Positions 1 to 56,094 of a stretch of 56,094 nt of DNA are shown here, piece after piece (positions within the stretch are counted from its first letter, which is position 1; each line of letters opens with the position of its first letter). A model generated the notes under the pieces. That model was given only the letters and a program-made list of their open reading frames with translations. It was not told where the DNA came from and made no database searches. The stretch is from a virus. Where the stretch lies: the IMG/VR virus record IMGVR_UViG_3300027499_000663, positions 1 to 56,094 of that record; one strand, 5' to 3'. The translations under genes and the position numbers were made by a program.

Positions 1-1032
1 TCACTTAGTAGGAGTGACTTTCTTGCCCATGCGATTGCGGATGTACTGCTCAGTCATCACCACGGTCGTATGCCCAAGTTGATCTCTCGCCTGCATGATG
101 TCACCGCTGGACTCGGCTTTGTCCGTGCCTGCCTTGGCGCGTAAATCTCGCATCTGAAATTCGGATTTCTTCACCCCGGCCGCCTCCCTGGCCAAGTCAA
201 ACCTCCTGCGCAACATCGCCACCGTCATCGGTGTGCCGTCCTCTGTAACGATCAGCCGCGTCGAGCGGACTTTGTGTTCTGACTTTCGGGACATGATTCG
301 ATCAATCAAAACCTTCAGCTCACCAGTTACCTCAATCCGGCGCTTCGCCTTTGTTTTTCCCTGCAGCACCCAAATTTGCCCGTCGCGCACGTCCCGCTCA
401 TCCATCAACCTGGTGTCGGTCACCCGCTGGCCGGTGAGATAGGCAAGGTCCATGGCATCCTGAAGGCCAACATCGGCCTTATCGTGCACACGCTTGAACA
501 GCGCATCCTCAACGTACGTGTCCCGCCCGGTTTCTTTGTTGCCCTTGATGCCCGCGCAGGGGTTGGCGAGCGACGTATAGCCTTTGTCCCGGGCGTAGTT
601 CCAGATGGCGCTGAGCAGCGCTTTTTCACGATTCGCCCGGACGGGTGCCGCTTTGCGCCAGGTGAGGTACTGGCGAACGTGCAACGGCTCGATCGTCTCC
701 AGTGGCGCGGGCGGATCATCGAAGAACGCGATCAGGTTTTTCACTTCGCGTTTGTTATCGAACTGCGTGGCCTTCCCCTTGGAAGGAACAATGTCGACCA
801 TATATTTTTCAGCGACATAGCGGAAAGTTATGACTTTGGCGACAAGATCGGTCGCTGTGCGGTCACGCTCCAGCTTCGCGTACTCCATGATCGCAAGCCC
901 GTAATCGCTCCCAAGCGGAATTTCTTTGCGGTCCTTTCCGCCAGTGTCGTAATAGTAGAAGACTCGGCCGCTGGCCTTCTTGCGCTCCCGCAGCCGGGCG
1001 ATGGAGCCCGGTTTACTTGGTCGTCGTCCCAT
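1..1032 (-). CDS. int: Tyrosine-recombinase integrase
   Basis: Site-specific recombinase of 343 aa that would integrate and excise the prophage at the tRNA-Leu(UAA) gene. The C-terminal catalytic domain shows Arg203 (TGQRVTD), a Lys around 226 (QGKTKAK), a box II reading RDLR (295-298) where most family members have HxLR, His321 (LGHTT) and the nucleophile Tyr330 (TEQYIR). An N-terminal arm-binding region and a SAM-like core-binding region (about 70-165) precede it. I chose the ATG at 1032, one base after the stop of the DUF4224 gene. A TTG at 1077 in the same frame would overlap that gene. The stop codon touches the window edge, so attL should lie immediately outside. Confidence 0.95.
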   Translation of the reverse strand: MGRRPSKPGSIARLRERKKASGRVFYYYDTGGKDRKEIPLGSDYGLAIMEYAKLERDRTATDLVAKVITFRYVAEKYMVDIVPSKGKATQFDNKREVKNLIAFFDDPPAPLETIEPLHVRQYLTWRKAAPVRANREKALLSAIWNYARDKGYTSLANPCAGIKGNKETGRDTYVEDALFKRVHDKADVGLQDAMDLAYLTGQRVTDTRLMDERDVRDGQIWVLQGKTKAKRRIEVTGELKVLIDRIMSRKSEHKVRSTRLIVTEDGTPMTVAMLRRRFDLAREAAGVKKSEFQMRDLRAKAGTDKAESSGDIMQARDQLGHTTVVMTEQYIRNRMGKKVTPTK

Positions 1033-1033
1033 G

Positions 1034-1240
1034 TCAGCTGGCCTTACGTGATTTCCATATGGGTTTTTCCGCTTCAAACGTTCCGACCGCGGTCACTGCC
1101 ATGGCGGTAACGCTTGGCCAGCCGTTCACTTTAATCGTGTGACGGACGCCATTCTTCTTCAGGTTGAGGATTTGTCCTGCTTTGGTTCGCGCGCCAGTGA
1201 GCTCGCAAACCTCCTCGTGGGATAGAAACTGGATGGTCAT
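1034..1240 (-). CDS. DUF4224 protein, likely excisionase-like
   Basis: A 68-aa protein beginning MTIQFLSHEEVCELTG, the typical start of DUF4224 proteins. These often sit directly upstream of phage integrases and have a MerR/Xis-like winged-helix appearance (HEEVCELTGARTKAGQI). It ends one base before the integrase ATG, so the two are translationally coupled. The ATG at 1240 has GGAG six bases upstream; an in-frame ATG at 1252 is a weaker alternative. An Xis or directionality role is inferred from position. Confidence 0.8.
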   Translation of the reverse strand: MTIQFLSHEEVCELTGARTKAGQILNLKKNGVRHTIKVNGWPSVTAMAVTAVGTFEAEKPIWKSRKAS

Positions 1241-1279
1241 GAGCTGCTCCATGCCGCGAGTGGCGGCAGAAGGTGGGGA

Positions 1280-2005
1280 TTAGATGGCCATCTCGGCCTG
1301 GGTTTCTCGTTGCCAGATCGGCGAACTGTTGTGCGATTCGATGCGGTCAGCGATGACGTTGGCGCGCTGGCCGGCAGTTGGCGGTGGGTACATCCCGAAT
1401 CGGTTGATGCTTCCGCCGTTGACCGCAGCGTTTGTTGAGTCAGCCGAGGCGAATGGCAGGTGCTGGAAGATGGCAGGATCCAGCATGCGCAGACCGTGAA
1501 GTCGGCATGTGGGCCGCCCCTGGTCGTCGCAGATGACGTCCATCGCTGAACCGATCCGCTTCCACCATGGCGACGTGCCTGGGCTCGCCCATTGGCCGGA
1601 GCTGCCAATTGCCACTGTTGGCCAGTCAGCAGCAAGGCGCGCAAGCCGCTCGAGCGATTCATGCAGATGCCACACCGGCACGCCGCGCAACTCCGCCGGC
1701 CATGCCGCCAACAATGCATCGTTCGCCTCTTCGTCCCCATCAATGACATCGGGAATCAGCGCCCAATCGAAACCCGGGTGCCGATGCCATTGCTCAACCC
1801 ATCGGGTATATCCGTCGACGTCCAGCGTGCCGCCTTTCTTCCACACCGAAAACGCGCCGTTGTCGAAAACGAATGACTGACAGACATCGGCGACAATGCC
1901 CATATCGTCTTGGCGTGGGAACGGTACAAGCGCATGCCGGCCGGCAAGGAACCGGGCGCCGTCTTGCCGCGTGCCGCCGATGGGCGTGCCGTGATAAGCG
2001 ATCAT
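1280..2005 (-). CDS. TGT/DpdA-like phage protein (queuine transglycosylase fold?)
   Basis: A 241-aa protein of a family frequent in phages. It has conserved stretches FDNGAFS, FDWALIPDVIDG, PVWHLHES, AIGSSGQW, LHGLRMLD and ASADSTNAA. The arrangement (Asp-rich barrel strands, then GSSG, then LHGLRM and ADS) resembles tRNA-guanine transglycosylases and their phage DNA-modifying relatives (DpdA), which swap guanine for a 7-deazaguanine. No preQ0 synthesis genes (FolE, QueD, QueE, QueC) are in the window, so any substrate would come from the host. Its start overlaps the preceding gene by ATGA. The fold assignment is from memory of motifs and is moderate. Confidence 0.55.
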   Translation of the reverse strand: MIAYHGTPIGGTRQDGARFLAGRHALVPFPRQDDMGIVADVCQSFVFDNGAFSVWKKGGTLDVDGYTRWVEQWHRHPGFDWALIPDVIDGDEEANDALLAAWPAELRGVPVWHLHESLERLARLAADWPTVAIGSSGQWASPGTSPWWKRIGSAMDVICDDQGRPTCRLHGLRMLDPAIFQHLPFASADSTNAAVNGGSINRFGMYPPPTAGQRANVIADRIESHNSSPIWQRETQAEMAI

Positions 2006-2247
2006 CCGCAGAGCCTCACTGTTTCGATTTCGACGCCCTGGTGGGTGGCTATGATTGTTTGATCACCGCCCAGCGCTTCAGACAGGCGATCAGCTATCTG
2101 TTCGTGCCAACCTTTCTTGATGATCGCGGTGGCTGCTTTTATGTGTTCGACGTGGATCATCGTCGGCGACCGAACTTCCAACTGGTAAATGATGAGTTCG
2201 CCGTCGGCCGGGCAGACGGCTGCAAAGGTGTGTCGGTAGATATTCAC
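2002..2247 (-). CDS. Hypothetical phage protein, 81 aa
   Basis: Small soluble protein (MNIYRHTFAAVCP...) of no recognised family, overlapping the TGT-like gene by four bases. I chose the GTG at 2247 because GAGGA lies eight bases upstream. A GTG at 2271 in frame has no such site. The content looks like a small alpha/beta domain with a helix near IKKGWHEQIADRLSEAL. Part of the leftward early operon. Confidence 0.6.
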   Translation of the reverse strand: MNIYRHTFAAVCPADGELIIYQLEVRSPTMIHVEHIKAATAIIKKGWHEQIADRLSEALGGDQTIIATHQGVEIETVRLCG

Positions 2248-2297
2248 GCGCAGTCCTCGCCCGCCGTTCACCGGCAGGCTGGTAGGTGGAAGAGGGG

Positions 2298-2576
2298 TCA
2301 GGCTGTTGCTTTGGCCAGGGCTTCGCGCCGGGCTTTCATGATCTTCGCCACATCGCCTGGGTATTCGATTTCAACCGCGCCAAAATCGACTGCCTTTTCA
2401 CGTTTGCTGGTGCAGATGTCGAAGTGGCTTTTGATCGTGCCAGGGTATTGATGCCAGCGCCGCTGTACGCCGATCTTGTCAGCCATGGCCAGCAGCTCTT
2501 CGTCGGAGTCGGCGAGCATGTGAAACATCTTCATTCGCCCATAGCTGGCGTTCATGTTGTCGACGTAGACGGTCAT
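2298..2576 (-). CDS. DUF4031 domain protein
   Basis: A 92-aa protein starting MTVYVDNMNASYGRMK, with WHQYPGTIKSHFDI and SKREKAVDFGAVEI, the family signature of DUF4031. This family is common in phages and bacteria; its function is not established. It fills nearly the whole protein. The start codon is coupled by ATGA to an 18-codon reading frame upstream, within a chain of overlapping early genes. Confidence 0.85.
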   Translation of the reverse strand: MTVYVDNMNASYGRMKMFHMLADSDEELLAMADKIGVQRRWHQYPGTIKSHFDICTSKREKAVDFGAVEIEYPGDVAKIMKARREALAKATA

Positions 2577-2629
2577 CGCCGCGGCCCCTTGTAGCAGTAC
2601 ACGTAGGCGAACCAGGCGAGGGCGATCAT
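2573..2629 (-). CDS. Possible 18-aa coupled microprotein
   Basis: An 18-codon frame (MIALAWFAYVYCYKGPRR) whose ATG overlaps the stop of the gene upstream and whose TGA overlaps the ATG of the DUF4031 gene, both as ATGA. It is hydrophobic with a basic tail, like a tiny inner-membrane peptide. It may exist only to pass ribosomes along the operon. Coupling at both ends is the only support. Confidence 0.35.
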   Translation of the reverse strand: MIALAWFAYVYCYKGPRR

Positions 2630-2922
2630 GGCGCCACCTTCAGGCCTGCGGCCTCGATGGCTTTTGCGCAGGCATGGCGCATGCCCTGGGCGGCGTAGTA
2701 AGCGTCCATGTAGCTGTCATCGATCGCGTCGTCGGGTTCATCTGGCTCGGTGGGTGTTGGTGGCAGATCAATCACCAGCGCGGCGCGGGACGCCGTCCAG
2801 CAACGTAGGTACAGGTCCCGGTTGCGTGCCGAGCTTGCACTGCCGGCTCCGATCATTTCCCGTTCGAGCGGGAACATGCCGAAATACCAAGCGTCGAATT
2901 CATCGCGAATCTTGTCGCTCAT
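2626..2922 (-). CDS. Hypothetical phage protein, 98 aa
   Basis: Acidic protein beginning MSDKIRDEFDAWYFGMFP, with a pattern seen in many Pseudomonas and enteric phage early proteins (a helical EFDAW...LYLRCWTASRAA segment). No function is known to me. The ATG at 2922 is preferred over one at 2934 because it overlaps the stop of the 23-aa gene upstream. The TGA overlaps the next ATG. Confidence 0.7.
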   Translation of the reverse strand: MSDKIRDEFDAWYFGMFPLEREMIGAGSASSARNRDLYLRCWTASRAALVIDLPPTPTEPDEPDDAIDDSYMDAYYAAQGMRHACAKAIEAAGLKVAP

Positions 2923-2990
2923 GAGGTCACCCATAGGGTCAATGGAAGCCAGAAGAAGAGGGCGCAGCCGGCTATTGAGGTCAGGAGCAT
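2919..2990 (-). CDS. Possible 23-aa membrane microprotein
   Basis: A 23-residue frame (MLLTSIAGCALFFWLPLTLW...) that is essentially one transmembrane helix. Its ATG overlaps the upstream stop as TGATG, and its TGA overlaps the next ATG, giving an unbroken coupled chain. Too short for homology; support is hydrophobicity plus coupling. Confidence 0.4.
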   Translation of the reverse strand: MLLTSIAGCALFFWLPLTLWVTS

Positions 2991-3436
2991 CAGTAATCCC
3001 CCCAGCCCAGGCCCTGAATGTATTCGCTCGGAATTGTCACGGCCCCGGTCGGGATCGTGCTTTCAACTTCGAGGTTACCGAAGTAGCCGATGGCCGCTAG
3101 TGCCCGCTCCATCGACAATTGCGCATGCCGAAGCTGCCAAGACTTACGCGCCTTGTAAGAGCGGAGCGCCAAGGCTTTGTCGGTGTAGGCGAAGCGACGG
3201 CCCCAGGTGCCGCCTTCCTTCAGGACGCGTTTTCGGTGCTTCTTCACTGCGTCTGCGGTCCAGCTGTATTGCGGTCCGTTGACCAGATCGCAGGTGTGCT
3301 TGTCGCCGATGTAGTAGCACTGCGCTGTTTCACCGATCACCTGGTAGGTGATGCAGTGCACCTCAAGACCTTCTGGCCCGATAGTGTCGATATAGCGGTA
3401 GTGCTCTGGCGAAGCCGGTTTCTTTTCTTCAGGCAT
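2990..3436 (-). CDS. Hypothetical phage protein, 148 aa
   Basis: Basic-tailed protein beginning MPEEKKPASPEHYRY, with a beta-rich middle (EGLEVHCITYQVIGETAQCYYIG) and a helical C-terminal half. No family recognised. The ATG at 3436 has AAGGA seven bases upstream. An in-frame start at 3547 would add a proline-rich stretch without a ribosome site and would overlap the opposite-strand gene's promoter region. Confidence 0.65.
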   Translation of the reverse strand: MPEEKKPASPEHYRYIDTIGPEGLEVHCITYQVIGETAQCYYIGDKHTCDLVNGPQYSWTADAVKKHRKRVLKEGGTWGRRFAYTDKALALRSYKARKSWQLRHAQLSMERALAAIGYFGNLEVESTIPTGAVTIPSEYIQGLGWGDY

Positions 3437-3623
3437 GACTTCATCCTTGCCGCTATAGCGGCTGACTTTGAGGGGTAGGGAGTTACTGCGGGTTGGAGGA
3501 CGGATGCACTCTAGAAAATGAATCTGGCACTCGATGCTTTTCGGCATCTTGGATGCGTTAATCTCGATGCCCGTGAACCTGTCAATTTTTGTTGCAGTTG
3601 AGTGTCGCTCAAGGGAAAAGCAA

Positions 3624-4406
3624 ATGCGTAATGGTTTATGCGGTTTGTGCGGACAGGCAGGGATCTTAAAGAAAAGTCACCTGCTACCTAAATCAGCGTA
3701 CAAGCAAGTTAGAGATCTGCCCTCAGAAGGTGGAAAATCACCTATGAGGATAGACATGCAGTCGGGAAAATTTGGTAGAACTGATAAGCAGGTGGATGCT
3801 CATCTCCTATGTTCAAAATGCGAGCATCTTTTTTCCAAACATGGAGAAGCGATCGTTGCCAAGCAATGGGGTACCCATCATGAATTTCCTCTGCTTGAAC
3901 GTCTAATGATTATTCGTCCCGCAGAAATTAGCGTTCGCAGACGACTGTTTGTTCCCAACCAGCTTCCCGACGAGTTGAGTTTAGCCCTCTACTACTTCGC
4001 AGTCAGCGTATTCTGGCGCGCCTTAGAATGGCCGGTCCCGGCGCCGGGCTTAAAAAGCTGTAAGGGGGCTTGCACTGGGGCGCAGCTAGAAAAGCTGAGG
4101 AGGTTTCTCTTGAATCCGCAGGGGTACATAGAGGGTTTATTGCTAGTGGCGGACGTTAACACTCAGCCAGAAATGAACGGGATTATGTCGCTACCAGCGC
4201 TAATGAGTCTGCCAAACATTAACAGTATGCAGTTTGACCTTTTGGGTATTAGATTCATGATGTTTGTTGGTGAGAGCCTCCCTGAAGAGCTAGAATTCTT
4301 ACAGGGGAGGCTAAACCGCAACTTCATTATTGTGATGTCTGATCACTCCGGAAGTAATTCGGCGAAGCAAGTCGCTAAATTTTTGCACGACAATGATATT
4401 GATTGA
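3624..4406 (+). CDS. HNH-like zinc-finger protein, accessory (moron) gene
   Basis: A 260-aa protein on the strand opposite to the surrounding operon, more AT-rich than its neighbours. Near the N-terminus it has CGLCGQ...KKSHLLPKSAYK, then about 45 residues later LLCSKCEHLFSKHGE. This is a CxxC / SHxxP / CxxCE treble-clef arrangement as in HNH-type nucleases or HNH-derived zinc domains. The rest has no recognised fold. The ATG at 3624 has AAGGGAAAAG just upstream; the longer frame from 3534 lacks support. The transposed strand and composition suggest a lysogen-expressed gene, possibly defensive. Confidence 0.65.
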   Translation: MRNGLCGLCGQAGILKKSHLLPKSAYKQVRDLPSEGGKSPMRIDMQSGKFGRTDKQVDAHLLCSKCEHLFSKHGEAIVAKQWGTHHEFPLLERLMIIRPAEISVRRRLFVPNQLPDELSLALYYFAVSVFWRALEWPVPAPGLKSCKGACTGAQLEKLRRFLLNPQGYIEGLLLVADVNTQPEMNGIMSLPALMSLPNINSMQFDLLGIRFMMFVGESLPEELEFLQGRLNRNFIIVMSDHSGSNSAKQVAKFLHDNDID

Positions 4407-4457
4407 AGTTCAGTGATTCCGTTGCCGACCAGTCTAGTGTAAACATTGTGGCGGTCC

Positions 4458-6614
4458 TCATGCGGCCACCGCTTCGCGCTGTCTTACCTTCCATGGATCA
4501 TTCGCCCTGGCCAGTGCTGCCATCGGTGGCGGGCTGACGCTGTTGCCGCACATGTGGACCTGCTGGGTCTTGGTGAACGGCTTGCCGTCGGCGCCGTGGC
4601 TGATGATGTAGTCGGTGGGAAAACCCTGGGCTTTGTACAACTCGGCCGGTTGCAGCATCCGCAGGCAGATGTCGACGATAACGTAGGGCGTGCCCTTGAT
4701 GGTGACGGTTACCAGGCCCAAGCGATCCTTGGTGGTGATCGTGGGGGCTGGCTCGTCGGCGCCGCTCACGTTCTCGGTGCCGTAATAGCTGATCAGGAAT
4801 GCCGCGACCCTCAGTGCGCCTTCCTCATGCTCCGGAGAAAGCGTGTACTCAAGCAGCGCGTGGTGCTCGGCACTGGCCGTCAGCGTCGGCACCGTCTCGT
4901 CCATGCCTCGGCCGATGCAGTTCTTCCGGAGCGTGGTCAGGTGCGCCGAGCAAATAGCGTGGTGCTGCCCGGTAGTGACCGTTGGTACCGGGTTTCTGAG
5001 GTCTGTGGCCGCGTGGCCGGTTGTGTTGCTGATCAGCGTCGCCGTCACCAGCTGCTGCTGGCTGCCGGTGTTGGTCACCGTGGTCATCGGGTCTTCGATG
5101 CTCTTCGCGTCGGTAGTGTTGAACCCTCCATTCATCTGGGCCATGAAAACCGTCGAGATACCCATGGCGTGGGCGGCGCCGGCCGGGCGCTGGTAGGTGC
5201 CACCGCTGGTGATGGTCGGCAGCGGCTCGTCGATCGCCTTGCCTTCGTCCGAAAACCGAAACTTGACCAGGTGCGCCGAAGCTATCGCGCGGTGGTTCTG
5301 GGTCATCAGCGTTCCCGCGGGTTGATCCACGGATGCTGGCTTGCCAGAGTACTCGGGCCCACCGGTGCCGACCAAGACAGCACTTGTGAGCGCATGCTTC
5401 ACACCGCCTGCTACCACTGTGCCAAGCGGCTGGTCCAGGCCAGGCACGCGCGGCTCTTGCCCGGCGCGCTCGCCGTATCCGGTTTGAATCAGGGTCGGGC
5501 TGATCAGCGTCAGTTCACCCCGGTTGGCGCACGTAACAGTCGGCAGTGGTTCGTGCGGGTCGTTAATGCGATCGCTGCCCTGGTGCGTGGCTGGCGCGAT
5601 GATCGGGCTGGCCACGGCAAACGAACCACCGCGCGGCCAAGACGTTACGGTGCGCAGTGGTTCCTGCGCAGACTGGACGCTTTCACCGGACCAGTTCGCG
5701 ATCGGCACAATAAACGGATCGGCCGCATCGATGACGAATTTCTTCATGCCCTTGGCAATTCGGCGAAGCGTGGCTGGTGCCAGCGGCTTCGGCCTGTCGA
5801 AAATGCTTTTGCTCGGGATCGTCCAGTCGATGCATTCGGCGGCGGTGCGCCACTTCTTCTGTCCTTTGGCCGGGTGCTTGGCGTGGGTCGGCGCAGGCCA
5901 AACGATAGGCTGGCCGTCGCAGCGGGCGATCATGAACAGTCGCTCACGGCTGGTCGGCGCGCCGAAGTCGCATGCCTTGATGACCCGCCACTCAACGACA
6001 TAGCCCAGGCGCTGCAGCTCGGCGACGAACACGGCCCAGGTCTGCCCACGGCGTTTCGGGTCAGGCACCAGGAACTGCTGGTGAACCGATACCACTTCGC
6101 CAGGTTCAGCAACACCGCCGCCCAGCTTCACAACCCGGCCGGTTGCCTTGTCGCGCTTGGCAATCAGCGGCCCCCATTGGAGGATCTGCTTCACGTTCTC
6201 CAGGCTGATGACACGGGGCTTCTTCTTGCCTGCCCACTTTAGGCCGATCCACGACAGGTTCCGGATCTCCCGCTTGCGCGGTTGGCCCCCGGCGGCCTGG
6301 CTGTGATGCGTGCAGTCCGGCGACATGTGGAACCAACCAACGGCTTTGCCGCCGCACTCGGTATCCGGATCCCCATCGAACACGTCGGTGGTGTAGTGCA
6401 CCGCGCCAGGGTGATTGACGGTGTGCATGCTGATCGCCTGAGGGCTGTGGTTCTTCGCGACATTCACCGCGCGGCCCAGGCCCATCTCAAGCCCGGTACC
6501 GGCGCCACCACCACCGCAGAAGAAGTCGACAACGATTTCATCGTCCTGAGTGCTGAAGCCGAGTCCGTATTGAGTTTTGAAATCGAAGGGGTGTTTCTTC
6601 TGTTGTGCGGACAT
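4458..6614 (-). CDS. DNA (cytosine-5) methyltransferase with repeat-expanded middle
   Basis: A 718-aa C5-cytosine methyltransferase. Motif I is VVDFFCGGGGAGTG (about 28-41); the catalytic loop is SPDCTHHS with Cys101; motif VI is SLENVKQI (about 138-144); motif VIII is SRERLFMIA (about 221-229). Motifs IX-X are AQGFPTDY and CGNSVSPP near the end. It is roughly twice the usual size. Residues about 315-645 hold about nine copies of a motif of type DEPLPTITSG, EPLPTVTC, NPVPTVTTG, occupying the target-recognition position. It likely protects phage DNA from restriction. No partner restriction gene is seen. Monocistronic between two plus-strand genes. Confidence 0.93.
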   Translation of the reverse strand: MSAQQKKHPFDFKTQYGLGFSTQDDEIVVDFFCGGGGAGTGLEMGLGRAVNVAKNHSPQAISMHTVNHPGAVHYTTDVFDGDPDTECGGKAVGWFHMSPDCTHHSQAAGGQPRKREIRNLSWIGLKWAGKKKPRVISLENVKQILQWGPLIAKRDKATGRVVKLGGGVAEPGEVVSVHQQFLVPDPKRRGQTWAVFVAELQRLGYVVEWRVIKACDFGAPTSRERLFMIARCDGQPIVWPAPTHAKHPAKGQKKWRTAAECIDWTIPSKSIFDRPKPLAPATLRRIAKGMKKFVIDAADPFIVPIANWSGESVQSAQEPLRTVTSWPRGGSFAVASPIIAPATHQGSDRINDPHEPLPTVTCANRGELTLISPTLIQTGYGERAGQEPRVPGLDQPLGTVVAGGVKHALTSAVLVGTGGPEYSGKPASVDQPAGTLMTQNHRAIASAHLVKFRFSDEGKAIDEPLPTITSGGTYQRPAGAAHAMGISTVFMAQMNGGFNTTDAKSIEDPMTTVTNTGSQQQLVTATLISNTTGHAATDLRNPVPTVTTGQHHAICSAHLTTLRKNCIGRGMDETVPTLTASAEHHALLEYTLSPEHEEGALRVAAFLISYYGTENVSGADEPAPTITTKDRLGLVTVTIKGTPYVIVDICLRMLQPAELYKAQGFPTDYIISHGADGKPFTKTQQVHMCGNSVSPPPMAALARANDPWKVRQREAVAA

Positions 6615-6688
6615 AGGGGATCCTCGCCGGCTGGCGTGATTCGTAGAAGTGGGGTATTTGTGTTCGGCGAATTTTGACGAGTAGTACG

Positions 6689-6898
6689 ATGAATCTACGT
6701 AAAGTACAGAGAGGCCGCGTGACGGTCGTTGTTTCAGACACTGTCGCCGGTTCGGTGCTGAAGTCGGGCTGGGAAATTGAGTCGATCAGCATCTCCGCGG
6801 CAACACCAACCTCGGACGAAGTCGGTACTTATGCTTCGGAGCAAGAGGCAGTCGAGGCTGCATTTGTAAAGGCCAAGGAGCTCGGCCTGATGCCCTGA
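6689..6898 (+). CDS. Hypothetical protein, 69 aa
   Basis: Small protein (MNLRKVQRGRVTVVVSDTV) with a beta-hairpin start and a helix near the end (SEQEAVEAAFVKAKELGLMP). It is divergent from the methyltransferase gene, so the roughly 75 bp between them must hold two promoters. The ribosome site is weak; a TTG at 6674 is an alternative start. Not recognised. Confidence 0.5.
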   Translation: MNLRKVQRGRVTVVVSDTVAGSVLKSGWEIESISISAATPTSDEVGTYASEQEAVEAAFVKAKELGLMP

Positions 6899-6975
6899 GA
6901 CGCCGGTGGTAGCAATTGAGTTCGGGTTGGGTTCTTCGTGTTCGGCCCGGCATGGAGCCGGAACCAGGAGGAAAG

Positions 6976-7290
6976 ATGTCTGTTTGGAGCGAGTTGTTTT
7001 CCGGTGTGGCTGGCGCGCTGTTGGTTCTGGTGGTGCAGAAGACGGGGTCGACGTGGTCAAACCGTCGCGATTCGGACGCTATCTATCGATGGATGGAGAG
7101 CGAGTCCAGATTAGCTGGATCTCCGGACTTCAGGTCAACCCGTGCAATAGCGAGTCATACCAATCTCACGGAAGAGCGCGTTCGTCTTCTGTGCAGCATT
7201 CACCCTTTGATTTTCCTTTCGACGGGGACCCAGCCAGATCTATGGACGATCAAGGAGCGCATGCGGAACCCTCAGCACCACATGTCCTGA
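6976..7290 (+). CDS. Small membrane-anchored protein with HTH-like tail
   Basis: A 104-aa protein. Residues about 6-22 (LFSGVAGALLVLVVQKT) form one membrane helix. The rest is cytoplasmic-looking, and STRAIASHTNLTEERVRLLC reads like a winged-helix recognition region. The ATG at 6976 is preceded by AGGAGGAAAG, a near-ideal ribosome site, which rules out the longer frame from 6916. It converges with the next gene, whose stop codon directly abuts it. Function unknown; a membrane-tethered sensor is a guess. Confidence 0.6.
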   Translation: MSVWSELFSGVAGALLVLVVQKTGSTWSNRRDSDAIYRWMESESRLAGSPDFRSTRAIASHTNLTEERVRLLCSIHPLIFLSTGTQPDLWTIKERMRNPQHHMS

Positions 7291-7605
7291 TCAATCATCG
7301 TGACCGATGCGCAGCGACTCGCGGTCAAAGGCAAGCTTCAATTTCCGCGACACGTTTTCTGGTATCACGTATTCGTGTCGCGGTGGCGGTTCGAGCAGGG
7401 GAAGGGCGCCTCCCGGACCAAGACCGTGCAGGTGGTGAATCATCAGCGTAATCGCCTCGCCAGATTCCTCGATGCCACTCCAGGCCATCAGCTCAGCAAG
7501 TGCTTGCCGCGTGCCGGGCAGGCAATGAAACCGAACCTCTACTTCGCCGCGGCTCTTCCTCTTCGCCGCGGCCTTCTCTGACCGTTCCGCATTGCTCTTG
7601 GCCAT
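7291..7605 (-). CDS. Hypothetical early phage protein, 104 aa
   Basis: Protein with a very basic N-terminus (MAKSNAERSEKAAAKRKSR) followed by EVRFHCLPGTRQALAELMAWSGIEESGEAITLMIHHLH. This looks like a ribbon-helix-helix or small DNA-binding domain, followed by a Pro-rich linker. The ATG at 7605 follows GAGGCAGGCC. The 3' part contains one copy of the CGCGACACG inverted repeat (7346-7382), which encodes RHEYVIPENVSR. DNA binding is inferred only. Confidence 0.65.
   Translation of the reverse strand: MAKSNAERSEKAAAKRKSRGEVEVRFHCLPGTRQALAELMAWSGIEESGEAITLMIHHLHGLGPGGALPLLEPPPRHEYVIPENVSRKLKLAFDRESLRIGHDD
7346..7382. repeat. Inverted repeat, copy 1 of 3
   Basis: CGCGACACG at 7346-7354 and its exact complement CGTGTCGCG at 7374-7382, 19 bases apart. 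The flanking base pair also matches, giving 10-bp arms. It lies inside the coding sequence of the 104-aa early protein. The same arms and nearly the same spacing occur at 17098-17133 and 24171-24206. Confidence 0.85.
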
Positions 7606-7686
7606 GGCCTGCCTCTTCAATTCCGTGGGCCGGTATATCCAGCCATGTCTGTCGTCGGCGCTGGCGCACCTGGTTGCTGATGCGTT

Positions 7687-8151
7687 TCATGCGGCGACCT
7701 TCACCTGATGCCAGGCGCCGGCGGCGTAGAACAGCTTTGCGGCCTGGGCCTCATCGAGCGTTACCACCGCAGGAACGGCGATCCAGCCTGACGCTACCAG
7801 GTGATTCGGGTTGCAGCTGTTGCGCAGCTCCAGGTAGTAATGCTCGATGGCATCCGTCAGGCGCTCGACCTTGTAGATGCCCTCGGGCGAGATCTCCACG
7901 GACTTGATGTACTCACCGCCGCGCTCGTCGCGACACATGCCGGCGATGTAGATCGTCCAGCGGTAGGAGAAGTCGAACAGAGCGTTGGCAATGGCGAGGC
8001 TGCGAATCTGCTTGCAGCTCTTCCAGTTCACCATGATCTGGGAGCCGCTGGGGTCGATGTTCACGACCGCGACGTGATTGGTGTTCAGCAGGGCGCGGCA
8101 GGCGCGCTCGGCCCGGGCGAATCCGTTGTTGGGCTTGCGTACCTTGCTCAT
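7687..8151 (-). CDS. Hypothetical phage protein, 154 aa
   Basis: Soluble protein with FARAERACRALLNTNHVAVVNIDPSG, then a beta-rich section and VVTLDEAQAAKLFYAAGAWHQ near the end. I recognise the sequence type as a conserved Pseudomonas-phage early protein but know of no function. It overlaps the 80-aa gene upstream by four bases, so it is coupled in the leftward operon. Confidence 0.7.
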   Translation of the reverse strand: MSKVRKPNNGFARAERACRALLNTNHVAVVNIDPSGSQIMVNWKSCKQIRSLAIANALFDFSYRWTIYIAGMCRDERGGEYIKSVEISPEGIYKVERLTDAIEHYYLELRNSCNPNHLVASGWIAVPAVVTLDEAQAAKLFYAAGAWHQVKVAA

Positions 8152-8390
8152 AGCGAGTCCACCATCTTGCGAAGGGCCTGGCGTTCGGCCAAGTTCAAGC
8201 GCTTGGGTTTGCGCTTGAGGACCGTTTCGGGATCGATCTTCTGCGAGCGGGGCGGCGGCAGCGGATTGCGCGGCGGGCTTTTCAGTTGAGCGATCTGTCC
8301 GCCGGCGGCCAGGTACTGAGCGACCCTGTCGTTGATTGATTCCGCGCTTTGCCGCTGCTGCTCGATGAGGTTGAGGTGGTTGCTGATCAT
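8148..8390 (-). CDS. Hypothetical phage protein, 80 aa
   Basis: Helical N-terminal half (NLIEQQRQSAESINDRVAQYLAAGGQIAQL), then a Pro/Lys/Arg-rich linker (SPPRNPLPPPRSQK) and a short basic helix. The format is that of a small DNA- or RNA-associated adaptor, without a recognised family. It sits seven bases after the Gp157 gene and overlaps the next gene. Confidence 0.65.
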   Translation of the reverse strand: MISNHLNLIEQQRQSAESINDRVAQYLAAGGQIAQLKSPPRNPLPPPRSQKIDPETVLKRKPKRLNLAERQALRKMVDSL

Positions 8391-8397
8391 GGTGGCC

Positions 8398-8961
8398 TCA
8401 CTTGATCCGGATAGAGCTCTCGCCGCGCTCCAGGTGCGCCCAGATCGGCTCGGGAAGCAGTTCGTGTTCTGCGTCTTCGCCAGCGTTCATTCGCTTGCGT
8501 ACTGCATCGTTGTGATCACGGATTTCCTTCAGCCTTGCCGCAATCGACTTCTTGTCTGGAGCGAATACGGTCTTTGTTTCAATGAAGTCGTCCGGGATTT
8601 CGTCTTCCTTGTCGACAATCACCTTCTCCGGTGCGAGCGCCAGGGTAATGGTGAAGAGGGGGCGCTTGATCGACTTGATGTCGGCGGCCTCCATGTTGCG
8701 ACGCAGGTAGTCGCTAATCTGGCTGACACTGTTTTTCTTGACGCGCTTCAGCTCGTTAAGCCGGTCGACTTCTTTGTCGATGGCATCGATATCGCTTTCG
8801 ATGTTCCGACGCAGCATGACAATGTTGTCCGCCTTGATCTCGAATTCACCTTGGATCGCATCCATGGTGTCTTGCAGGGCCTCTTTCAGACCCTCGTCGT
8901 CGGTATCAGCCATGGCTTGCAGTTCGGCCATCTGGCCGGTGAGCTTGTAGAGTTGGGTCAT
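8398..8961 (-). CDS. Siphovirus Gp157 family protein
   Basis: A 187-aa mostly helical protein. It matches the Gp157 pattern: YKLTGQMAELQAMAD, GLKEALQDTMDAIQGEFEIKADNIVMLRRNIE (coiled coil), then the beta section RPLFTITLALAPEKVIV and IPDDFIETKT. The family occurs next to single-strand annealing proteins in many phages and has been linked to phage recombination or resistance; the mechanism is unclear. Here it directly follows, by ATGA overlap, the Rad52-like gene, the usual pairing. Confidence 0.88.
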   Translation of the reverse strand: MTQLYKLTGQMAELQAMADTDDEGLKEALQDTMDAIQGEFEIKADNIVMLRRNIESDIDAIDKEVDRLNELKRVKKNSVSQISDYLRRNMEAADIKSIKRPLFTITLALAPEKVIVDKEDEIPDDFIETKTVFAPDKKSIAARLKEIRDHNDAVRKRMNAGEDAEHELLPEPIWAHLERGESSIRIK

Positions 8962-9695
8962 GCTGCGTTCTCCCTTTCAGTGGCTTCAGTGATGCGCTTC
9001 CACTCCAGTGAAATGCGCTCGGCACCCTTGGTGTCTTTTCGAATGGTTAGCTTGCGTACAGCGATGTCGTGGATCTTTTTCAGTTCCTGCGCAGACTGGG
9101 CGCCGGCCATGGTGTCGATCACTGATTTGATGTAGTCCAGTCGCTCTTGTTTCTGGCGATCTTCCTCGGCGACCCGGTCTTCGGCTTTGTTCAGTGCTAC
9201 TTCATCCCGCACCGTTTCGACATAAGCTGCGTCGTCGAACAGGCCCATATGGATGTCGGCGGAGAACCCGAGAGGTTGCAGACATTTGCCGATGGCGTCA
9301 GTAAGCGACTTTTTGGCTGCCTCCCAGTCGGTCATGATTTTTCCTTGCTGGAAGTAAACAAACGGCGTGTGGCCGTAATGCTCGACAGTGCATTTCTGCC
9401 CGTCCTTGCCCAGGTACCAAAGTTCGACCTTCAGCGTGTGCAGCTTTGCATTGATTCTCGGAGCTTCCGGCCACTCTTTAGTGGGCGCCTGCAGCGGGGC
9501 TCCCTCGTCAAACCGATCTTCGAGCACCGTCCATCCCCAACCTTCGCCGCACGGCCCGAAAACCTCGGTCGCCTTACGCATGAGGTAGGTGGGCTTGATG
9601 GCTGTGCCTTTGAAGCCGCCCATTCCGGTGAAGTTTTTCGTCGCACTGGGGTCGGTGGTGTCAACCTGGTCCCAGATTCTGGTGTTGTCAGACAT
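8958..9695 (-). CDS. Rad52-like single-strand annealing protein (putative)
   Basis: A 245-aa protein. The N-terminal 170 residues carry KATEVFGPCGEGWGW, a beta sheet with VELWYLGKDG, then DWEAAKKSLTDAIGKCLQPLGFSADIHMGLFDD. This strand-rich core followed by an AxTDAxxxxLxxLGF helix is the arrangement of Rad52/Sak-type annealing proteins. The C-terminus is a charged helix. It would anneal complementary single strands during phage recombination. Coupling to Gp157 supports the role. Could also be annotated only as a hypothetical protein. Confidence 0.6.
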   Translation of the reverse strand: MSDNTRIWDQVDTTDPSATKNFTGMGGFKGTAIKPTYLMRKATEVFGPCGEGWGWTVLEDRFDEGAPLQAPTKEWPEAPRINAKLHTLKVELWYLGKDGQKCTVEHYGHTPFVYFQQGKIMTDWEAAKKSLTDAIGKCLQPLGFSADIHMGLFDDAAYVETVRDEVALNKAEDRVAEEDRQKQERLDYIKSVIDTMAGAQSAQELKKIHDIAVRKLTIRKDTKGAERISLEWKRITEATERENAA

Positions 9696-9738
9696 GGGGA
9701 ATCCTTGCCGCGATGCACGCAGCGTTTGAAGGTGTGGG

Positions 9739-9855
9739 TTATTGGGTAACGCGATCAGCCAGAGCGCTGAGCAGCATCAGGAACGTGAAGATGCCAATGG
9801 CCGAGAACGATCCGCGCCAGATCAAAACTCGGCGCGTCCATTGGCGGGCAGTCAC
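9739..9855 (-). CDS. Small single-TM protein, 38 aa
   Basis: GTG-started frame overlapping the stop of the preceding gene (GTGA). The N-terminus is basic (TARQWTRRVLIWRG) and is followed by one hydrophobic helix (FSAIGIFTFLMLLSALA). Positive-inside topology suggests a monotopic inner-membrane peptide. Found from the coupling pattern; no homologue known to me. Confidence 0.5.
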   Translation of the reverse strand: MTARQWTRRVLIWRGSFSAIGIFTFLMLLSALADRVTQ

Positions 9856-9977
9856 CGGAACACCCGGTAGGTGGTTGAGTGCGGCACCTGGCAGATGCTG
9901 GTGGATTCCCGCACGGCGTTATAAGCGGCAGCCCCGGCAACGAGAACAGTGACGAGCGTCCAGTAGATGAGCTTCAT
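9852..9977 (-). CDS. Small membrane or exported protein, 41 aa
   Basis: MKLIYWTLVTVLVAGAAAYNAVRES followed by a short hydrophilic tail containing one Cys. It is a single membrane helix or an uncleaved signal anchor. The ATG overlaps the preceding stop and the stop overlaps the next GTG. Such one-helix proteins are typical of phage early operons. Confidence 0.55.
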   Translation of the reverse strand: MKLIYWTLVTVLVAGAAAYNAVRESTSICQVPHSTTYRVFR

Positions 9978-10168
9978 GATCGGACCCTCACCGCGATCCG
10001 TCTGCCTTTCATGGTTGGGGCCAGGCGCTGGGGAAGATTCGCCACCAGTTCGTCACGCTGACGGCCGATAACCTCATTGAAAGGGAGCCCAAAGCCGAGC
10101 AGGGCGATCTTGCGCTCGATGTCGTCGAGCTGTTCGTCGATCAGGCTTTTCACTGGTGGAGTCGTCAT
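9974..10168 (-). CDS. Hypothetical protein, 64 aa
   Basis: Protein MTTPPVKSLIDEQLDDIERKIALLGFGLPFNEVIGRQ..., helical, with a basic tail (MKGRRIAVRVRS). It is coupled by ATGA overlap at both ends in the leftward early operon. The longer frame reaching 10537 is not used because it would run through two other genes. Function unknown. Confidence 0.65.
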   Translation of the reverse strand: MTTPPVKSLIDEQLDDIERKIALLGFGLPFNEVIGRQRDELVANLPQRLAPTMKGRRIAVRVRS

Positions 10169-10380
10169 GCGGCTCTTCCTTGCCGACGCTCGTAAACACG
10201 GCGCAGGCGTTCGGCATAGTCGGCTTCCTCGGTCGCGCTGATGATGCTCAGCGTACGGAAGATCAGAAGTGCGGTACCGGCGGAGGCCTTGACCACAACG
10301 GGACTGCAATCGGGATCGATCATGCGCTCGATGTAGCCGGACAGCATGCCAATGGCCAGTTCGTGGTTGCTGGCGCTCAT
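10165..10380 (-). CDS. Hypothetical protein, 71 aa
   Basis: Helical protein starting MSASNHELAIGMLSGYIERMID, ending AERLRRVYERRQGRAA. The ATG at 10380 overlaps the stop of the gene upstream. I see no motif that identifies a function. Confidence 0.65.
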   Translation of the reverse strand: MSASNHELAIGMLSGYIERMIDPDCSPVVVKASAGTALLIFRTLSIISATEEADYAERLRRVYERRQGRAA

Positions 10381-10670
10381 GCTGCCCACCGTCCGTTCCT
10401 GCGGCGCGATTCGGCGTCAATCTCATGCCACAGCGCCGCCTCGATTTGCCGGCCGTACCGATTTGCCAGAACGGGAAGGGCCAGGTAGTCGACGTCCATC
10501 CTGACCCCGTCATCGTCGTAGCAGATGGCCGAAACAACCTTGAACTCGAGCTCGCGGCTGCCGTAGAAGTCCCAATCGCTGTTCCAGCTGTTGAGCGCTG
10601 GCGGGATGTTCTCGCAATGGGTCACCTCCACCTGGAGGACGAACCCTTCAACAATCACTTCGTAAGTCAT
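10377..10670 (-). CDS. Hypothetical phage protein, 97 aa
   Basis: Beta-rich start (MTYEVIVEGFVLQVEVTHCENIPPALNSWNSDWDFYGSRE), then DYLALPVLANRY and a helical, basic end. The ATG at 10670 is preceded by GGAGG at six bases, which decides against the much longer in-frame extension to 10880. Conserved-looking but of unknown role; first gene of the five-gene coupled block 9739-10670. Confidence 0.7.
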   Translation of the reverse strand: MTYEVIVEGFVLQVEVTHCENIPPALNSWNSDWDFYGSRELEFKVVSAICYDDDGVRMDVDYLALPVLANRYGRQIEAALWHEIDAESRRRNGRWAA

Positions 10671-10918
10671 GGTCGCCTCCAGAGTGGCGGTGTTGTTCCA
10701 ACAAAACTCGGCTGCACTCATCCATTCCGCTGGTTGCCGTTGGGCGCGGAGGGGAGTGCATGCGAGTGGTGTCGGGGAGAGTTGCCCAGGCCTGCTACTG
10801 GCGACTGCCTGTGTTTGCAACGTTAAATTGTGTTCTTGCGCGAGTGAGACGCCGGCGTCTCTAAAGTTTTCAGAGGTCATGCCGATTTAGATCTAATCAA
10901 CAACAAAGGAATATCGAA

Positions 10919-11257
10919 ATGGGATTTTTTGACATCGTTGCAGGGATTGGCAAGGCGGCTGGTAAGGCGATGGGAGACGCGCTGACCAAGCAGCATTTGG
11001 AGGCATGGGAAAAGGTTAAAGGTGCATCGTCTACCAGACTTCGCGACTTCTATGACCAAAACAACACTTCCGAGAAAAACAATTCATCCAAGCGCGCTTT
11101 GGCGTTGGCTGCAATGGGTGGATACGAAGCTCGCGATCTCCTCGACAAAGATGAAAGTGCACGCAGAGCACTCAAGAACATGCGCGAGAAAGTGGCGCTG
11201 GATGATTCGTACTCGGCCAATAGTCTGCGTGAAGCGATTGATTCGCTGCTGCGATAG
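10919..11257 (+). CDS. Accessory hypothetical protein, 112 aa, opposite strand
   Basis: Protein MGFFDIVAGIGKAAGKAMGDALTKQ... with an amphipathic Gly/Ala-rich N-terminus, then charged helices (SKRALALAAMGGYEARDLLDKDESARRALKNMREK). It has its own ribosome site (AAAGGA) and lies against the direction of the leftward operon, as morons do. The 248 bp upstream carry no other gene and must hold its promoter. Not recognised; a toxin-like or membrane-associating start is possible. Confidence 0.6.
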   Translation: MGFFDIVAGIGKAAGKAMGDALTKQHLEAWEKVKGASSTRLRDFYDQNNTSEKNNSSKRALALAAMGGYEARDLLDKDESARRALKNMREKVALDDSYSANSLREAIDSLLR

Positions 11258-11279
11258 GATTCTGCAAAGGTTTTCAACT

Positions 11280-11305
11280 CAGCAGGACGCTTGAGTGTCC
11301 TGCTG
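11280..11305. terminator. Hairpin after the 112-aa accessory gene
   Basis: Perfect 9-bp stem CAGCAGGAC / GTCCTGCTG with an 8-base loop, 22 bp past the stop codon at 11257. No long T-run follows, so it may be a weak terminator or a 3'-end stabiliser. The rest of 11306-11470 shows nothing recognisable. Confidence 0.4.
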
Positions 11306-11470
11306 ACAGCTTTACTTCCACGCACCCAAACGGCCGCCGGTGATCTGATGTTTTAAGCTCACCCATTCCCAAGCAGTAACTCCTTCTCTAGTTCTATTTG
11401 GTGCCCTGTTCCTACTATCTCCCGTTGATTTGCCGCCTGGCCCTGTCGCCAAAGCCAGCTAGTAAAATCG

Positions 11471-11656
11471 TCATGCTGCAGCTTTGCAGTCAGCCGCCGT
11501 CATGCGCTGCCCATCGTCCAACTCGACTACGCACACGCCGTTGGTATAGCCACGCTCCGCATTGAGTCGGTTGGTCTCTCGGATGCAGGCGTCCAGGTCT
11601 TCGTCGGCGAATACCTGCAACTCGCCGCGAAGAGTGATGCGAAGAACCTTGTTCAT
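11471..11656 (-). CDS. Small hypothetical protein, 61 aa
   Basis: MNKVLRITLRGELQVFADEDLDACIRETNRLNAE..., an alpha/beta fold with a strand, helix and terminal strands (CVVELDDGQRMTAAD). Its ATG overlaps the stop of the 53-aa frame upstream, and GAGGGC lies in the usual position. It is among the first genes of the PL transcript. Function unknown. Confidence 0.6.
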   Translation of the reverse strand: MNKVLRITLRGELQVFADEDLDACIRETNRLNAERGYTNGVCVVELDDGQRMTAADCKAAA

Positions 11657-11814
11657 CGAATTGCCCTCGGTTGTTTTCCCAATGCACCCGGTCGCCCAGA
11701 TGCATCAGTGAAAAACTCCGTGTTGCTATCCGCCCCATGCGCGGCGCCGCGGTTTCCCCACCTGGCCGGCGTCACACATTTCGTGTTCGGTGTTCTTCGC
11801 CGGCTGGCTTGCAT
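11653..11814 (-). CDS. Possible first PL gene, 53-aa basic protein
   Basis: Frame beginning MQASRRRTPNTKCVTPARWGNRG, with GGAGG ten bases before its ATG and its stop overlapping the next ATG. The Arg-rich start resembles the RNA-binding N-termini of lambdoid N proteins. It is the first frame after a boxA sequence, where N would sit. The rest of the sequence is low-complexity and unconvincing, so the N-like idea is speculative. Confidence 0.4.
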   Translation of the reverse strand: MQASRRRTPNTKCVTPARWGNRGAAHGADSNTEFFTDASGRPGALGKQPRAIR

Positions 11815-11929
11815 GGTTTGGCGTCCTCCCATGAGGGGAGTTCGGCAGGTTCCAGAGCCTGCATGGAGATCGAAATTTATGTTTCGCGCTGTGCCCGTTG
11901 CCGGGGATCGATCCGCGAAGATTCCTGAC

Positions 11930-11941
11930 TGTTAAAGAGCG
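11930..11941 (-). promoter_or_regulatory. boxA-like antitermination element in the PL leader
   Basis: Read on the minus strand, CGCTCTTTAACA, which includes the full rRNA-operon boxA core GCTCTTTAACA. It lies about 45 bases after the PL -10, inside the untranslated leader. boxA recruits NusB/NusE in rRNA and lambdoid antitermination. Just downstream, GGATCGATCC and CCCGG..CGGG could form short hairpins in the boxB position. Confidence 0.65.
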
Positions 11942-11986
11942 GCGCGGCTTTCGCTGCTGTGCCGGTGATGCGCCGGCTTGAGTTGA

Positions 11987-12015
11987 ATTTAAGCAAGCTG
12001 AAATTACCATGTCAA
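11987..12015 (-). promoter_or_regulatory. PL promoter
   Basis: On the minus strand, TTGACA at 12010-12015 and TTAAAT at 11987-11992, separated by 17 bp: a near-consensus sigma-70 promoter directed at the leftward early operon. Both boxes overlap predicted repressor operators. The leader runs from about 11980 to the first gene at 11814. Confidence 0.75.
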
Positions 12016-12047
12016 GCATGCTGAATTAATTAATTCAGAATGCTGAA
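11989..12047. promoter_or_regulatory. Left operator cluster, three sites
   Basis: Three 14-bp dyads: TTAAGCAAGCTGAA (11989-12002), TCAAGCATGCTGAA (12012-12025) and TTCAGAATGCTGAA (12034-12047), spaced 22-23 bp. The same consensus (TTMAGCATGCTGAA) occurs beside the repressor gene at 16051-16064, so they are likely CI/Cro sites. One overlaps the PL -10 and one overlaps the -35. Confidence 0.8.
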
Positions 12048-12060
12048 ATATTAGGGCGAT

Positions 12061-12085
12061 AAAAAGCCCGCTCAGTGGCGGGCTC
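12061..12085 (-). terminator. Terminator of the DUF1654 gene
   Basis: GCCCGC / GCGGGC stem (12066-12071 with 12078-12083) followed on the minus strand by a T-run (12061-12065). It sits just after the DUF1654 stop and insulates that gene from PL. Confidence 0.85.
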
Positions 12086-12088
12086 ATT

Positions 12089-12340
12089 TCAGGCTTCGCA
12101 ATACTCTCGCCACCCGATCCGGACGGTGTCGCCGTCCAGGTGCTCAATACGCACTCCGCTCGTGTCCTCGATTTCTTGGATCACCTGGCGCCAGGCCTCG
12201 GGGCTTTCATCGTCGTTGCGCGCGACGGTGATGACTTGGACCTTTTGAACGCCGGGCGCAGTAATAAGGCGCTGGATACGCCGACCCACCAATTCATAGG
12301 ATTCTCGGGAAGGCGCTACGGGTGACGCGATTTTGTGCAT
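12089..12340 (-). CDS. DUF1654 protein, SOS-regulated
   Basis: An 83-aa protein with SYELVGRRIQRLITAPGVQKVQVITVARNDDESPEAW, the core of DUF1654, a family found mainly in Pseudomonas and its prophages. Its function is not established. An AGGAG ribosome site precedes the ATG. The promoter overlaps an almost perfect LexA box (12360-12379), so it should be expressed on DNA damage independently of CI. It stands alone between two terminators. A role in SOS response or prophage induction is inferred. Confidence 0.9.
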   Translation of the reverse strand: MHKIASPVAPSRESYELVGRRIQRLITAPGVQKVQVITVARNDDESPEAWRQVIQEIEDTSGVRIEHLDGDTVRIGWREYCEA

Positions 12341-12359
12341 GGGAAACGCTCCTTGCTTT

Positions 12360-12402
12360 TACTGGATAAACATACAGTATTGGTCCTGTAATATTTTGAC
12401 AA
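12360..12402 (-). promoter_or_regulatory. LexA box within the DUF1654 promoter
   Basis: TACTGGATAAACATACAGTA at 12360-12379 differs from the TACTGTATATATATACAGTA consensus at three spacer positions. On the minus strand the -35 is TTGTCA (12397-12402) and the -10 is TACTGT (12374-12379), 17 bp apart, so LexA would cover the -10. The box ends about 20 bp before the ATG. Confidence 0.85.
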
Positions 12403-12464
12403 GAGGGGAGCTACTCAGCCTTTCGGATATGTAAACAATTCGCACATATCTTTTGTATGGACAC

Positions 12465-12488
12465 AAAAAAGCCCGCGGGCGGCGGGCT
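12465..12488 (-). terminator. Terminator of the lipoprotein gene
   Basis: Stem GCCCGC (12471-12476) / GCGGGC (12482-12487), with a six-base T-run on the minus strand (12465-12470), 18 bp past the stop of the lipoprotein gene. Confidence 0.85.
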
Positions 12489-12505
12489 CGAACTTTCAAT
12501 CTAGG

Positions 12506-13021
12506 CTAGTCGGAAAACTTTATTTCAGTAGAAAGGGCCTGTCTGGAAATCTCATAAGCGGACTGTGCTTGGGTATCCGCAGTACTGAATGTGCTCATAG
12601 TCAAAAGGTAGGCATTCCACTTCGTATACAAGTCTTTACTTAGCTCAGCCTGCTTTGCTGGGGGCTTAGCTGTCTTGAGGCGGGCGACGGCTTGGTCGCC
12701 CTCCGAGCGAGCGTGCTTGATGCAGGTTAAGAATGAATCCCCGTATTCCTGAGCTCTCTGTCTTGCACCGATTCGCCGCATTTGAAATCCAGAAGATGCT
12801 TCAAGCCCGCACTGCCACGCAGCCAAGTCTAACTGGCGTGAAAAGTTCATGGCTTCGGGAGATTTTGAGTCATATTTAAATTCGATGGGCTTGAATACGT
12901 GAGGCTCAATCTTTTCCACTGGAACGGTAGGTTGAACTGCTTGTGTTGTTGCGGGTGGAGTAGCGCAACCAGACAGCGCCGAAACGGCAAAAATAGCGAC
13001 GGCAAAGTAACTTAACTTCAA
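12506..13021 (-). CDS. Predicted lipoprotein, lysogenic accessory gene
   Basis: A 171-aa protein with a signal peptide and lipobox (LKLSYFAVAIFAVSALSGCATPP), so it should be lipidated at the Cys and anchored in the envelope. The mature part is helical and charged, with two further Cys. I use the TTG at 13021, eight bases after GGAGG; an in-frame start at 13060 would bury the signal peptide. It has its own terminator and sits between PL and the repressor, where lambda carries rex, so expression in the lysogen is likely. Surface or superinfection exclusion is possible but not shown. Confidence 0.7.
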   Translation of the reverse strand: MKLSYFAVAIFAVSALSGCATPPATTQAVQPTVPVEKIEPHVFKPIEFKYDSKSPEAMNFSRQLDLAAWQCGLEASSGFQMRRIGARQRAQEYGDSFLTCIKHARSEGDQAVARLKTAKPPAKQAELSKDLYTKWNAYLLTMSTFSTADTQAQSAYEISRQALSTEIKFSD

Positions 13022-13153
13022 GGTGGATCCCTCCCATGATTGAGGCCACGACTTTACCATTCGTGGCGCACAGCCACCATTGATCTGAAGGTACAGAGGG
13101 ATGTTCTGGGCGCCATGATACGGTGAACTCCACTACGCAAAGGAGCGCCTGCA

Positions 13154-13309
13154 ATGAAGCTACCCGAAAGCTACAAGGTCAATGGCTACACCGTAATGAA
13201 GGTGGGCGACGGCTGGGAGGTGGCGAATAGCGATGACCACCTGGGTGGCCCGTTCGATCGTGAAGAGGACGCAGTAGAGGCCGCAAAGGCGTTGCCGCCG
13301 AAGGGGTAG
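13154..13309 (+). CDS. Small hypothetical protein, 51 aa
   Basis: MKLPESYKVNGYTVMKVGDGWEVANSDDHLGGPFDREEDAVEAAKALPPKG: a compact beta-beta-alpha protein with good codon structure and AGGAG eight bases upstream. It is the only plus-strand gene between PL and cro. The WEV...GPFDREEDAVEAA pattern is familiar from small Pseudomonas proteins, but I cannot name a function. Confidence 0.65.
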   Translation: MKLPESYKVNGYTVMKVGDGWEVANSDDHLGGPFDREEDAVEAAKALPPKG

Positions 13310-13424
13310 GGAAGGCCAGAAAAGAAAAGTCCGACGCTAGGCCGGGCTCTCTGTAGATGGGCCAAATACCTTTGACCGGCTTCACTGGTGGGTGTAACGA
13401 ATGAATACTCATGATGTGAAGGAT

Positions 13425-13814
13425 CTAAGTTTCGGATGAAGGCGGGCTGATGGGGGTGATTTGATATCCGGTCGCTTTACCATGATCATCGCGCACTGTC
13501 TGCAAGGATGCTTGGAGCCTCTCCATCCGCACACGGGTAGCGGCTTTAAAGTCATCTGACGCCATTTTGTCGGCCAGGTCAGCTTTACAGATCTTGATTG
13601 ATGCCTTCAAGTCCGCGATCTTCCTGGTTAACTCCGCCGGATCATCCGTACGAATGTAAACCTTCAGTAGCCAGATAGAAATGTATGGGCTTAACAGCCC
13701 GGTTATAGCCATTAGCACCTGCGTGGCTCCGGCACTATCAGCAAGGGGGGCAAGTACAATTGCCAGTGCATTCAGAAGGCTAGTTGCAAGAGCCATGAAC
13801 ATGTTGTTTTTCAT
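13425..13814 (-). CDS. Membrane protein of AT-rich cassette (third gene)
   Basis: A 129-aa protein with two N-terminal membrane helices (about 7-24 and 31-52: LATSLLNALAIVLAPLA and LMAITGLLSPYISIWLLKVYI). A long charged coiled-coil-like cytoplasmic tail follows (ADLKASIKICKADLADKM...RMERLQASLQTVRDDHGKA). It overlaps the gene upstream by four bases, so it is co-translated with it. Not recognised. Last gene of a cassette whose composition differs from the phage around it. Confidence 0.65.
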   Translation of the reverse strand: MKNNMFMALATSLLNALAIVLAPLADSAGATQVLMAITGLLSPYISIWLLKVYIRTDDPAELTRKIADLKASIKICKADLADKMASDDFKAATRVRMERLQASLQTVRDDHGKATGYQITPISPPSSET

Positions 13815-14065
13815 AGGCTACCACCTAACATCTTAGCGTCGACCTCGGAGATCCTTTTAAGGGTTCTTTTTCTTAAAAATGATCCGCTCAATAGATAGCT
13901 TTCAGTTTTCTCATCTTCCGTTTTATATTGGATTATTACTTCGCGCGGAAAAATTGAATAAGATATGTGCCGTACTACCTTTCTGGTAAATATGAAAATC
14001 AGTGGAAATCCACAAATTAATACGCCCCATCCAAGTGCTTGCGCTATAAGCTCACCAGTCCACAT
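13811..14065 (-). CDS. Small membrane protein of AT-rich cassette (second gene)
   Basis: An 84-aa protein with one or two membrane helices (LIAQALGWGVLICGFPLIFIFTRK), then a basic juxtamembrane section and a short soluble domain (REVIIQYKTEDEKTESYLLSGSFLRKRTLK). I chose the ATG at 14065, with GGAGG five bases before it; an ATG at 14077 lies just outside that site. It is coupled to the gene downstream. No family recognised. Confidence 0.6.
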   Translation of the reverse strand: MWTGELIAQALGWGVLICGFPLIFIFTRKVVRHISYSIFPREVIIQYKTEDEKTESYLLSGSFLRKRTLKRISEVDAKMLGGSL

Positions 14066-14093
14066 CTGTGCCTCCATTCCGGATCGTTAGCTG

Positions 14094-14945
14094 TTAGCCG
14101 GAGACTTTTAATATAGCATAAGATGTTCTTGTTCCACTAAGGTCTGTTACATCTTTCTTTTGTATTTCAACATTGTATGATTTGTCTTTTTGAAAGGCTT
14201 CTTCGTTGGCAGCGATTTTCTGCATGAACTCATCATCTAGAATAGTTACAGCAGCCTCAAAGCCGTCTTCACTTGCAATGCTCCATCCCCGACGACCTTT
14301 AAAGTTTAGCTTGGTAAATTTAATGATTTTTAGTATTGTTGTTGTTTCAATTTTTTCCGTAAGATCAGTTTTTAGCGGCTTGAAATTCGCTATTTCAGGT
14401 TCTTGAAGGGTGACGATGGAATCTGATGAGATAAAAGATATCTTAGGATTATCCTTCCCTTGCATTGGCCCTTGGATCACAGCATGTAGAGCCTGTCGCA
14501 CTTCTTTGCTAGATATAAGTTGAGCAACATCGCTACTGGTTTCAATTTCCTCTCCATCGACCGTTACAATGGCCGTTTTTTCTTGAGCGTTAATAAATAC
14601 GCGATCTATTTTTTTGTCTTTGATGCGATCTATGATTCCAATCGCTGAGCCAGATGCTGCAAACGCTGCGCCACCAATAATTCCAATAGATTTTAGTACG
14701 GTAACGGTCGTCAACGGGTCGGCAAATATGGAGTAAATAATCTCCAATGAGCCCTCGACCGCTGGCGCTACTACACTAAGGCTTGCTTCTGATGAACCAT
14801 TGCTAACAATTTTTGCAGATTTTGTTATTAGGTCATCCATGCCGATTATTGCAGCTCCAAGATCCTTTGCCTTAATCTGGTGGTGCTCCAAATCGCCGGT
14901 GGCGTCATAAGAGATTTTAAACTCTGTTACAATTTTATCGCTCAC
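14094..14945 (-). CDS. Uncharacterised 283-aa protein of AT-rich cassette (first gene)
   Basis: Strongly AT-rich gene in a GC-rich phage. The N-terminal section (KISYDATGDLEHHQIKAKDLGAAIIGMDDLITKSAKIVSNG) leads to strands (EASLSVVAPAVEGSLEII) and then a hydrophobic hairpin (TVLKSIGIIGGAAFAASGSAIGIIDRIK, about 80-107). A beta-rich C-terminal part ends SYNVEIQKKDVTDLSGTRTSYAILKVSG. This order (strand-helix domain, GS motif, glycine-rich membrane-active hairpin, beta tail) is reminiscent of phage and bacterial proteins of unknown function, and I cannot place it. With the two membrane proteins downstream it looks like a three-component envelope-acting system. Confidence 0.6.
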   Translation of the reverse strand: MSDKIVTEFKISYDATGDLEHHQIKAKDLGAAIIGMDDLITKSAKIVSNGSSEASLSVVAPAVEGSLEIIYSIFADPLTTVTVLKSIGIIGGAAFAASGSAIGIIDRIKDKKIDRVFINAQEKTAIVTVDGEEIETSSDVAQLISSKEVRQALHAVIQGPMQGKDNPKISFISSDSIVTLQEPEIANFKPLKTDLTEKIETTTILKIIKFTKLNFKGRRGWSIASEDGFEAAVTILDDEFMQKIAANEEAFQKDKSYNVEIQKKDVTDLSGTRTSYAILKVSG

Positions 14946-15101
14946 AAAAAAAACTCCCCATATTTAAAAGTGGTGGGAGGGGCGGCAACTACATCAATGG
15001 CCATCCCTGCCAATTATCATGTTTTATACGAAACCGTTTGTTATCGGGCTAAATAAATAAGCTCTATTCATTTATTATCCACCCTTGAGTGGACGATCCG
15101 C

Positions 15102-15314
15102 TCATTTCTTAATGTCTTCCGCATATCCCGCCAACTCGTCCTCATACTCCTTAAAACGGGCTGTGATCTTCAGAAAATCTTGGGCGTCAGCATCTTGCCC
15201 GGTTTCAGAAAATTTTCCGGCCGCCTGCATTAGATCGACGCCTGACCATTTGAGCAGGTCGGCGGCTTGTTTCAGCTCACACCGCATCTCTTGGTCGGGC
15301 TTGGTGAGGGGCAT
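15102..15314 (-). CDS. Small acidic protein downstream of repressor
   Basis: A 70-aa helical protein (MPLTKPDQEMRCELKQAADLLKWSGVDLMQAAGKFSE...) that begins 16 bp after the repressor stop and should share the PRM transcript, so it is likely made in the lysogen like lambda rex. The ATG at 15314 has GGAATCGAAG in front. A longer in-frame start (15395) would overlap the repressor gene. Function unknown. The 155 bp downstream (14946-15101) show no gene. Confidence 0.6.
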   Translation of the reverse strand: MPLTKPDQEMRCELKQAADLLKWSGVDLMQAAGKFSETGQDADAQDFLKITARFKEYEDELAGYAEDIKK

Positions 15315-15330
15315 CTTCGATTCCAAAGGG

Positions 15331-15984
15331 TCAAAACTTCTGAAGTGCCCGGACGACAACACCAACGATCCGGCAATCCTCGGTGAACGGTTCAATTCGC
15401 CAGGCTGGATTCAGCGGTTTCAGGAAGAGTTTCCCGCCGTCATTGACCAGCTTCTTGAAGGTCGCCTCATTGCTATCCGGCAGTTTGGCGATCACTAGCT
15501 TGCCTGGGGTCGCCTCGGATTCTGTATCCACCAGGATCAGCGTGCCTTCTGTGATGCTTTGCCCGACAGGCGAGGTCATCGAATCCCCTTTGACCTCTAG
15601 CCAAAACGCTGGGCCCTTCGAGTCGTATTCGGAGAATTCGTAGCGATCGGAAAAGCCGGCCGGGTAGGGCTCGACTGCCTCGGCCCAGGCGCCCGCGGCG
15701 ACCCAGCTGATAACCGGATAGCGGAAAGACTCTACTGGCTGCCGGGCTTCGCCGACATTTGATTCTGAGGCTTCACGCTCACCTCCCTCGCCGATCGCAA
15801 GCCATTCAGGTCTGAACCCGGTCGCTTTTGCCAGTGCGTAAAGGTTCTCGGGCCGAAGGCTTTTGCTTTCCCCCGAAATCCATTGAGTGACGGCCGAATT
15901 TGCGACGCCGCAAAGCGCCGCGATTTCGCCTTTCTTTTTCCCGCTGAGCTTGATGGCTCGTGCAATACGTTCGTGTCTTTCCAT
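15331..15984 (-). CDS. cI: CI-type phage repressor, S24 autopeptidase
   Basis: A 217-aa lysogeny repressor. The N-terminal helix-turn-helix (about 15-40: GEIAALCGVANSAVTQWISGE) is followed by a linker and a LexA/S24 peptidase domain. Predicted self-cleavage is at Ala97-Gly98 (VAAGAW), with catalytic Ser135 (GDSMTSP) and Lys177 (ATFKKL). RecA filaments should stimulate cleavage and induce the prophage. It is transcribed leftward from between the right operators, which carry the same 14-bp dyad found at PL. The ATG is close to the operators and has only a weak ribosome site. Confidence 0.93.
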   Translation of the reverse strand: MERHERIARAIKLSGKKKGEIAALCGVANSAVTQWISGESKSLRPENLYALAKATGFRPEWLAIGEGGEREASESNVGEARQPVESFRYPVISWVAAGAWAEAVEPYPAGFSDRYEFSEYDSKGPAFWLEVKGDSMTSPVGQSITEGTLILVDTESEATPGKLVIAKLPDSNEATFKKLVNDGGKLFLKPLNPAWRIEPFTEDCRIVGVVVRALQKF

Positions 15985-15994
15985 GGACCCAATA

Positions 15995-16064
15995 TTAAGT
16001 TAACTGAATTTAAGCATGCAGTCGTCGAAAAACCACATTGACTCATTAAATTAAGCATGCTGAA
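15995..16064. promoter_or_regulatory. Right operator cluster
   Basis: Three related dyads between cI and cro: TTAAGTTAACTGAA (15995-16008), TTAAGCATGCAGTC (16010-16023, half-matching) and TTAAGCATGCTGAA (16051-16064, a perfect consensus). The last overlaps the PR -10; the first two lie over the expected PRM region. The spacing is less regular than at the left operators. Confidence 0.78.
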
Positions 16065-16066
16065 AT
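16038..16066 (+). promoter_or_regulatory. PR promoter
   Basis: TTGACT (16038-16043), a 17-bp spacer, then TGAAAT (16061-16066), with the cro ATG 27 bp further on. The perfect operator at 16051-16064 covers the spacer and -10. Confidence 0.65.
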
Positions 16067-16093
16067 TGCGTAAAGCTCCAACGAGGATGCGCA

Positions 16094-16273
16094 ATGAATA
16101 CGCATGAAGTCGCCCAATTCTTCGGCAACAAAACAAAGCTGGCACTGGCGCTGGGCATCCGTCCGAGCGCAGTGACCATGTGGGGGGAAACCATTCCCGA
16201 ATCCCGTCAGTACCAAATTCAAGTCCTTTCCAAGGGCAAGTTCAAGGCGATCAAAAAAGAGCAGGCCGCCTAA
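16094..16273 (+). CDS. cro: Cro-like repressor
   Basis: A 59-aa protein, MNTHEVAQFFGNKTKLALALGIRPSAVTMWG..., with the short Cro/YdaS helix-turn-helix (VAQFFGNKTKLALALGIRPSAVTMW) and a basic end (KGKFKAIKKEQAA). First gene of the PR transcript, divergent from the repressor, with GAGGATGCGC before its ATG. It should compete with CI at the 14-bp operators and favour lytic growth. Confidence 0.85.
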   Translation: MNTHEVAQFFGNKTKLALALGIRPSAVTMWGETIPESRQYQIQVLSKGKFKAIKKEQAA

Positions 16274-16485
16274 CTCAATTTTGCTCGCCTCGACGCGAAC
16301 AAGACGGTTGCGCGCTCAAAGCCGCGTAACTCATCAGAGCAAAGCCGATCTCGCATAGGGTCAGCGATCCGCTCAAACGCAGGCCACAGCCTGAGTTGGG
16401 ACGACAAGGGAAGGGTGGAAGCTAAGGCAACCATCAAGCAACAAAGGGCGGCTATCTCGCCTTGTAATTCGGAATGAGTGGTCAT
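16270..16485 (-). CDS. Hypothetical protein antisense between cro and cII, 71 aa
   Basis: Helical protein (HSELQGEIAALCCLMVALASTLPLSSQLRLWPAFERIADPMRDRL) on the strand opposite to the rightward operon, overlapping the last four bases of cro. The amphipathic pattern looks like real coding sequence rather than a shadow, and there is no gene on the plus strand here. No function recognised. If transcribed, it would run into cro and oppose PR. Confidence 0.5.
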   Translation of the reverse strand: MTTHSELQGEIAALCCLMVALASTLPLSSQLRLWPAFERIADPMRDRLCSDELRGFERATVLFASRRAKLS

Positions 16486-16568
16486 GGATGAGTCCCTGAT
16501 CAGTTGATGACCAGATCATCGCTTTGTTGGCGTAACGCCACCACGGAAACAAATTTGAGGTTTTACGA

Positions 16569-16991
16569 ATGGAAGATTTTCTGCGGGCCTGCCAAAGCGC
16601 TGTTCTGGATAACGAGGCCAAAGCACTGGCGGCAAAGATGGGCGTTGCGCACGTTGGCCTGCTCCAGCGTGCCAATCCCGACAACGATGCTCACCACCTG
16701 ACCGTGGAGCACTTGTTCGGGATCTTGCTGCACACCCGTGACATGCGGCCTCTGGCAGCGCTCGCAAATGAATTCGGTTTCGACCTGGTCGCCAAGTCTG
16801 CTCCCCAGCCTCAGGCGCTCACCAAATCGCTGATCAATGTCGGCAAGGAAGTGGCTGATTTGACTATCGCCGTGCACGAAGCGCTCGGCGACGACCATGT
16901 CAGCACCTTCGAAAAATCCTTGATTCGCCAAGAGATCAACCATGTCCGGCAAAGCCTGGACGTGATGGATGCATCGGTGAAGGCCGCCTGA
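16569..16991 (+). CDS. cII: CII-family transcriptional regulator
   Basis: A 140-aa protein of the phage CII (CP76-like) family: FLRACQSAVLDNEAKALAAKMGVAHVGLLQRANPDNDAHHLTVEHLFGIL is the DNA-binding half, followed by a helical C-terminal oligomerisation section. It should activate establishment of lysogeny. GAGG precedes the ATG at nine bases. Followed by a strong hairpin at 17009-17029. Confidence 0.85.
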   Translation: MEDFLRACQSAVLDNEAKALAAKMGVAHVGLLQRANPDNDAHHLTVEHLFGILLHTRDMRPLAALANEFGFDLVAKSAPQPQALTKSLINVGKEVADLTIAVHEALGDDHVSTFEKSLIRQEINHVRQSLDVMDASVKAA

Positions 16992-17003
16992 ATACCAGGC
17001 ACA

Positions 17004-17029
17004 AAAAAGCCGGGATTGCGCCCCGGCTA
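17004..17029. terminator. Hairpin after cII, T-run on the minus strand
   Basis: Stem AGCCGGG (17009-17015) / CCCGGCT (17023-17029), with an A-run before it on the plus strand. It is therefore a proper terminator only for leftward transcription; for the rightward operon it is a hairpin without a U-tract. It may stop antisense transcription heading toward cII. Confidence 0.55.
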
Positions 17030-17056
17030 ATTCGATACCACTCAATGAGGCGGATT

Positions 17057-17863
17057 ATGCAGAGCCAACCCAATTCAAGCAATACCCCGATTCATGTCGC
17101 GACACGTTTTACGAATTCTGAAAACGTGTCGCGTACCACGATGTCTTCCCGCGAGATCGCAAACGTAACCGGTAAGCGTCACGACAACGTGAAGCGGGAC
17201 ATCCTCGCAATGCTCAAAGACCTGAAAGTAGATGCACTCAGTTTTGAGGACATCTATCTCGACGGCCGCAATCGCGAACAGGTGCAATACCTGCTTGATC
17301 GTGAACACACCGACTGCCTACTCACTGGCTACAGCGCACCGATGCGCATGAAGGTGATTCGCCGGTGGCGCGAGCTTGAACAGCAGCAGGGTGCCCGCGA
17401 GCAGGTCCTGCTCAATGGCACAAAGGTCGTCGGCGAGATCGCCATCATGGAGTGCTTCACGCGCCTGCTGAAGCCCGCCCCCTCCTGCCAGATGGCAATG
17501 CTGACGAAGATCGCCCAGAACAACGGCCTGGACCCGAAGTTTCTCCCAGGCTACGCCGTCGACGCTGCGCCAGATGCTGCCGGCGGCAGCTCGATGCCCA
17601 CAAAGTCAGCCACGGCCCTCTTGAAAGACCATGGGATTCGCTACGCGCCGGCGGCGTTCAATCGCGCCCTCGCAGCCAAGGGATTTCTCAAGCAACTGCA
17701 GCGCAAAAACTCCAAGCAGGAAACCGTCGACTTCTGGTCCGTGACCGAAAAGGGCATGGCCTTCGGCAAGAACCTCACCAGTCCTCAATCCCCCCGCGAG
17801 ACGCAGCCTCACTGGTACGTCGATCGCTTCCTCGAACTGGCCAAACTGGTCGGGAAGGCCTGA
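17057..17863 (+). CDS. rha: Rha family phage regulatory protein
   Basis: A 268-aa protein with the Rha/pRha domain (about 28-110: MSSREIANVTGKRHDNVKRDILAMLKDL, then YLLDREHTDCLLTGYSAPMRMKVIRRWRELE), then a linker and a C-terminal winged-helix-like region (TALLKDHGIRYAPAAFNRALAAKGFLKQL). Rha proteins are known as phage regulators affecting lytic growth. I use the ATG at 17057, with GAGG before it. The next ATG (17141) begins exactly at the domain but has no ribosome site. The first 26 residues are largely encoded by an inverted repeat (17098-17133). Confidence 0.85.
   Translation: MQSQPNSSNTPIHVATRFTNSENVSRTTMSSREIANVTGKRHDNVKRDILAMLKDLKVDALSFEDIYLDGRNREQVQYLLDREHTDCLLTGYSAPMRMKVIRRWRELEQQQGAREQVLLNGTKVVGEIAIMECFTRLLKPAPSCQMAMLTKIAQNNGLDPKFLPGYAVDAAPDAAGGSSMPTKSATALLKDHGIRYAPAAFNRALAAKGFLKQLQRKNSKQETVDFWSVTEKGMAFGKNLTSPQSPRETQPHWYVDRFLELAKLVGKA
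17098..17133. repeat. Inverted repeat, copy 2 of 3
   Basis: Perfect 13-bp arms CGCGACACGTTTT (17098-17110) and AAAACGTGTCGCG (17121-17133) with a 10-base loop. It is the most symmetrical of three related copies. It lies within the first codons of the Rha gene, encoding ATRFTNSENVSR, upstream of the Rha domain proper. Confidence 0.9.
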
Positions 17864-17864
17864 T

Positions 17865-18836
17865 ATGCAATTCACCGTCACGATCAACCAGGTGAAGGCG
17901 CTGGAGTGGGGGCTGAACTCCCAGCAGGCCCTGCTGTTCGCCTTCGTCTATGGCTGCCCGAGCTGGACCAAGCCAATCAAGACGGACGATGGGATCTTCT
18001 TCGCGCTGAGCAAGGCCAAGATCATCGAGGAGCTGCCGCTGCTCACTGACAAGCCGGACACCGCTTACCGCATGTTGAAGGCCCTGGAAGAGGCCGGCTT
18101 GATTGAGCTTTCCAGCACCTCGAACATCACGCTGTTCCGCCTGACCGAGAAGGCGATCGAGTGGAATCAGAAGCTTGATGGGTCGGAAAAATATCCGACC
18201 CCTCCAGAGAACAAGGGTCGGAAAAAAATCCGATCTACCTCGGAAAAAAATCCGAGCAAGGTCGGAGAAAAATCCGAGCAAGGGTCGGAAAAATCTCCGA
18301 CAAATCAGGATACCAATCATCAGGGTACCAATCAGGATACCAGTCAGGACTTGCAAGACGGCCCGGACAAGCCGGCCCGCAACCTGGTGCTGGTGGTTGA
18401 TCGCACCGACGGTCCCCGCGTCGAGATTCCCGCCGACATGCCGGGCCCCAAAGACCAGTCCTGCAAAACTTTCAAGGCTTGGGCGAACTACGCCATGGCT
18501 TACCGCAAGCGCTACAGCACCTGGCCGGTGTGGAACGCCAAGGTCGGTGGCCAGCTCGGCCAACTCGTTGACCGCCTCGGCGCTGATGTCGCCCATCATG
18601 TCGCGGCCCACTTCCTGAAGACCAGCGATGCTGCTGTCCTCCGCAAGTGCCACAGCCTCAACGAGCTGCTGGCCAACGCCGAGAGCTATCACACCCAGTG
18701 GGTGACCGGTCAGCGCATCAACGGCGCCACCGCGCGCCAGTTGGAGCGAACCGAGGCGAACGCATCGGCAGCCGAGCAGGCAGCTCAGATGGTTCTGGCC
18801 AAGCGCCAGGCGGGGGCACGCAATGAATACCTTTGA
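17865..18836 (+). CDS. O-like replication initiator protein
   Basis: A 323-aa protein with an N-terminal winged helix (about 1-90: SQQALLFAFVYGCPSW, SKAKIIEELPLLTDKPDTAYRMLKALEEAGLIEL), a low-complexity Lys/Ser/Asn-rich middle (about 105-165), and a C-terminal helical domain. The middle is encoded by repeated iterons at 18181-18302, exactly as the lambda origin lies within gene O. It should bind these repeats and recruit the helicase loader. The following gene overlaps its end by 14 bases. Confidence 0.8.
   Translation: MQFTVTINQVKALEWGLNSQQALLFAFVYGCPSWTKPIKTDDGIFFALSKAKIIEELPLLTDKPDTAYRMLKALEEAGLIELSSTSNITLFRLTEKAIEWNQKLDGSEKYPTPPENKGRKKIRSTSEKNPSKVGEKSEQGSEKSPTNQDTNHQGTNQDTSQDLQDGPDKPARNLVLVVDRTDGPRVEIPADMPGPKDQSCKTFKAWANYAMAYRKRYSTWPVWNAKVGGQLGQLVDRLGADVAHHVAAHFLKTSDAAVLRKCHSLNELLANAESYHTQWVTGQRINGATARQLERTEANASAAEQAAQMVLAKRQAGARNEYL
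18181..18342. other. Replication origin: five iterons plus three 12-bp repeats
   Basis: Five 20-bp dyads of the form GGTCGGAAAAAAATCCGAGC start at 18181, 18216, 18238, 18260 and 18283 (spacing 35, 22, 22, 23). They are followed by three direct repeats ATCAGGATACCA (18304, 18319 with one change, 18331). All lie inside the initiator gene, matching the lambda ori plan of iterons next to a helically unstable stretch. Confidence 0.85.
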
Positions 18837-19620
18837 GATGAATGACCAGCAGGTGGCCGGATTGGCGGCAGCGATCTGTGCCACCGCTGAGGCAATGGGC
18901 CAAGAGATGAACCCAGGCACTGCGGCAATGATGGCTGAAGACCTGTGCGCTTACTCCGTGCCTGTAGTGAAGGCTGCGCTAAAGGCGTGCCGCTTCGAAG
19001 TGAAAGGGAAATTGGCCATGGCCGACATCCTGCAGCGCGTCCAGGCCGCCGACGGCCGCCCGGGCAAAGACGAAGCCTGGGCGATCGCCATGACCACGAA
19101 TGACGAGTTCGAAACGGTGGTGCTGACCGACGAAATTCAACTGGCGCTGGCCGCCGCGAAACCTGTCCTCGATGCCGGCGATAAGGTCGGCGCGCGCATG
19201 GCGTTCAACAGCGCCTACGAGCGTCTGGTCGGCCAGGCCCGGGAGGACAACAAGCAGGTCAACTGGCACGTGTCTGTCGGCTTCGACGCCAGTCGCCGTG
19301 TGCAGGCAATCAGCAAGGCCGCGCAGATGCAGCGGATCCCCCAAGAGCGCGCCCAGCAATATCTGGCAGACCTGAGTGTCGAGCCAGTCACCGAGGATGG
19401 CCGGGCGCTGGCGGGTTTGATCACCGGCACCGTAACCCGCCCGGCGCCGAAGCTGCGCGCGAAGCTCGCGGCCGTGAAGGATTCGATGCTCGCAATGCGG
19501 AGAGCGTCGGCCGAAAAACAAACAGAACTGCGCATCCAGGCAGCCAACGAGCTGGCTGATCGCCGGGCGCTGCTGGTTCAGCAGGCCGAACAATTGGAAG
19601 CAAGGAGGGCGGCGCAGTGA
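18823..19620 (+). CDS. Replication-associated protein in helicase-loader position
   Basis: A 265-aa protein, acidic and helical, with NPGTAAMMAEDLCAYSVPVVKAALKACRFEVKGKLAMADILQRVQAADGRPGKDEAWAIA. This section resembles the N-terminal half of phage replication P-type proteins. No Walker A motif is visible, so it is not a DnaC-like ATPase. It sits right after the initiator, where helicase loaders are found. The assignment is positional. Confidence 0.5.
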   Translation: MNTFEMNDQQVAGLAAAICATAEAMGQEMNPGTAAMMAEDLCAYSVPVVKAALKACRFEVKGKLAMADILQRVQAADGRPGKDEAWAIAMTTNDEFETVVLTDEIQLALAAAKPVLDAGDKVGARMAFNSAYERLVGQAREDNKQVNWHVSVGFDASRRVQAISKAAQMQRIPQERAQQYLADLSVEPVTEDGRALAGLITGTVTRPAPKLRAKLAAVKDSMLAMRRASAEKQTELRIQAANELADRRALLVQQAEQLEARRAAQ

Positions 19621-20024
19621 CCATCGATAAACAAAAACTCCAAAAGCTGCTGTGGAGTGAAGTCGCTTCCTGGAAGGCTGACTGCGGGGAGTGGAAGCAG
19701 AACGCTGAGGCGCTGGGTGACTTTCTCGGCGAAAAGACCGTGGAGGAGGTAGCGCTGGAACTGCTGGCCGACAACGAATCGCTTCGCAAGGATCTGGAAT
19801 CACACAAACGCATGCTTCTGGCTGCTGCTTGCGACATTGGCGCGATCGGAGAAGCGCTCAAGGCGGATATGGACGATGACGGCGATGCTTTGCTTGGCAC
19901 GGTCATCGACCTGAAAGCCCAGAACACGCGAATGCTGGAATGGCTCAAGGACATCAGCAGAACATCTGGAGACAAGGGTGCCGTCATGGGTGCGCGCCAA
20001 CTCCTCAAGGAGTTCGCCGAATGA
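19617..20024 (+). CDS. Hypothetical coiled-coil protein, 135 aa
   Basis: GTG start overlapping the previous stop (GTGA). The protein is predominantly helical and acidic (SEVASWKADCGEWKQNAEALGDFLGEKT..., ADNESLRKDLESHKRMLLAAA, DLKAQNTRMLEWLKDI). It resembles the Ea22-like accessory proteins that follow it. Function unknown. Confidence 0.6.
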   Translation: MTIDKQKLQKLLWSEVASWKADCGEWKQNAEALGDFLGEKTVEEVALELLADNESLRKDLESHKRMLLAAACDIGAIGEALKADMDDDGDALLGTVIDLKAQNTRMLEWLKDISRTSGDKGAVMGARQLLKEFAE

Positions 20025-20602
20025 ATGACTTCCGAGACTTGAAATCGATTGCGGAGGCGTGCCAGCAGCATCAGTCGCTTCGCTTCATGCGAAGCCATGG
20101 CGCGCTCTACATCCGCAACGACAACGGCATTGTCTTCGATGTGCATCAGAACCGGTCATTCCCTGACTACATGGCGCAGAACAAGGACTATGCGGACTTG
20201 GTGCTCGCTGCTAACCCTGCGACGATTCTGGTCCTGATCTCCGAGAACGAGCGGCTGAAGACGTTGCGTAGCACAGCCGAGCGTGATCTTGCGCAAGAGC
20301 TTGAGGTTTGGCGGCACGGCCCGTCCTGCTGGAATTGCGGAGACACCGGTGACGTGCATGACATGGTTGGCGAATGGCGTGGCCAATGCGATTGCAATGC
20401 AGCCAAGTTGATTGATGTTTCCAGCGAGCGCGACCAGCTCAAGGCCGAGAACGAGGCGCTGCGCAAGGCTCTGAGCGATCTCGTAAGCGGTGATGTAGGT
20501 CAGTCGGTCCAGTGGAAGCTGTCGAGCGGGCAGGGTGCCGAAACCGCAGACGGCAAAGCATGGTTGGCTGCTGCCGCCATGGGCAAGGGAGAGCAGTTAT
20601 GA
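20021..20602 (+). CDS. Ead/Ea22-like protein
   Basis: A 193-aa protein, MNDFRDLKSIAEACQQHQSLRFMRSHGALYIRNDNG..., then NPATILVLISENERLKTLRSTAERDLAQELEVWRHG. The ALIAENERL-type phrase is characteristic of Ead/Ea22-like phage proteins. A four-cysteine cluster (SCWNCGDTGD...GQCDCN) could bind zinc. The ATG overlaps the previous stop (ATGA). Lambda Ea22 influences the lysis/lysogeny choice; the role here is unknown. Confidence 0.65.
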   Translation: MNDFRDLKSIAEACQQHQSLRFMRSHGALYIRNDNGIVFDVHQNRSFPDYMAQNKDYADLVLAANPATILVLISENERLKTLRSTAERDLAQELEVWRHGPSCWNCGDTGDVHDMVGEWRGQCDCNAAKLIDVSSERDQLKAENEALRKALSDLVSGDVGQSVQWKLSSGQGAETADGKAWLAAAAMGKGEQL

Positions 20603-21069
20603 CCGACAAAATCAGCGTCAACCGCCAGGCCAGGCTTACCCAGGCAATCACCCAGCTGACCACCATGTTCCGCGAGAAGAGGTTCGTCGTGGTATCGCTA
20701 CGCCCGGGCAAGGACCGAACTCTGGATCAGAACCGTCTGTGGTTTGCGATGTACAAACGCATCGCTGAGATGACCCAGATCGGCGACGAAGCGGACGCCC
20801 GCCGGTACTGCAAGTTGCACATCGGCGTGCAGATCCTGCTGAACGAGGATGCCGGGTTTCAGGCGGAGTGGTATCGGATCATGCGCCATCTGCCCTACGA
20901 AACGAAGCTGGACATGATGGGCGAGTGCCACCTGTTCGGGCCGGACGGATTCCCGGTGACCAGCCTGTTCAACCGTGCCCAGGGCATCGCCTACACCGAC
21001 CGCATCGTTGCGCGCTTCGCACCGCAGGGTGTGTACTTCGATGACCTTCTGAGTCAGGAGGCCGCATGA
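20599..21069 (+). CDS. NinB-like recombination protein
   Basis: A 156-aa protein. The N-terminal part carries the NinB (lambda Orf) signature RPGKDRTLDQNRLWFAMYKRIAEM, followed by a helical middle with RYCKLHIGVQIL. NinB binds single-stranded DNA and modulates RecA loading. The gene lies in the nin region order NinB - small gene - NinG. The ATG overlaps the upstream stop, which excludes longer starts. Confidence 0.65.
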   Translation: MTDKISVNRQARLTQAITQLTTMFREKRFVVVSLRPGKDRTLDQNRLWFAMYKRIAEMTQIGDEADARRYCKLHIGVQILLNEDAGFQAEWYRIMRHLPYETKLDMMGECHLFGPDGFPVTSLFNRAQGIAYTDRIVARFAPQGVYFDDLLSQEAA

Positions 21070-21344
21070 ACCATCAATTCAAACCGGGCGACCTAGCCCT
21101 GGTGATTGCGGGAGGCCATTTGGGCGAAACGGCCGAGATCATCCGCTTCGTGCAGCCGGGCGGGGTGGTGGTGTCGCCCACTTCCGGGAAAACATATCAG
21201 TTCAGGCCTGCTTCCGGATTGGGTGGATGGCTGTGCAGCTTCAAGGATTGTCTCGCCATCAAGCACGAAAAGAACCTCATGCCACTGCGCGGCGACTTCG
21301 AACCCGAGCATCAAAAAGCCAAGGAAGCCGAGCCATGCGCGTAG
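21066..21344 (+). CDS. Hypothetical nin-region protein, 92 aa
   Basis: MNHQFKPGDLALVIAGGHLGETAEIIRFVQPGGVV: a small SH3-like or KOW-like beta barrel start. The middle has FRPASGLGGWLCSFKDC and the tail is charged. Coupled to the NinB-like gene by ATGA and overlapping NinG by ten bases. Unknown function. Confidence 0.65.
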   Translation: MNHQFKPGDLALVIAGGHLGETAEIIRFVQPGGVVVSPTSGKTYQFRPASGLGGWLCSFKDCLAIKHEKNLMPLRGDFEPEHQKAKEAEPCA

Positions 21345-21946
21345 CACCCAAGGAAAGAAAGCCTCCCCGAGCAAAGAAATGCCGCGTCGAAACCTGCAGG
21401 GCCTCATTCGTCCCGCAGCGCCTGGGTCAGGCCGTTTGCAGCCCAGCCTGCGCCCTGGTCGACGCACCGCGGCACCAGGAGAAAGCCCGCAAGGCCATCG
21501 ACCTGCACGAGCGCCGCGAGATCAAGGTCCGCAAGGAGAAGCTGAAGAGCAGGGCAGAACACCTGCGCGAGGCCCAGGACGCGGTGAATGAGTATGTGCG
21601 CCTACGTGATGCCCATCTGCCGTGCATCAGCTGCGACTCGCTGCCCAACGACCATGACTTGATCACCGGCAGTCGCTGGGACGCTGGGCATTACCGCTCC
21701 GTGGGTGCCTGTCCGGAGCTGCGATTCGAGCCGCTGAACATCCACCGGCAGTGCGTGAAGTGCAACCGCAACCTTTCCGGCAACGCGGTCGAGTATCGCA
21801 TTCGCCTGGTGCAACGCATCGGCGCGGAGAAGGTGGCATGGATTGAAGGGCCTCATCCGGCCTGCAAATACACCGTCGAAGAAATAAAGGTCATCAAGGC
21901 CAAATACCGAGCAATGATCAGAGACCTGAAGAGGGCAGCAGCATGA
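21335..21946 (+). CDS. ninG: NinG/Rap recombination endonuclease
   Basis: A 203-aa protein of the NinG family, lambda Rap, a Holliday-junction/D-loop endonuclease. It has an N-terminal zinc site (KKCRVETCRASFVPQRLGQAVCSPACA), a charged helical arm (EKARKAIDLHERREIKVRKEKLKSRAEHLREAQDAVNEYVRLRD) and an HNH-like core (LPCISCDS..., WDAGHYRSVGACPELRFEPLNIHRQCVKCNRNLSGN). It should process recombination intermediates. The start at 21335 lies within the end of the preceding gene. Confidence 0.92.
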   Translation: MRVAPKERKPPRAKKCRVETCRASFVPQRLGQAVCSPACALVDAPRHQEKARKAIDLHERREIKVRKEKLKSRAEHLREAQDAVNEYVRLRDAHLPCISCDSLPNDHDLITGSRWDAGHYRSVGACPELRFEPLNIHRQCVKCNRNLSGNAVEYRIRLVQRIGAEKVAWIEGPHPACKYTVEEIKVIKAKYRAMIRDLKRAAA

Positions 21947-22620
21947 AGCTAATCGGAGCACGTCAGGCATGGACTGACTCTCAACACGAATCGAACGCCT
22001 CGATCACCGCGGCAGCCATCGACTCTGCGCAATCGGCGGCAGCAGTAAAAAAGGCAAGGGCGCGCCAGCATGAGGTGGTGTTTGCCGCCATGGGGGAGGA
22101 CAAGGAAGCGCGCATCATGGTCGCCCGGCAGAAGATCAGCATCAGCGAGACACGCCGGAAACCGATTGGTCGGTCAACCGCCCGGGCCGCGCACCTGGTC
22201 ACCATGGGGAAGATCCAGCGTGCGATCGGCACTTTGCCGTTCCAGGTGCAGCAGTTCGGTCACTTCCTCTATCACCCGATGATGACCATGCAGCATGTAA
22301 TGAACGCGGTGCTGCTGATCGCTTCGAAGGCGGAGTTGCCAGACCTGACCTCCGCCAAGCGCGTGAAGGCACACTACCTGGTGACGCTGGCTCTCCAATC
22401 GTATAAGTCCCAAGTCAGTGGGGCGGCGGAGTGGGGGCCGGCCCGGGTTGCGGCTGAGATGCACAGCTTCTTCGGCGTCACGATTGATCCGAAGAACTGG
22501 ACGCGTGACTGGCTCAATCTATGGGAATCCCTGAAAGCTGTGATCGTGGAAGTGGATATTCAAGCACAACAGCCACTATGGCAGGTGATTCACGCGGAAA
22601 AAGGCGAAGATGCAGCATAA
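21943..22620 (+). CDS. Protein in the Q (late antiterminator) position
   Basis: A 225-aa basic protein (MKLIGARQAWTDSQHESNASITAAAID..., GRSTARAAHLVTMGKIQRAIGTLPFQVQQFGHFLYHP). It is the last gene of the rightward early operon and overlaps NinG. It is followed within ten bases by a consensus promoter and then a terminator (22626-22723), the arrangement on which lambdoid Q acts. No classical Q zinc motif is visible. Hence a Q-like function is inferred from layout only. Confidence 0.6.
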   Translation: MKLIGARQAWTDSQHESNASITAAAIDSAQSAAAVKKARARQHEVVFAAMGEDKEARIMVARQKISISETRRKPIGRSTARAAHLVTMGKIQRAIGTLPFQVQQFGHFLYHPMMTMQHVMNAVLLIASKAELPDLTSAKRVKAHYLVTLALQSYKSQVSGAAEWGPARVAAEMHSFFGVTIDPKNWTRDWLNLWESLKAVIVEVDIQAQQPLWQVIHAEKGEDAA

Positions 22621-22625
22621 ATGTG

Positions 22626-22654
22626 TTGACATGACGGGAGCTTTTGCGTAATTT
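22626..22654 (+). promoter_or_regulatory. Putative late promoter (PR'-like)
   Basis: TTGACA (22626-22631), 17-bp spacer, TAATTT (22649-22654). It is the best promoter match near the late genes. The transcript would be only about 60 bases before the terminator at 22698, so late expression would need antitermination. Confidence 0.7.
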
Positions 22655-22697
22655 TCCCATAGTGCACAAGTAACGCGAAACGCACACGAAACCCTGA

Positions 22698-22723
22698 GCC
22701 CGGCCGCTGCACCGGGTTTTTTT
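22698..22723 (+). terminator. Terminator after the late promoter (tR'-like)
   Basis: Stem CCCGG (22699-22703) / CCGGG (22712-22716) followed by seven T. It directly follows the putative late promoter and separates it from the lysis and structural genes. Confidence 0.75.
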
Positions 22724-22827
22724 AGAGTCGACATCACTTCGGGTTGCAAAAATAATCTTGACGCCATTAAATTGGCATCAATGTGCCGCCATTCTGTAGT
22801 GGCACGCATACCCCGAAGGATCCGACG

Positions 22828-23112
22828 ATGTTGAAACTCCGTTATATAACTACGCTGCTTCTGGCATTGGCCTCTGTGCAAGCGTTGGCTCAGCAAAACT
22901 CCAACGAAGCTGCTAATGCTAATGCTAAAACTCAAAACCAGAACATCGAAATTGACCCTATGAAGGGGTGCTATGCGGCCAATCAATTTTATTCCGAAGG
23001 CATGCGGCTTGAAGTTAAATCTGGCACGGTAGTCTGTGCGCATGGCCAGTCCATGTATGGTAAGCGCGATGCATCTTTGCCTTTTGAATGGGCGAAAGAG
23101 TCTGACCTTTAA
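22828..23112 (+). CDS. DUF1496-like secreted protein, 94 aa
   Basis: Signal peptide (MLKLRYITTLLLALASVQALA, cleavage likely after ALA), then an Asn-rich stretch and MKGCYAANQFYSEGMRLEVKSGTVVCAHG. This matches the DUF1496 pattern (C-Y-x-x-x-x-YSEG ... V-C). The two Cys probably form a disulfide in the periplasm. It lies between terminators at 22698 and 23126, so it may be expressed alone in the lysogen; a TTGCAA-17-TTAAAT promoter upstream (about 22745-22775) is possible. Confidence 0.7.
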   Translation: MLKLRYITTLLLALASVQALAQQNSNEAANANAKTQNQNIEIDPMKGCYAANQFYSEGMRLEVKSGTVVCAHGQSMYGKRDASLPFEWAKESDL

Positions 23113-23125
23113 TCGGGTACGGAAG

Positions 23126-23156
23126 AAAAGCCCTGCAATGATGCGGGGCTTTTTTA
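23126..23156 (+). terminator. Terminator of the DUF1496-like gene
   Basis: Stem AGCCCTGC (23129-23136) / GCGGGGCT (23143-23150) followed by T-run, 17 bp past the stop. Confidence 0.85.
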
Positions 23157-23488
23157 TGCCTGAAATTTATCTGTAGCCAGGACAGCCCTCGGGACGGCCT
23201 GGACGTCGATAGCCGGATAGTGCGACGTACGGAATCAACACCGGCAGCCCGCGCACCCTGTACACCAATGCTTCCAGGGTGGCGCGAGACTGGGCCAGCG
23301 AGATCGATGCAATGGGGCGTCGACGCTGCGAAGGTCTTTGGCGGACAGCGCGGAAAGACGCGCGCACCTATTTCAAGGCCTCGCATGAGCGGGGCTTTTT
23401 CGTTTTCGGCTCCACCACACCCATCGCGCTGAGCTGGGAGTGCTGCTGGGGCTGATTAAAATCAAGTCATGCCAACGGAGTCGAGCGC
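23157..23488. other. Gene-poor stretch ending in a terminator
   Basis: No frame has a convincing start and ribosome site. One plus-strand frame without a start reads YGINTGSPRTLYTNASRVARDW and onward for about 55 residues, so a decayed gene is possible. A terminator, GCCTCGC (23378-23384) / GCGGGGC (23389-23395) plus T5, closes it. The remaining 90 bp precede the holin-like gene and may hold its promoter. Confidence 0.5.
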
Positions 23489-23827
23489 ATGGAGTACTTG
23501 CAGCGCCTGCTCGACAATCTCGACAGGTTTGGATTGCTGATTGCTGGCTTCACTGGCGCCGTCATTGCCAGCTGGTGGCACAAGGACGACCTCACGGACT
23601 GGCGCGCCTGGGCGATCTTTCTGATTACCGGTGTCGCCTGCTCCTGGTACCTGACGAGCATGGTCAGCACCTACCTGGGTGTGACCGAGCCGAGAATTGT
23701 CGCGGGCATAGGCTTTCTACTGGGCACCTTCGGTGGTTCGCTCCTGGCAGCCATCAACCGCGCCATCAAAGCCGCTGACCTCTGGGCGCTCATCCGCCAG
23801 CGGTTCGGGGGAGGCAACCCACCATGA
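23489..23827 (+). CDS. Putative holin
   Basis: A 112-aa protein with three hydrophobic helices (LLIAGFTGAVIASWWH; AWAIFLITGVACSWYLTSM; IVAGIGFLLGTFGGSLLAAI) and short charged ends, the layout of class I phage holins of Pseudomonas phages. It would permeabilise the inner membrane for endolysin release. Overlaps the next membrane-protein gene by ATGA. It stands about 26 kb from the endolysin gene, which is unusual but seen in related phages. Confidence 0.7.
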   Translation: MEYLQRLLDNLDRFGLLIAGFTGAVIASWWHKDDLTDWRAWAIFLITGVACSWYLTSMVSTYLGVTEPRIVAGIGFLLGTFGGSLLAAINRAIKAADLWALIRQRFGGGNPP

Positions 23828-24168
23828 ATCTTGAACTGATCAACTCCATCGCCTGCGGCTTGATTGCCTTGTGGGCGACCTGGTGTGTCCTGAGCTGCCG
23901 GGTGCGAGACGGCATCCTCGGCAAGCTGATCTATTCGGCGATCGCCATCAGTGGTTTCGTTGTGATGACCCGCAGCCAGAACATTTTCTTCGGGCCAACG
24001 ACTGCGGGTCTGACTTTGCATGTGTCCCTGGCCCTTGCCGGCCTGCGCCACATCTTCATGGTCATCTGGTGGCAGCGGGTGAAAGCCTGGCTATGCCGCA
24101 CGCTGAACTGCCAACACTGCATGCGCTGCGACAAGGCGCCCGGTGGCATAGAGCGCCGGAGCAAATAA
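23824..24168 (+). CDS. Second small membrane protein, antiholin-like
   Basis: A 114-aa protein with three helices (LINSIACGLIALWATWCVLSC; LIYSAIAISGFVVMTR; LALAGLRHIFMVIWWQ) and a cysteine-rich basic tail (LCRTLNCQHCMRCDKAPGG). Translation is coupled to the holin-like gene. Paired membrane proteins here are usually holin and regulator; which is which cannot be told from sequence. Confidence 0.65.
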   Translation: MNLELINSIACGLIALWATWCVLSCRVRDGILGKLIYSAIAISGFVVMTRSQNIFFGPTTAGLTLHVSLALAGLRHIFMVIWWQRVKAWLCRTLNCQHCMRCDKAPGGIERRSK

Positions 24169-24170
24169 TC

Positions 24171-24206
24171 CGCGACACGTTTCGTGAATCAGCAAATCGT
24201 GTCGCG
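24171..24206. repeat. Inverted repeat, copy 3 of 3
   Basis: CGCGACACG (24171-24179) and CGTGTCGCG (24198-24206) with 18 bases between, immediately before the acb2 ribosome site and after the second membrane-protein stop. The right part continues as CGTGTCGCGACACG (24198-24211), itself a 14-bp palindrome. This is the only one of the three copies located in a leader rather than a gene. Confidence 0.88.
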
Positions 24207-24227
24207 ACACGCGACGAGGAGAACACC

Positions 24228-24458
24228 ATGGATAACCAGCACAAGAAGATCACCGGTTACCGCGACCTGACCCAGTCTGAAATCGACGGTATGAACTCCA
24301 TCAAGGCGCTGGAGGCTGACGCCGGCGAACTATTTAAGCAGATCGGCCAGATCGAGGGCGTTGATCCGCGACTGCTGGCCCTGGCCAAAACGAATCTGCA
24401 GCAGGGTTTCATGTGGTTTGTGCGCTCAATCGCTAAACCCGCTGATCCATTCAGCTGA
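24228..24458 (+). CDS. acb2: Acb2/Tad1-domain anti-CBASS protein
   Basis: A 76-aa protein. DNQHKKITGYRDLTQSEIDGMNSIK at the start and TNLQQGFMWFVRSIAKP at the end are the conserved ends of Acb2/Tad1-domain proteins. Acb2 forms oligomers that sequester cyclic di- and trinucleotides and so block CBASS abortive infection; the family is also linked to Thoeris inhibition. The ribosome site is ideal (GAGGAG). The leader carries an inverted repeat (24171-24206). Two small genes follow in overlap. Sequestration is known for relatives, not shown for this copy. Confidence 0.88.
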   Translation: MDNQHKKITGYRDLTQSEIDGMNSIKALEADAGELFKQIGQIEGVDPRLLALAKTNLQQGFMWFVRSIAKPADPFS

Positions 24459-24649
24459 TGAGTACCGTGACCCGTCTGCATCACGCGCTACCGCTGAGCC
24501 CTGCCATCAACAACGCGGTCAAGGACCTGGACGGCGCTATTTCCAAGGCAATTGACGCTGCTAAGGCCGCCGGCCTGCCTCAAGGCCTGGTCGTGTCCGT
24601 CTTGCACGGGCACGCTCACGCACAAACCCACAACATGGTGAAGGCATGA
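24458..24649 (+). CDS. Small protein coupled to acb2, 63 aa
   Basis: Starts by TGATG overlap with acb2. The helical sequence is PLSPAINNAVKDLDGAISKAIDAAKAAGLPQGLVVSVLHGHAHAQTHNMVKA, with a His-rich end (HGHAHAQTH). No family recognised. Strict coupling with the anti-CBASS gene suggests shared timing and perhaps an accessory anti-defence role. Confidence 0.6.
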   Translation: MSTVTRLHHALPLSPAINNAVKDLDGAISKAIDAAKAAGLPQGLVVSVLHGHAHAQTHNMVKA

Positions 24650-24900
24650 CCGCAAAGCTCGTTGAGCTCAAACGTGAGGGCTGGCGCGATGCCGCCAAGA
24701 CGCTGCGAAAGATTGCAGATGACCTCGATGCCGGTGTGCACCCCGAATGCACTGTAGGCGCGTTGACCCTCATGGGATCGAAAGGTGAAGTGACGGTGTT
24801 CGGGCTGGGTCCAAAGTGCGACGACCTGCAGTGCCTGGGCGCAATGCGCCTTGGTGAGCAGAAGTTGATTGATGTGCTGCTCGATGGAGGGGAGGGGTAG
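24646..24900 (+). CDS. Small protein of the acb2 operon, 84 aa
   Basis: ATGA-coupled to the gene before. It begins MTAKLVELKREGWRDAAKTLRKIADDLDAGVHPECTVGALTLMGSKGEVTVFGLG, a helix followed by a beta section with the phrase VTVFGLG. I recognise this as a recurring phage protein type of unknown function that tends to sit near small anti-defence genes. Anti-defence is a guess from context. Confidence 0.6.
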   Translation: MTAKLVELKREGWRDAAKTLRKIADDLDAGVHPECTVGALTLMGSKGEVTVFGLGPKCDDLQCLGAMRLGEQKLIDVLLDGGEG

Positions 24901-25006
24901 ATGTGCCGCAGGTGGGTGCACGTTGACGTCCTAGCAGCTCGCGCATTGGTGGCTCCGTGATTGTCCGTACTGGCATACTGCTTATCCAATCTGGATGGGG
25001 TATGTC

Positions 25007-25474
25007 ATGAAATTCGAACCTGTAGCATTGAATGACCAGCACGTGGTTGAGAACACTGCCGAGATCGAACCTGCCGTAAAACATTATTGCGCTCGGCTTC
25101 TTGAGAGCCTGAAGAAAGCATTCGACTCAAAGCCGAATCAATTGAAATACGGTGTTGAGTTTTTTTCCAACGAGCGGCTCGAAGCAGAAATCAGTACGCC
25201 GTTTGGCAAGGCGCGAGGCCGCTTGGTGCTGCAGATTTCGGGCTCAGAAATAAATGGGCGGTACGTCTTCGAAAAAGGCGTGGTGTCAGAGCACGGGCTT
25301 GATTCATGGCGTCCTGTTTGGGCTCTTGTGATAACGAAAGATGGGATGGTGCGCCTAGGAGACGAAGGGTCTATGGAGATCAATGCGGCGGGCAACGATA
25401 CGCACGGTCAGGCTATCACTGCTGTTGCAAGGTCTTTGCTTTATGCAATCGGGGTGTCGCCCACATTCCTGTAA
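25007..25474 (+). CDS. Accessory hypothetical protein, 155 aa
   Basis: Alpha/beta protein (MKFEPVALNDQHVVENTAEIEPAVKHYCARLLESLKKAFDSKP..., GKARGRLVLQISGSEINGRYVFEKGVV). Separated from the acb2 operon by 106 bp, with its own terminator after it, so it is a free-standing unit between lysis-type and packaging genes, the usual place for a moron. Not recognised. Confidence 0.6.
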   Translation: MKFEPVALNDQHVVENTAEIEPAVKHYCARLLESLKKAFDSKPNQLKYGVEFFSNERLEAEISTPFGKARGRLVLQISGSEINGRYVFEKGVVSEHGLDSWRPVWALVITKDGMVRLGDEGSMEINAAGNDTHGQAITAVARSLLYAIGVSPTFL

Positions 25475-25491
25475 TGGCCAACGAGTTGTCC

Positions 25492-25517
25492 TGCCCCGCC
25501 AAGTGCGGGGTTTTTTG
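25492..25517 (+). terminator. Terminator before the packaging genes
   Basis: CCCCGC (25494-25499) / GCGGGG (25505-25510) followed by six T. Ends the accessory gene at 25007-25474; the terminase genes begin 15 bp later. Confidence 0.85.
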
Positions 25518-25531
25518 TAACTGGAGTTCCC

Positions 25532-26131
25532 ATGACAACCAAGCAACCCGACTGGGAGGCAATCGAGCGAGCCTACCGGGCTGGTGCGCTTTCCATCCGA
25601 ACCATCGCTGAGCGTAACGGCGTCAGTGACACCGCGATTCGTAAGAAGGCTAAGGCCTTAGGATGGGCGAGAGATCTTTCCGAGCAGGTGCGCAAAGAGG
25701 TTCGCAACAAGCTGGTTCGCGGTGAGGTTCGCGATGATCAATGTGCGAACCCTGAGCGGGACGCCGAGATCATCGAAGAGGCAGCGGAAGAGGGCGCGAC
25801 GGTTGTTCGCAGCCATCGCCGAGACATTCGCAAAGCCACGAACCTTGCGAACCTGCTGATGGATGATCTGCTCACTACGATCAAGCGGCGTGAGGAAATC
25901 GAAGACGCCATTGCTGACGAAACTGCCGACGATGAGGGCGGTTTCCGTCGAGGCTCGATGCTCGCGGCGGTTGCTCTGCCCAGCAACGCCAAAACCCTTT
26001 TCCAATTGTCCTCGGCCATGAAGAACCTGCAGGTGCTCGAACGCACCGCATTTGGCCTTGATGACAAGGAGCAGTCGAAAGACTCCGACGAACTTTCGCA
26101 ACTGATGGACGAACTATCGAAGGACGCCTGA
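25532..26131 (+). CDS. Terminase small subunit
   Basis: A 199-aa DNA-recognition subunit of the packaging motor. The N-terminal helix-turn-helix (about 8-45: WEAIERAYRAGALSIRTIAERNGVSDTAIRKKAKALGW) should bind the pac or cos site. A helical middle and acidic end (SDELSQLMDELSKDA) probably contact the large subunit. Immediately upstream of the large subunit gene. Confidence 0.9.
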   Translation: MTTKQPDWEAIERAYRAGALSIRTIAERNGVSDTAIRKKAKALGWARDLSEQVRKEVRNKLVRGEVRDDQCANPERDAEIIEEAAEEGATVVRSHRRDIRKATNLANLLMDDLLTTIKRREEIEDAIADETADDEGGFRRGSMLAAVALPSNAKTLFQLSSAMKNLQVLERTAFGLDDKEQSKDSDELSQLMDELSKDA

Positions 26132-26132
26132 C

Positions 26133-27620
26133 ATGAAGCCCGAGCACATGAAGCTGCTCCGGGATCGATTCTGGCGACTGAACAACCTCTACTTCATCAC
26201 CGACAAGCAGGGGAAGAAGGTCCGCTTCCGCATGACGCAGGAGCAGATCGATTACTTCCAGGGGATGCATACCCGCAACATTATCCTCAAGGCGCGGCAG
26301 CTGGGCTTTACAACGCTTGTCTGCATCGTCCAATTGGATGCGGCGCTGTTCGAAGCTGCGAAGTGCGCGCTGATCGCTCACACCCTTAACGACGCCAAGC
26401 GGCTGTTCCGGGAGAAGGTCAAGTACGCCTACGACAATTTGCCCAAGGAGATCAGGGCAGCCAACCCGGCACGCAACGACGCTGCCGGGGAGTTGGTGTT
26501 CAGCAAAGGCGGCTCACTGTATGTCTCGACTTCATTCCGGGGCGGCACGCTGCGTTACCTGCACGTTTCCGAGTTCGGGAAGATCTGCGCCAAGTTCCCA
26601 CACAAGGCGCGAGAGATCGTCACCGGCGCCTTCGAAGCCGTTGCCGCTGAATGCTTCGTCACCATCGAGTCGACAGCAGAAGGCCGGGCCGGGTATTTCT
26701 TCGACTACAGCCAGTCTGCCGAGAAGCAGCAGATGGCCGGTGTGCCCTTGGGCCTGTTGGACTGGAAGTTCTTTTTCTTCAGCTGGTGGCGCAATCCGCT
26801 GTACTGGCTGGATTCGACCGACGTCGTCATCTCGGACCGGCTGACCAAGTACTTCGACGACCTGGTCGCCAAGCACGGCATCGTCACAAACCCAGGCCAG
26901 CGCGCCTGGTACAGCGCCAAGGAAAAGACCCTCGGCGAAGACATGAAGCGCGAGTACCCTTCGATTCCTGCCGAAGCATTCCAGCAGACGATCGAGGGTG
27001 CTTACTACGCCAAGCAGTTCACCAAGCTGTATGCGGCCCAGCGCATTGGCAAGCTGCCAGACAACAGCCACTTGCCGGTTCACACGTTCTGGGACATCGG
27101 TGTCGGCGATTCAACGGCAATCTGGTTCGTCCGGATCGTTGGCGACGAATACCATGTCATCGATTTTTACCAGAACAGCGGGGAAGGCCTGCGGCACTAC
27201 ATGAAAGTGCTCAAGGACCGAGGTTACACCTACGGCGAGCACTGGGGGCCGCACGATATCGATAATAGGGAATTCGGCAGCGATGGCAAGACCCGCCGAG
27301 AGCTCGCCCGAGAGGGCTACGAGATCGATGGCCAGCGCTATTCGATGACGTTCCAGGTGGTGCCGAAGCTTGGTATCGATGAAGGCATCGAGCAGGCCCG
27401 GGAAATCCTTCCTAAATGCGCTTTCGACGAAGCCAAGTGCGAGGAGGGCATCACCGCCTTGGAGAGTTACCGCAAGGAGTGGGACGACAAACGTGGGTGC
27501 TGGAAGGACAAACCCCTTCACGATTGGTCGTCTCACCCAGCCGATGCATTCCGGTACTTCGCTGTCGCCCAGAGCGCGAGGAAGCCGGTCAAATCAATCA
27601 AAATGGGATTCGCACGCTAA
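26133..27620 (+). CDS. Terminase large subunit
   Basis: A 495-aa packaging ATPase/nuclease. The Walker A-like loop is KARQLGFTT (about 53-61); the Walker B region is LRYLHVSEFGKI with Glu (about 145-156). The C-terminal RNase H-like nuclease has FWDIGVGDSTAIWF (first acidic residue) and DWSSHPADAFRYFAVA at the end. It pumps DNA into the prohead and cuts it. It overlaps the portal gene by one base. Terminase_6 type. Confidence 0.95.
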   Translation: MKPEHMKLLRDRFWRLNNLYFITDKQGKKVRFRMTQEQIDYFQGMHTRNIILKARQLGFTTLVCIVQLDAALFEAAKCALIAHTLNDAKRLFREKVKYAYDNLPKEIRAANPARNDAAGELVFSKGGSLYVSTSFRGGTLRYLHVSEFGKICAKFPHKAREIVTGAFEAVAAECFVTIESTAEGRAGYFFDYSQSAEKQQMAGVPLGLLDWKFFFFSWWRNPLYWLDSTDVVISDRLTKYFDDLVAKHGIVTNPGQRAWYSAKEKTLGEDMKREYPSIPAEAFQQTIEGAYYAKQFTKLYAAQRIGKLPDNSHLPVHTFWDIGVGDSTAIWFVRIVGDEYHVIDFYQNSGEGLRHYMKVLKDRGYTYGEHWGPHDIDNREFGSDGKTRRELAREGYEIDGQRYSMTFQVVPKLGIDEGIEQAREILPKCAFDEAKCEEGITALESYRKEWDDKRGCWKDKPLHDWSSHPADAFRYFAVAQSARKPVKSIKMGFAR

Positions 27621-29080
27621 TGGCAGACGTCACTTACACCCGCCCGGAATACGACGCGGCACAGTCCCGTTGGCGGCTGGTGCGCGACGTCTGCAAGGGT
27701 TCCGAAACGGTCAAGGCCCGCGGCGATGTTTATCTGCCGAAGCCGAATCCGCACGATACCAGCCAGGAGAACGTCGAACGGTACAAGGGGTACAAGCAGC
27801 GCGCCGTGTTCTACAACGCCACCGGCCGGACGAAACACAGCCTGGTGGGCGCGGTGTTCCGCACCTGGCCAACGCTGACCGTCCCCGGGGCTCTCGATTA
27901 CGTCTCGAAGGACATCGACGGGCAGGGCGTGAGCATCTACCAGCAGTCGCAATCGGTTATCGGGCATTTGCTCGAAGTCGGGCGCCACGGGCTGCTGGTC
28001 GACTACGCCGCCGTGAAGGCCGGCACCGTGAGCAAGGCAGACGAGCAGGCAGGCCGTGCCCGGGCGAGTGTTGCCAGCTATCCGGCCGAGTCGATCAGGA
28101 ACTGGAAAACTCGCAAGGTCGGTGGTCAGCACCTGCTGAGCCTGGTTGTCTTGCGCGAAGAGGTGGACATCGACACCGATGATGGCTTCGGCAGTGAGCG
28201 GGTTCTGCAGTATCGAGTGCTGCGCCTGGACGACGCCGGCGTTTACACGCAGGAGGTCTGGCAAGAGGGCAGCAGTGAGACAGCAATGATCATTCCCCCT
28301 TTCACGCCGTTGAATGGCCTTGGGCAACCTTGGAAGTTGATCCCGTTCCAGTTCCTCGGCAGCGAGAACAACGACACCAGTATCGACGATTCGCCGCTGT
28401 ACGACATGGCCGTGCTCAACATCGGCCACTACTGCAACAGTGCGGACTATGAGGATTCGGTGTGGTTCTCCGGACAGCCACAATTCTGGATTTCCGGTCT
28501 TGATGAAGCTTGGCGCGATCACTTGGAATCGAACGGCATTTATGTCGGCTCTCGGGCGCCACTGACGCTCCCGGCCAACGGTTCGTGCGGTTTCGCTCAG
28601 CCTGAACCGAACACGCTCGTCAAGGAGGCCATGGACGCCAAGAAAGAGGACATGGTCTCGCTCGGCGCCCGACTGATCGAGCGGGGAAGCGCGGTGAAAA
28701 CCGCAACCCAGGCTGACAACGACAGCGCCGCCGAACATAGCGTTCTATCTCTGGTGGTCAGCAACGTCAGCGAGGCATACAGCCAGTGTCTGGTGTGGAT
28801 GGCCGAGTTTGTGAACGCCACGGGCGAAACGCTCTACAAGCTCAATCAGGACTTCAGTCAGATCACCCTGGATGCGACGATTCTTACCGCGCTGTTTAAT
28901 GCGGTGCAGGGCGGCAAGCTGCCGGCGGGCGACTTCTGGCAGTACCTGCGCGATCGTGGTGTTATCGATCCCGAGAAGACCGACGACCAGATCCGAGACG
29001 AGCTCGAAACCGAGAATCCCGGCCCTGACCTGGATGACGACGAGGTAACCCCGAATGGCGGCAAACCAGGCGATCCTTGA
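27620..29080 (+). CDS. Portal protein (DUF4055 family)
   Basis: A 486-aa protein with the DUF4055 start (RPEYDAAQSRWRLVRDVCKGSETVKARGDVYLPKPNPHD) and YKQRAVFYNATGRTKHSLVGAVFRTWP. DUF4055 proteins occupy the portal position after terminase in several siphophage and podophage groups. The middle section LIERGSAVKTATQADNDSAAEHSVLSLVVSNVSEAYSQCLVW fits the portal clip/stem helices. The ATG at 27620 overlaps the terminase stop. It would form the dodecameric DNA channel. Confidence 0.88.
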   Translation: MADVTYTRPEYDAAQSRWRLVRDVCKGSETVKARGDVYLPKPNPHDTSQENVERYKGYKQRAVFYNATGRTKHSLVGAVFRTWPTLTVPGALDYVSKDIDGQGVSIYQQSQSVIGHLLEVGRHGLLVDYAAVKAGTVSKADEQAGRARASVASYPAESIRNWKTRKVGGQHLLSLVVLREEVDIDTDDGFGSERVLQYRVLRLDDAGVYTQEVWQEGSSETAMIIPPFTPLNGLGQPWKLIPFQFLGSENNDTSIDDSPLYDMAVLNIGHYCNSADYEDSVWFSGQPQFWISGLDEAWRDHLESNGIYVGSRAPLTLPANGSCGFAQPEPNTLVKEAMDAKKEDMVSLGARLIERGSAVKTATQADNDSAAEHSVLSLVVSNVSEAYSQCLVWMAEFVNATGETLYKLNQDFSQITLDATILTALFNAVQGGKLPAGDFWQYLRDRGVIDPEKTDDQIRDELETENPGPDLDDDEVTPNGGKPGDP

Positions 29081-30140
29081 TGCCGCGATTCGGCACGCCG
29101 TCTTCCTCGAGCAGCTGAAATCCGGGGAGGTTGCGAAGTTCGGGCCTTTCCTCAAGGAGATCGACCGCTCGATCCGCGAGCGACTGACTCGGGCCGACCT
29201 GACGGATTACACCGTCGCGCGACTGGAGCGCCTGCTGAGCGAGGTCGACAGCCTGCTGCTGGGCATCTTCGACCTGTACAGCGAGAAGTTGAACCTCGAC
29301 CTGGTGGATATCGCCAACTACGAGGCTGAGTTTGAGGCGACCAGCCTGACCCGGGCAGCGCCCGTGGGTGTTTCATTTGACGCCGCGGTGCCAGGTGCTG
29401 CTGCAATTCGTGCTGCCATCCTTACCAATCCGCTCAGCGTGCGCGGTGCCGACGGCGGCAAGCTGCTCAAGACCTTCATTGATGGCTTCACTGCTACGGA
29501 GCGGCAACGCCTCACAGGCGCGATCAGGCAGGGCTTCTTCGAAGGCAAGACCAACTTCCAGATCATCAAGAGTATCCGCGGGACCAAAGCACTCCAGTAC
29601 AACGACGGCATTCTGGCCACGACCAACCGGAACGCCGGCGCGATCGTCCGGACAGCAGTGCAGCACGTCGCCACCCAGGCGCGCATGCAGACTCTGAAAG
29701 AGAACTCCTATGTCGTGCAATCGGTGGAGTGGGTCAGCACCCTGGACACGAAGACGACCAGCCAGTGCCGGACGCTCGACAAGCGTCGGTTCAAGCTGAC
29801 GGAGGGGCCTAGGCCGCCGATCCATATCAACTGTCGATCGACAGTGGTAGCGGTGACCCGCTTCAGCTCGTTGTTCGCCAAGGACGCCACCCGGGCATCC
29901 ATCGGTGACAGCGGCGCGCAGAAGGTAAGGGCGGACCTCAGCTACTACGACTGGCTCAAGCAGCAGCCGGCAGCGTTTCAGGATAGGGCTATCGGCCCGG
30001 TCCGCGCCAAGCTGTTTCGTGAGGGCGGGCTGAGTGTCGAGCGTTTCGCTGAACTGCAGCTTGATCGCAACTTTTCACCTCTCACCCTTGTGCAGATGAA
30101 GGCTCTTGAGCCGCTCGCCTTCGAGTTGGCGGGCTTGTGA
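29055..30140 (+). CDS. Mu F-like minor head protein
   Basis: A 361-aa head morphogenesis protein. After a helical N-terminus, the Mu F-like domain carries RTAVQHVATQARMQTLKEN, EWVSTLDTKTTSQCRTLDKRRF and PPIHINCRSTVVAV, with the conserved C...D and HxNCRC-type signature. It is needed for prohead assembly and may be injected. It overlaps the portal gene by 26 bases. Confidence 0.9.
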   Translation: MAANQAILDAAIRHAVFLEQLKSGEVAKFGPFLKEIDRSIRERLTRADLTDYTVARLERLLSEVDSLLLGIFDLYSEKLNLDLVDIANYEAEFEATSLTRAAPVGVSFDAAVPGAAAIRAAILTNPLSVRGADGGKLLKTFIDGFTATERQRLTGAIRQGFFEGKTNFQIIKSIRGTKALQYNDGILATTNRNAGAIVRTAVQHVATQARMQTLKENSYVVQSVEWVSTLDTKTTSQCRTLDKRRFKLTEGPRPPIHINCRSTVVAVTRFSSLFAKDATRASIGDSGAQKVRADLSYYDWLKQQPAAFQDRAIGPVRAKLFREGGLSVERFAELQLDRNFSPLTLVQMKALEPLAFELAGL

Positions 30141-30656
30141 TTAACAGTCTTTCCTGAGGGCAGCAATTTCCGATAGATATTGTTGAAATTTTTGGCTCCA
30201 CTTCTGATTCGTTGCATCAAAGGTGTCCAGCTGTTTCTTAACTTCTTCGTCGCCATTCGCAGTCATGCTGTTTTTCAGCTCAATAACCATGTTTTGGCTC
30301 AGCGTTGACAATTCAGAGGGCGCGTACGCACTGAAAGCGTACCCCGTCCTCATGAGTGCATCCAAGCGGTCTCGGTATACATCTAGGGAAACCTTTAGAT
30401 GTCCGGTTTGAGCGGTGAACTCGCCAAGTGCGCTAAGGAATTTATCTGCCTTTTCCCGCAGGTCTTTTTCTTGGGCATCCAGCCGCGTTATGCATGTCTG
30501 AGTTTTGGTGATTTTCGATGATTGCGAGGCGGTTACCCAACCTATAACGCCCGTGCTCATGACACCAGCAAGAGTTAGGAAACCGGTGAGAGCTGATATC
30601 AAAAGAGCATTTGTTAGTTCGAGTTTTTTTGAGGCTTGGTTGGCGTCCGTCGTCAT
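30141..30656 (-). CDS. Antisense accessory membrane protein in head region
   Basis: A 171-aa protein on the minus strand between two head genes. Its stop codon abuts the Mu F-like gene. One membrane helix (about 17-42: ALLISALTGFLTLAGVMSTGVIGWV) is followed by a helical, probably periplasmic domain (RLDAQEKDLREKADKFLSALGEF...). It is AT-richer than its neighbours. The orientation means it cannot be read from the late transcript, so it is likely expressed in the lysogen from a promoter near 30660-30700. Possible envelope or superinfection role; unrecognised. Confidence 0.65.
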   Translation of the reverse strand: MTTDANQASKKLELTNALLISALTGFLTLAGVMSTGVIGWVTASQSSKITKTQTCITRLDAQEKDLREKADKFLSALGEFTAQTGHLKVSLDVYRDRLDALMRTGYAFSAYAPSELSTLSQNMVIELKNSMTANGDEEVKKQLDTFDATNQKWSQKFQQYLSEIAALRKDC

Positions 30657-30766
30657 AGATCCTCCAGTGTGCGCGCTAAATTAAACGGCGCGCATTGTCA
30701 TCCTTTCCTCAGTTCAAATCCATATCAGCAGGCAGGGCCTGCACCTACGTCTCTGGGAGACAACCA

Positions 30767-31474
30767 ATGCTGAAATTCCAACTGGATACCCTGGAAGGGG
30801 TAGATGAAGCCGTGCGCGCTCTTTACACCGAGAAGGACGGCAAATTCGTACTCGGCATTGAAGGTTTGCCGCAGCAAGAAGACGTATCTGGCCTGAAGGC
30901 CAAAGTTGATGAATTGCTCGGCGAGAAGAAGCTGGCCGAGAAGAAAGCGCGTGAGGCTGAAGAAGCTGCACGCCTGGAGCGTGAAGAAGCCGCTCGCAAA
31001 TCTGGAAACGTCGAAGAGCTCGAAAAGTCCTGGTCCGAAAAATACAACCGCCGCGAAGCTGAGCTGAACGGCACGCTGGAGCAGGAGCGCGCCGCGCTGA
31101 GCGGGCAGATCCGGGATCTGACTGTCGGCCGTACCGCTACTGATATCGCGTCTGCCTTGGCAATTCCAGGCAGCGCCAAAGCCCTGTTGCCGCACATCGA
31201 ACGCCGCCTTGGTGTCGAGCAGCGCGACGGGAAGCCTGTGGTGGTTGTACTCGACCCGCAGGGCAAGCTCTCGGCGGCAACGCTGGATGAGCTGAAAGCA
31301 GAATTCGCAAACGACACGGCGTTCGCGCCGTTGATCGCGGGTAGCAAGGCATCGGGCGGCGGGGCTGCTGGTGCTGGAGGTGGCGGCGGGGCCGCAAAAG
31401 GAAAAATCGGCGGCACCAAAGAGGAACGCACGGCCGCAATCGCGAGCCGGTTCCCGGATCTCCCTCAATCGTAA
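30767..31474 (+). CDS. Capsid scaffolding protein
   Basis: A 235-aa protein: a short N-terminal globular part (MLKFQLDTLEGVDEAVRALYTEKDGKFVLGIEG), a long charged coiled coil (LLGEKKLAEKKAREAEEAARLEREEAARK) and a Gly/Ala-rich flexible C-terminus ending KEERTAAIASRFPDLPQS. This plan, directly before the major capsid gene, is that of siphophage scaffolds. The ATG at 30767 begins the globular part. Confidence 0.85.
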   Translation: MLKFQLDTLEGVDEAVRALYTEKDGKFVLGIEGLPQQEDVSGLKAKVDELLGEKKLAEKKAREAEEAARLEREEAARKSGNVEELEKSWSEKYNRREAELNGTLEQERAALSGQIRDLTVGRTATDIASALAIPGSAKALLPHIERRLGVEQRDGKPVVVVLDPQGKLSAATLDELKAEFANDTAFAPLIAGSKASGGGAAGAGGGGGAAKGKIGGTKEERTAAIASRFPDLPQS

Positions 31475-31484
31475 GGAATAACTC

Positions 31485-32453
31485 ATGTCCCTGTCGCAAA
31501 TGCAGGTCTTCAACGAATACATCATGCCGGCGACTCTCGAGACGCTGGACCAGTATCTCGCCGCTTTCAACGCCGCAAGCCGCGGTGCAATCGTGCTTTC
31601 GCCGGATGGCTTCACAGGCGACTTCCTTCAAGAGTCGTTCTTCCAGACCCTGGCCGCTGCCCAGCGCCGCGTGGATCGCTACAGCGCAAACGCTACTGTC
31701 GCAGCGACCGACCTGACCGAGCTGAAGAACACTTCGGTGAAGGTAGCCGGCGGCTTCGGTCCGATCCGCTACGAGCCATCGCAGATGACCTGGCTGGAGC
31801 GCCCCACCGCGCAGGGCGTCGAAGTGGCGAGCCGCGCGTTCGCGGAGATCCTGCTCAAGGATCAGCTCAACACTGCAATCGCTGCACTGGTCGCCGCGAT
31901 TACCGCCCAGGCCGCCGCTGTCAACGACGTGTCGGCTACCGCCGGCATCACCTACGCCGGCCTGAACAACGCCCATGCGAAGTTCGGCGACGCGAGCCAG
32001 AACCTGGTCACCCAGGTGATGCAGGGCACCAGCTACCACAAATTGGTTGGTCAGAACCTGGCAAACCAGCAGCAACTGTTCCAGGCGGGCAACGTTCGCG
32101 TCGTGGACATCCTCGGCAAAATCTCGGTTGTGACGGACGCGCCGGCGCTGATGCAGTCCGGCACCCCGAACAAGGAGATCATCCTGTCCTTGGTGCAGGG
32201 CGCGGCGCTGGTGCACGACGGTCGCGACATCATCAGCAATGTCCAGACCACCAACGGCAAGGAGCGTATCGAAACCACGCTCCAGACCGACTACACCTTC
32301 GGCCTGGGCCTGAAGGGCTACACCTGGGACACCACCACCGGCGGCAAGTCGCCAACCGACGCCGAACTGGCAACCGGTACCAACTGGGACAAGACCGCCA
32401 CCAGCATCAAGCACACCGCCGGTGTGGCTCTGATCGGTGACGCCTCCAAGTAA
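31485..32453 (+). CDS. Major capsid protein
   Basis: A 322-aa protein, MSLSQMQVFNEYIMPATLETLDQYLAAFNAASRGAIVLSPDGFTGDF..., with the HK97-like order of an extended N-arm, a helical spine, and beta-rich P and A domains (NVRVVDILGKISVVTDAPAL, LSLVQGAALVHDGRDII). It is the most strongly codon-biased gene of the head cluster and lies right after the scaffold. Forms the icosahedral shell. Confidence 0.9.
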   Translation: MSLSQMQVFNEYIMPATLETLDQYLAAFNAASRGAIVLSPDGFTGDFLQESFFQTLAAAQRRVDRYSANATVAATDLTELKNTSVKVAGGFGPIRYEPSQMTWLERPTAQGVEVASRAFAEILLKDQLNTAIAALVAAITAQAAAVNDVSATAGITYAGLNNAHAKFGDASQNLVTQVMQGTSYHKLVGQNLANQQQLFQAGNVRVVDILGKISVVTDAPALMQSGTPNKEIILSLVQGAALVHDGRDIISNVQTTNGKERIETTLQTDYTFGLGLKGYTWDTTTGGKSPTDAELATGTNWDKTATSIKHTAGVALIGDASK

Positions 32454-32464
32454 CCCCATGATGT

Positions 32465-32491
32465 CCAAGCCGGGACGTGTGCCCGGCTTGG
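32465..32491. other. Strong hairpin after the capsid gene
   Basis: Perfect 10-bp inverted repeat CCAAGCCGGG / CCCGGCTTGG with a 7-base loop, 11 bp past the capsid stop and without a T-run. A transcript-stabilising or processing element is more likely than a terminator. Confidence 0.6.
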
Positions 32492-32504
32492 CGGAGATGC
32501 AATC

Positions 32505-33083
32505 ATGAGCAACAAAATCTGGTATCTGCCCGGACCGTTTCACCAGTACCGGGAAGACGTGAAGGCGCTGGCAAAGGCACACGGCCTGCGAATCATCGAT
32601 GCGAACATCACTGAAAGTCGCGAAGGAGAGGCCGATGATGTGCCGGAGGTGACGGTGCGGCAGTTTGAATCGGCACCGGCGCTGGTGCTCGCCGATAAAG
32701 GTAATCACGGTGCGCTGCAGGAGCTGATCGACAAGTTGAACGCCGAACGCGACGGAATCGTGCTGCTGATCGACGCTGCTGAAGGCCTTGCGCCGTTGGA
32801 ACACCCGGGCGCCGGCGAGCTGCCGATCCGCCTGTTCGATGCGTTGAAAGCCATCCACGAGGGTGTCATCTCCCTTACCGATCAGCGCGACAAGCTGGCG
32901 GGTGAGGCTGAATTGCTCCGGGCTGAAATCGCGCGCCTGAAGGCGGCAGCGGAGCAGCCGGTCGACAACGCCGAGAAGATCACTGCACTCAAAGCGCAAC
33001 TCGACGCCGCCAATGTGCAATATCGAGCGAATGCTTCGGTAGAATCGCTGGAAAAGGCAGTAGCTGATCTGCCAAAGGCGTAA
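32505..33083 (+). CDS. Hypothetical head-region protein, 192 aa
   Basis: N-terminal globular section (MSNKIWYLPGPFHQYREDVKALAKAHGLRIIDANI), a middle with VVLADKGNHGALQELIDKLN, and a C-terminal coiled coil (DQRDKLAGEAELLRAEIARLKAAAEQ). It lies between capsid and head-completion genes. Possibly a head decoration or adaptor; not recognised. Confidence 0.65.
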   Translation: MSNKIWYLPGPFHQYREDVKALAKAHGLRIIDANITESREGEADDVPEVTVRQFESAPALVLADKGNHGALQELIDKLNAERDGIVLLIDAAEGLAPLEHPGAGELPIRLFDALKAIHEGVISLTDQRDKLAGEAELLRAEIARLKAAAEQPVDNAEKITALKAQLDAANVQYRANASVESLEKAVADLPKA

Positions 33084-33140
33084 TCATTCGGGTGCCAGGG
33101 TATTCGGCACCCGACTCCAACCCATACAGCGAGCTGATTC

Positions 33141-33644
33141 ATGACTCTGATCATTGAGGACGGCACCGGGAAGCCAGACGCCGAAAGCTACGCGTCTGCC
33201 GATGACCTGGGTATGTATGCCGTGAAGTTCGGCCTAGTCATCCCCGCGGAGGTGCCTGCGCAAGAAGCGCTGCTGCGTCGGGCCGCCTTGGCTATGGATG
33301 GCAAGACTTGGAAGGGGCGCAAAACCAACAGCGAGCAGGCACTATCTTGGCCGCGTCGTGGTGTTGAACTGGATTGCGAGATCAAGCCCGACAACTACCT
33401 GCCCGCGCGCATCCAATATGGGCAGATGGCGCTGGCTGCCGAGATTCATCAGGACGACATCGACCCGGTCGAGAAGCGTAAAGGCGCAGTCACCCTGGAG
33501 CGTGTGGAAGGGGCAGTGACGCGCGAGTACGCGACTATCCCTAACACCAGTGGACGCCTGTTGCCGGCGGCGCCGGACCGGCCGAGTGCAACGCAGTTCG
33601 CCGATTACCTGCAGAAGCGTGGGTTGTTTGCTGTTCGTGCTTAG
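33141..33644 (+). CDS. Head completion protein (DnaT-like domain family)
   Basis: A 167-aa protein starting MTLIIEDGTGKPDAESYASADDLGMYAVKFG, typical of head-tail connector proteins annotated as DnaT-like. It includes QEALLRRAALAMDGKTWKGRKTNSEQALSWPRRGV (a helix pair with the WPRxGV phrase). Such proteins follow the capsid gene and close the head portal. The DnaT-like name reflects the family model rather than a replication role. Confidence 0.8.
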   Translation: MTLIIEDGTGKPDAESYASADDLGMYAVKFGLVIPAEVPAQEALLRRAALAMDGKTWKGRKTNSEQALSWPRRGVELDCEIKPDNYLPARIQYGQMALAAEIHQDDIDPVEKRKGAVTLERVEGAVTREYATIPNTSGRLLPAAPDRPSATQFADYLQKRGLFAVRA

Positions 33645-33679
33645 TGTTGAATCAGCTCCTCATAAACAGGAGTTGATTC

Positions 33680-33853
33680 ATGATCAATGAAGAGCTGGGC
33701 ACCCTCACCGAAGATGAGCTACTTGCGTGGGATTCGTATGCAGCAGCAGCGCTTGGAGGTATTACAGCCAGTCCAAATAATGCAGCCAAGAAGGCAGCCG
33801 AAGCTGCAGATGCTCTTCTCTTGCAACGCAGGCTGAGAGACCCCGACGCATAA
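33680..33853 (+). CDS. Small hypothetical protein, 57 aa
   Basis: MINEELGTLTEDELLAWDSYAAAALGGITASPNNAAKKAAEAADALLLQRRLRDPDA, with AGGAG nine bases upstream. Acidic helical protein of the head-tail region; function unknown. Conserved-looking composition in line with its neighbours. Confidence 0.65.
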   Translation: MINEELGTLTEDELLAWDSYAAAALGGITASPNNAAKKAAEAADALLLQRRLRDPDA

Positions 33854-33869
33854 AAATCCGGAGACCATC

Positions 33870-34241
33870 ATGGCCACCTTCTACAACGAAATGGCCGTGA
33901 TGGCTCTGGATATGATCACAGAGTTCGGCCAGCCCGTGACTATCCGCGCAACGACTGTCGGCGAGTACGACCCGGAAACTGGTACCGCACCGCCCGACAC
34001 CATCACTGAGCAGACGGCCCAAGGCATCCTGCTCGACTTCACAGGCCAAGAATTCCAGAACAACAGCCTGATAAAGCAGGGCGACAAGAAGCTCAAGATC
34101 GCCGCGCAGGGGCTCGAGTGGGCGCCCGACCTGTTGCACAAAATCATCGTTCAAGGCCGCACCTGGTCAATCGTACCGCCGCTGAAAGAGATCAACCCCG
34201 CCGGTACACCGATTCTGTACGAGCTGCAGGTGCGATCGTGA
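33870..34241 (+). CDS. Head-tail connector protein, 123 aa
   Basis: MATFYNEMAVMALDMITEFGQPVTIRATTVGEYDPETG..., with QGILLDFTGQEFQNNSLIKQGDKKLKIAAQGL. The beta-barrel-like sequence and position match neck or stopper proteins of siphophages. The GTG of the next gene overlaps its stop. Confidence 0.75.
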   Translation: MATFYNEMAVMALDMITEFGQPVTIRATTVGEYDPETGTAPPDTITEQTAQGILLDFTGQEFQNNSLIKQGDKKLKIAAQGLEWAPDLLHKIIVQGRTWSIVPPLKEINPAGTPILYELQVRS

Positions 34242-34834
34242 GCCGGGCCGGCGCCGGACAATCCGGCAGCTTCGCCCTGAGCCTTGCCGAGTTCGCAGCC
34301 CAGGCCACCGAAGCCATCGACGGCAGCCTGCGCGAAATCATCATTGAGGTCGGCAGTAGCGTCATCCGCATGTCGCCGGTGGGTAACCCGCAGATCTGGG
34401 CGCAGAACACCGTGGCCCGCCAGTACAACAAGGCCGTTGACGATCACAACAGCAGCCTGCGCAGCGATCCGGACAACCTGACGAAAGCGGGTCGACTCAA
34501 GCCAGGCCGCAAGCTGAACGACGGGATGGATATCGTTGCACCAGAAGGCTATGTCGGTGGGCGTTTCCGGGCCAACTGGCACCTTTCGATTGATGTCGTT
34601 GAGAACGTCACGTTTGACAAGGTTGACCCGGGTGGAGACGAGACGATTGCCGCGTTGGTTTCAGCCGTGAGCGACTTCACTGCTGGGCAGACTGCCTACC
34701 TCATCAACAATCTGCCGTACGCGATTCCGCTGGAGTTCGGCCATTCGACCCAGGCGCCCGGCGGCATGGTCCGCATCACCGTGGCCCGCTTCCAGCAGAT
34801 CGTGCTGGAGGCCATCAGGAACAATCAGGTATGA
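34238..34834 (+). CDS. Neck / tail completion protein (gp10-like)
   Basis: A 198-aa protein. GTG start overlaps the previous stop (GTGA). FALSLAEFAAQATEAIDGSLREIIIEVGSSVIRMSPVGNP and FRANWHLSIDVV...YAIPLEFGHSTQAPGGMVRITVARF are the phrases of HK97 gp10-type neck proteins (SPV-D/TG, LE-GHS-QAP-GMV). Joins head and tail. Confidence 0.85.
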   Translation: MSRAGAGQSGSFALSLAEFAAQATEAIDGSLREIIIEVGSSVIRMSPVGNPQIWAQNTVARQYNKAVDDHNSSLRSDPDNLTKAGRLKPGRKLNDGMDIVAPEGYVGGRFRANWHLSIDVVENVTFDKVDPGGDETIAALVSAVSDFTAGQTAYLINNLPYAIPLEFGHSTQAPGGMVRITVARFQQIVLEAIRNNQV

Positions 34835-35247
34835 GCCACAACATCATTGCCTCGATTTACGAGACCAGAATAATCAATTGGGCGAAGGCGCTGCCGGTGC
34901 CGCTAAAGGTCGTCGTAGAGAACGAAGCCTACGCTTCGGTGAATGGCGCTACTTACCTGAAGGCTTTCACGCTGCCAGCTGACACCGCGAGCAACACGCT
35001 CGCAGGTGACCACAAGCTGTTCACTGGAGTGTTTCAGGTAAGCATCGTGACACCCTCCGGCAAGTTCCGCGGCGCGGCTGGCGCGATCGCCGACCAAATT
35101 GCCGCGTTGTTCCCTCTGTACGAACGAATCACGAAGGGTGCGCTCACCGTGGTGACCATGAGCCCGGTAGACCCAGGCCCCGGCATTCCCGACGACACCA
35201 ACTTTACTGTACCTGTGTCGTTCCAGTACCGAGCCGACACCAACTAA
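34831..35247 (+). CDS. Tail terminator protein
   Basis: A 138-aa protein of the DUF4128/tail-terminator type (IIASIYETRIINWAKALPVPLKVVVENEAY, FQVSIVTPSGKFRGAAGAIADQIAALFP). It would cap the tail tube at the correct length. Coupled to the neck gene by ATGA overlap, immediately before the tube gene. Confidence 0.82.
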   Translation: MSHNIIASIYETRIINWAKALPVPLKVVVENEAYASVNGATYLKAFTLPADTASNTLAGDHKLFTGVFQVSIVTPSGKFRGAAGAIADQIAALFPLYERITKGALTVVTMSPVDPGPGIPDDTNFTVPVSFQYRADTN

Positions 35248-35267
35248 ACCCGCCCGTTGGGCAACAC

Positions 35268-35292
35268 GGAACCCGCTATCGAGCGGGTTTTG
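35268..35292 (+). terminator. Weak terminator before the tail tube gene
   Basis: ACCCGC (35270-35275) / GCGGGT (35283-35288), followed by four T. It may attenuate the transcript between head-closure and tail genes. Confidence 0.55.
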
Positions 35293-35316
35293 TCATTTCT
35301 GCAAAGAGGAAACCCC

Positions 35317-35964
35317 ATGAGCGTCAAGATTCCCAACGGCACTACCTTCGAGATCGCGGCCACCCTCAGCCTTGCGAAATCGTTCACCGCCATCAGCAAC
35401 GCCAAACCGGCGGTGCTCACCGCAGCCGCGCACGGTCTGACCGATGGCGACGTGATCGTCATCGAATCGGCCTGGGCGAAGCTGAACGGCCGCCCGGCGC
35501 GCGTCATCGACTCCGACACCGGCGAGTTCGCGGCGGAAGGCATCGATACCACCAGCGTGAAGAATTACCCGGCTGGCTCCGGCGCCGGCAAGGTTCGCGA
35601 GGCTTCGGGCTGGACGCAGATCTCGCAAATCACCGAGCCAGCGGCGAACGGCGGCGAGCAGCAGTTCCTTACCTACGGTTTCCTCGAAGACGACGATGAC
35701 CGTCAGCTGCCGACCACGAAATCGGCCAGCAGCATGACCCTGCCGGTAGCGGATGATCCATCCCAGGCATACGTCGCACTCGTTGAAGCGGCCGACGAAG
35801 ACAAAGAGCCGCGCCTGATCCGCGCAAATCTCCCGGGCGGCGCAACGATCTACTACTACGTCTATGTGTCGATCACCGCGACCCCGACGTTGAGCCGCAA
35901 CAACATCATGACGCGGACCATCACTCTTTCGTTCGCCTCCCGCCCAACCCGCTACAACGCCTAA
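35317..35964 (+). CDS. Major tail (tube) protein
   Basis: A 215-aa protein, MSVKIPNGTTFEIAATLSLAKSFTAISNAKPAVLTAAAHGLTDGDVIVIESAWAKLNGRPARV.... An early Ig-like/CBM-like fold precedes the tube domain (WTQISQITEPAANGGEQQFLTYGFLEDDDDRQLPT). AGAGGA precedes the ATG at 35317. The position between tail terminator and frameshift chaperones is diagnostic of the tube protein. Confidence 0.85.
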   Translation: MSVKIPNGTTFEIAATLSLAKSFTAISNAKPAVLTAAAHGLTDGDVIVIESAWAKLNGRPARVIDSDTGEFAAEGIDTTSVKNYPAGSGAGKVREASGWTQISQITEPAANGGEQQFLTYGFLEDDDDRQLPTTKSASSMTLPVADDPSQAYVALVEAADEDKEPRLIRANLPGGATIYYYVYVSITATPTLSRNNIMTRTITLSFASRPTRYNA

Positions 35965-35973
35965 GGGGTTCCC

Positions 35974-36357
35974 ATGCCGAAGTTTTCCATTGCGCCGAAG
36001 CCGACGTTCACCGTCGATGTGGCGATCCCCCAAGTTGGCGGCAAGCCGGCAATGGTGCCGTTCACGTTCAAATACCGTGACCGCACGGCTCTGGCTGAAC
36101 TGTTCGACACCTGGAAAGAAAGGGCAGAAGCCATCGGTGAGCGCTTCAAGGGGACTGAGCCGACGCTTTCTGAAATTACCGCCGCAGAGGTTGAGCAGGG
36201 CGTCGACCAGATCAAGGACCTGGTCGTGTCCTGGGGCTTTACCGACAAGCTCAGCGATGAATCCATCACTGCCCTGGTGAAGAGCTGCATCGGCGTATCG
36301 GATGCCGTGGTGAAGGCCTACAGCGAAGCCTTCGGCAAGGCCCGCCTGGGAAACTGA
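35974..36357 (+). CDS. Tail assembly chaperone (G-like)
   Basis: A 127-aa protein (MPKFSIAPKPTFTVDVAIPQVGGKPAMVPFTFKYRDRTALAELFDTWKERAEAIG...). It is the short product of a frameshifted pair as in lambda G/GT. Its last sense codons read CTG GGA AAC before TGA, with a slippery GGGAAAC at 36348-36354. It binds the tape measure during tail assembly. Confidence 0.88.
   Translation: MPKFSIAPKPTFTVDVAIPQVGGKPAMVPFTFKYRDRTALAELFDTWKERAEAIGERFKGTEPTLSEITAAEVEQGVDQIKDLVVSWGFTDKLSDESITALVKSCIGVSDAVVKAYSEAFGKARLGN
36348..36354 (+). other. Programmed -1 ribosomal frameshift site
   Basis: GGGAAAC in the X XXY YYZ register of the G-like frame, one codon before its stop. A -1 slip continues as LTAAARALYESEGSAEQMALF into the downstream frame, with no stop between. 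Lambda uses GGGAAAG at the same place. Confidence 0.88.
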
Positions 36358-36677
36358 CCGCCGCCGCCCGTGCGCTCTATGAGTCCGAAGGATCGGCGGA
36401 GCAGATGGCCTTGTTCGGCTTCTCGCCGGAGGACTACGACGAAATCGTCGAAGTCTGGCCAGACAACTGGCCATCCTTTCTCGTCATGGATGCGATGGGC
36501 ACCCAGTGGCGCACTGGCGCATGCGGCGCTACCGGGCTCGATTATGGCGTTCTGCCTAATGTGATGAAGCTCGTCGGCATCCCGGCGAAGGATTGCCCCG
36601 GCGTCTTCCACGATATCCGTGCGATGGAAACGGAAGCCCTCTCTGTTATGGCGGAAGCCCGCGACAACAGCCCGTGA
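36354..36677 (+). CDS. T-like extension of tail chaperone (DUF1799), made by frameshift
   Basis: Reads LTAAARALYESEGSAEQMALFGFSPEDYDEIVEVWPDNWPSFLVMDAMGTQWRTGACGATGLDYGVL..., the DUF1799 pattern. The conserved start (AARALYE...) lies upstream of the first ATG (36405) and has no start codon of its own, so it should be made as a fusion with the G-like protein, about 234 aa in total. An internal start at 36405 would remove part of the domain. Confidence 0.82.
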   Translation: MTAAARALYESEGSAEQMALFGFSPEDYDEIVEVWPDNWPSFLVMDAMGTQWRTGACGATGLDYGVLPNVMKLVGIPAKDCPGVFHDIRAMETEALSVMAEARDNSP

Positions 36678-36704
36678 AAACGGGCACTTATTCAAGGTGA
36701 GTCG

Positions 36705-39700
36705 ATGAACATTGCAGAACTCGGCATCAAGGTCGATTCGGCTGATGCCGCCAACGCTGCGACCGATCTCGACAAGCTGACCAAGGCTGGTGATCGCGCT
36801 GAGCAGTCCGCCGTCGGCCTGATGAACGAAATGCAGGCGCTGGAAAAGTCACTGTCGAAAGGCGCGACCACCACGCAGGAACTGGCCAAGCAGCGCGAGA
36901 ACCTGGCGAAGCTGACCAAAACCGGTGCGTACGGTGAGGCCGAGTTCACCAAGATCACCGCGCAACTGGACAAGCAGCAAGCGGCGCTGGCGAAGTCGAC
37001 GCTGGATGAACAAAAAGCGCTGAACAGCCTGCTGGGCGCAATCGACCCGGCGAAGGCGGCGCTGGCCAAGCTGGACAAACAGGTCGAGGACCTGGGCAAG
37101 CATCTGGATGCCGGCCGGATCAGCCAGGACCAGTACAACTCGGCGCTCAGCAAGATCGATGGCAACTATGCAGCGCTGGAGAAAACCGCTACCGGATTTG
37201 ACAGGCTGAAGCTCGGCACCCGCCAGGCGCAGGAAAACGTCGTTCAACTCGGTAATGCGCTTTCGTCTGGTGACTGGGGCAGCGGCGTTCGAGCCGTGGC
37301 TCAATTGGGCGCTGGAGCCGGTAGCGCGGCGATAGGCTTTGCGGCGGTCGTCGTGCCGATTGCATTGGCCGCCGGCGCGCTCGCCACTCTCGCCAACGCC
37401 TATTACCAAGGCAGCAAGGAGGCTCAGGAGTACAACAAGTCTCTGGTATTGACCGGTAATTACGCCGGCACCAATGCCACCCAACTCGCCGAGATGGCGC
37501 GGCAGATCAGCGCAACCGTTGGCACGACCGGCGCAGCGGCTGAAGTTCTGGCTACCCTGGCTGGTAACGGCAAGCTGGCGAGCGGCAGTTTCGTAGAAAT
37601 CTCCGAAGCAGCCCTGGCGATGGAGAAGGCAACCGGCAAGTCGGTGGATGCCACTGTCGCCGAGTTCGTGAAGATCGCTGACGATCCGGTTGCGGCGGCG
37701 AAGTTGCTGAATGATCAGTATCACTTCCTGACTGCCTCCGTGTACTCGCAGATCGTTGCCCTGAAAGAGCAGGGTGATGAGGTAGGAGCGACCAAACTCC
37801 TCACCGACATTTATGCCGAAACCGTTAAAGGTCGAGCAGGGGAGATCACTCAGAATCTCGGAATTGTTGAAAAGGCCTGGGCTGCAATTCGCGGCGAAAC
37901 AGCGAAAACTTTTGATGCACTGAAGAATGTCGGTCGCGAACAAGACGAGCAATTGCGAGTCGCCGAGCTCACTCAAAAGCTGGCGTATCTGCAATCGACG
38001 GTCGGTACCGGATACGAGGATGGCGATGCGAAAGACCGCATCACGGCGATCACGGATGAGCTGAGCTTCCTGAAGGACAAGCGGGACGCAAGCGCTGACA
38101 TTGCGAAGTATGACGCCGACACGGCTAAGGCTCAGCAAGACGCTGTTTCCGCGATGTCGAAAGTTGATGCTCTCACCAAGTCTTCGCTGACCAATGAGCA
38201 AAAGCGCGCCGAGGCGATCAAGGACTACAAGAAAAGCCTGGACGATATCCGGAAGGTCGATCCGAAAGACTCTCGGCTGGACCCAGCGGCAGTCGCCAAG
38301 AACATGGCGAACCTAAACGACAAGTTCAAGGATCCCAAGGCTGCCGCCGGCAGCGTCGATCTGTCCGGCTTCAACAGCGCGAAGAACGTATTGGCCGAAA
38401 CCCTGGCCTATTACAAAAACGCGGACAAGGAGCTTGAAGCCTCCCAGCGCGCTGGGGTGATCTCTCAGGCCAGTTACACCGAGCAACGCGTCAGTCTGTT
38501 GCAGCAGGAGGCTAATGAGGTCGCCCAAAGCTATCAGTCGGAGATCGATTCGCTCGAAGCAGCCAAGACCAAGAAGGGCACGACCGCGGCTCAGGTCATC
38601 CAGATCGATCAGAAGATTGCCGATGCCCGCAGCGCCATGGTCAAGGCGCAACAGGACAGCGGCAGTGAATTGTCGATCATCGCCACAAACGAAGAGGGCC
38701 GCCTACGCAAACAGACGCTGGCGGTCAATACGTACACCAGCGCTCTGCAGCAACAGGTCGACACACTTCGGCAGCAGGGATTGCGGGCGGCATCAGGCCT
38801 CGGCCAAGGTGACCGGCAGCGCGCGCTGACCGATCAGCAGAACGGGATCGACGACCGCTTTAACCAACAGCGGCTGGAACTGGCCAACCAATACGGCGAC
38901 GGCTCGCGCGGTATGAGCCTCGACGAGTACAACCAGAAACTGGCAGCGCTGAAGGCTACCCAACAGGATCTGCACGACACTGTGCGGGCCAACTACGACG
39001 ACATGACCGCCGCCCAGGGCGACTGGAGCGCTGGCGCATCGTCGGCGTGGCAGAACTACTTGGAGTCAGCGCGGGACGTTGCGGGGCAAACGAAGAGCCT
39101 GTTCACCAACGCCTTCAGCTCCATGGAAGACGCGATCGTCAACTTCGCCATTACCGGGAAGCTGTCGTTTGCGGACTTCACGAAGTCGATCCTGGCGGAC
39201 ATGGCGCGCATTGCCACGCGACAAGCCAGTTCTGCACTGCTCGGCAGTCTGGTGGGGGCTGCAACCAGCTACTTCGCAGCGGGCTCAGGTAACGGGCTGG
39301 CTGCTGGATCAGCCGGCGCGGAGTCGTCGAACCTCGGCGCATCGCAAGCCGGATATTCCAACGTCGATTTCTCCGGTTATCGCGCTGCTGGTGGCCCAGT
39401 CGCGGCCAACTCTCTGTACCAGGTCAACGAACTCGGGCCAGAGCTTTACAACGAGGGCGGCCGGTCGTTCCTCATGACCGGCGCGAATGGCGGCAGCGTT
39501 ACTCCGCTCACGTCTGGAGCCAACGTTGCAGCTATGAGCGGCGGTGGAGGCCAGGGTGGAATCACCATTAATGCGCCGGTTAGCGTTACCACCCTGGATC
39601 GAAGTTCAGAAGGGATGCAACTCGATCAACAAGCGCTGGCGAAGAATCTCCAAACGCAAATGAAGGCGGCTGCTGAAAAGGCCCTTGCCGAATCTTGGCG

Positions 39701-39743
39701 CGCGGGCGGTATCAGTTTCCGTAACGCAAATGGGAGGACCTGA
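36705..39743 (+). CDS. Tail tape measure protein
   Basis: A 1012-aa protein that sets tail length and marks the phage as a long-tailed siphovirus. It starts MNIAELGIKVDSADAANAATDLDKLTKAG, followed by long coiled coils, a hydrophobic segment (about 205-235: GSAAIGFAAVVVPIALAAGALATLANAYY) and a lambda-H-type region (LAEMARQISATVGTTGAAAEVLATLAGNG). The C-terminal region contains NAFSSMEDAIVNFAITGKLSFADFTKSILADMARI, typical of lambda-type tape measures. At about 0.15 nm per residue the tail would be about 150 nm. Confidence 0.95.
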   Translation: MNIAELGIKVDSADAANAATDLDKLTKAGDRAEQSAVGLMNEMQALEKSLSKGATTTQELAKQRENLAKLTKTGAYGEAEFTKITAQLDKQQAALAKSTLDEQKALNSLLGAIDPAKAALAKLDKQVEDLGKHLDAGRISQDQYNSALSKIDGNYAALEKTATGFDRLKLGTRQAQENVVQLGNALSSGDWGSGVRAVAQLGAGAGSAAIGFAAVVVPIALAAGALATLANAYYQGSKEAQEYNKSLVLTGNYAGTNATQLAEMARQISATVGTTGAAAEVLATLAGNGKLASGSFVEISEAALAMEKATGKSVDATVAEFVKIADDPVAAAKLLNDQYHFLTASVYSQIVALKEQGDEVGATKLLTDIYAETVKGRAGEITQNLGIVEKAWAAIRGETAKTFDALKNVGREQDEQLRVAELTQKLAYLQSTVGTGYEDGDAKDRITAITDELSFLKDKRDASADIAKYDADTAKAQQDAVSAMSKVDALTKSSLTNEQKRAEAIKDYKKSLDDIRKVDPKDSRLDPAAVAKNMANLNDKFKDPKAAAGSVDLSGFNSAKNVLAETLAYYKNADKELEASQRAGVISQASYTEQRVSLLQQEANEVAQSYQSEIDSLEAAKTKKGTTAAQVIQIDQKIADARSAMVKAQQDSGSELSIIATNEEGRLRKQTLAVNTYTSALQQQVDTLRQQGLRAASGLGQGDRQRALTDQQNGIDDRFNQQRLELANQYGDGSRGMSLDEYNQKLAALKATQQDLHDTVRANYDDMTAAQGDWSAGASSAWQNYLESARDVAGQTKSLFTNAFSSMEDAIVNFAITGKLSFADFTKSILADMARIATRQASSALLGSLVGAATSYFAAGSGNGLAAGSAGAESSNLGASQAGYSNVDFSGYRAAGGPVAANSLYQVNELGPELYNEGGRSFLMTGANGGSVTPLTSGANVAAMSGGGGQGGITINAPVSVTTLDRSSEGMQLDQQALAKNLQTQMKAAAEKALAESWRAGGISFRNANGRT

Positions 39744-40081
39744 TGGCAATCGAAACGTTTATCTGGCCAACAGAGCGAGGTAGTTCGCCAGAGATTACCT
39801 ATAGGGTGCGGACATCGAAGTTTGGTGGCGGCTACGCGCAGGTCTCTGGCGACGGACCAAACAACAAAGAGGACTCCTACCCAGTCACCTTCACCGGCCA
39901 GAAGGCGAAGGTGCTGGAGATAATGGAGTTTCTCGACCGGCACGCCGGAGCAAAGGCGTTTCTCTGGACAACGCCACTCGGCCAGCTCGGATTGTTCACC
40001 TGCAAAAATCCCTCACCTACGCCTGCGGGAGGTGGGGTCTTCAAGCTTACGGCGACGTTTGACCGTGCCTTTCAACCTTAG
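39743..40081 (+). CDS. Minor tail protein M-like
   Basis: A 112-aa protein of the lambda gpM family (MAIETFIWPTERGSSPEITYRVRTSKFGGGYAQVSGDGPNNKEDSYPV..., FLDRHAGAKAFLWTTPLGQLGLFTC). It joins the tail tip. The ATG overlaps the tape-measure stop. Confidence 0.88.
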   Translation: MAIETFIWPTERGSSPEITYRVRTSKFGGGYAQVSGDGPNNKEDSYPVTFTGQKAKVLEIMEFLDRHAGAKAFLWTTPLGQLGLFTCKNPSPTPAGGGVFKLTATFDRAFQP

Positions 40082-40089
40082 GATCAACC

Positions 40090-40839
40090 ATGCCGCTGAT
40101 CAGTGACATCCAGGTGCTTGAGCCTGGCAGTGAGGTGCTGCTCTTTGAATTGGACGGCACGGACTACGGGGCGGACGTTCTGCGCTTCCACGGGCACGCG
40201 ATACCGCACACGCCTGCAGAGCTGATCGCTGCCGGTGACGATGCCGACCAGTTACCAGCGAAAGCGATTTACTGGCAGGGCAACGAATACAGCGCCTGGC
40301 CGATGCAGATCGACGGTATCGAGGCCAACGGCGACGGCACAGCAGTACGGCCCACCCTATCGGTCGGTAACGTCAATGGCCGAATCACAGCGCTATGCCT
40401 GGCGTTTCAGGACCTGGCGGATTTCCAACTGACGATGCGCCATACGCTGGGCAGTTACCTGGACGCGGTGAATTTTCCTGCCGGTAACCCGACAGCGGAC
40501 CCAACCCAAGAAACGATCGAGGTCTGGTATATCGACCAGAAGACGAACGAGGACGGGGAGACGGTGAGTTGGGAGCTTGCAAGCCCGGGCGATGTGGGCG
40601 GCGAATCCGTAGGCCGGCAGGCCACAACCCTGTGCCACTGGTGCCTCACCGGCGGGTACCGGGGGCCGAGTTGCGGCTACACCGGGGGCTACGTCACGAA
40701 AGACGGCGTGGCCACCGATAACCCTGAGCTCGACGAGTGTGACGCCACGCTGGGCCGTGGCTGTATTCCGCGCTTCGGTGAGGGTAATCCGCTGCCGTTC
40801 GGCGGATTCCCCGCAGTTTCCCTGATCGCCCGGAGTTGA
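40090..40839 (+). CDS. Minor tail protein L-like
   Basis: A 249-aa protein of the lambda gpL family. The N-terminal beta domain is followed by a cysteine cluster, ATTLCHWCLTGGYRGPSCGYTGGY...DECDATLGRGCIPRFG, which in lambda L holds an iron-sulfur cluster. FGGFPAVSLI closes the protein as in relatives. Distal tail hub component. Confidence 0.92.
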   Translation: MPLISDIQVLEPGSEVLLFELDGTDYGADVLRFHGHAIPHTPAELIAAGDDADQLPAKAIYWQGNEYSAWPMQIDGIEANGDGTAVRPTLSVGNVNGRITALCLAFQDLADFQLTMRHTLGSYLDAVNFPAGNPTADPTQETIEVWYIDQKTNEDGETVSWELASPGDVGGESVGRQATTLCHWCLTGGYRGPSCGYTGGYVTKDGVATDNPELDECDATLGRGCIPRFGEGNPLPFGGFPAVSLIARS

Positions 40840-40841
40840 CC

Positions 40842-41606
40842 ATGCGCAAGCACATATTGAGTGCGATCCAGGCGCACGCGGCCACTGAGTACCCGAAAGA
40901 ATGCTGCGGCCTGCTACTGGGCATCGGTCGCAAGCAGCAGTATTACCCCTGCCGAAACATTGCCAGCGAGCCGAACGAGGAGTTCCGGATCGACCCGGAG
41001 CAGTACACCGCGGCTGAAGACATTGGAGAAGTGATCGGCATCGTTCACTCGCACCCGGACGCCACCAGCCGCCCGTCGCCACGTGACATGGCAATGTGCG
41101 AGGCGACCGAGTTGCCTTGGCACATCCTCAGCTGGCCGGAGGGCGATCTGCGCACGATCATACCCGCCGGTGACGTCCCGCTGTTGAAGCGTCCATTCGT
41201 TCACGGTGCTTGGGACTGCTGGCAGGTCTGCGCCGATTGGTATAAGCGCGAGTGGGGGCTGGAGTTCGAGGCCTTCAAGCGCGCCGACGGCTGGTGGGAG
41301 AGCAAAGACAACACCAGTCTGTACGAGGCGAACTACGAGGCCGCCGGCTTTTACCGGGTTGACCAGCCGCAGCGCGGCGACATGATCGTGATGGAAGTTG
41401 GCAGAACGGTTTACCCGAACCATGCCGGCATCTTCCTCGGCGTCGATCCGGCGCTACCAGGAGAGGACTCAACCACCTTTGGCCCTGGCCCTTTCCTGCT
41501 GCACCACCTGTATGGCAGGCCGTCAGAGGCGATCGTGTTCGGTGGGCCGTGGCTTGACCGGACACGCCTGATCCTCAGGCACAAAGACGCAAAACAATCA
41601 GAATGA
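40842..41606 (+). CDS. Tail protein K-like: JAMM peptidase plus NlpC/P60
   Basis: A 254-aa protein. The N-terminal Mov34/JAMM domain has metal-site VHSHPDATSRPSPRD (H-x-H-x(7-10)-S-x-x-D). The C-terminal NlpC/P60 domain has the catalytic Cys in WDCWQV, His in YPNHAGIFLG and HHLYGR nearby. In lambda K these help assemble the tail tip and may cut the cell wall on entry. A TTG at 40836 overlapping the previous stop is an alternative start; I prefer the ATG at 40842. Confidence 0.92.
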   Translation: MRKHILSAIQAHAATEYPKECCGLLLGIGRKQQYYPCRNIASEPNEEFRIDPEQYTAAEDIGEVIGIVHSHPDATSRPSPRDMAMCEATELPWHILSWPEGDLRTIIPAGDVPLLKRPFVHGAWDCWQVCADWYKREWGLEFEAFKRADGWWESKDNTSLYEANYEAAGFYRVDQPQRGDMIVMEVGRTVYPNHAGIFLGVDPALPGEDSTTFGPGPFLLHHLYGRPSEAIVFGGPWLDRTRLILRHKDAKQSE

Positions 41607-41631
41607 CGCGGCAGGTCCGCAGGAGAAAAAT

Positions 41632-41703
41632 ATGAAAAGTGTAATCGAGTCAGCAGCAAAAACCGCCAGTGGCGAACCGGTCTGGCGGCTAACTAAAGGC
41701 TAG
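41632..41703 (+). CDS. Possible 23-aa peptide after K
   Basis: MKSVIESAAKTASGEPVWRLTKG, with AGGAG seven bases before its ATG: a much better ribosome site than chance. Its TAG overlaps the end of the minus-strand gene. It could be a genuine microprotein or a relic of a longer gene interrupted by the insertion at this point. Confidence 0.4.
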   Translation: MKSVIESAAKTASGEPVWRLTKG

Positions 41704-41945
41704 TTTCCTTTGTTTTCCAGCAATTTTTCGATATCAGCTACGCTTCTCTGAACGACACTTAGAGGCCACTCATAAGCGTCAAAGTCATCCCCGTCGCTGC
41801 ATCCCCGAGCTGGAACTTCAGTAAAAAATTTTGCCGCTGCATCCAGGGCAGAGGAATCAAACCCTGGTGATTTTTTGAGTGCATATGTCAGCGATGCCAG
41901 CGCCATTAACACGCCATTTTCAAATGGTTTTATTTCGTATGCCAC
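41700..41945 (-). CDS. Accessory protein antisense in tail region, 81 aa
   Basis: MAYEIKPFENGVLMALASLTYALKKSPGFDSSALDAAAKFFTEVPARGCSDGDDFDAYEWPLSVVQRSVADIEKLLENKGN: soluble, acidic, helical. AGGAGGTC lies just upstream (41949-41958), which is a strong start. It lies between tail genes K and I and opposes them. Not recognised; part of an insertion of three accessory genes. Confidence 0.6.
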   Translation of the reverse strand: MAYEIKPFENGVLMALASLTYALKKSPGFDSSALDAAAKFFTEVPARGCSDGDDFDAYEWPLSVVQRSVADIEKLLENKGN

Positions 41946-42143
41946 TTTGACCTCCTAGGTCATAAACGCGCCGAAATTGGCGCAATCCCAGTCCTTGGGC
42001 TTGCAGGCAAAGGACTGGGGTTATCCGTTGCGTGAAGGCAGGAGGCTACTACGGAGAGTGGCGATGCGTTACTGGGGATTCGTACAGGCTGTTTGAGGAG
42101 TGATGCTAGAATGCTGGCTCCACTCGAGCGAAGGAATGTCCAG

Positions 42144-42629
42144 ATGTTGAAATACAGCGATATCACCCAACGATTCATCGAGTTCCGGCGCGAGCAGGAT
42201 GAGTATTGGGAGCACTTGCGGAAGGCGGCGTACCAGCTGCTGAAAGATCTTGAGATATCGTTAGAGTTGCCGTCTCAATCCTGGACGGACGAGACTGGCA
42301 AGCTCTTCCACTATGTCGACATCGGATCGATCGAAAGTGGTGAGTTCAAGCGTGTTCATCCGATGGAGTTCCAAGGAGAGGATCTTCGTTATAACTTCGC
42401 GATACGCATTGCTTTGGAAGAAAGCTCGAAGGATGTGTCGAAGGCTTTTTATTTCCAGCGCGTAACTTTGTTCGCTAACAATGAAGTCATTGTTGTCACA
42501 CTTGCTGGCGCAGATAACGAAACCGTCTTCAACACATCGAAAGACGTTGCGGACGGCCAATTCTCAACTGTCGTTGAGGCGATCAAGGAAAATCTGATGG
42601 GTGTGCTGACGCTGAAAGTGTCAGGCTGA
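42144..42629 (+). CDS. Accessory hypothetical protein in tail region, 161 aa
   Basis: MLKYSDITQRFIEFRREQDEYWEHLRKAAYQLLKDLEISLELPSQSWTDETGKLFHYVDIGSI..., an alpha/beta protein with a well-defined helical start. AAGGAATG precedes the ATG; the longer frame from 42093 lacks such a site. It ends in a strong terminator (42636-42663), so it is an independent unit. Unknown function. Confidence 0.65.
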   Translation: MLKYSDITQRFIEFRREQDEYWEHLRKAAYQLLKDLEISLELPSQSWTDETGKLFHYVDIGSIESGEFKRVHPMEFQGEDLRYNFAIRIALEESSKDVSKAFYFQRVTLFANNEVIVVTLAGADNETVFNTSKDVADGQFSTVVEAIKENLMGVLTLKVSG

Positions 42630-42635
42630 TTCCCA

Positions 42636-42663
42636 GTAGCCCGGCTCAGTTCCGGGCTTTTTC
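42636..42663 (+). terminator. Terminator of the 161-aa accessory gene
   Basis: AGCCCGG (42638-42644) / CCGGGCT (42652-42658) followed by T-run. Without antitermination it would also block late transcription from K into I and J. Confidence 0.88.
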
Positions 42664-42715
42664 ATTTCCGCCTGCGCCAGTGATATCGTTCACCCTTTCC
42701 ACAGGAGTGACGTGC

Positions 42716-43138
42716 ATGAAATTGATCGTAGGAGCGGTTGCGGCGATGTTGCTGGGGGGGTGCGCGACGTCGCCAACACCTTCAGGTCAGGCGCGCCAAG
42801 CGCCGTCGAGCCAAGTGCTGGCGTTCCAAAGCAAGCCGTCTGGAGCCTATGGCACTCTCCAAGTGATTCGCGACTCTGGACACACTGGCAGTCTTTGTTC
42901 TATGGCCGTTTTCATTGACGGCAAGCAGGCGGCCAAGCTCGACCCGGGGCAAAAGGTATCCTTCTATCTACCGCCGGATTCGGTGTCGTTGGGAGCGGCC
43001 TATACCGGCTCGGGTATCTGCTCTATGGGAGCGGACCGTGTTGAGCGCGAGGCGATCGTAAAAGACGGAGCGGTCAAAAAATACAGAGTGTTTACCAGCG
43101 GTGATGGGCAGGTAGACATACTCCCCACAACGCTTTGA
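42716..43138 (+). CDS. Predicted lipoprotein in tail region, 140 aa
   Basis: Signal peptide and lipobox MKLIVGAVAAMLLGGCATSPTP, so it should be lipidated at Cys16. The mature domain is beta-rich (SGAYGTLQVIRDSGHTGSLCSMAVFIDGKQAAKLDPGQKVSFYLPPDSVSL), with a PEGA/DUF2846-like character (FIDG...LxPGQ...). AGGAG lies upstream and its own terminator follows. It is a likely lysogenic conversion gene that could mask a phage receptor, by analogy with other prophage lipoproteins. Confidence 0.7.
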   Translation: MKLIVGAVAAMLLGGCATSPTPSGQARQAPSSQVLAFQSKPSGAYGTLQVIRDSGHTGSLCSMAVFIDGKQAAKLDPGQKVSFYLPPDSVSLGAAYTGSGICSMGADRVEREAIVKDGAVKKYRVFTSGDGQVDILPTTL

Positions 43139-43141
43139 AAC

Positions 43142-43165
43142 TGGCCGCCTTCGGGCGGTTTTTTA
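43142..43165 (+). terminator. Terminator of the lipoprotein gene
   Basis: CCGCC (43145-43149) TTCG GGCGG (43154-43158) followed by six T: a short UUCG-capped stem typical of Pseudomonas terminators. Confidence 0.85.
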
Positions 43166-43181
43166 TTGGCCGGAGGAAATC

Positions 43182-43790
43182 ATGGCTTCATCTGCTCACT
43201 ACACTCCGACAACGAAGGTCATGTTGTCCGGATCGCTGGCCAAGAGGTTTTTCCGCAGCAAACCATTTTTGCTTGATGGTGGATCGGGATCTGAAGTTCT
43301 TCGCGCACTGAATGCCACGGTTGAGGGTTTTGCCGAAGAAATAAAAAGGCTTGAACGGCTAGGGATGACATTCGCGATTTTTCGAAATCGCAAAAACATT
43401 GGGATAAGTGGCCTTGACCTCGGTGGGGCACGTGAAGTCCGAATCGTGCCTGTAGTTTCGGGCAGCAAGCGCGCCGGTGGCCTGCAAACAATTATCGGAA
43501 CGGTTCTTATCGCAGCAGCATTCGTGCTGTCTTTCACGCCTTTCGCTGCAGCCTCACCGTTCCTGTATCAGATAGGCGCCGCAATGGTAATCGGTGGCGT
43601 AATTCAAATGCTCAGCCCCCAAGCCTCTGGCCTGAAGCAGAGCTCATCCCCAGAAAACGCTCCGTCTTACGCTTTCGGCAGCGCCAAAAACACCACCGCC
43701 AGCGGCAATCCAGTCCCGATCTGCATTGGCGATCGGCGCTGGGGCGGCATGATCATTTCCGCATCGATCTATGCCGAAGACAAAACGTAA
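43182..43790 (+). CDS. Tail assembly protein I-like
   Basis: A 202-aa protein of the lambda gpI family. KVMLSGSLAKRFFRSKPFLLDGGSGSEVLRALNATVEGFAEEIKRL is a ubiquitin-like N-terminus. Two hydrophobic helices (IIGTVLIAAAFVLSF; FLYQIGAAMVIGGVIQMLSP) follow, then the YAFGSAKNTTASGNPVPICIGDRRWGGMIISASI end, as in relatives. It helps assemble J into the tip. Confidence 0.9.
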   Translation: MASSAHYTPTTKVMLSGSLAKRFFRSKPFLLDGGSGSEVLRALNATVEGFAEEIKRLERLGMTFAIFRNRKNIGISGLDLGGAREVRIVPVVSGSKRAGGLQTIIGTVLIAAAFVLSFTPFAAASPFLYQIGAAMVIGGVIQMLSPQASGLKQSSSPENAPSYAFGSAKNTTASGNPVPICIGDRRWGGMIISASIYAEDKT

Positions 43791-43807
43791 TCCGCACGCA
43801 GCAAGCA

Positions 43808-43832
43808 GGCCGCCCATGAGGCGGTTTTTTTT
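43808..43832 (+). terminator. Terminator-like hairpin between I and J
   Basis: CCGCC (43810-43814) / GGCGG (43820-43824) followed by eight T. Such hairpins recur between late genes here and imply that late RNA polymerase is made resistant. Confidence 0.75.
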
Positions 43833-43847
43833 CGCCTGGAGGAAAGC

Positions 43848-46800
43848 ATGGGCGCAGCACAGATGATCGACATCCACGGGGCGAAGGGCGGCGAAAGCAA
43901 GCCAAAGTCGCCGACCGAGGCCAGCGACAACCTCCGCTCGACCAACCTGGCCAAGCTGCTGATAGCCGTTGGCGAGGGCGAATTCGACGAAGTCCCGACC
44001 GATTACGACATCTACCTGGACAACACTCCGATCCGTGACGCCAGTGGCAACGTCAACTTCCCGAACGTGAAATGGGACTGGCGCCCGGGCTCGGTTGATC
44101 AGACCTACATCCCCGGCATTCCTGCGGTCGAGAACGAAACCTCGCTGAACGTCGAGTTGCGCAACGATGCGCCGTGGGTTCGCTCGATCACCAACACTCA
44201 GCTTTCGGCCGTGCGCATTCGCTTCGCCTGGCCAGCGCTGCAGCGACAAGATGATGAGGGAAACGTCGTCGGCTACCGGATTGATTATGCGATCGACCTG
44301 GCCACCGACGGCGGAGCGTACCAGCAGGTATACCCCGACGCCGTCGACGGCAAGACCACCACGCGCTACGAGCGCTCCCGGCGAATTGATCTGCCAGACG
44401 CCACCACGGGCTGGCAAGTCCGCGTCCGCCGCCTGACGCCGAACCAGAACAGCAACAAGATCGCTGACACCATGCTGATTGCCGGTATCACCGAGGTGAT
44501 CGATGCCAAGCTGCGGTACCCGAACACCGCGCTGCTTTACATCGAGTTCGACGCCGAGCAGTTCTCCAACATTCCGGCAGTGACTGTGCGGTGCAGGGCT
44601 CGGCGCTGGATGGTGCCGAGCAACTACGACCCGATCCAGCGTACCTACACCGGGACGTGGGACGGCTCGATGAAGTCGGCCTGGACCAACAACCCTGCAT
44701 GGGTCACCTATGGTGTGTGCACCGAAGACCGCTTCGGCCTTGGCAAGCGCATCAAGCCGTTCATGGTCGACAAGTGGGAGCTCTACCGGATTGCCCAGTA
44801 CTGCGACCAGATGGTGCCTAACGGGCTTGGTGGTGTAGAGCCGCGCTTTCTCTGTGACATGAACCTGCAGGGCAAGGCCGACGCGTGGTCGCTGCTGCGC
44901 GACATCGCCGGCATTTACCGTGGCATGACCTACTGGGCGCAGGGCCAGCTGGTGATGCAGGCCGACATGCCGCGCGCGCAGGACTTCGACTACGTGTTCA
45001 CCCGGGCCAACGTCGTCGACGGCAAGTTTTCCTACGGCAGTGCGTCGGCGAAAACCCGTTACACCCGTGCGCTGGTCAGCTACGACAACCCGGCGAACAA
45101 CTACGACACCGACGTGATTCCGTTTGCCGATCTGGATCTGCAACGCCGCTACGGCGACCGTCCCACCGAGTTGAGCGCCATTGGCTGCACCCGCGCCTCA
45201 GAGGCCCAGCGCCGCGGCAAATGGGCAATCCTCAGCAACAACCAGGACCGCACCGTTTCGTTCAAGACCGGCATGGAGGGCGTGATCCCGCTGCCCGGCC
45301 ACATCATCCCGGTGGCAGACTCGCTGCTGGCGGGGCGGGAGGTCGGTGGGCGTATCTCGGCGGCCGCCGGCCGCGTGGTGACATTGGACCGTGACACCCA
45401 GGCCAAGGCCGGCGACCGACTGATCATCAACCTGCCAGGCGGACGTGCCGAAGGGCGCACCGTGCAGAGTGTGAGCGGCCGGGCGCTGACCGTGACCGTG
45501 GCCTACAGCGAGCCGCCGCTCCCGCAGCTGCAATGGGCGCTCGACGCCGATGATCTGGCGATCCCGCTGTATCGCGTGCTGCGGACCAAGCGCACCGCCG
45601 AAGGCGACTTCGAGATCAGCGCGCTGCAGTTCGACCCCAGCAAGTTCGCGCACATTGACACTGGCGCTCGGCTGGAAGAGCGCCCGATCAGCGTCATTCC
45701 GATCACCGTGGTACCGGCGCCGGCGAGCGTCACCCTCACTGCAAACTCGGTTGTGTCCCAGGGCATCGCCGTCGCCACCATGACCATCACCTGGCCCGCA
45801 GTGAACGGCGCCGTGGGTTATGACGTGGAATGGCGCAAGGACAGCGGCAACTGGATCAAGCTGCAGCGCACCGGCGGTACCAGCGTCGACGTGGTCGGCA
45901 TTTATGCCGGCGCCTACGTGGCCCGCGTCCGCGCGGTGAGTGCCTTCGACATTTCGTCGATCTGGCGCAACTCGATCCTGACCAACCTGAGCGGCAAGCA
46001 GGGGTTGCCGCCGGCGGTGTCGTATCTCACGGCCTCGCCGCTGCTGTTCGGCATCTACCTGAAGTGGGGCTTCCCGGCGGGCGCCGAAGACACCCAGCGC
46101 ACAGAAATCTGGTATGGGCCGTCGACCAGCCTGGAGGCGGCCACCAAGCTGACAGACCTGTCGTACCCGCAAAGCGACTTCTCGATGCTCGGTCTTCGAG
46201 CTGGCGTGACCTTCTACTTCTGGGCGCGCTTGGTGGATAGGATCGGTAACATAGGTCCTTGGTACCCGGTTGGCATTGGCGTGCAAGGACAGTCAAGCGC
46301 AGATGCGGCGGCGATCCTGGAAATGATCGCCGGCGAGATTGGTCGTACGGAGCTTGGCCAGGACATACTTGACGAAATCGACAAAATTCCCGGCCTTCAG
46401 GATCAAATTGACTCACTCGACGGGCTGAAGGGATACGACCCTGATTTGCCGTACGCCAAAGGGACTCTAATTGTCGAGGGAGGGCACATTTACCAGGCTG
46501 TGCAAGACGTCCCGGTCGATACCCCACCACCGAACACGGCGTATTGGGCTGATGTCGGCGATCTTCTCGAAACCGCGAATGGGTTGGCCGAGCAAGTAGC
46601 CACTCACACCGCAGAGATCACCGAGCTCGACGGTGTCGTAACTGCGCAAGCGACCAGCCTCCAGGCATTGCGTTCGGCCTATCGGGAGGATGACGGGGAG
46701 GGCGATGCCATCGACGCACTGCGCGGTTGGAACGCTACCTCAAGTTTCGCGCAAGAGGTAAAGGTCCGAACGTCGCAAAACAGCGCTCTTACGGAGAGAC

Positions 46801-47411
46801 TCACCACACTGGACGCTGAGGTCGGAGAAAACTCGGCCAACCTCACCGAGCTCGAGCAGGTCGTCGCGACGAACGAGGAAGCCACCACTACAAAGATCAC
46901 GCAGTTGACGGCGACCGTTGGTGAAAACACCTCTGCCATTCAGGAGACCGCTGAAGCGTTCGCTGACCTTGACGGAAACCTTAGCACTATGTGGTCCGTT
47001 AAAATGTCGGTCACGGCGAACGGGCAGTATGTCGCCGCCGGCATTGGCCTGGGCATCGAGAACGTCGGCGGGGTTTTCCAAAGCCAGTTTCTAGTGAGCG
47101 CGGACCGTTTCGCGATCGTCAACACCATAGCCGGCGGAGCCATCTCGGTCCCGTTTGCAGTGCAAGGCGGTCAGGTGTTCATGAACTCGGCCTTCATCGC
47201 CGACGGCACGATCACCAACGCCAAGATCGGCAGCTACATCAGTTCGACGAACTACATCCCAGGCCAGCAGGGCTGGATTCTCAACAAAGACGGAACGCTG
47301 GAGATCAACGGCATCGTCCCGGGGCAGGGGCGGCTGGTGATCAACTCGCTGAACGTGTCGGTCTACGACGCCAACAACGTGCTGCGTGTCCGTCTCGGCT
47401 ACCTGGGGTAA
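43848..47411 (+). CDS. Tail tip / host specificity protein J-like
   Basis: A 1187-aa central tail fibre. The N-terminal hub region is MIDIHGAKGGESKPKSPTEASDNLRSTNLAKLLIAVGEGEFDE; middle domains include WMVPSNYDPIQRTYTGTWDG and the phrase RWAILSNNQDRTVSFKTG. Fibronectin type III-like repeats (about 610-810: PASVTLTANS..., GYDVEWRKDSGNW) follow, then coiled coils and a C-terminal receptor-binding part with WSVKMSVTANGQYVAAGIGLGIEN. It contacts the host receptor and should be the main host-range determinant. Confidence 0.95.
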   Translation: MGAAQMIDIHGAKGGESKPKSPTEASDNLRSTNLAKLLIAVGEGEFDEVPTDYDIYLDNTPIRDASGNVNFPNVKWDWRPGSVDQTYIPGIPAVENETSLNVELRNDAPWVRSITNTQLSAVRIRFAWPALQRQDDEGNVVGYRIDYAIDLATDGGAYQQVYPDAVDGKTTTRYERSRRIDLPDATTGWQVRVRRLTPNQNSNKIADTMLIAGITEVIDAKLRYPNTALLYIEFDAEQFSNIPAVTVRCRARRWMVPSNYDPIQRTYTGTWDGSMKSAWTNNPAWVTYGVCTEDRFGLGKRIKPFMVDKWELYRIAQYCDQMVPNGLGGVEPRFLCDMNLQGKADAWSLLRDIAGIYRGMTYWAQGQLVMQADMPRAQDFDYVFTRANVVDGKFSYGSASAKTRYTRALVSYDNPANNYDTDVIPFADLDLQRRYGDRPTELSAIGCTRASEAQRRGKWAILSNNQDRTVSFKTGMEGVIPLPGHIIPVADSLLAGREVGGRISAAAGRVVTLDRDTQAKAGDRLIINLPGGRAEGRTVQSVSGRALTVTVAYSEPPLPQLQWALDADDLAIPLYRVLRTKRTAEGDFEISALQFDPSKFAHIDTGARLEERPISVIPITVVPAPASVTLTANSVVSQGIAVATMTITWPAVNGAVGYDVEWRKDSGNWIKLQRTGGTSVDVVGIYAGAYVARVRAVSAFDISSIWRNSILTNLSGKQGLPPAVSYLTASPLLFGIYLKWGFPAGAEDTQRTEIWYGPSTSLEAATKLTDLSYPQSDFSMLGLRAGVTFYFWARLVDRIGNIGPWYPVGIGVQGQSSADAAAILEMIAGEIGRTELGQDILDEIDKIPGLQDQIDSLDGLKGYDPDLPYAKGTLIVEGGHIYQAVQDVPVDTPPPNTAYWADVGDLLETANGLAEQVATHTAEITELDGVVTAQATSLQALRSAYREDDGEGDAIDALRGWNATSSFAQEVKVRTSQNSALTERLTTLDAEVGENSANLTELEQVVATNEEATTTKITQLTATVGENTSAIQETAEAFADLDGNLSTMWSVKMSVTANGQYVAAGIGLGIENVGGVFQSQFLVSADRFAIVNTIAGGAISVPFAVQGGQVFMNSAFIADGTITNAKIGSYISSTNYIPGQQGWILNKDGTLEINGIVPGQGRLVINSLNVSVYDANNVLRVRLGYLG

Positions 47412-47414
47412 TCA

Positions 47415-47771
47415 ATGGCTCTATTTGGCTTGCGTGTCTTTAACGAGAGCGGTCAGCTCGCCATGGACACCAACTCCTTCACCTACCAGGTGCTCTGGCA
47501 GGGCGTGATCGACTTCAGTGGGGGCGTGCCCAGCTACACGCTCAGCATCCCGGGCTTCAACCCTGCCAATTGCGTTTTCATGATCATTCCTACAAGGGCA
47601 CAGGATGTGCAATCGGCTGAGAACGACGGCTTGGGAAACACCAAGTCGTATCCCTACGTCACCACCGCCGCAGGACAGGTAACGGTTCTCGCGAAAAATC
47701 CCTCAGCTGCCGCCGGTGTCACCCAAACAAGGATTGTCGCCAAAGGCTACGCCATCAGGTTTGCAACATGA
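47415..47771 (+). CDS. Hypothetical tail-associated protein, 118 aa
   Basis: MALFGLRVFNESGQLAMDTNSFTYQVLWQGVIDFSGG..., a beta-rich sandwich-like protein directly after J. It is of the type found attached to siphophage tail tips in Pseudomonas phages. Overlaps the next gene by ATGA. No specific function. Confidence 0.7.
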   Translation: MALFGLRVFNESGQLAMDTNSFTYQVLWQGVIDFSGGVPSYTLSIPGFNPANCVFMIIPTRAQDVQSAENDGLGNTKSYPYVTTAAGQVTVLAKNPSAAAGVTQTRIVAKGYAIRFAT

Positions 47772-48427
47772 GCTACGGATTCCAGAGCATCAACGACAAC
47801 TCGTTTGTCCAAATCGACTCAGAGATGCCGCGGTTGTGCATGCTGACGAAGGGGTCGTATGCAGGCAGCACCGATGCTTCGGGGGTTTTCGCCAGGCCTA
47901 TCACCAGTCAGGACCCACCGATTGTGTTTATCCGGCCGGATCCGGGAGGAATCCAGGTGCCGATATCCATCTGGTTCACTGGCGGCCCCGGCAACTGGAC
48001 CGGCTTTTCAATGAAGGCTTCGGTCGTGACGGCCACTTTGAGTGGTCAGTATTTCGTCGCCGCATGGGCATCGATGGGGACTGCCGCGTACGGAATGCGT
48101 CTGTGGGGGCCGGGCGGTGAGCTGGTGTACGACAGTGGGGCGCCGGCTGTGGTGGTCACTTTCGCCGCCGGCAACTGGACATATCTGGGCGACGAGGTAC
48201 TTACAGTCGGTCGTCGTTACATCTGGGGCATCGGCAAGTCACTGGGGGCTGATGAGTTCATTTCTTTGAACCCATTCGCCATGAACTGCCACAACGCCTC
48301 CACCGGTGGCGGGTGCGCGCTGGGCGTGGACTACGCCAATGGTCGCATCCTGATGTATAGCCTCGCGACAAACGCCTGGACCGATCAAGGCCACAGGCCA
48401 TTTCTCTGCGCCAAGTTGCTGGCCTGA
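47768..48427 (+). CDS. Hypothetical tail-associated protein, 219 aa
   Basis: MSYGFQSINDNSFVQIDSEMPRLCMLTKGSYAG..., beta-rich throughout, with repeated GxxNWTYLGDE and GPGGELVYDS strands. It is coupled to the 118-aa gene. Probably part of the distal tail or fibre base. Unrecognised. Confidence 0.7.
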   Translation: MSYGFQSINDNSFVQIDSEMPRLCMLTKGSYAGSTDASGVFARPITSQDPPIVFIRPDPGGIQVPISIWFTGGPGNWTGFSMKASVVTATLSGQYFVAAWASMGTAAYGMRLWGPGGELVYDSGAPAVVVTFAAGNWTYLGDEVLTVGRRYIWGIGKSLGADEFISLNPFAMNCHNASTGGGCALGVDYANGRILMYSLATNAWTDQGHRPFLCAKLLA

Positions 48428-48448
48428 TCAAATTTCTGGAGATATTTA

Positions 48449-49714
48449 ATGCCCTGGTACAAGTCAGGAACGGTCTCTGTCGCCCAAAATTCGAATGCAG
48501 TGATCGGCACCAGCACCGCGTTTATCGCTAATGGTCGAGTAGGGGATGCTTTTCAAGGTCCAGATGGTAACTGGTACGAGGTCACGAATATTGCCAGCGA
48601 CACGGCGATGTCGATCGCTCCCAACTATCAAGGCCTCACGAATGCGGCCGGTGCTTACGCCCTGGCCCCGATGCAGGGCTACGTGAAGGACACCGCTGAT
48701 GCCCTGCGTGAAGCATCGTTACAGATGGGCAATGCATTGGACGGGTTGGATGAGAGCGTGCTGCAGGCAGCTGGCTCTGCCGCAGCGGCGCTCGCTTCCA
48801 AAAATGCCGCTGCGACGTCAGAAGCCAATGCCGGTGCGTCCGCCGGTGCGGCGCTTAGTTCGGAGAACGCGGCAGCAACGTCGGAAACCAATGCGGCTCA
48901 GTCAGCCTCGGCGTCGCTCGCTTCCAAGAACGCCGCGGCGATCTCCGAAACGAATGCGGGCACCTCGGCTTCCGCTGCTTTGACCTCCAAGAACGCAGCT
49001 GCGCTCTCTGAAACGAATGCTGCTGAATCCGCAGCAACGGCTGCCGGATTAGGTGTCGGCCCGGGCTACATCGATGGCTTGATCCCGGTTTGGAACTCAA
49101 GCAGTTCGATAACCATCCTCCCGGGCGCGGCTTTCATTCAGAGTTCGAACAAGGTGCTGCGAGTACCGTCCGGGATAACCCTGACGGGAATAGGGGGGCT
49201 GACCGCTGACGTATTCTATTACCTCTATCTCTACGATAATGCCGGAACCCCAGCCATTGAACTTTCTGCTGTCGCGCCTGCCGCACCGTACTCGGGAGCG
49301 GCGCGGTCAAAAACTGGCGATACTTCCCGCAGGTTTATCTGCGCGCTGCGATCAGGGGCGGGCGGTACGCTGTACGGATTTCAGGCTTCGAACGGACTGA
49401 TCTACTACGCGACAGGTACGAATGTGGCTCCATTCCGCCGGCTGAGCGGTGGTGGATCGACTACCTACGCTTCGATTTCTCTTTCTACGGTAGTTCCCCC
49501 TACCACTCAAACAGCCATCATCCGGGGAGCTGCGACTACCGGTGTCGCCGGCGTAAGTAACTCCGTTGCGGGAAGCACACCGGTAACACAGTTCGATGCC
49601 GGTGCGCGTTATGAGATGGCGTTCCCCACTGCGGCGGATCAGTCAATTCTGTACGCGATGCTCAGTGCTGGAATCTTTAGCCTTGATGTCTGCGGATATG
49701 GGATGGACCGATAA
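48449..49714 (+). CDS. Tail fibre protein with Ala-rich repeats
   Basis: A 421-aa protein. The N-terminal beta domain (MPWYKSGTVSVAQNSNAVIGTSTAFIANGRVGDAFQGPDGNWYEV) resembles phage fibre adhesion-type attachment domains. About 110-200 is a tandem array of a roughly 18-residue unit (SKNAAATSEANAGASAGA, with four to five copies), forming a trimeric shaft as in lambda Stf-like fibres. The C-terminal half is beta-rich and is the probable receptor-binding tip. Confidence 0.88.
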   Translation: MPWYKSGTVSVAQNSNAVIGTSTAFIANGRVGDAFQGPDGNWYEVTNIASDTAMSIAPNYQGLTNAAGAYALAPMQGYVKDTADALREASLQMGNALDGLDESVLQAAGSAAAALASKNAAATSEANAGASAGAALSSENAAATSETNAAQSASASLASKNAAAISETNAGTSASAALTSKNAAALSETNAAESAATAAGLGVGPGYIDGLIPVWNSSSSITILPGAAFIQSSNKVLRVPSGITLTGIGGLTADVFYYLYLYDNAGTPAIELSAVAPAAPYSGAARSKTGDTSRRFICALRSGAGGTLYGFQASNGLIYYATGTNVAPFRRLSGGGSTTYASISLSTVVPPTTQTAIIRGAATTGVAGVSNSVAGSTPVTQFDAGARYEMAFPTAADQSILYAMLSAGIFSLDVCGYGMDR

Positions 49715-50052
49715 TGCCTTATGCAATCACTGAAAGTGGATGGCGCGGCGTGGACGAGGGGTGGCCGGTTGAGCCTGGTGAAACCTATGTCGAGGAACTG
49801 CCTGAATGGTTGGTCGAGAAAGGCGTACAGGCAGAGCTTGTTCGTGAATCGACGGCCGCACTCAAGATCCTGATGGAGGTGGCCAGCACGGTTATCGCCC
49901 CGCTACAGGCGGGGGTCGATCTGGATGAGATCAGCGACGACGATCGTGTGCGCTGGCGCAACTGGAAACGCTACCTCATCGCCTTGAGCAAAACTCCGGA
50001 GCGCACCGGATGGCCATCGGCCCCTGACTGGCCGAACACCCCTGAATCCTGA
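49714..50052 (+). CDS. Tail fibre assembly chaperone
   Basis: A 112-aa protein ending WRNWKRYLIALSKTPERTGWPSAPDWPNTPES, the hallmark of tail fibre assembly proteins (W-x-x-Y-x-x-x-L-x-x-x...WP-x-x-P). It should help fold or attach the upstream fibre. Its ATG overlaps the fibre stop. Confidence 0.88.
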   Translation: MPYAITESGWRGVDEGWPVEPGETYVEELPEWLVEKGVQAELVRESTAALKILMEVASTVIAPLQAGVDLDEISDDDRVRWRNWKRYLIALSKTPERTGWPSAPDWPNTPES

Positions 50053-50079
50053 GCCCGCTATTGAGCGGGTATTTTTTTG
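50053..50079 (+). terminator. Terminator between fibre and lysis genes
   Basis: CCCGC (50054-50058) / GCGGG (50065-50069), then TA and seven T. It sits between the chaperone stop and the endolysin ribosome site. Confidence 0.75.
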
Positions 50080-50093
50080 CCTGGAGAAAAGTG

Positions 50094-50627
50094 ATGCCCA
50101 TCACCCAGCAGCAACTGCTTCAGATCCTCCCGAACGCTGGCGCCAAAGCCGGCGTTTTTGTTCCTGTCCTTAATACGGCGATGCAGCGGTACCAGATTGT
50201 CGGGGCCAAACGCGCGGCAGCGTTCATTGCGCAGATCGGCCATGAGTCTGGCCAGCTTCAGTGGGTTCGTGAGATTTGGGGGCCGACACCGGCACAGGCG
50301 AAGTACGAGGGGCGGGTGGACCTCGGAAACACCGCCGCCGGCGACGGCTTCAAGTTCCGCGGGCGCGGCCTGATTCAGGTAACCGGCCGGGCCAACTACG
50401 CGGTATGCGGCGAAGCGCTGGGCATGGACCTGGTCAAACAGCCTGAGCTGCTGGAGTTACCGCAGCACGCGGCGATGTCGGCGGCGTGGTTCTGGAAACA
50501 GAAAGGGTTGAACGACCTGGCTGACAGCGACCAGTTCAACACCATCACCCGGCGCATCAATGGCGGGCTTAACGGCCTGCAGGATCGTCTGGAAATCTGG
50601 GCGCGTGCCCGGAAGGTGCTGGCGTGA
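50094..50627 (+). CDS. GH19-type endolysin
   Basis: A 177-aa muralytic enzyme of glycoside hydrolase family 19 (chitinase/lysozyme type). It has RAAAFIAQIGHESGQLQWVREIW with catalytic Glu51 (GHESG) and Glu60, then GDGFKFRGRGLIQVTGRANYAVCGEALGMDL, AAMSAAWFWKQKGLND and TRRINGGLNGLQDR. There is no signal peptide, so a holin is required. The ATG at 50094 follows GGAGAAAAGTG; a longer start at 50061 lies inside the terminator. Confidence 0.94.
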   Translation: MPITQQQLLQILPNAGAKAGVFVPVLNTAMQRYQIVGAKRAAAFIAQIGHESGQLQWVREIWGPTPAQAKYEGRVDLGNTAAGDGFKFRGRGLIQVTGRANYAVCGEALGMDLVKQPELLELPQHAAMSAAWFWKQKGLNDLADSDQFNTITRRINGGLNGLQDRLEIWARARKVLA

Positions 50628-51130
50628 ATGCCGTCCCGTGGAGGGTTGTTGGCGCGCTGGCGCTACTCCTGCTCGGCGCCGCCAGTGCCTGGCAGTTCCA
50701 GGGCTGGCGCTACGGAAAGCAGTTAGCCGATCAGGCCCGCTCCCACACCGACACCCTCAACCAGCTGGCCATGGTCGGCGCGGCTGCGCAGAAGGACGAG
50801 CAGGACAAGCGCCTGGTGCTCGAGCAGCGGCTGGCGGCCAGCGAGCAAACCCACTTCGAGAAAATGACCAATGCTGAAAAAGACCAGGCTCGCCTGCGCG
50901 ATCGCCTTGCCACTTCTGATCTGCGGCTGTCAGTCATCCTTGCAAAGGGTTCAGCCAGTGGCTGTTCAGTGCCTGCCTCCCCCGGCGCCGGCGGCGTGGT
51001 TCATGGCCCCATACGAGCCGAACTTGACTCGGCGTATGCTCAACGAATTATCGCTATCACCGATGAAGGCGACCGGGGATTGATCGCGTTGGCCGCGTGC
51101 CAGGCCTACGCGTCAGAATTATCTCGCTGA
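50624..51130 (+). CDS. Rz-like inner-membrane spanin
   Basis: A 168-aa protein with one N-terminal membrane helix (WRVVGALALLLLGAASAWQF) and a periplasmic coiled coil (QKDEQDKRLVLEQRLAASEQTHFEKMTNAEKDQARLRDRLA). It overlaps the endolysin gene by ATGA and contains an Rz1 gene in another frame. The pair should fuse the inner and outer membranes at the end of lysis. Confidence 0.9.
   Translation: MNAVPWRVVGALALLLLGAASAWQFQGWRYGKQLADQARSHTDTLNQLAMVGAAAQKDEQDKRLVLEQRLAASEQTHFEKMTNAEKDQARLRDRLATSDLRLSVILAKGSASGCSVPASPGAGGVVHGPIRAELDSAYAQRIIAITDEGDRGLIALAACQAYASELSR
50871..51083 (+). CDS. Rz1-like outer-membrane spanin lipoprotein (nested)
   Basis: A 70-aa frame wholly inside Rz. Signal sequence and lipobox MLKKTRLACAIALPLLICGC (lipidated Cys20), then a short Pro-rich part (PVAVQCLPPPAPAAW). 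Nested Rz1 with these traits is well known in lambdoid phages. Forms the spanin complex with Rz. Confidence 0.85.
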   Translation: MLKKTRLACAIALPLLICGCQSSLQRVQPVAVQCLPPPAPAAWFMAPYEPNLTRRMLNELSLSPMKATGD

Positions 51131-51214
51131 TATGAAAAAGGGGCGTCGTAAGGATCCTCACCTTTGAGAATTCGAATTTGGGTGCTCAGTTCGTTTCGAA
51201 ACGCGAATAGAGTT

Positions 51215-53110
51215 TTAGCGAGTCCATTGACGGTAACTCCCAAACACCGCTTCATGCCATTCATTGGTTAAGCCTAGTCCATGACGAACCACTTCCGGCG
51301 GACATTGCACGGCAGCGACGACTTCGGTTAGGCCCCGCCACAACTCAGCCGCTCGAACGGATCCGAGTTTGGAGAAATCGCAAGTTACGAGGGCCATCCC
51401 AGCCGCCCCCCGTAAGACTCCTTCTTCATTGCGACCAGCATTGGAGAAGATCATCTCAGTATCGACCGGACGGGTCACAATAAATCTGATGTCGGGGCGC
51501 AATAACCCAAGAATGGTCACAATCCTATAGTCGGCTAGCATTACAGCCCCCGTCGCGGTGTTTGCCGCGATCTGCTGAGCTGCCGCTAGATCTTGCGGTG
51601 GGAACTTAAGGCCCGGCTCGGCGACCACCGTGCTATTCAGTGCTGGCACCTTCGCCAACACTGTGCCCGCAACCAGCATACAGGCGACGATTACAGCACA
51701 CACACGGCGGCTTCCTGGAATGGAAGCCCACCGATACAGAGCCGCGGTCGCTAGCCCGGCCCAGAGCGGCACCACAAATGCGTACGCCAGGCGCCAATAG
51801 GCGCCCGGGGTCACGATACGCATGAGAACATCGCGAACCCCCGGCGACGTTATTAGAAGGACACACACCAGCAAATAGGCAAAGAGCCCTCGGGTTTGCG
51901 GGTTCCTTCGGCCCAGGAAGATCGCAGTAGCTAGCAGAGCCAAATCCAAAAGAATGCTTGGTCGATCGAACACCAGAGCAAGGCTATCCAAATAGGAAAT
52001 TGGCCAGCCGCCTGTCTGGTAGAAAGAGATGTTTCCAAGCTTCGGGAGCAAGCCGATCCACGGCAATATTGCCACCAGCGCCGGCAACAACAAGACGGAA
52101 GCTACTGCGAGCATTCTTTTGCCTGAGTTTCGTGACATGCCAAGGGCGAGCCAAGCGCCGACGCTCGCAACCCCAATCACGAATGGCATCAAGAATAGTG
52201 CCGTACCACTGAGGCCTATGCCAGCCACGCTCACGGCATGCAAGCGCACAAAGTCAGAGCTTCGCCCGAACTGCACAAAGCGCATGCCGAACAGCAACCC
52301 CAGGGGGACCATTAGTTCTATGAGAGCGCACTTACCTTGCCAACTTCGTAAGACCGTGAAGTTTCCCCAATCACGATGGCTGTTGCCACTCAGCAAGAAA
52401 GCGATCAAGACCACCAGAGTTCCTGATATGGCTGCCGGCATAGGCACTCTACAGAAGCGCAGCAACAGGAAATATACTAGTGGCAGCATGAAGTTAACGA
52501 GCGTCCCGATGCCTTGATGAACTGCCAAAATTTGAGGAATATGTAGGATACGTGCCATCAGAGCCGTGGTCACTTCGAAGGACGTGAAGACGTGCAACGG
52601 CGTCAGCGGCGGAAGGCCAGCCACCTCGTGGGCTGTGTCGCCCAATGCGAAGGGCTGGTCGAGTGAGATCGAAGCGACAATCGCGCGATGCGAAAAAGCC
52701 ATATCGTCGCTGTCTGGCCGGTTGGTAAACGTGCTGACTGTTGCCGAGAGCAAACAAAGCGAGAGCAACAAAAAGCTCCAACGCCCATATCCAGAGATGC
52801 GCCAATCAAGTTTTCCCATTCTTAGCGAAATCAAAGCTGCAACGGCCAAAGCCAAGCATGCCGGGAACCAAACTTTTCCTGGGAGACGTAAAAGGAGCAC
52901 CGCCCAGTAAGCGATGCTAGCCACGACAGCCCACGTCAACATCAGATCGACTGCAAGAGCCGCAGTCCTTTCCGGGTGGGATGCATTTACGGTACGGTTT
53001 ATCTGGCTAGGATTAAAGCGGTTCGTTGAACGGAATTGGGGCAAAGTCACGATAATCTTGGGGCCTTCGAGTCGTTTTATTTGGACCTGTGGAAATTCGA
53101 AACGGATCAT
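51215..53110 (-). CDS. Large polytopic membrane protein, GT-C-like; likely surface conversion
   Basis: A 631-aa protein with about eleven to twelve membrane helices. After a soluble N-terminus (about 45 residues) and three helices, a large loop carries TNRPDSDDMAFSHRAIVASISL. Its DSDD motif in the first large loop is typical of GT-C-fold glycosyltransferases. A soluble C-terminal domain (about 540-631) follows. Phage-borne proteins of this type commonly modify O-antigen and change phage adsorption. It is transcribed against the late genes, so it is probably expressed in the lysogen. No GtrA/GtrB partner is present. DUF6077-like is a possible alternative label. Confidence 0.65.
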   Translation of the reverse strand: MIRFEFPQVQIKRLEGPKIIVTLPQFRSTNRFNPSQINRTVNASHPERTAALAVDLMLTWAVVASIAYWAVLLLRLPGKVWFPACLALAVAALISLRMGKLDWRISGYGRWSFLLLSLCLLSATVSTFTNRPDSDDMAFSHRAIVASISLDQPFALGDTAHEVAGLPPLTPLHVFTSFEVTTALMARILHIPQILAVHQGIGTLVNFMLPLVYFLLLRFCRVPMPAAISGTLVVLIAFLLSGNSHRDWGNFTVLRSWQGKCALIELMVPLGLLFGMRFVQFGRSSDFVRLHAVSVAGIGLSGTALFLMPFVIGVASVGAWLALGMSRNSGKRMLAVASVLLLPALVAILPWIGLLPKLGNISFYQTGGWPISYLDSLALVFDRPSILLDLALLATAIFLGRRNPQTRGLFAYLLVCVLLITSPGVRDVLMRIVTPGAYWRLAYAFVVPLWAGLATAALYRWASIPGSRRVCAVIVACMLVAGTVLAKVPALNSTVVAEPGLKFPPQDLAAAQQIAANTATGAVMLADYRIVTILGLLRPDIRFIVTRPVDTEMIFSNAGRNEEGVLRGAAGMALVTCDFSKLGSVRAAELWRGLTEVVAAVQCPPEVVRHGLGLTNEWHEAVFGSYRQWTR

Positions 53111-53316
53111 GTCGCAACATGATTGTTAAAGCTTCGTCATTTATCTACTCGAACAAACTACTTACATAGTTTATCACAGGATGCCCATCGAATTCTTGTT
53201 TATAGGCAGGGCGTCGATCATGGAATCCTAAGATAAGTTTGCCGGATAATTCCTATGCCCTTATGAAGTACGCTCAGGAACATGAATCCCAATATCAGCT
53301 TTTAAGCCGATTGCTG

Positions 53317-53526
53317 TCACTCCGGTGTCATCATCACCGCAAGCGTCATCTTGATGAACACCTCATTTCGGTCGATCGCGACCAGGGCGCCCCGGACGTT
53401 CTCGGCGATCTCGACACCGCCGCGAGACTCAACCCAGTTTGAAAGCTCCATGATGGCGGTCTCGAGGGCCAGCTGGTTTTCGTTGATTTTGAACAGCAGG
53501 GAAGGGAGCAGATCGGAATGTGGCAT
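53317..53526 (-). CDS. Small phage protein, paralogue A, 69 aa
   Basis: MPHSDLLPSLLFKINENQLALETAIMELSNWVESRGGVEIAENVRGALVAIDRNEVFIKMTLAVMMTPE: helical and conserved in Pseudomonas prophages. About 87 percent identical by eye to the protein at 55034-55243. AGAGGA precedes the ATG. It lies within a duplicated segment of about 300 bp. Unknown function. Confidence 0.75.
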   Translation of the reverse strand: MPHSDLLPSLLFKINENQLALETAIMELSNWVESRGGVEIAENVRGALVAIDRNEVFIKMTLAVMMTPE

Positions 53527-53611
53527 CGCGAATCCTCTGACTTGAGGTCAAGCGTAGCACTGCATAGAAAGGATGTTTAACGGTCGGCAGGACGCCGAAA
53601 GGAGGGGAGAG
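53317..53611. repeat. Duplicated segment, left copy
   Basis: About 295 bp including paralogue A and its upstream DNA up to the phrase GGCAGGACGCC (53586-53596) and a GA-rich tail. It matches 55034-55333 in the same orientation. The two copies flank the acyltransferase gene and would support its loss or exchange by homologous recombination. Confidence 0.8.
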
Positions 53612-53856
53612 ACCTGTCTAAAACTACCTCGGCCTTACTTGGTTTCATTGGCCCGAAAAGCGCCTATGTCGGGATAGAGTTTTAGACGGTCGTCAATGCA
53701 TACCATTGGAATAGAAGCCCCGCCGGCCATTTCCAAAAGTACTGCTGCATCAGTGGTGCATTATTGGGCGGAGGGCAAGCAACGCCGGCGACTTTGGCGT
53801 CGACGCCGCAAGCGTGAGTCTGATGAATGGACAATTGAGCCGTTCACTGGCTGAGC
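53612..53856. other. No gene seen between paralogue A region and acyltransferase
   Basis: Together with the duplicated non-coding part, about 330 bp lack a supported gene. One plus-strand frame (MSLMNGQLSRSLAELK... at 53814) runs into the acyltransferase gene antisense and is unsupported. No terminator with a T-run is evident. Confidence 0.5.
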
Positions 53857-54873
53857 TCAAGCCTTGGCAGTTTCCATGGAGCGTTTGCGGAAGCTCCGCG
53901 CATAACTTAACGCGGGCTTCTCAAAACAGAACCACGACAGGGTTGCGAGTAGCACCGTTACACACGCGGCGGCAGCCATGGATGGATAGAACCCTAAGCC
54001 GGTACAGTTGATCAGCAATTGCTGGACTGGGAAAGCGTATAGGTAGAGGCCGTACGAGATGTCAAATCGACCACGGATGATCGGGTCGTTGAGCATGGTC
54101 CCGAGCGCGAGCGTGAAGAGGCTGAAGCCGATGCTGGAGAGCATCAAAGGCGCGGGGCCGACGACGGAGACACCGATCAGTACCACCCCCAGCCCGGCCA
54201 TAATAGTTTTCGAGCGCAAGCTACCCAGCAGGCTCTGGTGGAACGCCAGTGTTGATCCGACGAAGAACGCAATGCACACAGACGTGTAAATACCGACCTT
54301 GCCCGCAATGGGGTGGTCTACCGATATGCTGACGATGTGCAGCGCGCAGAAGCCTATAAGGACGAGCAATGGTACCAAAGACTTAATCGACAAGCTCAAT
54401 GCCAGTGCAACCAGGACATAGCAGCCGAATTCAAATTTAAGCGTCCACAGGCTTCCGTTTAACGACTCCTGAAAAATAAACCCTTCTGTTACTGCTTCTA
54501 TGTTTGCCCGGCCAAACGCCGCTATCTGGAGAAATTTCTGCAGCGCTTCACCGCTGCGTGCTGTGACTAAAATGCCGTCTCCGCTGAAAAAGCCACCTAT
54601 CAGGTACACCATTACGAATGAGCAAACGATGAGAGCCGGGAATATCCTGGCGATCCGGTTGACCGCGTAGACCTTCAGAGAGGTCCGCGTGAAGCTTTGG
54701 GTTATGAGGTACCCCGAGATGGCAAAGAACGCGATGACTGCAAACCCTCCCAAGGAATTGACTCCGTGGAATGCGGGCTCAGTTTTGCCGGACAGAACGA
54801 AATGGTGGCTGATTAGAACCATCAGCGCGGCGATATGCCTGATCAAATCAAATGCATTGTTGCGACTCAGCAT
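53857..54873 (-). CDS. OafA-type acyltransferase (acyltransferase 3 family)
   Basis: A 338-aa polytopic membrane protein. It starts MLSRNNAFDLIRHIAALMVLISHHFVLSG, with the family RxxAAxxVxxxH signature (catalytic His at the end of helix 1). FFAISGYLITQSF, VNRIARIFPAL, SLWTLKFEFGCYVLVAL and a final SWFCFEKPALSYARSF are all typical. It would acetylate (or similarly acylate) a surface polysaccharide, probably O-antigen, a classical seroconversion function. AT-richer than the structural genes and bounded by two copies of a small gene, it looks like exchangeable cargo. Confidence 0.92.
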   Translation of the reverse strand: MLSRNNAFDLIRHIAALMVLISHHFVLSGKTEPAFHGVNSLGGFAVIAFFAISGYLITQSFTRTSLKVYAVNRIARIFPALIVCSFVMVYLIGGFFSGDGILVTARSGEALQKFLQIAAFGRANIEAVTEGFIFQESLNGSLWTLKFEFGCYVLVALALSLSIKSLVPLLVLIGFCALHIVSISVDHPIAGKVGIYTSVCIAFFVGSTLAFHQSLLGSLRSKTIMAGLGVVLIGVSVVGPAPLMLSSIGFSLFTLALGTMLNDPIIRGRFDISYGLYLYAFPVQQLLINCTGLGFYPSMAAAACVTVLLATLSWFCFEKPALSYARSFRKRSMETAKA

Positions 54874-55033
54874 TAACAGCGCCCGCTATATGTATTCCTG
54901 AGTGCGTCATCTTCCATGGAACGTTGGAAGTTTTCTACTCGCCGGCAGACTTTTGTTGAAAATTTGATACAACATTGGGCTGATACATTTCTCAGCGAGG
55001 GGTGCAGGACCTGAACGTAGCGATCAATTGTTT

Positions 55034-55243
55034 TCACTCCGGTGCCATCATCACCGCCAGTGTCATCTTGATGAATTCCTCGTTGCGGTCGATCGCGACC
55101 AGGGCGCCGCGGACGTTGCCGGCAATCTCAGAGCCGCCGCGTTTCTCTACCCAATCTGACAGTTCCATGATCGCCGCCTCCAAGGCCAGCTGGTTTTCGT
55201 TGATTTTGAGGAGCAGGGAAGGGAGCAGGTCTGAATTTGGCAT
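55034..55243 (-). CDS. Small phage protein, paralogue B, 69 aa
   Basis: MPNSDLLPSLLLKINENQLALEAAIMELSDWVEKRGGSEIAGNVRGALVAIDRNEEFIKMTLAVMMAPE, a close copy of the protein at 53317-53526. GGAGG eight bases before the ATG at 55243 favours it over an in-frame start at 55288. It is common near the right end of Pseudomonas prophages; role unknown. Confidence 0.75.
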   Translation of the reverse strand: MPNSDLLPSLLLKINENQLALEAAIMELSDWVEKRGGSEIAGNVRGALVAIDRNEEFIKMTLAVMMAPE

Positions 55244-55333
55244 TGCGAAATCCTCCGTGAAGATTTCATCGTAGCAGCCAGTATGCATTGAAGGTTTTTG
55301 GGGGCGGCAGGACGCCAGGGAAGAGGCGGAGAG
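55034..55333. repeat. Duplicated segment, right copy
   Basis: About 300 bp, partner of 53317-53611. GGCAGGACGCC recurs at 55306-55316. Downstream (55334-55526) there is no supported gene; a short inverted repeat GTTATGC..GCATAAC occurs at about 55334-55354. Confidence 0.8.
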
Positions 55334-55526
55334 TTATGCAGTATCGGCATAACTTAACCGCTCGCAGCGCAGGCAAAACGGGCGAAGAGCGCTCGAAATT
55401 ACCTCCATTTTCCGGTCCGCAATTATTCCAAGGTATGCGGAAACATTGGGCTGCATGGCAGCTATTTGCCCACGATTGCGAACCAGAAAACCTATCGCAA
55501 GCCGCAGCCTGATTGATTTCCTCTCA

Positions 55527-55584
55527 GGACTTAAAATCCCCCGCTCGTAAGGGCGTGCCGGTTCGATTCCGGCTTCGGGCACCA
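55527..55584 (+). tRNA. Partial tRNA-Leu(UAA) 3' half: attR
   Basis: From the anticodon arm (GGA CTTAAAA TCC, anticodon TAA) through variable arm, T-arm (GCCGG TTCGATT CCGGC), acceptor 3' strand and CCA. The 5' half is absent: upstream bases do not form the D-arm or the full anticodon stem. This is the duplicated 3' end left by integration, so the intact tRNA-Leu should lie left of the integrase. Not a functional tRNA. Confidence 0.88.
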
Positions 55585-55592
55585 TGAATATC

Positions 55593-55632
55593 AAGGGCTT
55601 GCATGAGATACCTCATGCAAGCCCTTATTTTT
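55593..55632 (+). terminator. Host terminator of the tRNA-Leu unit
   Basis: Perfect 15-bp stem AAGGGCTTGCATGAG (55593-55607) / CTCATGCAAGCCCTT (55612-55626) with a T-run. It originally ended the tRNA transcript and is now separated from the intact tRNA by the prophage. Confidence 0.9.
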
Positions 55633-55650
55633 GCCTGACGAAACCCTGGT

Positions 55651-56094
55651 TCATTCACAAGCCCCCGCAACAGCCTTCTCCGCCCGCTGAATCTCCTGTT
55701 TCACATCAACGGTAATACGCTGCTCCTTGAGCTGTTGCCCGAGGAAGGTTTGATCGCCGCGTGACCTCACTTCGGCATCGGTCGCTGCCACCTTCGCCTC
55801 GACGGTCGCAGAGTGTTCGGAAATGACGGCTTCGACTTCTTCTTTGGTGTTAGCGGTGTCCAGCGCGTGGATGAGCTTGCCGACGTCTTCTTTTTCCGAT
55901 TCGGCGTAACCCTCTACCGACAGGCCAGCGACCATCGCGCGGGCTTCGATTTCCGCCGATTTCAGATGGTCGCGCGCAACCTGGCACAGCTCGTCCTGGC
56001 GCCGATCCTTGATGGCTTCCCAGGCGCTTAATCCATAAGCCCCGGCACCTATGCAGGCCGCGACGACCGCAGCGCCAATCAATCTGCCTTTCAC
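55651..56094 (-). CDS. Host gene: membrane-anchored helical protein, 147 aa (start at window edge)
   Basis: Lies beyond attR and so belongs to the chromosome. One N-terminal hydrophobic segment (LIGAAVVAACIGAGAYGLSAW) is followed by a helical, charged domain with two Cys (ELCQVARDHLKSAE and a final AGACE). The apparent start is a GTG at the last three bases of the window; the true start may lie outside. No family recognised. Converges with the tRNA terminator. Confidence 0.65.
   Translation of the reverse strand: MKGRLIGAAVVAACIGAGAYGLSAWEAIKDRRQDELCQVARDHLKSAEIEARAMVAGLSVEGYAESEKEDVGKLIHALDTANTKEEVEAVISEHSATVEAKVAATDAEVRSRGDQTFLGQQLKEQRITVDVKQEIQRAEKAVAGACE

Follow-up and report, generated by a model that had tools for sequence, protein, structure and literature searches.

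A mobile three-gene cargo module behind the CI-type repressor of a phage with a Pseudomonas-type host, with a probable role in abortive infection

The gp29-gp30 system of the mycobacteriophage MichelleMyBell (MMB) consists of a toxic protein and a putative membrane protein (PMC11856565) and acts in an abortive-type manner, with adsorption and injection of the incoming phage proceeding (PMC6426606). An abortive model involving membrane depolarisation has been put forward for RexAB, Sbash gp30/gp31 and CarolAnn gp44/gp43 (PMC6426596, PMC6426606), in which a soluble protein and its membrane partner are encoded near, or coexpressed with, the repressor. At the level of the single gene, PDC-S42 has been listed as a phage defence candidate through 'guilt by embedding' (PMC10855318). 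The PDC families of PADLOC are candidates only; a literature search on PDC-S42, DUF7946 and the LAPAL protein family gave no result, and the papers searched contained no test of PDC-S42.

The window, i.e. the whole stretch of 56,094 nucleotides that was analysed (IMG/VR record IMGVR_UViG_3300027499_000663), belongs to a phage with a Pseudomonas-type host. Three minus-strand genes behind CI had been described in the original prediction, and the ORF positions bear this out: gene A (14094–14945; GTG start, 283 aa), gene B (13811–14065; 84 aa) and gene C (13425–13814; 129 aa). For gene B, the mechanical ORF list gave 88 aa from an upstream ATG; the MW.. codon start is found in every close relative. 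Genes B and C share 4 nt (ATGA), an overlap consistent with the translational coupling proposed for them. The gene of the CI-type repressor (HTH_3 and Peptidase_S24; 15331–15984) precedes the cassette and shares its strand. The predicted position behind CI is right, but a small gene that went unmentioned, encoding a 70-aa protein of phrog_6388 (15102–15314, minus strand), intervenes between CI and A; 16 of 80 related phages have a homologue of it in the corresponding place.

At a scale of 1.5 kb, the AT content of the window is highest at 13.4–15.0 kb, with 0.95% of all 1521-bp intervals being equally low in GC. The claim of a markedly lower GC holds for A (40.6%) and B (40.1% as the 88-aa ORF, 39.2% as the 84-aa gene), but for C the difference is merely mild (50.5% against 57.7% for the window); the cassette as a whole has 43%. 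In ten of eleven relatives the cassette is likewise AT-rich compared to its surroundings. A possible weak hairpin, CTCCC...GGGAG (14954–14979, minus strand), would cover the GGGGAG ribosome-binding site of A and is followed by T8 and the GTG start. Similar CCCC...GGGG pairings precede A in L001, L003, L004 and L007; these are weak and look conserved in the closest relatives, which is suggestive only of a conserved hairpin covering this site. A terminator-like site lies 80 bp after C (13331–13345, minus strand), although the region holds no more such sites than expected by chance. In the CI–A interval of the window, neither a strong promoter nor a strong terminator was found, but scan counts were at chance level, and co-transcription of CI and A, though considered, is therefore not claimed.

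None of the three proteins had been recognised from sequence alone. This stands for B and C, for which no family match was obtained in the libraries searched, but not for A, which has a homologue in gp29 and fits the PDC-S42 model of PADLOC over its whole length (E 5.5e-29, 99.6 bits, residues 7–281 of 283). Protein A also matched PHROG 3243 (phrog_3243, E 1.7e-54) and, well above the curated cut-off, NCBIfam NF053583 (LAPAL_fam; 180.7 bits against 60), with a weak match to DUF7946. Clear homology to a housekeeping family, which had been named as grounds for rejecting a defence role, was found for none of the three. A holin match of A (phrog_35009, 0.04) was regarded as chance, and a PDB sequence search with A gave no match. 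An AlphaFold2 model of A built from 16 sequences was usable (pLDDT 82, pTM 0.74) and consists of an alpha/beta N-domain, a Gly-rich hairpin modelled with the lowest confidence and a beta-rich C-domain. Protein A is predicted to comprise a ferredoxin-like N-domain, a Gly-rich hydrophobic hairpin (approximately residues 77–108) and an OB-like C-domain. The PDB fold search gave no match below 1e-3, the best being OB-fold proteins (eIF5A, Rim1 SSB, RPA) and ferredoxin-like pieces; in a viral structure library the model had four matches below 1e-3, including an uncharacterised protein of mycobacteriophage Pipsqueaks.

Protein B has one N-terminal transmembrane (TM) helix with an invariant proline, followed by a small soluble beta tail. 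Protein C has a two-TM hairpin and a cytosolic helical hairpin or coiled coil; its model, of fair quality (pLDDT 69), shows four helices, two of them long and hydrophobic and the others forming the helical hairpin. The hydrophobic segments originally noted in the three proteins were thus all found. A PDB sequence search with C returned only weak CrcB and Lon matches (E 0.013 and worse), which were read as hydrophobic and coiled-coil composition, and a Phage_scaffold match (0.2) was taken as chance.

MMB gp29 (KF986246, 310 aa) aligns over its full length with the A family of the three-gene loci, as does BaxterFox gp31. In the profile–profile comparison of the A family with these two proteins, the probability was 98% (E 1.7e-13, 270 columns, 19% identity), and the A4 HMM scored 46 bits against gp29. 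The A protein of a Vibrio phage (L069) had been labelled 'MMB_gp29_gp30__gp29' by its depositors. Both systems are carried by prophages, and in both A or gp29 is followed by genes for small membrane proteins. For gp30, a 67-aa two-TM protein, no homology was detectable with the B and C profiles (probability <1%), and the parallel with MMB is therefore confined to A, at about 19% identity; the two-TM hairpin shared by gp30 and C is analogous only. The MMB system has two genes and an actinobacterial host group, whereas three genes are conserved here in Pseudomonadota, the B gene and the cytosolic helical domain of C being extra. PDC-S42 differs in being listed as a single gene whose best-scoring members stand alone, whereas in the clade of the window A is always accompanied by B and C. 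The RexAB and Sbash type is likewise encoded immediately after the repressor gene and on its strand; it has a four-TM RexB-like partner, whereas B has one TM helix and C two. No DUF4747-like match was found for A in Pfam at E up to 1, nor was homology to systems of this type found.

Genes A, B and C are one unit. At all 25 loci with a triad-type A gene that were examined, some of them duplicates of one another, B-type and C-type genes are next in order and usually overlap. The original prediction had stated that absence of co-occurrence elsewhere would speak against it, and A, B and C were found together repeatedly. In IMG/VR, three independent phages carry them in the same order, with identities to the proteins of the window of 74–80% (L001/L002), 52–63% (L003) and 64–69% (L004); their repressors differ in length and sequence, and only that of L003 is clearly related to the CI of the window (61%). 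A version on Pseudomonas megaplasmids has an A protein of only 30% identity, followed by an 84-aa one-TM protein and a 139-aa two-TM coiled-coil protein. Matches to the PDC-S42 model were obtained in 7 of 349 genomes of Pseudomonas and in 20 of 398 of Pseudomonadota, many of the latter matches being partial or weak. The C profile matched six of the 349 Pseudomonas genomes, exactly those in which A is full-length, and did so at the loci of A; the seventh A match (G067) is weak and partial. Pairwise distances of the three proteins are correlated (r 0.94–0.96, permutation p ~0.0005). Where synonymous changes were unsaturated, dN/dS was 0.02–0.04 for A, 0.09–0.11 for B and 0.03–0.09 for C, and all three genes are therefore under purifying selection. 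Given this selection and the recurring gene order in many independent loci, the arrangement is not due to chance.

Profile comparisons linked the B and C proteins of the window, P2, plasmid and island clades at up to 98%, some pairs being weak; the B alignment of the window clade contains one wrong-frame member (L054), which makes the B scores conservative. The B and C proteins of L056–L058 match in size, order and TM pattern only, with no profile-supported homology. As a negative control, B or C was found beside none of the five best-scoring, canonical stand-alone PDC-S42 proteins (L020–L024). Searches of an annotated phage collection with A and C by tblastn gave nothing at E 0.01, and neither a second viral scan with the alignment nor scans with the A proteins of L010 and L024 found new loci.

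The unit was found on several kinds of mobile element. Lambdoid-type Pseudomonas prophages with unrelated repressors carry it (the window, L001, L003, L004, L007, L051, L052 and L054); in the window and seven other lambdoid-type loci it follows the repressor gene directly and in the same orientation, and exceptions exist. P2-like prophages have it between the repressor and tail gene D (L008, L044–L050). In L008 and L046–L048, strong terminator-like hairpins separate the repressor gene from A, and the triad is probably transcribed there as a unit of its own; in view of these hairpins, co-transcription with the repressor is not general, a point against the proposal made below. The P2-like prophage L044 has extra genes between the repressor and the triad, suggesting stacked cargo; their products of 171 and 273 aa have a start predicted to be zinc-ribbon-like or membrane-type. 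Megaplasmids of Pseudomonas carry the unit as well, and 29 Pseudomonas plasmid records were counted. On chromosomal islands, the unit adjoins a type III restriction subunit (L010) or an Eco57I-type methylase with a BsuBI/PstI restriction endonuclease (L053), both confirmed with Pfam, and is accompanied by a tyrosine integrase in L057. The integrase label and most phage-gene labels come from reading of the sequence rather than from family searches. The tectivirus-like Vibrio phage L069 carries A-B-C-like genes.

The Mu-like or myovirus-like late regions of L056 and L058 have the triad within tail and head gene clusters. In L058, a Mu-like element, the triad is followed, at +1529 to +2682 from the A start, by two further genes, inserted between head genes, whose products of 172 and 212 aa have hydrophobic segments. 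The placement of these two triads in late clusters, and not in a lysogenic operon, counts against a defence role, as does the NCBI name of NF053583, 'LAPAL motif-containing putative phage structural protein'. Both would fit proteins of structural or late phage function, and the score of A against that family is high. However, A is encoded among structural genes at L056 and L058 only; other copies are found in repressor regions, where they occupy the lysogenic strand, and on plasmids and islands that lack structural genes, B and C have TM helices, and the carriers include phages of unrelated morphotypes, among them a tectivirus-like one. A structural role is therefore highly improbable. The name was rejected on genomic context, and it looks misleading for the family, many members of which are on plasmids or islands without structural genes.

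The survey of the site behind CI covered 80 viral contigs that encode the closest relatives of this repressor, and 71 of these contigs show the flanking 83-aa gene. In the window this conserved gene (12089–12340, minus strand) forms the far border of the interval at 12341–15330. Between CI and the 83-aa gene, 30 of the 71 sites are empty (122–321 bp) and 41 are filled (1.0–4.7 kb). The cargo is very diverse, with 71 clusters from 126 ORFs and many without a recognised family; A, B and C are absent from all 71 related-phage sites surveyed. Ten representative cargo genes, picked by eye as promising and hence not a random sample, were scanned; at the threshold applied, PADLOC gave no match for two of them. 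Among the clearest matches, the cargo of L091 matched RmrA (2.4e-148), that of L107 includes a PD-Lambda-5_B-like N6 methylase (1.2e-109) adjoining an AAA ATPase, that of L094 a C5 methylase adjoining an AAA ATPase, and that of L100 a weak PD-Lambda-5_A-like gene. Matches to generic AAA and methylase families carry little weight as evidence, and the RmrA and PD-Lambda-5_B matches are stronger. The site is a cargo hotspot that includes defence genes of known type, in agreement with the earlier suggestion that such genes occupy this location in other prophages. It should also be noted that the hotspot of the window contains a gene for a predicted 184-aa lipoprotein (lipobox LSGCA; 12506–13060, minus strand), a candidate exclusion lipoprotein, and that lipoprotein-like cargo was seen in other filled sites, e.g., L099, L140 and L150.

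Such surroundings also bear on the main alternative, superinfection exclusion at the envelope, in which B and C, with A bound underneath, would alter the inner membrane or the injection channel so that phage DNA is kept out without cell death. Genes for small membrane proteins located behind a repressor are the classic type of exclusion gene, and the presence of the lipoprotein gene in the same hotspot fits with this reading. Charlie gp32, a membrane protein, blocks DNA injection (PMC6426606), and exclusion genes of Pseudomonas phages adjoin the repressor (PMC9936078). However, of the homologues whose phenotype has been reported, the best is MMB gp29, part of an abortive system that lets injection go ahead, and a simple injection block needs no large conserved cytosolic protein with an OB-like domain; exclusion is accordingly unlikely. 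The toxicity described for gp29 (PMC11856565) and the carriage of the module by plasmids and prophages could also point to a toxin–antitoxin or a plasmid or prophage maintenance system, with A as a toxin restrained by B and C and defence at most a by-product. No unstable cytosolic antitoxin is seen, three genes with two integral membrane partners are present, and the unit is associated with restriction systems and a defence hotspot. These points make a maintenance role quite improbable, and that reading overlaps in any case with abortive infection.

On balance, A-B-C is probably a mobile three-gene anti-phage module, carried as cargo of the repressor-linked, lysogenic region, and its most likely mode of action is abortive infection at the inner membrane. 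Protein A is regarded as the likely effector because gp29 is reported to be toxic, and the membrane as the likely site of action because of the TM partners and the hydrophobic hairpin of A. In this proposal, modelled on those for RexAB and Sbash gp30/31, A would be a cytosolic or peripheral protein with its OB-like domain and Gly-rich hairpin, serving as the infection-responsive toxic component, and B, with its single TM helix and soluble tail, and C, with its two TM helices and cytosolic helical hairpin, would be its membrane partners. The genes are expected to be expressed in the lysogen, and B and C may keep A inactive or may form the membrane lesion together with it. Infection by another phage would then switch the complex, membrane function would be damaged and phage production would stop. 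A more far-reaching and rather doubtful idea is that of a membrane-attack immunity class, in which a latent membrane-inserting Gly-rich hairpin of A would be held by B and C at the inner membrane until a nucleic-acid or phage-protein signal on the OB-like domain led to a pore, the device being common to tailed phages, tectivirus-like proviruses, plasmids and chromosomal islands.

The A family was already known from candidate lists, together with one distantly related published system. The libraries and literature searched contain no description of the three-gene make-up, of genes B and C, of their strict linkage, of the spread over unrelated mobile elements or of the hotspot. Three conflicting database labels, namely a single-gene defence candidate, a 'phage structural protein' and an unknown PHROG, thus refer to the same component of a three-gene unit that is conserved and is related to an abortive-infection system of a mycobacteriophage on which little work has been done. 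For this clade, single-gene screens of PDC-S42 would miss the partners B and C. At 1.5 kb the unit is compact, and it is portable; it occurs in Pseudomonas prophages and in large plasmids that also bear resistance genes, while the hotspot behind CI is a source of further defence candidates.

Follow-up and report, generated by a model that had tools for sequence, protein, structure and literature searches.

The locus examined here raises the question of whether acb2, a small phage gene that overlaps the gene behind it, heads a dedicated anti-defense operon, or whether the more informative feature is the inverted repeat in its leader. The window, meaning the whole 56,094-nucleotide stretch of viral DNA that was analyzed (IMG/VR record IMGVR_UViG_3300027499_000663), places the gene between lysis and packaging functions. 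From 23489 to 26131, two holin-family genes are followed by the inverted repeat (the R dyad), acb2, two small genes (p63 and p84), a 159-aa open reading frame, a hairpin, and the gene for the small terminase subunit:

23489 to 23827, plus strand: holin-family gene, 112 aa (phrog_2359)
23824 to 24168, plus strand: holin-family gene, 114 aa (phrog_2508), left border of the cargo slot
24171 to 24206: R dyad, CGCGACACG-N18-CGTGTCGCG, between the holin stop codon and the acb2 ribosome-binding site
24228 to 24458, plus strand: acb2, 76 aa, a short-hairpin Acb2 with matches to PF24729, 8h2j and 8ixz
24458 to 24649, plus strand: p63, 63-aa gene (phrog_15190, function unassigned)
24646 to 24900, plus strand: p84, 84-aa gene (phrog_30428, function unassigned)
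24995 to 25474, plus strand: 159-aa open reading frame, additional cargo, without a confident Pfam or PHROG family
25493 to 25511, plus strand: weak terminator-like hairpin followed by a T run, between the cargo and the small terminase gene
25532 to 26131, plus strand: small terminase subunit (phrog_1206, E 1.8e-66), right border of the slot

Two terminator-like hairpins were found in the cassette region, against 1.5 expected in shuffled sequence. A Proteo-phage-1 RNA (RF03044, 77.7 bits, gathering threshold 42) lies at 23171-23249, just upstream of the holin genes.

An earlier sequence-only reading had assigned the 76-aa protein to Acb2 and placed its gene beside lysis-type genes. The two holin-family genes account for the latter, and profile searches bear out the former: the protein matches PF24729 (Acb2_Tad1_hairpin) at E 5.8e-19, scoring 68.5 bits where the cut-off is 27, over profile positions 1-58 of 58. 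Solved Acb2 chains were matched as well (p26 8h2j, E 1.4e-13; 8ixz, E 7.4e-13), as was the T4 Vs.4 chain 7uq2 at E 0.0025. Loss of the pocket residues would have spoken against the assignment; both Y11 and K26 are kept, and Y11 aligns with Y8 of T4 Acb2 once a chain numbering offset of one is allowed for. Changing Y8 abolishes cyclic-dinucleotide binding, as described in the T4 Acb2 passages of PMC12657218. Homology thus establishes membership of the Acb2 family, and the protein probably acts as a cyclic-oligonucleotide sponge. Like the Acb2 (anti-CBASS 2) proteins of PaMx33/PaP2 and T4 (Vs.4), it matches PF24729 over its full length and keeps the N-terminal MDNQHKKI.GYRDL and C-terminal KT..Q..M...R.IA.P motifs; unlike the Acb2 reference, it has 76 rather than about 94 residues, with a helical-hairpin middle some 18 residues shorter than that of the Pseudomonas reference, whose middle is itself approximate. 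Characterized Acb2 blocks CBASS and assembles as a hexamer, which has three sites for cyclic dinucleotides and two for cyclic trinucleotides; a hairpin as short as the one here could change the trimer interface. A tblastn search placed relatives in 239 phage records, of which 119 bear a Vibrio name. The Acb2 of P. aeruginosa phage 5400 is 93% identical to the window's Acb2 and is flanked by different genes, with no match for p63 or p84 in that record. The gene is one more member of a known family and nothing new in kind.

The overlaps that suggested a single unit are real, with TGATG joining the acb2 stop to the p63 ATG and ATGA joining the p63 stop to the p84 ATG. From them the sequence-only reading had argued for strict coupling, and hence for p63 and p84 as further anti-defense candidates. 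Neighbors within 1.5 kb were tallied in the 80 best-matching IMG/VR loci per protein, keeping those with 1.5 kb on both sides (61 for p63, 68 for p84 and 70 for acb2; several contigs are shared among the three sets). In these best-match sets, p63 stood alone in 23 loci, with p84 only in 19 and with acb2 in 19, so that acb2 was missing from 42 of 61; p84 was without acb2 in 48 of 68. The gene acb2 itself had neither partner in 26 of its 70 loci, p63 in 21, p63 then p84 in 20, p84 then p63 in two, and another order in one. The earlier reading had named as contrary evidence the occurrence of the small genes without acb2 just as often as with it, and they turn out to be commoner without it. Coupling in these phages is therefore not strict and cannot argue for an anti-defense role of p63 or p84, whose candidacy loses its support. 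A dedicated anti-defense operon, whose three genes would all act against bacterial immunity and be inherited as a set, can be given very little credence: the overlapping starts and stops and the acb2-p63-p84 order in 20 of the 70 best-match acb2 loci speak for it, but so many p63 and p84 loci lack acb2, and neither small protein matches a defense or counter-defense family. The family libraries searched gave no function for either protein, solved-structure sequence searches returned nothing below E 0.4, and the predicted structure of p84 (pLDDT 56.4) was too poor for a structure search.

Two observations on these small genes stand apart. The p84 family has a second subfamily (L034, L051 and L049), 52-56% identical, whose differing middle may point to an altered specificity. 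In two P. syringae phages, p63 is followed by a gene annotated as proteasome subunit beta:

Aurca01 (L245), 4207-4686: gene annotated proteasome subunit beta
Medea1 (L242), 5207-5686: gene annotated proteasome subunit beta

The palindromic element that the sequence-only reading had pointed out in the acb2 leader proved more informative than the gene coupling. A scan of 242 related loci, which tolerated up to three mismatches and did not require pairing, found the dyad upstream of the cargo genes in 230, with two or fewer mismatches in 225; conservation on this scale means that the R dyad is not a chance repeat. A by-eye alignment gave the consensus CGCGMCACG, 18 to 19 bases, CGTGKCGCG. The element lies directly 3' of the preceding stop codon and directly 5' of the ribosome-binding site of the first gene, whichever gene that is. 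The 12-mer GTGTCGCGACAC, found in 94 of 245 loci, is nearly always next to the acb2/p63/p84 cassette. When R sites were located by DNA pattern alone and a first gene was sought within 48 bases, 53 of 64 distinct sites had an open reading frame close behind, falling into 18 first-gene clusters, and 11 had none. The p63 type was the first gene at 18 sites and acb2 at 10, with small terminase, p84 and many unrelated genes at others. Since varied first genes follow a constant dyad, the slot accepts different cargo, and acb2 is one of its commoner tenants. The acb2 slot is thus a variable cargo site in temperate phages of Pseudomonas, flanked by lysis and terminase genes, and scanning behind R sites would list candidate accessory genes.

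The R dyad is one of three of the same kind in the window. The other two, M and L, lie to its left, each at or within a gene:

7291 to 7605, minus strand: phrog_5439 gene, 104 aa, ribbon-helix-helix-like, candidate dyad binder (by arm-type association and predicted fold)
7346 to 7382: L dyad, with one extra spacer base, located within the 3' coding end of the phrog_5439 gene
17054 to 17863, plus strand: rha-like gene (PF09669, E 3.5e-14), start codon uncertain
17098 to 17133: M dyad, at the 5' end of the rha-like gene, after a CII-type gene

Such dispersed sites recur widely. Among the phage records behind the loci, 47 of 49 carry one to four exact dyads and none carries the control pattern; all 50 of the genome-contig stretches are titled Pseudomonas. 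Fifteen whole Pseudomonas genomes hold 39 dyads (control, 0), many of them in trios spaced about 10 and 7 kb apart, and dyads occur in 61 of 194 relatives of one whole Pseudomonas genome, a count that includes a few loop-poor, chance-looking matches (e.g., G088, G090, G115, G162 and G178). Named phages carry three (Medea1), two (Aurca01 and PseuP_222) or one (phiPSA1 and UFJF_PfDIW6); phages 5400 and MiCath have none. The positions recur too. Of 26 phages where the small minus-strand gene was found, 23 have L within its 3' coding end; M lies between a CII-type gene and an rha or O-like gene, and R behind the holin. A consensus scan found no promoter-like match at L, M or R. A conserved TTGCTTGAATTGGGTTGGCTCTGCATAAT-like stretch at 17050-17095 adjoins the M dyad and, read leftward, resembles an establishment promoter; the same scan did not call it as a promoter. 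Extra dyads occur in the tail gene region, next to small genes that vary (L382, L386, L390 and L303), where there may be a fourth docking place.

The arms of the dyads come in two matched types. Of 140 distinct sites, 96 have A-T at the fifth arm base and its partner, 43 have C-G and one has A-C. An RNA hairpin between genes that acts in processing, stability or translation control has to be weighed against a DNA site. The dyad can fold as RNA, and at R it has a stop codon on one side and a ribosome-binding site on the other. The ninth pair (G-T 88, G-C 38 and A-C 11 of 140) would suit G-U pairing and is mixed evidence for a stem. However, within the eight arm pairs, where a stem should favor G-U, there are as many A-C as G-U mismatches (six of each), so these pairs give no pointer to an RNA stem. 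The energy of the R fold is ordinary (z -1.27), the L dyad lies inside coding sequence, and Rfam gave no above-threshold match at the R dyad or leader; its best hit, Streptomyces-metK at 15.1 bits against 44.2, was rejected as an identity for the acb2 leader. An RNA hairpin is on this evidence distinctly improbable.

Arm type tends to be a property of the phage. Dyads within one phage have arms in common and different spacers, and the M and R types agree in 28 of 29 phages with both labels, the exception being G008. Among whole genomes, M and R differ in G057 and G058:C203. The L type departs from M and R in G009, G011, G012, G028 and G034, and from R in G032. If a protein reads the arms, its gene might be expected to vary with them, and this expectation was put to 20 gene families, each with at least 10 labelled members, in the window and the left-hand portions of 29 additional phages. 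Because these phages were drawn from loci carrying p63, p84 or acb2, the sample is not random. For each protein, the nearest neighbor by identity was scored for sharing its M/R arm type. G008 was excluded as discordant, G046 was labelled by M only, and the M/R pair of G006 was taken as 23578/29539 rather than 17029/23578, a mis-pairing that leaves its label unaffected since all three sites are A-type. The phrog_5439 protein was scored with its dyad-encoded C-terminus removed.

Its nearest neighbor predicted the arm type with an accuracy of 0.96 in 25 phages, a value that none of 2000 permutations equalled, and the accuracy was unchanged when neighbors above 85% identity were ignored. NinG, which is encoded between M and R and is present in 29 of the 30 phages, reached 0.61 (p 0.22). 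CI (0.39), integrase (0.69), rha (0.70), terL (0.70) and the holins (0.50 and 0.73) were not significant either. Some linkage signal is nonetheless present, since p63 and g265 also track arm type, at 0.95 and 0.82 (both 0.82 with near-identical neighbors excluded). With the same exclusion in brackets, the values were 0.83 (0.50) for NinB, 0.93 (0.64) for g154 and 0.83 (0.33) for acb2. The signals of all five are weaker than that of phrog_5439 or linkage-like. Rha, a candidate because M lies at the 5' end of its gene, was rejected as the leading one: it occurs in 20 of 30 phages and scored 0.70 (p 0.28), and M can precede an O-like gene instead. A profile scan seemed to put Rha beside most dyads, an artefact that arose because the profile contained peptide encoded by the dyad.

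The association held in prophages fetched later. Of 18 phrog_5439 proteins from whole genomes not used before, 16 were scored, leaving out G057 (discordant) and G109 (sites on separate contigs), with labels from R for G167, whose M arm is mixed, from M alone for G152 and G112, and from R alone for G163 and G097. The arm was predicted correctly in 15 of the 16. G095 was the single miss: its protein shares 81% identity with one of A type but differs in the ribbon, ELRLHT versus EIRLHC. At ribbon position 28 (counted from MAKSN), 11 of the 12 A-type proteins in the main subfamily have C or L, and all 20 C-type proteins have V or T; having been spotted after the fact and having one exception (G028), this position is a lead only. 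Co-occurrence carries little weight, since the L dyad sits inside the phrog_5439 gene and the counts are thus partly trivial (among the 194 genomes, 43 with both, 18 with the site only, 11 with the gene only and 122 with neither). The gene was not found in six of the 30 records, some of them fragments (G015, G018, G020, G039, G045 and G047). It is present without an exact dyad in G036 and G042.

The same data bear on a reading that requires no bound protein, in which the dyads are recombination linkers, module-border sequences kept for homologous swapping of modules. Sequence does diverge right at both dyad ends, the sites do lie where modules meet (at lysis/cargo and at CII/rha or O-like, close to tail genes and close to the integrase), and the first cargo gene is freely swapped. 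Yet simple linkers need no matched arms, and mixed arms occur once in 140 sites; nor do they explain why dyads within a phage agree in their arms and differ in their spacers, why L is inside coding sequence, or why arm type follows one protein family and not NinG, which lies between the sites. We consider linkers unlikely, though deserving of more weight than an RNA hairpin.

What kind of protein phrog_5439 encodes is suggested by structure prediction. The window's protein matched no Pfam family at E up to 0.1, five relatives gave unrelated sub-cut-off Pfam matches and no ribbon-helix-helix (RHH) model, and the family profile found no sensible match among solved-structure sequences (best E 0.04, unrelated). 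Divergent RHH proteins are often missed by curated sequence models. An AF2 model (pLDDT 81.7) has helices at 32-43 and 48-61, corresponding to the helix pair of an RHH domain, and no strand assigned in the monomer. All 16 Foldseek matches, weak at E 3.9 to 9.9, were to RHH-type DNA binders (chains of NikR, of VapBC11 or of plant transcription factors of the TCP type); NikR ranked top by Z (4.1, rmsd 1.3 over 42 residues). The protein is thus predicted to be RHH-like. Proteins of about 160 aa that match the family twice (L519, L520, G017, G019 and G041), all in C-type phages, are apparently tandem RHH duplications.

The reading we favor, with a somewhat better than even chance of being right, is that the slot carries an Acb2 sponge and that the three operator-like dyads are bound by the phrog_5439 RHH protein with a silencing effect. 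The protein probably contacts the dyads physically, and it would occupy L, M and R as a dimer of dimers, each arm held by one RHH dimer, in a geometry like that of NikR on its long-spacer operator, an analogy that makes no claim of NikR membership. Its effect on transcription, whether roadblock or repression, is our guess. In the lysogen, the bound dyads would quieten the early operon on the M side and the cargo on the R side, including acb2; after induction, the late transcript would read the R-side cargo. Silencing or a roadblock is favored because R has no promoter-like match and lies, to judge by gene order, inside the late transcript, because M heads the replication operon, and because Acb2 acts upon induction and not in maintained lysogeny, as stated in part of a review (PMC12043709). 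Sponge expression can also trigger Panoptes, according to the relevant passages of PMC12657218, so that silence in the lysogen would pay.

A wider proposal, to which we give a little less than an even chance, is that these elements form an undescribed phage-wide regulon of Pseudomonas temperate phages. A small RHH protein and three dyads, whose protein and DNA specificities switch together (from A-T to C-G arms), would act on the bordered modules by silencing, looping or timing, with R as a regulated dock for swappable cargo. No description of the dyads or of the phrog_5439 family turned up in searches of the open-access literature, and within that scope the dispersed-operator circuit appears to be undescribed. 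If the proposal is right, a silent sponge would also spare lysogens the attention of guard systems such as Panoptes, which Acb2 sets off. The phrog_5439 gene, so far without any function, becomes a candidate regulator, and the way protein and site change together in many natural phages offers a useful natural experiment on change in DNA-binding specificity. The proposal also bears on when phages express sponges, a matter of cost where Panoptes is present, as parts of PMC12657218 indicate.

Several known systems invite comparison. The arrangement is reminiscent of start-associated sequences, short conserved elements before start codons whose extended forms have inverted repeats. To our knowledge these have no matched-arm types, and they belong to mycobacterial phages, whose host differs from that of the phages considered here. 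They are named for cluster K mycobacteriophages in PMC3203893. Mycobacteriophage stoperators are likewise repressor sites spread over a phage genome; they are described in part of PMC9283540 as asymmetric, numerous and bound by the immunity repressor, whereas the present sites are dyads, number two to five per phage, and show association with a small gene that lies well away from CI. The stoperator class was rejected on these grounds, the sites being dyads and not asymmetric, and the CI allele not following arm type (0.39). NikR, a tetramer with two RHH domains, recognizes the operator GTATGA-N16-TCATAC, as given in the sections of PMC7055735 that describe it. The phrog_5439 protein, with no Pfam match of any kind, gives no sign of the nickel-binding C-terminal domain of NikR, and it differs further in being phage-encoded and in having three sites per phage; it resembles NikR in its predicted RHH fold and in the short arms and long spacer of its putative operator, here 9-N18/19-9.
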